A program made the translations under genes and the position numbers. A stretch of DNA of 35,216 bases from Pseudomonadota bacterium. GTDB taxonomy: Bacteria; Pseudomonadota; Gammaproteobacteria; Pseudomonadales; Pseudohongiellaceae. Positions 1 through 35,216 of this stretch are shown piece after piece. The notes beneath the pieces were generated by a model. The model saw only the letters and a list, made by a program, of their open reading frames with translations. It was not told where the DNA came from and did not search any database. Every line of letters begins with the position of its first letter. Position 1 is the stretch's first letter. Location of the stretch: assembly GCA_022566775.1 (NCBI GenBank), contig JADFIJ010000006.1:1-35216 (forward strand). Direction: 5' to 3'.

Positions 1-33
1 CTTTGTATTAATAACGACCCAGGCTCACAAAAC

Positions 34-1419
34 CTAAGCTGGTAGTGATGGCGGCGATTCGGAATCAGACCCGCCGGGCCGCTCTTCAGTCTCTGCCGTA
101 TTCGCCGCCGCAACGGGACTTGGCTCTGGTTTGATTACTTCCTGGTAGCTCAACCGGGTCTCGCGGACATTCGCTGCATCTATTATGTGGTCAAATACCT
201 GATCTTCAATGACTGTGGATTCGACCGTGCCGAGCTGTTCCTTGTCACCGTAATACCAGTTGATTACGTCATCGGGAGATTCATAGGTAGAAGCCAGTTC
301 CTCGACAGCCTCTCGAACCCTCACCGGGTCCGCTGTGATTTTATGCTGTTGCACCACTTCACCGAGGATCAGTCCCAGCACGACGCGGCGCCTGGCCTGG
401 TCCGTGAACAGGTCGTCAGGCAACATGGCTGGGTCAATATTTTTCCCGGCGCCGATCTTTTGCATAGCCTGGTCGCGTAGTTGCTGGATTTCTCCCGCAA
501 TCAGTGTCGCTGGCACCGATACATCGACGGCATCTATCAATGCACCCATTACCTGGTTCTTCAACTTGCTGCGACTGGATACTTTCAGCTCGCGCTGCAT
601 GTTATTGCTCACTTCTTCCCTGAATGCCGGTTCGCCGCCTTCGTCAATACCGAAGCTCTTGAAAAATTCTTCATCTAACTCCGGTAAAACCTGGGTGCTA
701 ACCGAACTCAATGTGATTTCAAACTCCACCGGTTTGCCGGCTAATTCCTCATTGTAATATTCCCCTGGGAATTCCAGGGTCAGCACAAAAACCTCGCCGC
801 TGCTGTTGCCGACGATGCCGGTTTCAAAACCGGGAATCATGCGCTCCGACCCAAGCACCAGGTTGGTTCCGCTGCCCCTGCCGCCCTCGAATTCTTCACC
901 CCCGAGGGTGCCAACAAAGTCGATATTAACCCGATCTTCGATAGCGGCCGGGCGCTCAACTACTTCCCAGATCTGTCGCTGCTGGCGAAGGGTCAAAATC
1001 ATTTCATCTATATCGGCCTCTTCAATCTCGGCGCTGAGCCGTTCCACTTCTATTTTCGAGAAATCAGGCAGGGTAATCTCCGGATACACCTCGAATATTG
1101 CGGTGAACTCCAGATCTTCACCCTCGGTTACATTCGTGGCCTCTATTTTTGGTTGTCCGGCCGGCTTCAGGCTCTCCTGACTAATCGCCTCATAGTAGGT
1201 TTGGCTCATTAGCTCACCCACCACTTCCTGGCGCACACCTTTACCAAACTTACCTTTGATTACCTTGAAGGGGACCTTGCCTCTCCTGAAGCCTTTCAAA
1301 TTCACATTTTTCGCCGCGTCCTGTAAACGGGCGTTCACCGCCGTATCCACCTGTTCACCGGGCACCGCAATGGTCATTTTCCTTTCTAAACCTTCTGTAG
1401 TTTCTATTGAAACTCGCAT
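34..1419 (-). CDS. tig: Trigger factor (ribosome-associated peptidyl-prolyl isomerase chaperone)
   Basis: Protein MRVSIETTEGLERKMTIAVPGEQVD...LKGFRRGKVPFKVIKGKFGKGVRQEV is characteristic of trigger factor (GFRxGKVP signature). The start was moved from the track (1455) to the ATG at 1419, which has an AGAGG ribosome-binding site upstream on the minus strand. Confidence 0.96.
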   Translation of the reverse strand: MRVSIETTEGLERKMTIAVPGEQVDTAVNARLQDAAKNVNLKGFRRGKVPFKVIKGKFGKGVRQEVVGELMSQTYYEAISQESLKPAGQPKIEATNVTEGEDLEFTAIFEVYPEITLPDFSKIEVERLSAEIEEADIDEMILTLRQQRQIWEVVERPAAIEDRVNIDFVGTLGGEEFEGGRGSGTNLVLGSERMIPGFETGIVGNSSGEVFVLTLEFPGEYYNEELAGKPVEFEITLSSVSTQVLPELDEEFFKSFGIDEGGEPAFREEVSNNMQRELKVSSRSKLKNQVMGALIDAVDVSVPATLIAGEIQQLRDQAMQKIGAGKNIDPAMLPDDLFTDQARRRVVLGLILGEVVQQHKITADPVRVREAVEELASTYESPDDVINWYYGDKEQLGTVESTVIEDQVFDHIIDAANVRETRLSYQEVIKPEPSPVAAANTAETEERPGGSDSESPPSLPA

Positions 1420-1764
1420 GGTTAAACCTCTTTTGTTCCGGGGCAAAACACACATCGACGTGATTTACCCGAATATCGATGTGCTTACTAGAATACCAGG
1501 AAGTTGCGACAGCTAGGTGAACTGACAATGTCTAGGCTTCGAATGCTATAAAATTCAATAAGTTAGCGATTTTATGGCCGGAGGCCTGGGAATCAGTTCA
1601 TAGCGCTCCCTGGATCGCAAGGTGCGCGATTTTCCCATATCAAAATTGACTATTCAATCTTTGCTTAAGGACGGTGCTGCCGAAAATGAAAAACCACGCA
1701 CGAGGGTTTGCTATGGGGTAATCTGTGCTGCCTCAGGCATTCAACAGCTCAGGCAGCATGGCAG

Positions 1765-2385
1765 ATGATAGACCGATCCCAGATAGCAGCCGTTATTCTC
1801 GCCGGAGGCAAGGCTTCTCGGCTGCAACAGGTGGACAAGGCGCTGCTGCCACTCCATGGCAAGGCTCTAATCGAGTATGTTGTGGCCCGCGCCAGAGCGG
1901 AGTCCGCCGAAATCCTCATCAGTGTGAATCGCAACCGAGAGAAATATGAATACCTTGGGCTAGCCCTGATAGCTGACTATCGAGATCCTTTTTCCGGCCC
2001 GTTAATCGGTATAGCCAGTGTGATGCGAGCACTGCAAGGTGACAATCAGGTTGCCGGGCTAAAATACCTGGCTTGCTTCGCCGCCGATGTGCCCTGCTTT
2101 CCCACCGGGCTGGTTTCGAAGCTGGGTTCGGCACTCGACCACGCCAATGCCGAGGTCGCCTGGTCGATCTGCAACGATCAGCTACAACCCTTGTTTTCAC
2201 TATGGGCTTTGAGCACCTTACCGGAGATTGAAACGGCAATAGAAAATGGAATCTATGGGCCGAAACTTTTAATTCCGCAACTCAAGAATGTGCTGGTCAA
2301 TTTTCCCTCTGACGATCCTGCCCAGTTCCTGAATATCAATACACAAGCATCATATGAGCGTGCAAAATCACTAATCGAAGCTTAA
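1765..2385 (+). CDS. mobA: Molybdenum cofactor guanylyltransferase MobA
   Basis: MIDRSQIAAVILAGGKASRLQQVDKALLPLHGKALIEYV: nucleotidyltransferase LAGGxxxR signature and MobA-like architecture. Start taken at the ATG at 1765. Confidence 0.9.
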   Translation: MIDRSQIAAVILAGGKASRLQQVDKALLPLHGKALIEYVVARARAESAEILISVNRNREKYEYLGLALIADYRDPFSGPLIGIASVMRALQGDNQVAGLKYLACFAADVPCFPTGLVSKLGSALDHANAEVAWSICNDQLQPLFSLWALSTLPEIETAIENGIYGPKLLIPQLKNVLVNFPSDDPAQFLNINTQASYERAKSLIEA

Positions 2386-2551
2386 AAAAAGGTTTTTATT
2401 GAAAAATAAAATTCACCAAATGTTTTTTCGTTTCTTAGAAAACTTATCTATCTCTTTGTTTCCAATCACAAAAAGAAGTCGCGCGTATTTTCAAAACGGC
2501 TCGCATCTCGTTGTTATTACTGAATTTTCTAAAAGTGGCTGCTAGCCCTGA

Positions 2552-2581
2552 TTGCGAGTAATAAAAACCACATGGCATATA
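2552..2581 (+). promoter_or_regulatory. Putative sigma70-like promoter (TTGCGA - 18 nt - CATATA)
   Basis: Hexamers read in the long AT-rich intergenic region upstream of the structured element and small ORF. Match is moderate. Confidence 0.3.
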
Positions 2582-2629
2582 TTTTGCGCTCTTCTCTTAG
2601 TTGGCAACAGGGTTTAGTCTGCCCTTACT

Positions 2630-2711
2630 CGCTAGCTTAGGGTTACCCGCTGACTTACTTGGTCGGGGCTAATATTTTTATTAGCAGTAACCTTAAGCTA
2701 GCGGAGACCAA
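2630..2711 (+). promoter_or_regulatory. Structured leader or operator candidate: long inverted repeat with inner hairpin and potential pseudoknot
   Basis: CGCTAGCTTAGGGTTAC (2630-2646) pairs with GTAACCTTAAGCTAGCG (2687-2703), 17 pairs including one G.T/U. Inner hairpin GCTAATA-TTTT-TATTAGC (2668-2685). TTGGTC (2659-2664) is the exact complement of GACCAA (2706-2711). Confidence 0.55.
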
Positions 2712-2737
2712 TACCCCTGCGACTGTTGATTTTATTG

Positions 2738-2941
2738 ATGCCACTCACACGTCAGCAAGATTCCACTGTGGCGACGAGCAACCAGTCTCGCAGTGAGCGC
2801 ATGTTTAGTGAGCAGGACCTGTGGTATTTCAAAGTTCGCGAGGGCAACGAAGTCGGCCCATTTCGATATCGCTGCGAGGCCGAAAGCAACCTCAATCACT
2901 TCATTAAGCGGCTCAAACAAGAACCCAGCCCCCATTTTTAA
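2738..2941 (+). CDS. Small protein resembling the DUF6316 family
   Basis: MPLTRQQDSTVATSNQSRSERMFSEQDLWYFKVREGNEVGPFRYRCEAESNLNHFIKRL; the WYF.VREG.E.GPF pattern is recalled for DUF6316. The track starts at a TTG (2726); the ATG at 2738 is preferred. Confidence 0.6.
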   Translation: MPLTRQQDSTVATSNQSRSERMFSEQDLWYFKVREGNEVGPFRYRCEAESNLNHFIKRLKQEPSPHF

Positions 2942-3119
2942 CCCGGGTCCAATCGCCCGACGTATCTGGATAGCGACCTCAGCCTTGCCTGTTGCAGGCT
3001 AATAAAAGTAATGACTCAAGTTCGAGATGCCTCGGCGAACTCACACCAGGGCGCTATCAAATTCTTCGTAGCCGGTGTCGCTTATCGAGACTCTGTGGGT
3101 TAAACTCTCGCTTGATTGC

Positions 3120-5123
3120 ATGGCTCAAACCGGAATGAATTCAACCACTAACACCCAGCGCACCGTCACCATCGCCTACGGTCCCAGCTTCGCAAGCAGT
3201 GAAGTTTGGAGCGACATCAAGTCCAAACTGGTTATTCCCACGGAAATTGTATCCATCACCGCAGCCCAGCGCTACGACCCCGCGCTGATCTTGCTGGATC
3301 ATCAACTCACCACGGAAAAGACTCACGCCCAGTGGGTTGAGGAATTTCCTGAAGCCATATTCCTTGCCACCGATGCCCTGAAACTCGACGTCGATCTTAT
3401 TCTCAGCAATGGCTTACCCTACCGGCAGACTTTGAAACTGCTGGAAATGGCCTGCTACCAGTGGATTCTCAAGAGCGAAAAAACCGAGCGGGCGAAGATG
3501 CATGACACCAGCTTCCAATATCTGAACAAGTTGGCCGACATCAGTATTTCCCTGTCTTCCGAGGACGATCTGCTGACGCTGCTGCGCAAAATCCTGGAGG
3601 AAGCACAAAATATCGCCTGCTGCGATGCCGCTTCGCTGTTCCTCATCAACGAGGTAAATGATCACGAGAGCGAACTGGTCTTCGAGTTGACGCAGAATGA
3701 TTCCATGGATTTCCCATTCGAAGAGAAACGTTTCCCAATAGATGTAACCTCCATCGCCGGTTATGTCGCTCTGACCGATAACGAGCTCAATATTCCGGAT
3801 GCCTATGAACTGCCACCGGACGTGCCATACAAATTCAACCGGTCCTACGACAGGAAAAGTGGTTACCGCACCAAATCGATCCTGGCGATTCCGCTTACGG
3901 ACAAACAGAAGTCGGTTATCGGTGTGCTGCAGTTTATCAACAGAAAGAAAGCCCGCTCGTTGAAGATAAGCGATGAAAAATCTGCCGTCGCTTATACCCT
4001 GCCATTCGACAGCGACATCAATGTTCTACTGCGTGCATTAGCCAGTCAGGCGGGTATTGCGATCGAAAACACAATCCTTCAGAACGAGATCAAGGCACTG
4101 TTCGAAGGCTTTGTGCATGCGTCGGTGTCCGCAATCGAACAACGGGATCCGACCACCAGCGGTCATTCATTTCGGGTGGCAGACTTGTGCATCGATCTGG
4201 CGCGATCCGTTTCCGTATCCAACCTGACCAGACTTCGAAATGTACGATTTACGGAGTCGGAAATAAAAGAGCTTAAATACGCTGCCCTGCTCCACGATTT
4301 CGGTAAGGTCGGGGTACGGGAATCGGTGCTGGTCAAAGAGAAAAAATTATCCGCTGGCGGCCTCGAAAACATCCACTACAGAATACAACTGGCCCAGGAA
4401 AGATTGAAATCACAATCTCTCGGCAAGCAACTGCAGATGTATCGTAATGGCGGTGTTACGGATTCTGCCATTGCCGCCATAGAAGCACAGCTAATTACCG
4501 ACGTTCAAATGCTGCACGAGTTCTATCAGGCCATTACCGAAGTGAACGAGCCCAGCGTGCTAAAACAGGACAACAAGGACATGTTGGACCGAATCCATGA
4601 ATATCGCTATAACAGCATGGAAGATGAACTATCGATTATTACGAAGGAAGAATTTGACCTCTTGAGCATCGCCAAGGGCAGTCTATCGCCTGCGGAGAGG
4701 AAAGAGATCGAGTCCCATGTTGTGCATACCCAGAATTTCCTCAACCATATTCCCTGGACCAAGGAGTTTAAAAATATACCCACCATCGCCGGCGCCCACC
4801 ACGAGAAACTGGACGGCAGCGGCTATCCCCACGGCATGACAGAGGATGAAATCCCACTGCCTTCCAAGATCATGACCGTCTGTGACATCTATGACGCCCT
4901 GACTGCCTCCGACCGCCCTTATAAGCTGGCGATCAATACCGAGAAAGCGATCGATATCCTGCATGAGGAATCCGCCAGGGGATATCTCGATGTCGATCTG
5001 GTCGAGGTATTCGTTGAAGCCAAGGTTTTCCATGCCATAGACACGCGCGAGTATTCTACGGCCACGGAATTCAGTAGCTACAGCAACCACCCCTGCGATT
5101 ACGACCTGCAAAAACACGAATAA
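3120..5123 (+). CDS. GAF domain plus HD-GYP domain phosphodiesterase (putative c-di-GMP phosphodiesterase)
   Basis: GAF-like region (LLTLLRKILEEAQNIACCDAASLFLINE... SILAIPLTDKQKSVIGVLQFINRK), HD motif LLHDFGKVGV, GYP motif HHEKLDGSGYP. The track's upstream start (3075) is GTG; the ATG at 3120 or 3135 is more likely. Confidence 0.88.
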   Translation: MAQTGMNSTTNTQRTVTIAYGPSFASSEVWSDIKSKLVIPTEIVSITAAQRYDPALILLDHQLTTEKTHAQWVEEFPEAIFLATDALKLDVDLILSNGLPYRQTLKLLEMACYQWILKSEKTERAKMHDTSFQYLNKLADISISLSSEDDLLTLLRKILEEAQNIACCDAASLFLINEVNDHESELVFELTQNDSMDFPFEEKRFPIDVTSIAGYVALTDNELNIPDAYELPPDVPYKFNRSYDRKSGYRTKSILAIPLTDKQKSVIGVLQFINRKKARSLKISDEKSAVAYTLPFDSDINVLLRALASQAGIAIENTILQNEIKALFEGFVHASVSAIEQRDPTTSGHSFRVADLCIDLARSVSVSNLTRLRNVRFTESEIKELKYAALLHDFGKVGVRESVLVKEKKLSAGGLENIHYRIQLAQERLKSQSLGKQLQMYRNGGVTDSAIAAIEAQLITDVQMLHEFYQAITEVNEPSVLKQDNKDMLDRIHEYRYNSMEDELSIITKEEFDLLSIAKGSLSPAERKEIESHVVHTQNFLNHIPWTKEFKNIPTIAGAHHEKLDGSGYPHGMTEDEIPLPSKIMTVCDIYDALTASDRPYKLAINTEKAIDILHEESARGYLDVDLVEVFVEAKVFHAIDTREYSTATEFSSYSNHPCDYDLQKHE

Positions 5124-5199
5124 GTCAGATGCTGGATGCCCCTGCGGCCTCTACCAATAGCCTTGTTTCGCGAGTAAAGTAAGACCTGTGCCTGCTTTT

Positions 5200-5208
5200 T
5201 GGTACAAT
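5200..5208 (+). promoter_or_regulatory. Putative extended -10 promoter element (TGG TACAAT)
   Basis: TGn-TACAAT about 85 nt upstream of the 5294 start codon. No good -35 was seen. Confidence 0.35.
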
Positions 5209-5293
5209 GGCGCGTGCTTTAAAGCCCGTGTCCATTAACTTGCACTGAACTCCGGTTTTCCGGATCCAGGCGCAAATAAAAGCGGAAACAATA

Positions 5294-6640
5294 ATGAAAA
5301 AGCATCTGTGGCTGCTAGTGCCAATCGCTGTAGTGTGTAGCGGAATTCAATCCTTCGCGGCAGAAAATGAGTCTCCCATCGCAGCGTTGGATAGACTGAT
5401 TACGGCGGGTCAATATGCGCAGGCGCTGGATCTGGGCGACGACAATCTGGAAGACTGGGAAGGCGATCCTGAATTCGATTTCCTGTATGGTCTTGCCGCG
5501 CTTGAATCAGGCAGTCCCAACGAGGCGGTCTTCGCGCTGGAACGTGTCGCAGCAACATCGACCGACGGCATATTGAGGGAACGCGCCCGCCTGGAACTCG
5601 CCAGGGCCTATTTTGTTACCAACAACCTGACCGCGGCAGAAAATCTTTTTAATCTCGTCCTGGCCAATAACCCGCCAGGGAATGTCCAGCAAAATGTCGA
5701 TGCTTTTTTAATTCTGATCGAAACCCGGCGCGCCTCGCAATCGTCTTCTTTCACTTGGGCCCTCTCTTCATTTGTCGGTTCAGACGACAACGTCAACAGC
5801 GCGACCAGCCTGGGCACAATCGACACGCCAATATTCGGCGATATCGAACTCGATCCCAATGGTCAACAGATCGACGACGTCTATTCCAACACACGGGGAG
5901 AAATGAATTACAAGTATGTTTTAACCAGGGATCGCTCCGTCGATTTCGGACTCGACCTGATTCATTTGAACAATTTTGATACCGACGCTTTCGACATTGA
6001 TAGTTTGCGCGCCAGCGCCACTTATAACTGGGGCGACAATATTAACCGGTTTTCCCATGGATTCGTTGCCACCAAGGTGCTGTTGGACCAGAATGGGTTT
6101 CAGGATTCCGTCGGGCTGAGCTCTGCTTGGCAGCACGCCAGCAGCAATGGTTGGTATCAGTCAGTCGCCGGATCCTACACTCAAATAAGGTATGACACCA
6201 GCGGCGGCCAGACCAACAGCGATTTGCGCGATGTCGACCAACTCTTGATAACCGCCGGATTGACAAAAATCTCTGGCGCTTTTACTCATTCTCTCAATCT
6301 ATATCGTGGTGATGAAGATGCAAGACATACTAATGGTGGCGAGCATAACGGAAGAGAATTCACCGGTCTTGCCTATAGCTTGCTGTACCGGTTAAACACA
6401 CAACATACTCCCTATCTCCGGGTTTCCTTGCAGGAAGTTGATCACGATGGTGAGCATCCCGTGTTCTCCGATACCACCCGCAATGATGATATCGAATCCG
6501 TAACGGCAGGCTGGTTTTATCAGTTCGATAGAAACTTACTGATAAGTGGCGAAGCGTCCTATACCAACGACGCCAGCAACATTTCCTTGTTTGATCATCA
6601 CAGATTCAAGTTTCAGGCAGGTTTTCGATATCGGTTCTAA
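5294..6640 (+). CDS. Surface lipoprotein assembly modifier (Slam/SlipAM, DUF560)-like TPR plus outer-membrane beta-barrel protein
   Basis: Signal peptide (MKKHLWLLVPIAVVCSGIQSFAA), N-terminal TPR-like helices ending NNPPGNVQQNVDAFLILIETRR, then a barrel beginning FTWALSSFVGSDDNVNSAT (compare the DSNVN.A motif of SlipAM). C-terminus ends in aromatic FRYRF, typical of outer-membrane barrels. Confidence 0.72.
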   Translation: MKKHLWLLVPIAVVCSGIQSFAAENESPIAALDRLITAGQYAQALDLGDDNLEDWEGDPEFDFLYGLAALESGSPNEAVFALERVAATSTDGILRERARLELARAYFVTNNLTAAENLFNLVLANNPPGNVQQNVDAFLILIETRRASQSSSFTWALSSFVGSDDNVNSATSLGTIDTPIFGDIELDPNGQQIDDVYSNTRGEMNYKYVLTRDRSVDFGLDLIHLNNFDTDAFDIDSLRASATYNWGDNINRFSHGFVATKVLLDQNGFQDSVGLSSAWQHASSNGWYQSVAGSYTQIRYDTSGGQTNSDLRDVDQLLITAGLTKISGAFTHSLNLYRGDEDARHTNGGEHNGREFTGLAYSLLYRLNTQHTPYLRVSLQEVDHDGEHPVFSDTTRNDDIESVTAGWFYQFDRNLLISGEASYTNDASNISLFDHHRFKFQAGFRYRF

Positions 6641-6678
6641 TAAAGCCCTGGGCACATTTCATAGATTAAGTATGGCGC

Positions 6679-9600
6679 ATGAAGTCAAAATCTAAAATGT
6701 TCATCGATCGCCTTTGCTATAACTTTTTGCTGTTATGTATTGCAATCTACACGCCCGCAAATTTTGCCGCCGAAGAAGTCATAGCCGGGCGCGTCGTCGC
6801 AGTCAGCGGAACAGTGCGCGCCGTCGATGGCAGTGGCAGCGCCAGACAATTGAGTCGCCGATCTGAAATATTTGTTGGCGATACAATCGAGACCCAGCCT
6901 GCGTCGTTCGCCCAGATTCGCATGACTGACTCCGCGATCATCTCCTTGAAGGAATCCACTCGATTTGAAATTGTCGCTTACAGCTATGTGGAAAACCCAC
7001 AAACTGATATTTCAACAATGCGTCTCATCGAAGGCGGATTTAGAACCATCACCGGCAGGATCGGCCAGCAAAATATAGATGCTTACACTGTAGAGACTGA
7101 ATTTGCGACCATCGGCATTCGCGGTACCGACCATGAAGGGGTTATAACTGATGCCTTGTACACAGGCGTATATGACGGTGGTACAACGCTGTCTAATAAC
7201 GCAGATACGCTGGAACTGGGGCTGGGAGCAGATTATGACTTCGGTGTGGCCACCGATCCCAACACCCCGCCTCAAGGATTGGTATTACAGCCGGCCGAAT
7301 TAGGCAATATTCCTGTATTGAACGTAGCCGAACCGGAAGAGGAGGAAGACGACGACGGTGCTGGTGATGACAACGCAGATGATGGCGTGAACGACGCCGC
7401 AGATGGTGGCGCGAACGACGCTGCAGATGCTGGTGCTGGCGATGACGGTGGTGCTGCCGATCAGGCTGATGGTGGTGGTGGTGGAGATGACGGCGGTAAC
7501 GTACTAGCAGCAGATCTCGGCACCGGAGCCGCTGACGATGGCGCTCCCGCCCTCAGCCTGGTGGATACGGAAACAAGTTTGGGGGTCGATACATCTGGAA
7601 CTACTGCAGTAGCTGCGGAAACCAATGAAATTCAGGTTAACCCGAATGAGACCAGCGGTGACGGGCGTGTCGATTGCGCAGTCAATTCCTCGCTCGCGGC
7701 CTGTAAACCTGAAGATGATGATGAGACAGAGCCCGAGCCCGAGCCTGAACCTGAGCCCGAACCTGAACCTGAGCCCGAACCTGAACCTGAACCTGAACCT
7801 GAGCCCGAACCTGAGCCCGAACCTGAACCTGAACCTGAGCCCGAACCTGAACCTGAGCCGGAACCAGAACCAGAGCCCGTCACACCGGTGCTAAGCGATA
7901 TCGAAATTAATCAACTTCGGCGAGTAGGATTTGTCACCGTAAGCAGTGGCAGCAGCAAGGGGATCACCACTGGTTTGCTCGGCATTACCAACGTCAACCT
8001 GCTCGCGGTTTCGAGCACGGCCGACCCGCGCAACCAGGCCGGTGATGAGCCACTTTTTATTCTTGGTCGAGAATCTGCATCGCTCCAAAGCCTGCAGACC
8101 AGCGTCGCAGGGTTTTCAGTGGACTGGGCCGTCTGGGATGGCTCTGCGTCGACTCCGGTAACTAAATTTACCGACCCCGATGACGACTCCGCACGAGACT
8201 TACTCCCGAACCGAATGGTTGTGGTCGCCGTCCTCCCAACTGCGCTCGGTAACTTGCGCGGAAGTGCAACCTACAGTACCCATAAAACCGATGACGACAC
8301 ACCGCCCTTCATCGGCCTCACCGGCACCGCGATTACCAGTGGCATCAGTGGTGTGTGGGCAACGATTTCGGTGGATCTGGACACCGGCGCTTTGTCTGAC
8401 GGCTCCCTGCGGGTTTGTCTGGGTGGTACAGACAAATGCACCAGTCAAAGCGGTGGCGACTGGGAAGAAGAATGGCTAGGCAGTTTCGGCGGCACCGTGG
8501 TTGACGGCGTGCTGATACCCACGGCGATAACCGGGACCCGCCTCTTCGGCGATGCCGATACATCATCGATGAATGGCCTGGTTACTGGTGTCTTTACCGG
8601 TAGCGAGGCGGAAGCTTTTGCCCTGGGCTTTCAACTGCAGGATAGCGCCGATGCCGATAGCTCGATCAATGGGGCGACCTTGCTGGAGAAGAGCACGGTC
8701 ACAACGGTGGACAAGCTCGCGCTGGCGGAACAGGGGTTCTCCCTGTTGCCGGCGAGTGATCCTTTCGTGAAAATTACCAGCACGCAGCTAGCCAGTATTT
8801 CTGGCGTTTTCCGCCTCGATGTCAGTGGCGAAATCACTGCTTTCCAGGGCGTTCAACAATTCGCAGGCGTCGATGACAGCAGCATTTCTTCGATACAAAG
8901 ATTCGTCTTTGACATTAACTTCGATACCGGAAGCCTGAGCAATGGCGGCCTGGTGGTAGCAACGGCTAGCGGCGCTATCTGGGACACCCAGTTTTCCGGA
9001 TTCATTAATGGCGATTTGATCGACATGACTGTCACCGGCGGCACCATCACAGGAATAGACAGCACAACTATCGATCCGGCGAGTTCTGTCAGAGGTGATA
9101 TTGCTGGATTCTTTTTCGCCTCCACGGCCTTCGAGGATCCCACTCCCGATGCTGACAGACCGGAAATCATCGATGGCCTGGTGAGCGGCTTCAGTCTCCA
9201 CGATGAGAATTCCAGTTACACCCTCACGGGCAGTCTACTGGTTGGTGATTACACCCCGGAACCCGAACCCACACCAGAGCCCGAACCTACGCCAGCTCCC
9301 GCACTGGCGGCCGGCACTCATTCAGCATTCATCAGTTGGGGCCCCTGGGTAAATCCTGTCGCACAAAATTTCGTGGTAGTGGAAATTATCGATGCCGACA
9401 GGGCGACCATCAGCTCGGGGGATTTCCTGGCCGATGTTAACCCGGCTCCGGTTTCCAGCATGACAGGTACTTTGCACTCCTATGAGAATGGTGCCAGCGC
9501 CAGCTTTACCGGTAGTGGTAGTGCCGGCAGTATCTCCAGCGTACTCGCACACCTGCATGTTGATTTCGACTCCGGCGCGATTACCGAGGGTACACTGGAA

Positions 9601-9849
9601 GTGGGCGTCGCCAGTTTGCAAACCTGGTCAATTAATTTTAGCGGCTCCGTGAACGGCGGCGTCGCCAGGCTGAGTTCTAGCGGCGGATCGCTTTCGGAGC
9701 TGGGCGCGCTCGTCAGCTCTTCCATCGGCGCCAATCTCGTCGGATTGTTTACCGGTGACTCCGCAACCTGGTTTGTGGGAGGCTTCAACCTGATCGACAT
9801 ACTCGACGATTCTAATTCGGTTCAAGGCCTCTATGTTATCGAACGCTGA
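6679..9849 (+). CDS. FecR-domain secreted protein with Glu-Pro linker and three TbpB-like beta-barrel modules (putative Slam/T11SS cargo)
   Basis: Signal peptide; FecR-like domain ([15 protein letters not shown]...[32 protein letters not shown]...TIGIRGT); acidic Asp/Gly segment; (EP)25; three repeats of the form D.DTG.LS.G.L ... G.F.G..A...GF.L.D. It starts 38 nt after the 5294 gene on the same strand. Confidence 0.75.
7375..7446 (+). repeat. Degenerate 24-bp tandem repeat encoding (A)DDGVNDA / ADGGANDA / ADAGAGDD
   Basis: gcagatgatggcgtgaacgacgcc / gcagatggtggcgcgaacgacgct / gcagatgctggtgctggcgatgac read in tandem. Confidence 0.75.
7729..7878 (+). repeat. 6-bp-unit microsatellite (GARCCN) encoding 25 consecutive Glu-Pro dipeptides
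   Basis: 150 nt of gagccc/gaacct/gagcct units, in frame with the FecR protein. Confidence 0.95.
8365..8680 (+). repeat. Protein-level repeat module 1 (TbpB-like barrel half) within the FecR protein
   Basis: [20 protein letters not shown]...[21 protein letters not shown]...[21 protein letters not shown]. Confidence 0.6.
8905..9255 (+). repeat. Protein-level repeat module 2 within the FecR protein
   Basis: [48 protein letters not shown]...[14 protein letters not shown]...[11 protein letters not shown]. Confidence 0.6.
9550..9849 (+). repeat. Protein-level repeat module 3 (C-terminal) within the FecR protein
   Basis: [44 protein letters not shown]...[36 protein letters not shown]. Confidence 0.6.
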
Positions 9850-9968
9850 ACCTACGCGCTTAAACCTGTCGATAAATAACAAAGGCATATATCTATTGCG
9901 GATACACGCTTTTTGGTTTGGCCGCAGCCACTGAGATCGATCAGCTGTATGGCAGGGGATTGATCGTT

Positions 9969-10385
9969 TCAATCCTCATCGGCTTTGTTGTCAAAGCCCA
10001 ATGACGCCGAATTGATACAGTAGCGTAAGCCGGTTTCCGCCGGCCCATCGGGAAATACATGCCCTAGATGGGTATCACACTTGCTGCAAACGACCTCCGT
10101 TCGCATCATGCCCCCTGAATTGTCCACTTGCTCGGACACACAGTCCGAGTTCGATGGCGCACAAAAACTGGGCCAGCCACAACCGGAATCGTATTTGGTT
10201 TGTGAAGAGAACAAGAGCTCACCACACCCGGCACAGCGATACGTACCCTCCTCCTTTGAGTCCCAGTACTTACCGGTAAAAGCCTGCTCGGTGCCTTTTT
10301 CGCGACAGACACGATATTGCTCATCTGAAAGTTGCTGTCGCCACTGGGCTTCCGTTTTCGTAATTTTGTTCTCGGTCTCACTCAT
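9969..10385 (-). CDS. msrB: Peptide-methionine (R)-S-oxide reductase MsrB
   Basis: [27 protein letters not shown]...[32 protein letters not shown]: classic MsrB with zinc CxxC pairs and catalytic RYCINS. Confidence 0.97.
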
Positions 10386-10564
10386 AAATCATTCTCACTC
10401 AGAAGCTGGAGAGGCACTACTTTCAGATCGACACTATGCCGAAAACCTGACGCCTGGATCCGGGTCATCAGCTCGAATCCGAAGCTCGCATGATCGGGTC
10501 CCCACATGTCCCAGACTGCATTGATGTTACAATGAACGGTTTATCATCTGGCCCTGGAACCTAA

Positions 10565-11776
10565 ATGGATAATATCACGCAATCAGACAAGCTCAATAAT
10601 GTCTGTTACGACATTCGCGGTCCGGTACTGGATCGCGCCCGCCGGCTGGAGGAAGACGGTCATCAGATATTGCGGCTGAACATCGGCAATCCGGCACCCT
10701 TCGGATTCAATGCGCCCGACGAAATTCTACATGACGTCATCCATAACCTGTCCAGCGCCCAGGGCTATTGCGATTCCAAGGGTTTATATTCAGCCCGTAA
10801 GGCCATCATGCAGGAGTGTCAGAAGATCGGTATCGATGGCGTCGATATCGATGATATTTATTTGGGCAATGGTGTCAGCGAGCTGATTACCATGTCCATG
10901 CAGGCCCTGTTGAACAACGGCGACGAAGTCTTGATTCCGGCTCCGGATTATCCGCTATGGACAGCCGCTGTCAGCCTCAGCGGTGGCAAGCCGGTACATT
11001 ATGTGTGCGACGAAGCCGCCGACTGGTTTCCGGATATAGGGGATATCGAAGCCAAGATAAGTCCTGACACCCGGGCGCTGGTGGTCATAAATCCTAATAA
11101 TCCCACCGGCGCGGTCTACAGCAGGGAAATTTTACTGGAACTGATTGAACTTGCACGGCGACATGACCTCATCCTCTTCACCGACGAAATATATAGCAAG
11201 ATCGTCTACGATGAAGCGGAATATATAGCGCTGGCCTCCCTCGCCGATGACTTGTTTATCGTCAGCTTTAATGGACTCTCGAAGTCGTACCGCCTGGCGG
11301 GCTTTCGATCTGGCTGGATGATTCTAAGCGGCAACAAGGCATCGGCAGAAGACTATATCGAAGGCCTGGAGATTCTCACCAATATGCGGCTGTGCGCCAA
11401 TGTTCCTGCTCAATTCGCGGTACAAACCGCACTCGGAGGTCATCAGAGTATTAACGAATTGATCCTACCTGGGGGTCGTCTGAAGGTACAGCGTGACCTG
11501 GCCTGGGAACTGCTAAGCCAGATTCCTGGCGTCAGCTGCGTCAAGCCCGGCGGCGCGATATACATGTTCCCGAAACTGGATCCCTCTGTTTACCGGATTG
11601 AAAATGACGTCGCGCTGATTATGGATATCCTCGAGCAGGAGAAGATACTGCTGGTGCAGGGTAGTGCCTTTAATATTCAGGACAGTCAACATTTCAGGCT
11701 GGTGTTTCTACCGCGCGAAGATGAACTGAAGCAAGCCGTGCATCAGATTGCTCGCGTGCTGGAGCAGTATCGATAG
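10565..11776 (+). CDS. alaA: Pyridoxal-phosphate aminotransferase, alanine-synthesising AlaA-like
   Basis: Class I/II aminotransferase: NIGNPAPFGF, INPNNPTGAVYS, SFNGLSKSYRLAGFRSGW. Neighbouring divergent msrB is consistent with AlaA. Confidence 0.88.
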   Translation: MDNITQSDKLNNVCYDIRGPVLDRARRLEEDGHQILRLNIGNPAPFGFNAPDEILHDVIHNLSSAQGYCDSKGLYSARKAIMQECQKIGIDGVDIDDIYLGNGVSELITMSMQALLNNGDEVLIPAPDYPLWTAAVSLSGGKPVHYVCDEAADWFPDIGDIEAKISPDTRALVVINPNNPTGAVYSREILLELIELARRHDLILFTDEIYSKIVYDEAEYIALASLADDLFIVSFNGLSKSYRLAGFRSGWMILSGNKASAEDYIEGLEILTNMRLCANVPAQFAVQTALGGHQSINELILPGGRLKVQRDLAWELLSQIPGVSCVKPGGAIYMFPKLDPSVYRIENDVALIMDILEQEKILLVQGSAFNIQDSQHFRLVFLPREDELKQAVHQIARVLEQYR

Positions 11777-11795
11777 CGGTAGGCCCGCCTGCCAG

Positions 11796-12926
11796 TCAGA
11801 CCCACTCGAACCCCATGGCCGCGAATAATTTCAGGCTACTGCGATCCCATTGTTCACGCTCGATCGAGTAATTTTTGAACTCTAACCGCTGCCTCTGAGA
11901 GTTCCTGAACTCGTCGAAAGCGGATATCCCGGCGCCCCTCGCCAGGGACTGCTTGAATTCCTGGCTGATTTTGCTCAGTGGCAAGACATCCAGCAGCGTC
12001 GCCCACTGCGGCAGTTCACTTCCCTGGCGCCAGCCAACTGGGGTCGGCGGGGTTTTCCCCGCCGCTGTCGTCACCGTATCCCGACCTGGTTCGATGGGGG
12101 AAAAATACCGCTGGAACCCACGCAGAATACACTCGGTAGCGGCTACCTTGGCCGGCTGGCTATATCCCGCAATGTGCGGTGTGGCAATGTCCACACGCAG
12201 TGCCAGGCTCACATCGATATCCGGTTCATTTTCCCATACATCGAACACCGTGGTTATATCAGCGCGGTCTGTCAGCAACTCAGCCAGGGCATGCTCGTCC
12301 ACGACTGCGCCGCGACAGGTGTTAATCAGGACCGAATCGGCTGGTAGTAATTCCAACTGTTTAGCCCCGACCAGATTGGCGGTTGGGTGAGCGCCGACCT
12401 GAGTCAGGGGCACATGCAAGGAAACTACCTTACACTGCATGGCCTGATCGAGAGTACGGCAGTGGGAGCCACGAACTCCCAAGAATGGATCGTAGACACG
12501 ATGGGCAATACCGAGCCCGGCAAGCTTGTTAGCGAACAGACCACCCACCCTGCCGCCACCGATAATTCCCACCTCCATCTCGGCCACAGCAATTTTCTGT
12601 TTCAGCAGCGCGAAGGCGAGAGCAGCAAAGCAATAGTCGACCACGGCGTTGGCGTTACTGCCCTTGGCATCGGCAAAGCCAATATCCTGATCGGCAAGAT
12701 AATCGAGATCGATATGATCGACGCCGCTGCTGGCGGTGGCGATAAATCTAACGGCAGTGCCATCGAGCAGGGAGCGGTCGACGCGAGTAACAGACCTTAT
12801 CAGCAGGGCATCGGCATCGATGAGGTCGGCGTTGCTGATTTTTCTGCCGGGAATTAGAACCAACTCACCGAGCTCGCGAAAGCTGCTTTCTATCTCAATT
12901 ATATTGGCATCGGCTACTATTTTCAT
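11796..12926 (-). CDS. pdxB: Erythronate-4-phosphate dehydrogenase PdxB
   Basis: MKIVADANIIEIESSFRELGELVLIPGRKIS...LLIRSVTRVDRSLLDGTAVRFIATASSGVDHIDLDYL: PdxB signature. Start at the ATG at 12926; the track's 12932 is TTG. Confidence 0.95.
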   Translation of the reverse strand: MKIVADANIIEIESSFRELGELVLIPGRKISNADLIDADALLIRSVTRVDRSLLDGTAVRFIATASSGVDHIDLDYLADQDIGFADAKGSNANAVVDYCFAALAFALLKQKIAVAEMEVGIIGGGRVGGLFANKLAGLGIAHRVYDPFLGVRGSHCRTLDQAMQCKVVSLHVPLTQVGAHPTANLVGAKQLELLPADSVLINTCRGAVVDEHALAELLTDRADITTVFDVWENEPDIDVSLALRVDIATPHIAGYSQPAKVAATECILRGFQRYFSPIEPGRDTVTTAAGKTPPTPVGWRQGSELPQWATLLDVLPLSKISQEFKQSLARGAGISAFDEFRNSQRQRLEFKNYSIEREQWDRSSLKLFAAMGFEWV

Positions 12927-12955
12927 TGTCAAGACATCGACCAGGGCCCTTGTAC

Positions 12956-13897
12956 TCAGACGATCTGACGCGTCTGGGACAGGATGTGATCAAGGTCCCG
13001 ACCCGCAAAGTTGTATTCTGTCAGGAAACTTTCCAAGCCTTTCATGTCGGGACGCCCTCGCACCATCGTTTCCAGGCTCGTATTCGCGAACGCCTCGTCA
13101 TCATCGCTTACATCGCAGACGATCGTCGCCAGCAGCTTGCTCAATTCGGCAGATTCACGATTTGCCGCCAGAATAGCGGGCAGGCGGGTCGCGCCGCGCA
13201 AGGACAATGCCCCCACCTTATCCAGATTGCGGTAGATACCTTCCACGCTGCCAAACTCCTCCAGCAATGCCCGCGCCTTGACCGGGCCCACACCCGGCAC
13301 CCCGCTGATACAATCCACCGAATCCCCGACCAGGCCAAGATAATCTGTAAATTGCTCAGGCCACACACCGTAGTCATTCAAAATATCATTACGAAAGCGC
13401 TTAACATTGCCACTGTAGTCCCACAGACAATCCTGCTTCGAAACCAATAGCTGGGCCAGGTCTTTGTCTCTTGAGACGATGTGAATCGCACAGGCCTTGG
13501 TTTCCTGACGCACGTTGCTGGCCATGGTGCCAATGATATCGTCTGCCTCATACACCTTGCTGACGAATGAAATCAAGCCAAGGATGCCACAAATTTCGGA
13601 GCAGGCCTGTAGTTGCATGGCGAGATTCTCGTCCGGCAACTCACGGTTGGATTTGTAGTCGGGGCTCAGTTCATGGCGAAATCCGCAGAACAGACTGGCG
13701 TCATGGGCGACGGCTAAATGGGTGGGTTTTACCCGTCGCAAAAACTGCAAGAGGAATAGAGTGAAGCCATAGAGGGCACTCAGCTCGGTGCCCTCGGTAC
13801 TGCGACATTCCACGTAGGGTGAAAAATGGGATTGAAATATATAGATCGAAGCATCGAGCAGGTAGACGATTTCTGGCTGATCGGCAGTCGTTGTCAC
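12956..13897 (-). CDS. 5'-3' exonuclease / flap endonuclease family protein (Pol I N-terminal / Xni-like)
   Basis: YLLDASIYIFQSHF, YKSNRELPDENLAMQL, EADDIIGTMA, SRDKDLAQLL, GDSVDCISGVPGVGPVKARALLEEFGSVEGIY (H3TH motif). GTG start. Confidence 0.88.
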   Translation of the reverse strand: MTTTADQPEIVYLLDASIYIFQSHFSPYVECRSTEGTELSALYGFTLFLLQFLRRVKPTHLAVAHDASLFCGFRHELSPDYKSNRELPDENLAMQLQACSEICGILGLISFVSKVYEADDIIGTMASNVRQETKACAIHIVSRDKDLAQLLVSKQDCLWDYSGNVKRFRNDILNDYGVWPEQFTDYLGLVGDSVDCISGVPGVGPVKARALLEEFGSVEGIYRNLDKVGALSLRGATRLPAILAANRESAELSKLLATIVCDVSDDDEAFANTSLETMVRGRPDMKGLESFLTEYNFAGRDLDHILSQTRQIV

Positions 13898-13941
13898 TGC
13901 TGTTACACCGCAGCAAGTAAGAGTAGTTGGATCACAGGCTC

Positions 13942-14217
13942 CTAACTTCCACTCTTGCGAATAAGATAGGTGTATTCTTCATCGGTCTGTGTCGTCTCGA
14001 GCAGTTCATGGCCGAGGTAGAGACAGAACTTTGGCACATCCCTGGAGGTCGAGGGGTCGGTAGCAGTCAAACGCAGCAATTCACCTGCTTCGATATCGCG
14101 AATCTTGTTATGCAATAACATCACCGGCTCTGGACAGAATAATCCCCTGGCATCGAGTTCCTGTTTCGGAATCAGGGATTTGTCTTTCGGGCTTGCATCG
14201 GTCATTGGTTTCGACAT
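13942..14217 (-). CDS. tusA: TusA/SirA-like sulfurtransferase
   Basis: QELDARGLFCPEPVMLLHNKIRDIEAGELLRLTATDPSTSRDVPKFCLYLGHELL: CPxP TusA motif. Confidence 0.88.
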   Translation of the reverse strand: MSKPMTDASPKDKSLIPKQELDARGLFCPEPVMLLHNKIRDIEAGELLRLTATDPSTSRDVPKFCLYLGHELLETTQTDEEYTYLIRKSGS

Positions 14218-14239
14218 TTTGGTTGGGATCTAATCAGGG

Positions 14240-14458
14240 CTACTTAAACTGCCGAACACAAGGCGCCAACTGACAGGTCCCAGTGTCGGGATCGTAATTG
14301 ATCAGCACCTCACCGTGCCGCAATTGATTAATAATCTGTTCGACTTTCTCATCCAGTGTATATTCCCGCTCTCCATAATCCGTTCCTTCGCGGGTAATGT
14401 ATTCTTCAATTACCGCTCTCAACACATCATCGGCCAACTGGGTATGGGGTATCTCCAT
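14240..14458 (-). CDS. YheU family protein (UPF0270)
   Basis: MEIPHTQLADDVLRAVIEEYITREGTDYGEREYTLDEKVEQIINQLRHGEVLINYDPDTGTCQL: characteristic YheU sequence. Confidence 0.9.
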   Translation of the reverse strand: MEIPHTQLADDVLRAVIEEYITREGTDYGEREYTLDEKVEQIINQLRHGEVLINYDPDTGTCQLAPCVRQFK

Positions 14459-14463
14459 TGCCG

Positions 14464-15351
14464 CTAAGCCAATTCCAGCACATTCAGCCCGGCGTCATTC
14501 TCAGCAGTCTGTTCCACCCCCTTGTTTTTCACTGCCTGGGGACCTGTCCTGAGATCAGAAAACGGGAAGCGGCTGGTATCCGCCAGTTGTGAGAGTGAGA
14601 CATTGGCGATGCTGCGGAAGATGCTTGCGACACGGCCCGGGTGTTCACGGTCCCAGTTTTGCAGCATGGACTTAATCGCCTGTCGCTGCAAATTGTCCTG
14701 AGAGCCACAGAGATTGCAAGGAATGATCGGAAAGTTCACCAGATCTGAATACAGACTAATCTCTTTCTCCTTGCAGTAGGCCAGCGGCCTTATCACGATG
14801 TTGCGTTTATCGTCGCTGAGTAATTTTGGCGGCATCGCCTTCAGCTTGCCACCGTAAAACATGTTCAGAAACAGGGTCTCGATAATATCATCCCGATGGT
14901 GGCCCAGGGCGATTTTGCTGGCGCCAATAGAGTCGGCGTAGTTGTACAGAATGCCACGCCGCAGGCGCGAACAGAGCCCGCAATAGGTTTTCCCTGCCGG
15001 CACTTTCTCGGTAACAATACTGTAGGTGTCTTGCTCAAGAATCTTGTAGTCGATGCCGAGGTTTGAAAGATAGTCTGGCAGCACATGTTCGGGAAAGTCC
15101 GGTTGTTTCTGGTCCAGGTTTACCACATGCAGACTGAAGTCTATGGGTGCATGTTTTTGCAGGTTAAGAAGGATGTCCAGCATGGTATAGGAATCTTTGC
15201 CGCCGGACAGGCAGACCATTATCAAATCGCCGTCTTCGATCATATTGTAATCGGCGATGGCCCGACCCACCTCACGACGCAAATTTTTACGACTGCGGTT
15301 TAGCTTGAATCGATTCCTGTTAACTGAGCTCATCTGCGATAGCGACTCCAT
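14464..15351 (-). CDS. ttcA: tRNA 2-thiocytidine(32) synthetase TtcA
   Basis: [16 protein letters not shown]-loop, [54 protein letters not shown]. Confidence 0.96.
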
Positions 15352-15369
15352 AAATGCTGGCCGGAAAAA

Positions 15370-18703
<3,334 letters not shown>

Positions 18704-18746
18704 TACGGTTACTCCACTATTTGAGTAGGCCTATTACGGGGGCCGC

Positions 18747-18775
18747 ATTATACCGCCGGCGGCAATAATTAAGAA
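18747..18775 (-). promoter_or_regulatory. Putative fadBA promoter (TTCTTA - 17 nt - TATAAT on the minus strand)
   Basis: Perfect TATAAT on the minus strand at 18747-18752, about 45 nt upstream of the fadB start. The -35 is weak. Confidence 0.4.
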
Positions 18776-18847
18776 ATACGAGTTAGCCTGGATCAGAGGA
18801 TTTTTGGGGTACTATACTGGTGGGAGTTTCTAGGGGAATCGGGACAG

Positions 18848-19882
18848 ATGCGTTCTTTCTTCATATTGCTGGTGGTGTTGATGGCAGGCAGCACTGCCTC
18901 TTTCGCCGCCGACCACGGCGTGATTCTGGCATATCACCATGTCGCCGATGACACGCCCCCTTCCACCAGCATTTCTCCAGCTCAATTCAGGCGGCACCTG
19001 GAGTATTTGCGGGATAACGGTTTTACCGTGATCGGCCTCGACACCCTGATTTCCAGCTTGCGCAGCGGCCGGCAGCTTCCCGACCGCGCCGTAGTCATTA
19101 GCTTCGACGATGGCTACATCTCCATCTACGAGCAGGCGTTTCCCATGCTGCAGGCCTTTGATTATCCATTCTCCCTATTCCTCAGCACCCAGCCCATCGA
19201 CGCCGGACAAAGAAATTATATGTCCTGGCAACAGATTCGCGAGCTGTCGGATGCCGGCGTTGTAATTGGCAACCACATGATAGATCACCCCTATATGCTC
19301 GAAGGCAAGCAGGGGGAATCCGATCGGCAACGTCTGCAAAGATTACGGCAAGAATTATTACAGGCGGAACAGACTATCCTGGAGGAGACAGGCCAGTCCC
19401 ATCGATATTTGGCCTACCCTTACGGTGAATATGATGCGCCGATAAAGGCGATGTTGTCGGAACTGGGTTTCGTCGGCCTGGCACAAAATTCAGGGGCCGT
19501 GAGCAGCCACTCCGATTTCCAGGCCCTACCCCGCTTTCCCCTCGGCAGCATCTACGCCAATCTCGATACCGCCAAGATCAAGTTCGACGCGCTGGCCTTC
19601 GATGTCGTACAGATAGCGCCGCTGTCACCGGTGACTGCCGATAGAAGTCCCGATGTCACCCTGAAATTCGCCCCGGGAAACTATGATCGCGCTCAGCTCG
19701 CATGCTTTGCCAATAGCAAACCCATACCGATGAATTGGCTGGACATGGATGCAGGTCTGGTCGAGCTATTACCCACGGAACAATACCGGGGACGTCGATG
19801 GCGCTATATCTGTACGGCGCCGGAATTGGATTCACGCCGCTTCTTTTGGTACTCAGTGCAGTGGATCAAACTCGGCGATTGA
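18848..19882 (+). CDS. Polysaccharide deacetylase family protein (NodB/CE4 domain), secreted
   Basis: Signal peptide; VILAYHHVADDTPPSTSISPAQFRRHLEYLRDNGF, AVVISFDDGYISIYEQAFPML, SHRYLAYPYGEYD: CE4 motifs. Confidence 0.9.
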   Translation: MRSFFILLVVLMAGSTASFAADHGVILAYHHVADDTPPSTSISPAQFRRHLEYLRDNGFTVIGLDTLISSLRSGRQLPDRAVVISFDDGYISIYEQAFPMLQAFDYPFSLFLSTQPIDAGQRNYMSWQQIRELSDAGVVIGNHMIDHPYMLEGKQGESDRQRLQRLRQELLQAEQTILEETGQSHRYLAYPYGEYDAPIKAMLSELGFVGLAQNSGAVSSHSDFQALPRFPLGSIYANLDTAKIKFDALAFDVVQIAPLSPVTADRSPDVTLKFAPGNYDRAQLACFANSKPIPMNWLDMDAGLVELLPTEQYRGRRWRYICTAPELDSRRFFWYSVQWIKLGD

Positions 19883-20704
19883 ATTGGCCAAGCGATCCCG
19901 GTTGCGCAACTTGTTCTGAATAATAATATTCTGTATTTCGTCCACATAATCTTCACCGCGCTCTGAATAGCGCCCGAGGCCATAGGCGAGCACCATGGGA
20001 TCGAGCGTCTGTTGTTGATTGCGCATAAAGGCCCGCAATTCGCGAAGATAGGCGTACAGGTGGTGAGTATTGATATTGTCGAGATAGCCTTTGACCGACG
20101 CCGCAACGGAATCGAATCGTCTCACCTCGTGAGTCGCTCCGCTGACGCGCCGCTGGGGTACCATTCCGCACCCTTCTTGGTAGCACCACTGGCCGAAGAT
20201 ATTATAGCCTTCCAGAACAAACCGGGAGGTGCCCCAGGCAGATTCATTGGCGGCTTGAGCCAGGGCCAGGGAAACCGGGATGACATCCACCCTCAGCATC
20301 AGCTCATTGGCGATTTCCCGATCGCTGGACTGCGCCACTTCGAGGCCATAGCTTTGTGCGAGATCCAGCATCCATTCCCGCTCCCGCGAACTCAAGGCGA
20401 TACCGTCATTTACGATATCGGCCCGTTTTAACAGCTGCTCTCGCAGCCTACGGATATGGGTATTTTCCGTGACTATATAGTCCTCGAGAAAATCGAAAAA
20501 TTGTTGCTTCTTTACCAGTACATCCGGTATCCCTGCGAAATCCGGAAAGACGATTATCGGAGGCATCGCCACCACCGTAGTTTCCTCGGTGCCGCCAGGT
20601 CCAGCCAGTCGCTGCACCAAAATCACCAGCACCAGCATCGCCACCGCAGTGACTGCCGCGGCCAGCAGTTCCAGTTGACGAGTCTTCATAGGCGCGTTAC
20701 TCAT
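19853..20704 (-). CDS. Glucosaminidase-domain (Bax-like) membrane-anchored protein
   Basis: N-terminal TM helix; PDVLVKKQQFFDFLEDYIVTEN...RVDVIPVSLALAQAANESAWGTSRFVLEGYNIFGQWCY...HEVRRFDSVAASVKGYLDNINTHHLYAYLRELR: Bax/FlgJ-like glucosaminidase. Confidence 0.88.
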   Translation of the reverse strand: MSNAPMKTRQLELLAAAVTAVAMLVLVILVQRLAGPGGTEETTVVAMPPIIVFPDFAGIPDVLVKKQQFFDFLEDYIVTENTHIRRLREQLLKRADIVNDGIALSSREREWMLDLAQSYGLEVAQSSDREIANELMLRVDVIPVSLALAQAANESAWGTSRFVLEGYNIFGQWCYQEGCGMVPQRRVSGATHEVRRFDSVAASVKGYLDNINTHHLYAYLRELRAFMRNQQQTLDPMVLAYGLGRYSERGEDYVDEIQNIIIQNKLRNRDRLANSIAEFDPLH

Positions 20705-20757
20705 AAGCAGTGTTTATCAAAATTACTGAATGTTGGGTTTACATAAGCCCCAGGTCG

Positions 20758-21084
20758 TTAACTTTCCGACTTACTGCCACCGCGGCAATCTGGAGACGGG
20801 GGAGAAGTTTCATTCCTGTCCTGCCATTCTGAGGCGGTATACAAGTGTAGCGCCAGCGCATGTACACCGCCGGCAAGCTCGTCGGCCAAAAGTTTATAGG
20901 CATGCTGGTGTCGTTGCACCCGGGACATGGGTACGAAGCAATCCGAGACCACGGTAATCCGGTAGTGAGATTCGGTGGCGGGTCCGCCATGCAGGTGACT
21001 CTCATTTTCCACCAGCAACACCGAAGGGTTAAGATCCGCGCCCAGCTTGAATTCAATTCCCACCTGCACTGCCGATTCTGTCAT
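20758..21084 (-). CDS. bolA: BolA family protein
   Basis: LNPSVLLVENESHLHGGPATESHYRITVVSDCFVPMSRVQRHQHAYKLLADELAGGVHALALHLYTASEW: BolA consensus. Confidence 0.88.
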   Translation of the reverse strand: MTESAVQVGIEFKLGADLNPSVLLVENESHLHGGPATESHYRITVVSDCFVPMSRVQRHQHAYKLLADELAGGVHALALHLYTASEWQDRNETSPPSPDCRGGSKSES

Positions 21085-21259
21085 TGCGTACCACCACCTC
21101 TGCTGTATGATTCGGCTAGCTGGAGTCTGAGTCTAAATATGCTCTAATTTCCGGCAGCGAATTATGACTTTCCGAACCGCAGTATAACGTAAAAGCGGCG
21201 AATAAATCAGACCACAGAGACGCCTGAGCATGGGCTGCTGTGATCATGAGAGTAATGCC

Positions 21260-22090
21260 ATGGTAATTTCCTGGTACCCGGGACACATGAACAAGGCCAG
21301 GAAGGAACTGGTTAAATTATTGCGTGGTATCCACGTCGTCATCGAAGTATTGGATGCCCGGATGCCCATGGCCAGTGCCAATCCGCTACTGGGGGCGATG
21401 ACGAAACAATTGCCGATCATCAAGATTCTGAACAAAGCCGATCTGGCGGACAAGCAAATTAACCAAGCCTGGTTAAACCATTTCAATACCCAATCCGCCG
21501 GCATTTGCCTGCTCAATGGCCGCGATCAGCCCCTGTCCCGCGAGTCAGTGCTCAGGAGCGCCGACCAGCTATGTGGGCCCCGGGGAAGCCAATCCCGAGC
21601 CAGGCAAATGGTCATCGTAGGCATCCCCAATGTGGGCAAGTCCTCTCTGCTGAACCAGCTAACGGACAGAAAACTGGCAAAGACTGGCAATGAACCTGCG
21701 GTGACCCGCCGCCAACAGCGGGTGCACCTGGATGAAAATTGGTATCTGGTCGACACCCCCGGACTGCTGTGGCCACGACTCGAAGACCAGGATGCTGCCT
21801 ACAGGCTGGCCTGCACGGGCACCATCCGCAACACCGCCGTCGAGGCCGAAGACATCGCCTGGTTCACCGCCGAGATGCTGCTCAGGGAGCATCGTCATGC
21901 GCTTTCACGGCGCTACAATATCGCCGCGAGTATTACCGAGCCGGAGCAACTGCTGCGACATATAGCAGAAATCCGTGGCTCCCTGGGCAAAGGCGGCCAT
22001 CCGGACTGGCACAAGACCTCAGAATTATTACTAAACGATTATCGCTCAGGTAAACTAGGCAACCTCTCTCTGGAGACACCTCCAGAGTAA
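21260..22090 (+). CDS. ylqF: Ribosome biogenesis GTPase YlqF (circularly permuted GTPase)
   Basis: MVISWYPGHMNKARKEL, DARMPMASANPLL, NKADL, GIPNVGKSSLLNQL, DTPGLLWPR: permuted G4-G1-G3 order. The track starts at 21230; the ATG at 21260 matches family N-termini. Confidence 0.92.
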   Translation: MVISWYPGHMNKARKELVKLLRGIHVVIEVLDARMPMASANPLLGAMTKQLPIIKILNKADLADKQINQAWLNHFNTQSAGICLLNGRDQPLSRESVLRSADQLCGPRGSQSRARQMVIVGIPNVGKSSLLNQLTDRKLAKTGNEPAVTRRQQRVHLDENWYLVDTPGLLWPRLEDQDAAYRLACTGTIRNTAVEAEDIAWFTAEMLLREHRHALSRRYNIAASITEPEQLLRHIAEIRGSLGKGGHPDWHKTSELLLNDYRSGKLGNLSLETPPE

Positions 22091-22157
22091 TTCATATAAA
22101 CCGATTCGGGGCAGGCCACGGGCCACCGCCCTGCACGACAACAGGCCCAGGTTCAAG

Positions 22158-25115
22158 ATGACAGCAGCAAGCAGTTCACAAGCAGACAACAGTCCTGCTC
22201 CCCAGAATTTTCATCCCGCTTTCGAATGGAAACGCAGCCACAGAATTCCCTCGCTCCAGTTGGTAATGGAAGAGTACAGCCATCGGGTGACCGGTGCCGT
22301 GCATTATCATTTGAGCTGCGACCATCCCGAAAATGTATTTCTCGTGGCCTTCCGTACGGTGCCCATGGATTCCACCGGCGTCGCCCACATCCTGGAGCAT
22401 ACGGCCCTGTGTGGAAGTAAAAAGTACCCGGTGCGGGATCCGTTCTTCATGATGATCCGGCGCTCATTAAACACCTTCATGAATGCATTCACGAGCAGTG
22501 ACTGGACCGCGTACCCCTTCGCCAGCAAGAACAGAAAAGATTTCAACAATCTACTGAATGTTTATCTCGATGCCACTTTTTTCTCCCGGCTGCACAATCT
22601 GGATTTTGCGCAAGAGGGCCATCGCCTGGAATTTTCAGAACCTGAAAATCCTGAGAGTGAACTGCAGTATAAGGGTGTCGTATACAATGAGATGAAAGGC
22701 GCCATGAGCTCCACCAACAGCGTGCTATGGCAAGCCATGAGCAGGTATCTGTTCCCGACGTCGACATACCATTTCAATAGCGGTGGTGAGCCGGACGCGA
22801 TCCCGGATTTGACTTACCAGCAACTCGTCGATTTCTACAAGACCCACTACCATCCAAGCAATTCGGTGTTCATGACTTTTGGGGACATCCCTGCCTGTGA
22901 GCATCATCAGGCCTTCGAAGAGCTCGCACTTTCCAGCTTCGAAAAACTCGATATCAATATAGAAGTGAGTAATGAAAAAAGATACCTGTCACCTGTCAAG
23001 GTAGAGGAGTTTTATGCTGCCGAAAACGCTGCCAGCAGCAAGACCCATATTGTCATGGGTTGGCTGCTTGGCCACAGCACCAGCCTCGGCGATCTTTTCA
23101 GGGCGCAGCTGCTGAGCAGCGTGCTGCTGGACAACAGCGCCAGCCCCCTGATGAGAGCATTGGAAACCTCCAGCCTGGGTACATCGCCCTCCCCCTTGTG
23201 TGGCCTCGAAGACTCTAATCGCGAGATGAGTTTCATGGCCGGTCTCGAAGGCTGCGAAGCAACAGCGACCGCAGAAGTTGAGAGCCTGATTCGACACACC
23301 CTGCTGGAGATCTGCGAGACCGGCGTTGCCATCGACCAGGTTGAGGCCGCCCTGCATCAACTGGAACTCAACCAGCGGGAAATATCCGGCGACGGCTATC
23401 CTTATGGCCTCCAGCTTATCCTGGCCGGGCTCTCCACCGCCACCCACCGCGGTGATCCAATTCAACTACTCGACATTGACCCGGTGCTGGAAGAATTACG
23501 GGCACAGGTAAAAGACCAGAACTTCATTCCTGGTTTGATTCGGGAATTGTTATTGCACAACCGTCATCAGGTCACATTGACCCTGAAGCCGGATACCGAC
23601 TTGGCCAACAGGAAAGTGCAGTGTGAACAGCAGCAACTGGCCGTGATCAAAGCCGGGTTGTCGGAGCAGCAGCGGAATCAAATCCTTGCCGACTCCAGGG
23701 CACTGGCGCAACGACAGGCACAGGAGGATGACCCCGGCATCTTGCCCAAGGTCGGCCTGGAAGACGTGCCGGAGAAACTGACCGAACCCGAGCGGATCGA
23801 ATTCAGACCCAATAAATTGCCGGTGAGCTATTATGCCCAGGGCACCAACGGCTTGAGTTATCAGCAGGTAGTGATGCAGCTCCCCGAGCTGGAACCGGAT
23901 CTTCTCGACTTATTGCCCCTGTACACGACCTGTCTCACGGAATTCGGTGTCGGCGACAAGGACTACGCCGAGGTGCAGACCTGGCAGGCGCAGATTAGCG
24001 GCGGTGTGAATTGCTTCAGCAGTATCCATAGCGACCTGCAAGACGTGCAAAAAACCCATGCCTTGCTGACGTTTTCGTCAAAATCCCTGGTCCGCAACCA
24101 TGCTGCGCTGACCGAGCTGTTAAACACCACCATCGCGCAGGTGCGCTTCGACGAAGATCAGCGCCTGCGGGAATTAATCGAACAAATCTGCGCTCGCAAG
24201 GAGAGCAGCATCACCGCCCAGGGGCATGGGCTGGCAATGAGCCTCGCATCCAGCAGGATGAGCCCTGCCGCCCATCTAGGCTATTGTGCCGGCGGCCTTG
24301 CAGGCATCCAGAGGCTCAAGGTCCTGCGTGACAAGATGGCCGATGCCGATGAACGCAGCAAGGTATTGGAGCGCTTTGCGCAATTACATCGAGCCATCGT
24401 ACAGGCCGACACCCAATTTCTCCTCATTGCTGAAAAACAGCATCAGGACCAGGTGCTGGCGGAGTTGGCCGCTGTGTGGGAAGGACAGAGCAACGACAGT
24501 GCCAGCTCACATCTATCGCTGCCACCGATCCGGGAAGGCATTAAACAGGCCTGGACTACCTCTACCCAGGTTAATTTCTGCGCCAAGGCATACGCCACAG
24601 TTGCCTCCGGTCATGAAGACAATGCCACCCTCCACGTACTCGCTGGCTTCATGCGTAATGGCTTCCTGCACAGAGCGATTCGGGAACAGGGTGGCGCCTA
24701 TGGCGGAGGCGCCGGGCAAGACGCCAACTCTGCCTCTTTCCGATTTTTTTCCTATCGAGATCCTCGCCTCGTAGAGACTCTGGACGACTTCGATCGTGCC
24801 GTGGACTGGGTAATATCGGGGAGCCATTCTCCACGCCAGCTGGAAGAGGCCATACTGGGTGTTATCGCCGCCATGGACAAACCCGCATCGCCAGCCGGCG
24901 AGGCCAAACAGGCATTCTATAATCGCCTCTTCGGCAGAACACTCGCGCATCGGATGGATTTCCGGATGGCGGTTTTAGGTACCACCATCGCCGACCTCAA
25001 GGCCACAGCAGCCCGATATTTTGATCCATCCACCGCAAGTATTGGCGTAATAAGCAACCGAGAGACCATCGATGCAGCCAAGATGGATGAAATAGAAGTT
25101 ATAAATCTTCAATAA
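22158..25115 (+). CDS. M16C metallopeptidase (PreP/presequence-protease-like insulinase family)
   Basis: Inverted zinc motif HILEHTALCGSKKYPVRDPFFMMIRRSLNTFMNAFTSSDWTAYPFAS; 985 aa, PreP-like length and architecture. Confidence 0.93.
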   Translation: MTAASSSQADNSPAPQNFHPAFEWKRSHRIPSLQLVMEEYSHRVTGAVHYHLSCDHPENVFLVAFRTVPMDSTGVAHILEHTALCGSKKYPVRDPFFMMIRRSLNTFMNAFTSSDWTAYPFASKNRKDFNNLLNVYLDATFFSRLHNLDFAQEGHRLEFSEPENPESELQYKGVVYNEMKGAMSSTNSVLWQAMSRYLFPTSTYHFNSGGEPDAIPDLTYQQLVDFYKTHYHPSNSVFMTFGDIPACEHHQAFEELALSSFEKLDINIEVSNEKRYLSPVKVEEFYAAENAASSKTHIVMGWLLGHSTSLGDLFRAQLLSSVLLDNSASPLMRALETSSLGTSPSPLCGLEDSNREMSFMAGLEGCEATATAEVESLIRHTLLEICETGVAIDQVEAALHQLELNQREISGDGYPYGLQLILAGLSTATHRGDPIQLLDIDPVLEELRAQVKDQNFIPGLIRELLLHNRHQVTLTLKPDTDLANRKVQCEQQQLAVIKAGLSEQQRNQILADSRALAQRQAQEDDPGILPKVGLEDVPEKLTEPERIEFRPNKLPVSYYAQGTNGLSYQQVVMQLPELEPDLLDLLPLYTTCLTEFGVGDKDYAEVQTWQAQISGGVNCFSSIHSDLQDVQKTHALLTFSSKSLVRNHAALTELLNTTIAQVRFDEDQRLRELIEQICARKESSITAQGHGLAMSLASSRMSPAAHLGYCAGGLAGIQRLKVLRDKMADADERSKVLERFAQLHRAIVQADTQFLLIAEKQHQDQVLAELAAVWEGQSNDSASSHLSLPPIREGIKQAWTTSTQVNFCAKAYATVASGHEDNATLHVLAGFMRNGFLHRAIREQGGAYGGGAGQDANSASFRFFSYRDPRLVETLDDFDRAVDWVISGSHSPRQLEEAILGVIAAMDKPASPAGEAKQAFYNRLFGRTLAHRMDFRMAVLGTTIADLKATAARYFDPSTASIGVISNRETIDAAKMDEIEVINLQ

Positions 25116-25190
25116 TTTCAATATCTTATTTATTTTATGTAATCTAGTTTCGAATTTTTGAAAAAAAGCCAAACTTTTTTGGAATTAATG

Positions 25191-25218
25191 GGAACTTTGG
25201 CCCTGCGCCACAGTCTGA
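25191..25218 (+). promoter_or_regulatory. Putative sigma-E (RpoE) promoter GGAACTT - 16 nt - TCTGA
   Basis: GGAACTTt at 25191-25197 and TCTGA at 25214-25218 with a 16-nt spacer, which matches the enterobacterial RpoE consensus. Confidence 0.6.
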
Positions 25219-25224
25219 GTATGT

Positions 25225-25320
25225 GTAGGTAGATGTTATTCAAAATTGTGGGTTTTGTTGCATTTATCTCTCCCTTGATAGTATATTCAGCCCAACAACC
25301 TTCGGTCGTTGGGCTTTTTT
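25225..25320 (+). ncRNA. Candidate sigma-E-dependent small RNA (about 95 nt)
   Basis: Short interval between an RpoE-type promoter and a strong intrinsic terminator. No annotated gene lies in between. The 5' end is estimated. Confidence 0.45.
25289..25320 (+). terminator. Rho-independent terminator
   Basis: AGCCCAACAACC-TTC-GGTCGTTGGGCT stem (12 positions, one A.C mismatch) followed by TTTTTT. Confidence 0.85.
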
Positions 25321-25418
25321 ATGCCCGCTAGTCGGTCTGGAGTGTTGCAGCTGAACCCCGGCCTTCACCGCCCAAGCTTTCATAATTTTATCCAATGCCC
25401 GGCGCCTGTCATAAAGTA

Positions 25419-25447
25419 ATTACAATCGCGGTCCTTTTGCCTATAAT
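25419..25447 (+). promoter_or_regulatory. Putative sigma70 promoter of the OFOR operon (ATTACA - 17 nt - TATAAT)
   Basis: Perfect TATAAT at 25442-25447; -35 ATTACA matches TTGACA at 4 of 6 positions; about 70 nt upstream of the 25521 ATG. Confidence 0.45.
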
Positions 25448-25520
25448 GTGGCGCTGCTGAAATGCACCAAGCGGCCGTTAAACTCACTACAATCAGAATT
25501 ATTTCGATCTACCTCTGTTA

Positions 25521-27293
25521 ATGAAACCAACCGATATCAACGACCCCAGCTACTTTCACAAGGTAGTGGATTGTCAGTGGGCATGTCCTGCCCATACGCC
25601 CGTGCCTGAATACATCAGGCTCATTGCGCAGAAGCGTTATACCGATGCCTACATGATCAATTGGTATTCCAATGTATTCCCAGGCATTCTCGGGCGCACC
25701 TGTGATCGCCCCTGTGAGCCAGCCTGCCGGCGTGGGCGCATCGACGAGCAGCCGGTTGCCATCTGCCGGCTAAAGCGGGTCGCAGCAGACTATAAATCCG
25801 ATATTTCGAAGTATCTGCCAAGCATTCCTAAAAAGAAGAACGGAAAACACATCGCCCTGATTGGCGCCGGCCCCGCCGCGCTAACGGTGGCGCGGGACCT
25901 GCTGCCGCTGGGTTACGAGATCACCCTGTTCGAAAAAGACGGGGTTGCCGGTGGTGCCATGCGCACTCAAATACCGCGGTTTCGCTTGCCCGTAGAAGTA
26001 CTGGAAGAAGAGCTTAACTACGTTATCGACCTCGGTATTAATTGCCGCTTCGGTGAAGAAATTACCAGTATGAGGGACTTGCTGGCAGAGGGATTCGACG
26101 CAATCTTCGTAGGCACCGGCGCTCCCCTCGGCAAACACCTGGACCTACCCGGCTTCGAAGAAGCCCGGGATAATATCCACACCGGGATCGAATGGTTGGC
26201 CAGTGTCGCCTTCGAACATGTCAGCTCCATCGGCAAGAAAGTACTGGTCTTAGGCGGAGGCAATACCGCCATGGATTGTTGTCGCACGGCCAGGCGCCTG
26301 GGTGGCGATGAGGTAACGGTCGTGGTTCGCAGCGGCTTCGACGAAATGAAGGCCTCGGCCTGGGAAATTGAAGACGCCATGAACGAGGACATCCCCATCC
26401 TCAATTTTCACGCCCCCAAACGCTATATCTGTGAAGACGGCAAACTCGTCGCCATGGAATTCGAAAAAGTGCGCAAGGAAACTGACAAGAATGGGAGACG
26501 TTTGTTAATTCCCACCGGGGAAGATCCCGTAATCCTGCCCTGTGATGACGTCTTGTGCGCGATCGGTCAGGAGAACAGCGTGCCCTGGATCGAGCGTGAC
26601 CTCGGCATCGAGTTCGATCAATGGGAGCTTCCCATCCTCAACAAGCTTACCTTCCAGACCACTCATGAAAGAGTCTTCTTCGGCGGCGACGCAGCCTTCG
26701 GTCCGGACAATATCATTTCCGCCGTGGCCCATGGACATGACGTCGCCGTGTCGATCCACCTGATATGCACTGAGCAAGACATAAACGACCGACCCGACCC
26801 CATCACCTCGCTCGCCAGTCAGAAAATGGGTATACATCAATGGTCATACGATAACGACATAAGCAACGATGTTCGCTATATCGTACCCCACGCCGAGAAG
26901 ACCAAGACCCTTCACGACGTCAACATGGAAGTTGAACTGGGCTTCGATGAAGCGCTGGCCCTGAAGGAAACCCAGCGCTGTCTGAACTGCGATGTACAGA
27001 CCGTGTTCACCGATCAGCTCTGCATCGAGTGTGATGCCTGCGTAGATGTTTGCCCAACCGATTGCATCACCTTCACCGCCAACGGTGAAGAAAGTGACTT
27101 GCGGTCCTCACTGATGGCACCGGCGGAAAACCCCGACCAGGACATCTATGTGTCAGGCCTCCTGAAGACCGGAAGAGTCATGGCCAAGAACGAAGATCTG
27201 TGCCTGCACTGCGGCCTCTGTGCGGAGCGCTGCCCGACCAATGCCTGGGATATGCGCAAGTATCTGTTTGATACTGCCAAGGCGAGTGCCTGA
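25521..27293 (+). CDS. GltD-like FAD/NAD(P)-dependent oxidoreductase with C-terminal 2x[4Fe-4S] ferredoxin domain
   Basis: CQWACPAHTPVPEYIRLIAQKRYTDAY...GILGRTCDRPCEPACRRGRID; IGAGPAALTVARDL and VLGGGNTAMDCCRTA dinucleotide folds; CIECDACVDVCPTDC and CLHCGLCAERCPTNAW clusters. Confidence 0.9.
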   Translation: MKPTDINDPSYFHKVVDCQWACPAHTPVPEYIRLIAQKRYTDAYMINWYSNVFPGILGRTCDRPCEPACRRGRIDEQPVAICRLKRVAADYKSDISKYLPSIPKKKNGKHIALIGAGPAALTVARDLLPLGYEITLFEKDGVAGGAMRTQIPRFRLPVEVLEEELNYVIDLGINCRFGEEITSMRDLLAEGFDAIFVGTGAPLGKHLDLPGFEEARDNIHTGIEWLASVAFEHVSSIGKKVLVLGGGNTAMDCCRTARRLGGDEVTVVVRSGFDEMKASAWEIEDAMNEDIPILNFHAPKRYICEDGKLVAMEFEKVRKETDKNGRRLLIPTGEDPVILPCDDVLCAIGQENSVPWIERDLGIEFDQWELPILNKLTFQTTHERVFFGGDAAFGPDNIISAVAHGHDVAVSIHLICTEQDINDRPDPITSLASQKMGIHQWSYDNDISNDVRYIVPHAEKTKTLHDVNMEVELGFDEALALKETQRCLNCDVQTVFTDQLCIECDACVDVCPTDCITFTANGEESDLRSSLMAPAENPDQDIYVSGLLKTGRVMAKNEDLCLHCGLCAERCPTNAWDMRKYLFDTAKASA

Positions 27294-29149
27294 TGCCTGA
27301 ACTGATTAAATCCAGCAAGGTGAAAACCATCACCAGGGTCAACGATTTTATCATTAAGTTTGCCAATGTGAACGGCTCCGGTTCTGCCAGCGCCAACAAG
27401 TTGTTTGCCAAATCCGTGTTCCGCATGGGCATTCCGGTGAGCCCGAATAATATTTTCCCGTCGAATATTCAAGGTCTGCCCACCTGGTATGAAGTCCGCA
27501 TTAGCGACGCCGGTTACCTGGGGCGTCGCCAAGGTATTGACTTTATGGTGGTCATGAATGAGCAGACCGTCAACAGCGATATCGCGTCGGTGGTGCCCGG
27601 TGGTTATGTGCTATATGACTCATCCAAGGCGCTGAGCGCCGAACTGATTCGAGATGATGTGCAATACCTGGGCATCCCACTAAAAGATATTTGTCTGCGG
27701 GAGTTTGACAATCCTGCCCAGCGCCAGCTGTTCAAAAACATTGTCTATGTAGGCGCGCTGTCTGCTTTTCTCAATATTGACTTCAGAATACTGACCTCCA
27801 TGGTAGGCGAGCAGTTCCGTGGCAAGGAAAAGCTCATTCTACCTAACATTCATGCTCTGGAACTCGGTCACCAATACGCGAAGGAGAACTTTTCCTGCCC
27901 CCTGGGCTTGCGACTAAAAACCAGCAACAAGACCAAGAATAAAATACTGATCGATGGCAACACGGCGATTGGATTAGGTTGCGTCTATGGCGGCGCCACT
28001 ATCGGCGCATGGTATCCATTGACACCTTCTACTTCCGTGGTAGATAGTTTTGGCAAATACTGCAAGCGCCTCAGAATCGACCCAGGCACGGGCAAGAAAA
28101 AATATACCATTGTTCAAGCCGAAGATGAACTGGCGGCGATCGGTATTGCCATCGGTGCCGGTTGGATGGGAGCCAGAGCGTTCACCGCCACCAGCGGACC
28201 CGGTCTCTCCCTGATGCAGGAATTTTTGGGCCTGGCTTATTTTGCCGAAGTGCCGCTGGTCTTATTTGACATTCAAAGAGTCGGGCCATCCACGGGCATG
28301 CCTACGCGCACTCAGCAGGGCGATCTGTTGGCCTGCGCTTATGCTTCCCACGGGGACACCAAGCATGTGCTCCTCTTCCCCTCGTCGCCAACCGAATGTT
28401 TCGAATTCGCAGCCCGGGCTTTTGATATCGCCGACCGCCTGCAATCGCCGGTGATAGTGATGAGCGATCTCGAACTGGGCATGAATGAACAAATATGTGA
28501 CCCGCTGAACTGGGATGACAAGCATGAGTACGACCGCGGCAAGGTACTGAACGCCTCGCAATTGGAAGAGATAGAAAAATTCGGTCGCTACCTGGATGTG
28601 GATGGCGACGGTATCACCTATCGCACCTATCCAGGAACACACCCGGACCTGGGCAGCTATTTTACTCGCGGTAGCTCACACAATCCCTACGCCGCCTACA
28701 CCGAAGACGGCGATGTCTATGCCGACATGATGGACCGGCTGGCGCTAAAATTAAAAACCGCGCTCAAGTATATTCCGGAACCTGAAGTTTCCGGCGGCGG
28801 CAAAAACAAACTGGGACTGATGTATTTCGGCAGCACCAGCATGGCCATCCAGGAAGTCCGGGACAGCCTTAACAAGAAAGGCATCAAATTCGACACCCTG
28901 CGGGTCAGGTCATTCCCGTTTCATCCTGCTGTCGGTGAGTTTCTGGAGTGCCACGAGCTGACCTATGTGATCGAGCAAAACCGGGATGCGCAGCTAAAGA
29001 GCCTGTTGAAGATCGAATGCAATGCCAACAATGACAAGATGCAATCCATTCTCAGCTACAATGGCGTGCTGGTGAGTGCACAACGTATTGAGCGGGATAT
29101 ACTGAACTCGATGCAGAGCCTGGAAAACTCCGGGGAGATCCCCGCCTAG
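27293..29149 (+). CDS. 2-oxoacid:acceptor (ferredoxin) oxidoreductase, fused gamma/alpha subunit (KorA-like)
   Basis: N-terminal gamma-like domain (NGSGSASANKLFAKSVFRMGIPVSPNNIFPSNIQGLPTWYEVRIS) and alpha domain (GGATIGAWYPLTPSTSVVD, QAEDELAAIGIAIGAGWMGARAFTATSGPGLSLMQEFLGLA). Start overlaps the upstream stop by one nt (TGATG). Confidence 0.9.
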   Translation: MPELIKSSKVKTITRVNDFIIKFANVNGSGSASANKLFAKSVFRMGIPVSPNNIFPSNIQGLPTWYEVRISDAGYLGRRQGIDFMVVMNEQTVNSDIASVVPGGYVLYDSSKALSAELIRDDVQYLGIPLKDICLREFDNPAQRQLFKNIVYVGALSAFLNIDFRILTSMVGEQFRGKEKLILPNIHALELGHQYAKENFSCPLGLRLKTSNKTKNKILIDGNTAIGLGCVYGGATIGAWYPLTPSTSVVDSFGKYCKRLRIDPGTGKKKYTIVQAEDELAAIGIAIGAGWMGARAFTATSGPGLSLMQEFLGLAYFAEVPLVLFDIQRVGPSTGMPTRTQQGDLLACAYASHGDTKHVLLFPSSPTECFEFAARAFDIADRLQSPVIVMSDLELGMNEQICDPLNWDDKHEYDRGKVLNASQLEEIEKFGRYLDVDGDGITYRTYPGTHPDLGSYFTRGSSHNPYAAYTEDGDVYADMMDRLALKLKTALKYIPEPEVSGGGKNKLGLMYFGSTSMAIQEVRDSLNKKGIKFDTLRVRSFPFHPAVGEFLECHELTYVIEQNRDAQLKSLLKIECNANNDKMQSILSYNGVLVSAQRIERDILNSMQSLENSGEIPA

Positions 29150-29180
29150 ACAGCTGGCAGGGCAAGGGTAAAACAAGACC

Positions 29181-30236
29181 ATGAGCTATATCGGTAAACC
29201 GAAATTTCAACATCCGCAATTAGAGACCAACGAGCTGGGTCTGACTCGCAGAGACTACGAGGGTGCCTTCACCACATTGTGTGCCGGCTGCGGTCATGAT
29301 TCGATTAGCGCCGCGATCATCCAGGCCACCGCCGAGATGTCCCTGCCGCCTCATCGCGTGGCAAAAATTTCAGGCATAGGCTGTTCCTCAAAGATTCCCG
29401 CCTATTTCCTGAGCAAGTCCCATAGCTTCAACTCTGTTCATGGTCGCATGCCATCGGTGGCGACTGGCGCCAACCTGGCCAACAAGGAACTGCATTACCT
29501 CGGCATATCTGGCGACGGTGATAGCGCTTCAATCGGCCTCGGCCAGTTCTGTCATATCGTCAGACGGCGCATCAACATGCTCTATATCATCGCTAACAAT
29601 GGCACCTACGGTCTTACCAAGGGGCAGCTTTCCGCCACCGCCGACCTCGGCTCCAAAACCAAATTCGGTGAGGAAAGTCTCTTCGATAACATCGACATGG
29701 CAACCCTTGCGATCGAGTTGGGCGCCAGCTTCGTCGCCCGTAGTTTTTCTGGTGATAAGAAACAGTTGATTCCCCTGATCCAGGCCGGCCTGACCCATAA
29801 GGGCTTTGCCTTCATCGACATCGTTTCCCCCTGCGTAACATTTAACAACACCGATGCATCCGCCCAGGGCTATAAAAACACCTGGGAAAACTATGTTGCC
29901 TTGAGCGAAATTGATTTCGTGCCCATGCGCGAAGAGATCACCACCAGTTATGACGCTGGCAAGGAAAAGGAAATTACCTTGCACGATGGCTCGGTGATTC
30001 GCCTGCACAAGACCGGCATGAATTATGATCCCTACGACAAGGAAAATGCGCTGCATCATATCAACCAGTACAAGAAGCAGGGCAAGATCGCCACCGGGCT
30101 GTTGTATATCAACCAATCCACTTCCGATTATCATGAATTACAGGATACGGTGGACAAACCTTTCAACACCCTCACCCAGCATGACCTCTGTCCCGGCAGC
30201 GAAGTACTGGCAGATATCAACAATACCTTTCGTTAG
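29181..30236 (+). CDS. 2-oxoacid:ferredoxin oxidoreductase beta subunit (KorB-like, TPP-binding)
   Basis: LCAGCGHDSISAAIIQA, GIGCSSKIPAYF, VHGRMPSVATGANLAN, GDGDSASIGLGQFCHIVRRRINMLYIIANNGTYGLTKGQ. Confidence 0.92.
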   Translation: MSYIGKPKFQHPQLETNELGLTRRDYEGAFTTLCAGCGHDSISAAIIQATAEMSLPPHRVAKISGIGCSSKIPAYFLSKSHSFNSVHGRMPSVATGANLANKELHYLGISGDGDSASIGLGQFCHIVRRRINMLYIIANNGTYGLTKGQLSATADLGSKTKFGEESLFDNIDMATLAIELGASFVARSFSGDKKQLIPLIQAGLTHKGFAFIDIVSPCVTFNNTDASAQGYKNTWENYVALSEIDFVPMREEITTSYDAGKEKEITLHDGSVIRLHKTGMNYDPYDKENALHHINQYKKQGKIATGLLYINQSTSDYHELQDTVDKPFNTLTQHDLCPGSEVLADINNTFR

Positions 30237-30308
30237 TCTCCATGTAGTGGCATGACTGACCCGCACTACCGGGCGCACGCTCTCGGCGCCAATTGGCTGG
30301 TGCAAGAA

Positions 30309-31091
30309 CTAATCGCGATGCAACTTGATTAATTCGTAGGCTGCCTTGATGTCCTGGGTTTTCCGGGTGGCGAGGTCAATCATCTCTTCCGGCAATCCCT
30401 TGGCAACCAGTTTATCCGGGTGATGCTGGTTCATCTGTCTGCGGTAGGCTTTTTTCAATTCGGCGGCAGCGACACCAGGCTTGCAGGCGAGAAGTGTATA
30501 GGCGGCCTTGAGCTTGTCTGCGATGGATTCATCGCTGGTAAAGCGAGCCTGCCCGGACAGGCGAGATCGAAGCTGGGCATACTGGGCTTTCGAATAACCG
30601 AGATCGGCGGCGATTCCTTCCAGGATTCTTTGTTCCCTGCTATCCATGCGACCATCGGCAAAAGCGGTTGCCGTGACAATTTCCAGGAACATCTGAATGA
30701 GGTTACGGCGTCTGAAACATTCGCGCTTGAACTGTGCCAGCACCTCGTGCACCGGGAAACCATCACTCTTGCCCGCATTAAATAGTTTGATGGCGACCTT
30801 GCGCTGCACCGACCCCAGATGCATCTGCTGCATGACCTGCTCGGTGAGCGCAATCTCATCTGCGGTCACCTCGCCATCGGCCTTGGCGATATAACCCATC
30901 AGCGCGAAGGTGGTGGTAAAGAAGACGGACTGGACCCGTTCGGTATCCCCGAGTCCCAGTGCAGGCCTGCGCCTGGCACCCTCGATGCCGCCGTCGAAAT
31001 AGTTGCCCAATGAAGCGCCCATCAGCGCGCCAAGCGGTCCACCCAGCATGAAACCGAAGGTGCCGCCTACTACTTTTCCCCACCAACTCAT
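30309..31091 (-). CDS. djlA: Co-chaperone DjlA (membrane-anchored J-domain protein)
   Basis: N-terminal Gly-rich TM segment, TerB-like domain (GYIAKADGEVTADEI), C-terminal J domain with HPD (RRQMNQHHPDKLVAKGLPEEM). Confidence 0.92.
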   Translation of the reverse strand: MSWWGKVVGGTFGFMLGGPLGALMGASLGNYFDGGIEGARRRPALGLGDTERVQSVFFTTTFALMGYIAKADGEVTADEIALTEQVMQQMHLGSVQRKVAIKLFNAGKSDGFPVHEVLAQFKRECFRRRNLIQMFLEIVTATAFADGRMDSREQRILEGIAADLGYSKAQYAQLRSRLSGQARFTSDESIADKLKAAYTLLACKPGVAAAELKKAYRRQMNQHHPDKLVAKGLPEEMIDLATRKTQDIKAAYELIKLHRD

Positions 31092-31121
31092 AGACTACTC
31101 TCTGCTACCGAAATGGGGAGT

Positions 31122-31763
31122 TTACAAGGAAATAAGGCGCTGAAACCAATTCTTGTTCAGCTCCCGTCTGCATCCGTCTAACTGCGAGGCGAAGCGGGTT
31201 GAATTCGACTGTACCCGGGCTGCCGCGTCCACCAACCATTGCTTGCTGCGGTAGCTGCCACGCTGATAACCCCCGTTACCCTCATGATATGCATAATACA
31301 AATCCCTGGCGTCGTACCGGTCGATGCGGCTGATACGACTGGAATTGGCGTTATACCAGGCAACGAAGTCCACCGCATCGGCAAAATCTGCGCGGGAGGC
31401 ACCGCGGTTGCCGGATTTAACCACGTACTCTGCCCAGGTGGTGTCCAAAGCCTGGGCGTAGCCATAGGCGGAGGAGGCTCTGGGACCCGGGAAAATCCAG
31501 AGAAAGCGCGAGCGCGCAGGCTTGGCCCGGGCCTCGAATGCGGACTCCTGGTAGATGAACGCCATGTTGACCGCAATCGGCACACCCCATCGTCGTTCCG
31601 CATTGCTGGCAGCCTTGTACCAGGCACGGCGGTCTTCAAAAATACTGCAGACATTGGCGGCGTCACGGGGTGGCGGACTCGCACAGGACGCCAGCAGCAT
31701 GAGGCATGCCAACACGATCAGATTCTGCCTGTTCAATAAATTCACAGCGTATCCCAAGAGCAC
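31122..31763 (-). CDS. Lipoprotein with transglycosylase SLT-like domain
   Basis: Lipobox LLASC; RRWGVPIAVNMAFIYQESAFEARAKP...SAYGYAQALDTTWAEYV. Start codon uncertain (GTG). Confidence 0.78.
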   Translation of the reverse strand: MLLGYAVNLLNRQNLIVLACLMLLASCASPPPRDAANVCSIFEDRRAWYKAASNAERRWGVPIAVNMAFIYQESAFEARAKPARSRFLWIFPGPRASSAYGYAQALDTTWAEYVVKSGNRGASRADFADAVDFVAWYNANSSRISRIDRYDARDLYYAYHEGNGGYQRGSYRSKQWLVDAAARVQSNSTRFASQLDGCRRELNKNWFQRLISL

Positions 31764-31785
31764 GGCGGGACTGGCCCGGCAGGTA

Positions 31786-35216
<3,431 letters not shown>

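Follow-up and report, generated by a model that had tools for sequence, protein, structure and literature searches.

A conserved small RNA gene with a sigma-E-type promoter in Pseudohongiellaceae and its predicted pairing with TonB-receptor mRNAs

Results and Discussion

The window, i.e., the whole 35,216-nt stretch of contig JADFIJ010000006.1 (assembly GCA_022566775.1, Pseudohongiellaceae) that was analysed, almost certainly contains a genuine small RNA (sRNA) gene with a sigma-E promoter, as judged from comparative sequence evidence. The gene is located at 25223..25320 on the plus strand, spans approximately 98 nt, and matches the covariance model at 108 bits; its start was inferred 5 nt past the -10 element, and its end was set at the U-tract. 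Taken as a whole, we consider it quite probable that this RNA represents a sigma-E-dependent, receptor-repressing family of trans-acting sRNAs of the Pseudohongiellaceae. According to the proposed mechanism, envelope stress would free RpoE (sigma-E) from RseA, and RpoE would then transcribe the ~98-nt trans-acting RNA from a promoter of its own, located 3' of preP. Folding of the RNA would yield a stem-loop at the 5' end and a terminator hairpin and would leave the stretch CUCUCCCUUGAUAGUA exposed. In the mRNAs of TonB-dependent receptors this stretch, probably together with Hfq, would pair with the Shine-Dalgarno (SD) region and with the 10-15 nt that precede it. Such pairing would block ribosome binding, and fewer barrel proteins would consequently burden the outer membrane.

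Genomic context of the sRNA gene

The promoter and the terminator both lie within the intergenic gap that separates an M16C/PreP-type peptidase gene (22158..25115, plus strand; Pfam M16C_assoc, PreP_C) from the OFOR operon encoding the NAD(P)/FeS subunit, POR alpha, and POR beta (25521..30236, plus strand), both flanks being given here as context only. The sequence-only reading had placed an RpoE-type promoter in this gap, and its elements were found exactly as claimed, with GGAACTT at 25191-25197, a spacer of 16 nt, and TCTGA at 25214-25218. The terminator hairpin and T-run that it had described about 70 nt past the -10 element were located at 25289-25320, 71 nt beyond, and consist of AGCCCAACAACC-TTC-GGTCGTTGGGCT followed by the T-run. 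Its proposal of an sRNA with an RpoE-type promoter and an intrinsic terminator gained support from conservation, from a matching rpoE-rseA promoter, and from the presence of RpoE and Hfq, all detailed below. The M16C/PreP-type gene is a constant neighbour, preceding the sRNA gene in the same orientation at 82 of the 92 loci; the first OFOR gene is a variable one, detected downstream in 41/92 at a distance of ~0.1-1.6 kb. Elsewhere in the window, a gene at 6679-9849 encodes a FecR-domain protein of 1056 aa, whose low-complexity repeat is weakly matched by the Trypan_PARP model, and adjoins the TPR/beta-barrel gene at 5294. In a genome of genus g24, a gene for a TonB receptor of ~1040 aa (G220:C1:62731-64254) follows the sRNA gene in the same orientation, ~1 kb further 3'.

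Promoter architecture and association with RpoE

The sRNA locus displays the sigma-E promoter form (GGAACTT, ~16 nt, TCnnA). Within the -35 element GGAACTT (25191..25197, plus strand), GGAAC(T) was near-invariant among 91 distinct copies, and the -10 element GTCTGA (GTCnnA; 25213..25218, plus strand) occupies a fixed position, its GTC lying exactly 16 nt past GGAACT in 116 of 119 copies when redundant copies are counted. Information content per position, calculated for the 91 distinct copies, amounted to 1.97 bits for the -35 element, 2.0 for GTC, and 2.0 for the final A, compared with 0.24 for the 15-base spacer. When the window's genome alone was searched with the pattern GGAACTTN{15,16}GTCNNA, 2 matches in 3.4 Mb were obtained versus 5 for the reversed control, which is not above chance; since the promoter match is thus uninformative in one genome, the comparative evidence is decisive.

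The window's genome encodes RpoE (TIGR02939, 299 bits vs. a cut-off of 236) as well as Hfq, the hfq gene being present in 11/11 genomes. Upstream of rpoE-rseA, a promoter of the form NGAACTTTTG-N-GTC with near-identical spacing was found in all eight genomes with a located rpoE start (expected sites, ~0.003 per 330 nt), the RseA-like gene following rpoE having been assigned by eye; the corresponding site in the window's own genome is AGAACTTTTGCACCCAATCAGTGTCTAT. Furthermore, GGAACTTAACCTAT..GGTCnnA precedes a gene encoding a signal-peptide-bearing cyclophilin-type PPIase (PF00160, ~315 aa) in three genomes (L341, L329, and L325 in G012, G029, and G025, respectively). This periplasmic PPIase is a typical envelope-folding factor, and its gene is probably a further member of the RpoE regulon, to judge from its upstream motif. 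The occurrence of the same motif before rpoE-rseA and the PPIase gene ties it to RpoE in this lineage, short of proof, and we infer that the sRNA promoter would depend on the same factor.

Conservation and distribution

A 231-bp stretch containing the locus was present in 31 of 36 genomes of the same genus (G001-G036) and in none of the genomes from 22 other genera of the order. The sequence-only reading had called for promoter and terminator to be conserved in relatives, and this was confirmed, the -35 and -10 elements being near-invariant among the 91 distinct copies and the terminator covarying among 48 diverse ones. An exact 19-mer core, TTTATCTCTCCCTTGATAG, occurred in 92 species/genome records named Pseudohongiella, OM182, or uncultured Pseudomonadales/Gammaproteobacteria, including a few evidently mislabelled MAGs, and a copy is present in the cultured species Pseudohongiella nitratireducens SCS-49. 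With the covariance model, 77 of the 99 genomes searched within the family and 7/8 genera scored positive, a few of them weakly. Outside the family, the order-wide covariance search returned matches of 26-37 bits only; those inspected (28-37 bits) mostly lacked the conserved core, looked like chance terminators, and were rejected.

In diverged genera where the model gives weak hits or none, three loci (L200, L201, and L206) carry a GGAACTTTT-type promoter and a terminator-ended RNA of ~100 nt at the corresponding position after preP. In another genome (G465, locus L203), the promoter is degenerate (GAAACTTTTT) and the hairpin entirely different, with the seed CTCTCTCCCTTGA retained.

RNA secondary structure

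The RNA of the window folds at -28.3 kcal/mol (z -4.3), with a stem-loop at the 5' end, then an unpaired stretch, and finally a terminator. The 5' stem-loop (25227..25269, plus strand) is formed by pairing of 25227-25236 with 25260-25269 and encloses an inner hairpin at 25241-25257; it is followed by the mostly unpaired seed CUCUCCCUUGAUAGUA (25268..25283, plus strand), whose columns are invariant and which shows predicted complementarity to SD regions of target mRNAs, and by the intrinsic terminator hairpin with its U-tract (25289..25320, plus strand). In an alignment of 48 diverse copies, pairing was kept in 92.5% of cells and both partners had changed in 12 pairs; neither shuffles nor slides equalled this pairing and covariation support. 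Most of the covariation is supplied by the terminator, where helix 3 is paired in 95.8% of cells and 8 of its 11 pairs have changed on both sides. Helices 1 and 2, which make up the 5' stem-loop, are paired in 90% and 92% of cells, respectively, with two both-side-changed pairs each. In other clades the inner hairpin has been swapped (CCGG-UUCG-CCGG, CAGAGCU-aa-AGCUCUG), with the seed kept. The first 20-30 nt, which the sequence-only reading had put forward for target prediction, are tied up in a stem and are probably not the functional region; an internal anti-SD stretch appears to take that role instead.

Within 25263-25281, UUUAUC has two potential partners, the 5' AGGUAGAU and a GAUAG immediately 3' of it. 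The latter pairing could present UCUCCCUU in a loop, so that a switch of seed exposure is possible in this model. The UUAUC/GAUAG hairpin proposed by RNAalifold around UCUCCCUU showed no covariation and was kept only as a possible alternative fold.

These data also bear on two other interpretations of the locus, each of which we consider highly improbable. The element could merely be the 3' UTR and terminator of preP with an incidental promoter-like sequence, as its almost constant position after preP on the same strand (82/92 loci) might suggest, but ~90 species have conserved the promoter elements at fixed spacing, with random sequence between them, and these elements recur in the diverged copies of other genera (L206, L200, L201). 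Read on the minus strand, the SD sequence GGGAGAG and an ATG would start a small leader peptide (MKQNPQF...) with the hairpin as its 5' UTR, and GGGAGAGATAAATG followed by MKQNPQF is indeed found in 54 of 89 copies. However, the length of this frame varies among species from 6 to 22 codons, with 7 in the window, or the frame runs on without a stop, and the ATG is absent in some copies (e.g., L042, L113, and L203). Moreover, promoter and T-tract alike indicate the plus strand, and where the hairpin varies between clades, it is pairing rather than coding that is preserved.

Predicted targets

The conserved stretch CUCUCCCUUGAUAGUA is complementary to SD regions, and the sRNA likely represses the synthesis of TonB-dependent receptors through this internal anti-SD seed, as suggested by enriched complementarity in their leaders. 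The target hypothesis was set by an exact-SD search in which two TonB-dependent receptors, recognised by their N-termini, appeared among a dozen genes; the genomes encode 16 to 53 TonB receptors each. For a discovery set, receptor leaders were drawn from three genomes, 38 of them with an N-terminus clearly of the receptor type. Their pairing with AUCUCUCCCUUGAUAGUA reached a median of -11.3 kcal/mol, compared with -7.4 kcal/mol for 1125 genes from a related genome (p = 2e-9; p = 2e-8 with starts chosen blind to the SD), and none of 200 shuffled seeds performed as well. The 5' end and the hairpin loop of the same RNA gave no enrichment on receptor leaders. A replicate set from three other genomes yielded p = 0.005, again with 0/200 shuffled seeds as good, and enrichment was weaker for the receptor leaders of genus g24 (5/200 shuffles as good). 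These p-values are optimistic, given that a heuristic was used to call gene starts and that paralogous receptors are related rather than independent; the tests were run on genome stretches.

Pairing also extends beyond the anti-SD part. The hexamer CTATCA, chosen from the discovery set, held in the replicate set, where it occurred in 4 of 18 leaders vs. 6 of 1125 genes (p = 9e-6). A combined motif phrased after both sets had been seen, CTATCA/ATCAAG/TATCAA followed by a purine SD within 14 nt, was present in 7/50 receptor leaders of the genus vs. 0/1125 genes. Among receptors starting with MRK-F/I-P, pairing of -13.5 to -21.5 kcal/mol was kept in five leaders despite changed leader letters, and in the window's genome TACTATCAAG-uaaa-GGGGAGA lies upstream of a receptor start (-22 kcal/mol).

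Part of the receptor enrichment stems from purine-rich SD sequences, as the leaders of sRNA-less genomes lean the same way (z = -1.8; 11/200 shuffles as good). Directly compared with 13 such leaders, the discovery set gave p = 0.06 and the replicate set p = 0.41. The RNA might accordingly be a sigma-E-dependent sRNA whose main targets are not TonB receptors, e.g., other envelope, cytochrome, or metabolic mRNAs, with the enrichment mostly reflecting purine-rich SD sequences. Besides the leaning of the sRNA-less leaders, this reading is favoured by the better pairing of the 16S anti-SD sequence itself with receptor leaders (p = 8e-5) and by the SD of a gene in the window's genome for an exported cytochrome-like protein, which reads AAGGGAGAG. 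The seed enrichment is nevertheless far stronger than that of the 16S anti-SD sequence, includes CTATCA outside the SD, and is not reproduced by shuffled seeds, so we regard non-receptor main targets as unlikely and retain repression of TonB receptors as the preferred reading.

No gene recurred across the genus in a screen for exact AAGGGAGAG plus ATG, exported proteins as a class showed no pairing enrichment, and leaders of the OmpA family (OmpA-domain proteins) were unremarkable, with nothing clear. The suggestion that the RNA acts on outer-membrane protein mRNAs is supported in kind, through the enriched TonB-receptor leaders, but not for the outer-membrane protein gene at 5294 that had been named as a candidate, for which seed pairing was -5.5 kcal/mol; no convincing target was found among the window's own genes.

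Comparison with known regulatory RNAs

At curated thresholds, no Rfam family reached its cut-off in the window, so the RNA is not RybB, VrrA, or ErsA; it is a previously uncatalogued RNA family of a known functional kind, and no earlier description was found in the largely open-access literature searched. The sub-threshold scores given here come from a relaxed scan of the locus. The enterobacterial sigma-E sRNAs RybB and MicA share with it an RpoE-type promoter, a length of ~80-100 nt, an intrinsic terminator, and, as predicted here, probably Hfq-assisted repression of outer-membrane protein synthesis. The likeness to RybB noted in the sequence-only reading is nonetheless limited to a generic terminator hairpin (RF00110, 15.5 bits vs. 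a cut-off of 40), and no MicA match was listed. The seed of RybB lies at its 5' end, whereas the seed inferred here is internal and anti-SD, and the predicted targets are TonB receptors. VrrA of Vibrio (RF01456; 16.5 bits vs. 50) differs in length and sequence. ErsA/Pseudomon-1 (RF01719) scored 13.7 bits vs. 50; ErsA is an sRNA of the same order, Pseudomonadales, under the control of AlgU (sigma-22), a sigma-E homologue (PMC5819304). The best sub-threshold match, below its cut-off as well, was Betaproteobacteria_toxic_sRNA (RF02278; 24.4 bits, E 0.004, vs. 50), which resembles the present sRNA in having a UCUCC stretch before a GCCC terminator. Regarding mechanism, LhrC of Listeria is induced by envelope stress and binds SD sequences through an exposed UCCC (PMC4132741). 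LhrC and other sRNAs with UCCC motifs (RsaE, FsrA) are Firmicute RNAs and offer an analogy of mechanism only; LhrC depends on the LisRK two-component system, in contrast to the sigma-E-type promoter found here.

The RNA would extend the control that sigma-E sRNAs exert on the outer membrane to a marine family of wide distribution, for which RNA regulators do not appear to have been described. It suggests that different lineages have evolved sigma-E sRNAs independently and that these converge on the dominant outer-membrane proteins, here TonB receptors and not classical porins.

Paralogous RNAs and clade-specific variants

Paralogous RNAs scoring 47-63 bits were observed in three genomes (L180, G485:C35:5016-5116; L181, G468:C2:13831-13933; L182, G029:C6:179208-179308). 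Their seed is altered (CUCUCCUCUGAAG, CUCUCUCCUCCGAG, and similar), GGAACTT is absent, and caattgtataa-like motifs are common to their upstream regions, so that these copies may obey another regulator. A more specific scenario, which we advance tentatively and consider somewhat doubtful, is that of an envelope-stress RNA confined to this lineage and devoted to TonB-dependent receptors, with a bipartite internal seed (anti-SD plus UUGAUAGUA) pairing around the ribosome site and with paralogues lacking the sigma-E promoter in some genomes. If true, sibling RNAs could feed different stresses onto overlapping receptor sets. As a separate structural variant, four copies of the OM182-type clade (L019, L020, L080, and L091) have a longer tail and an extra hairpin between the seed and the terminator.
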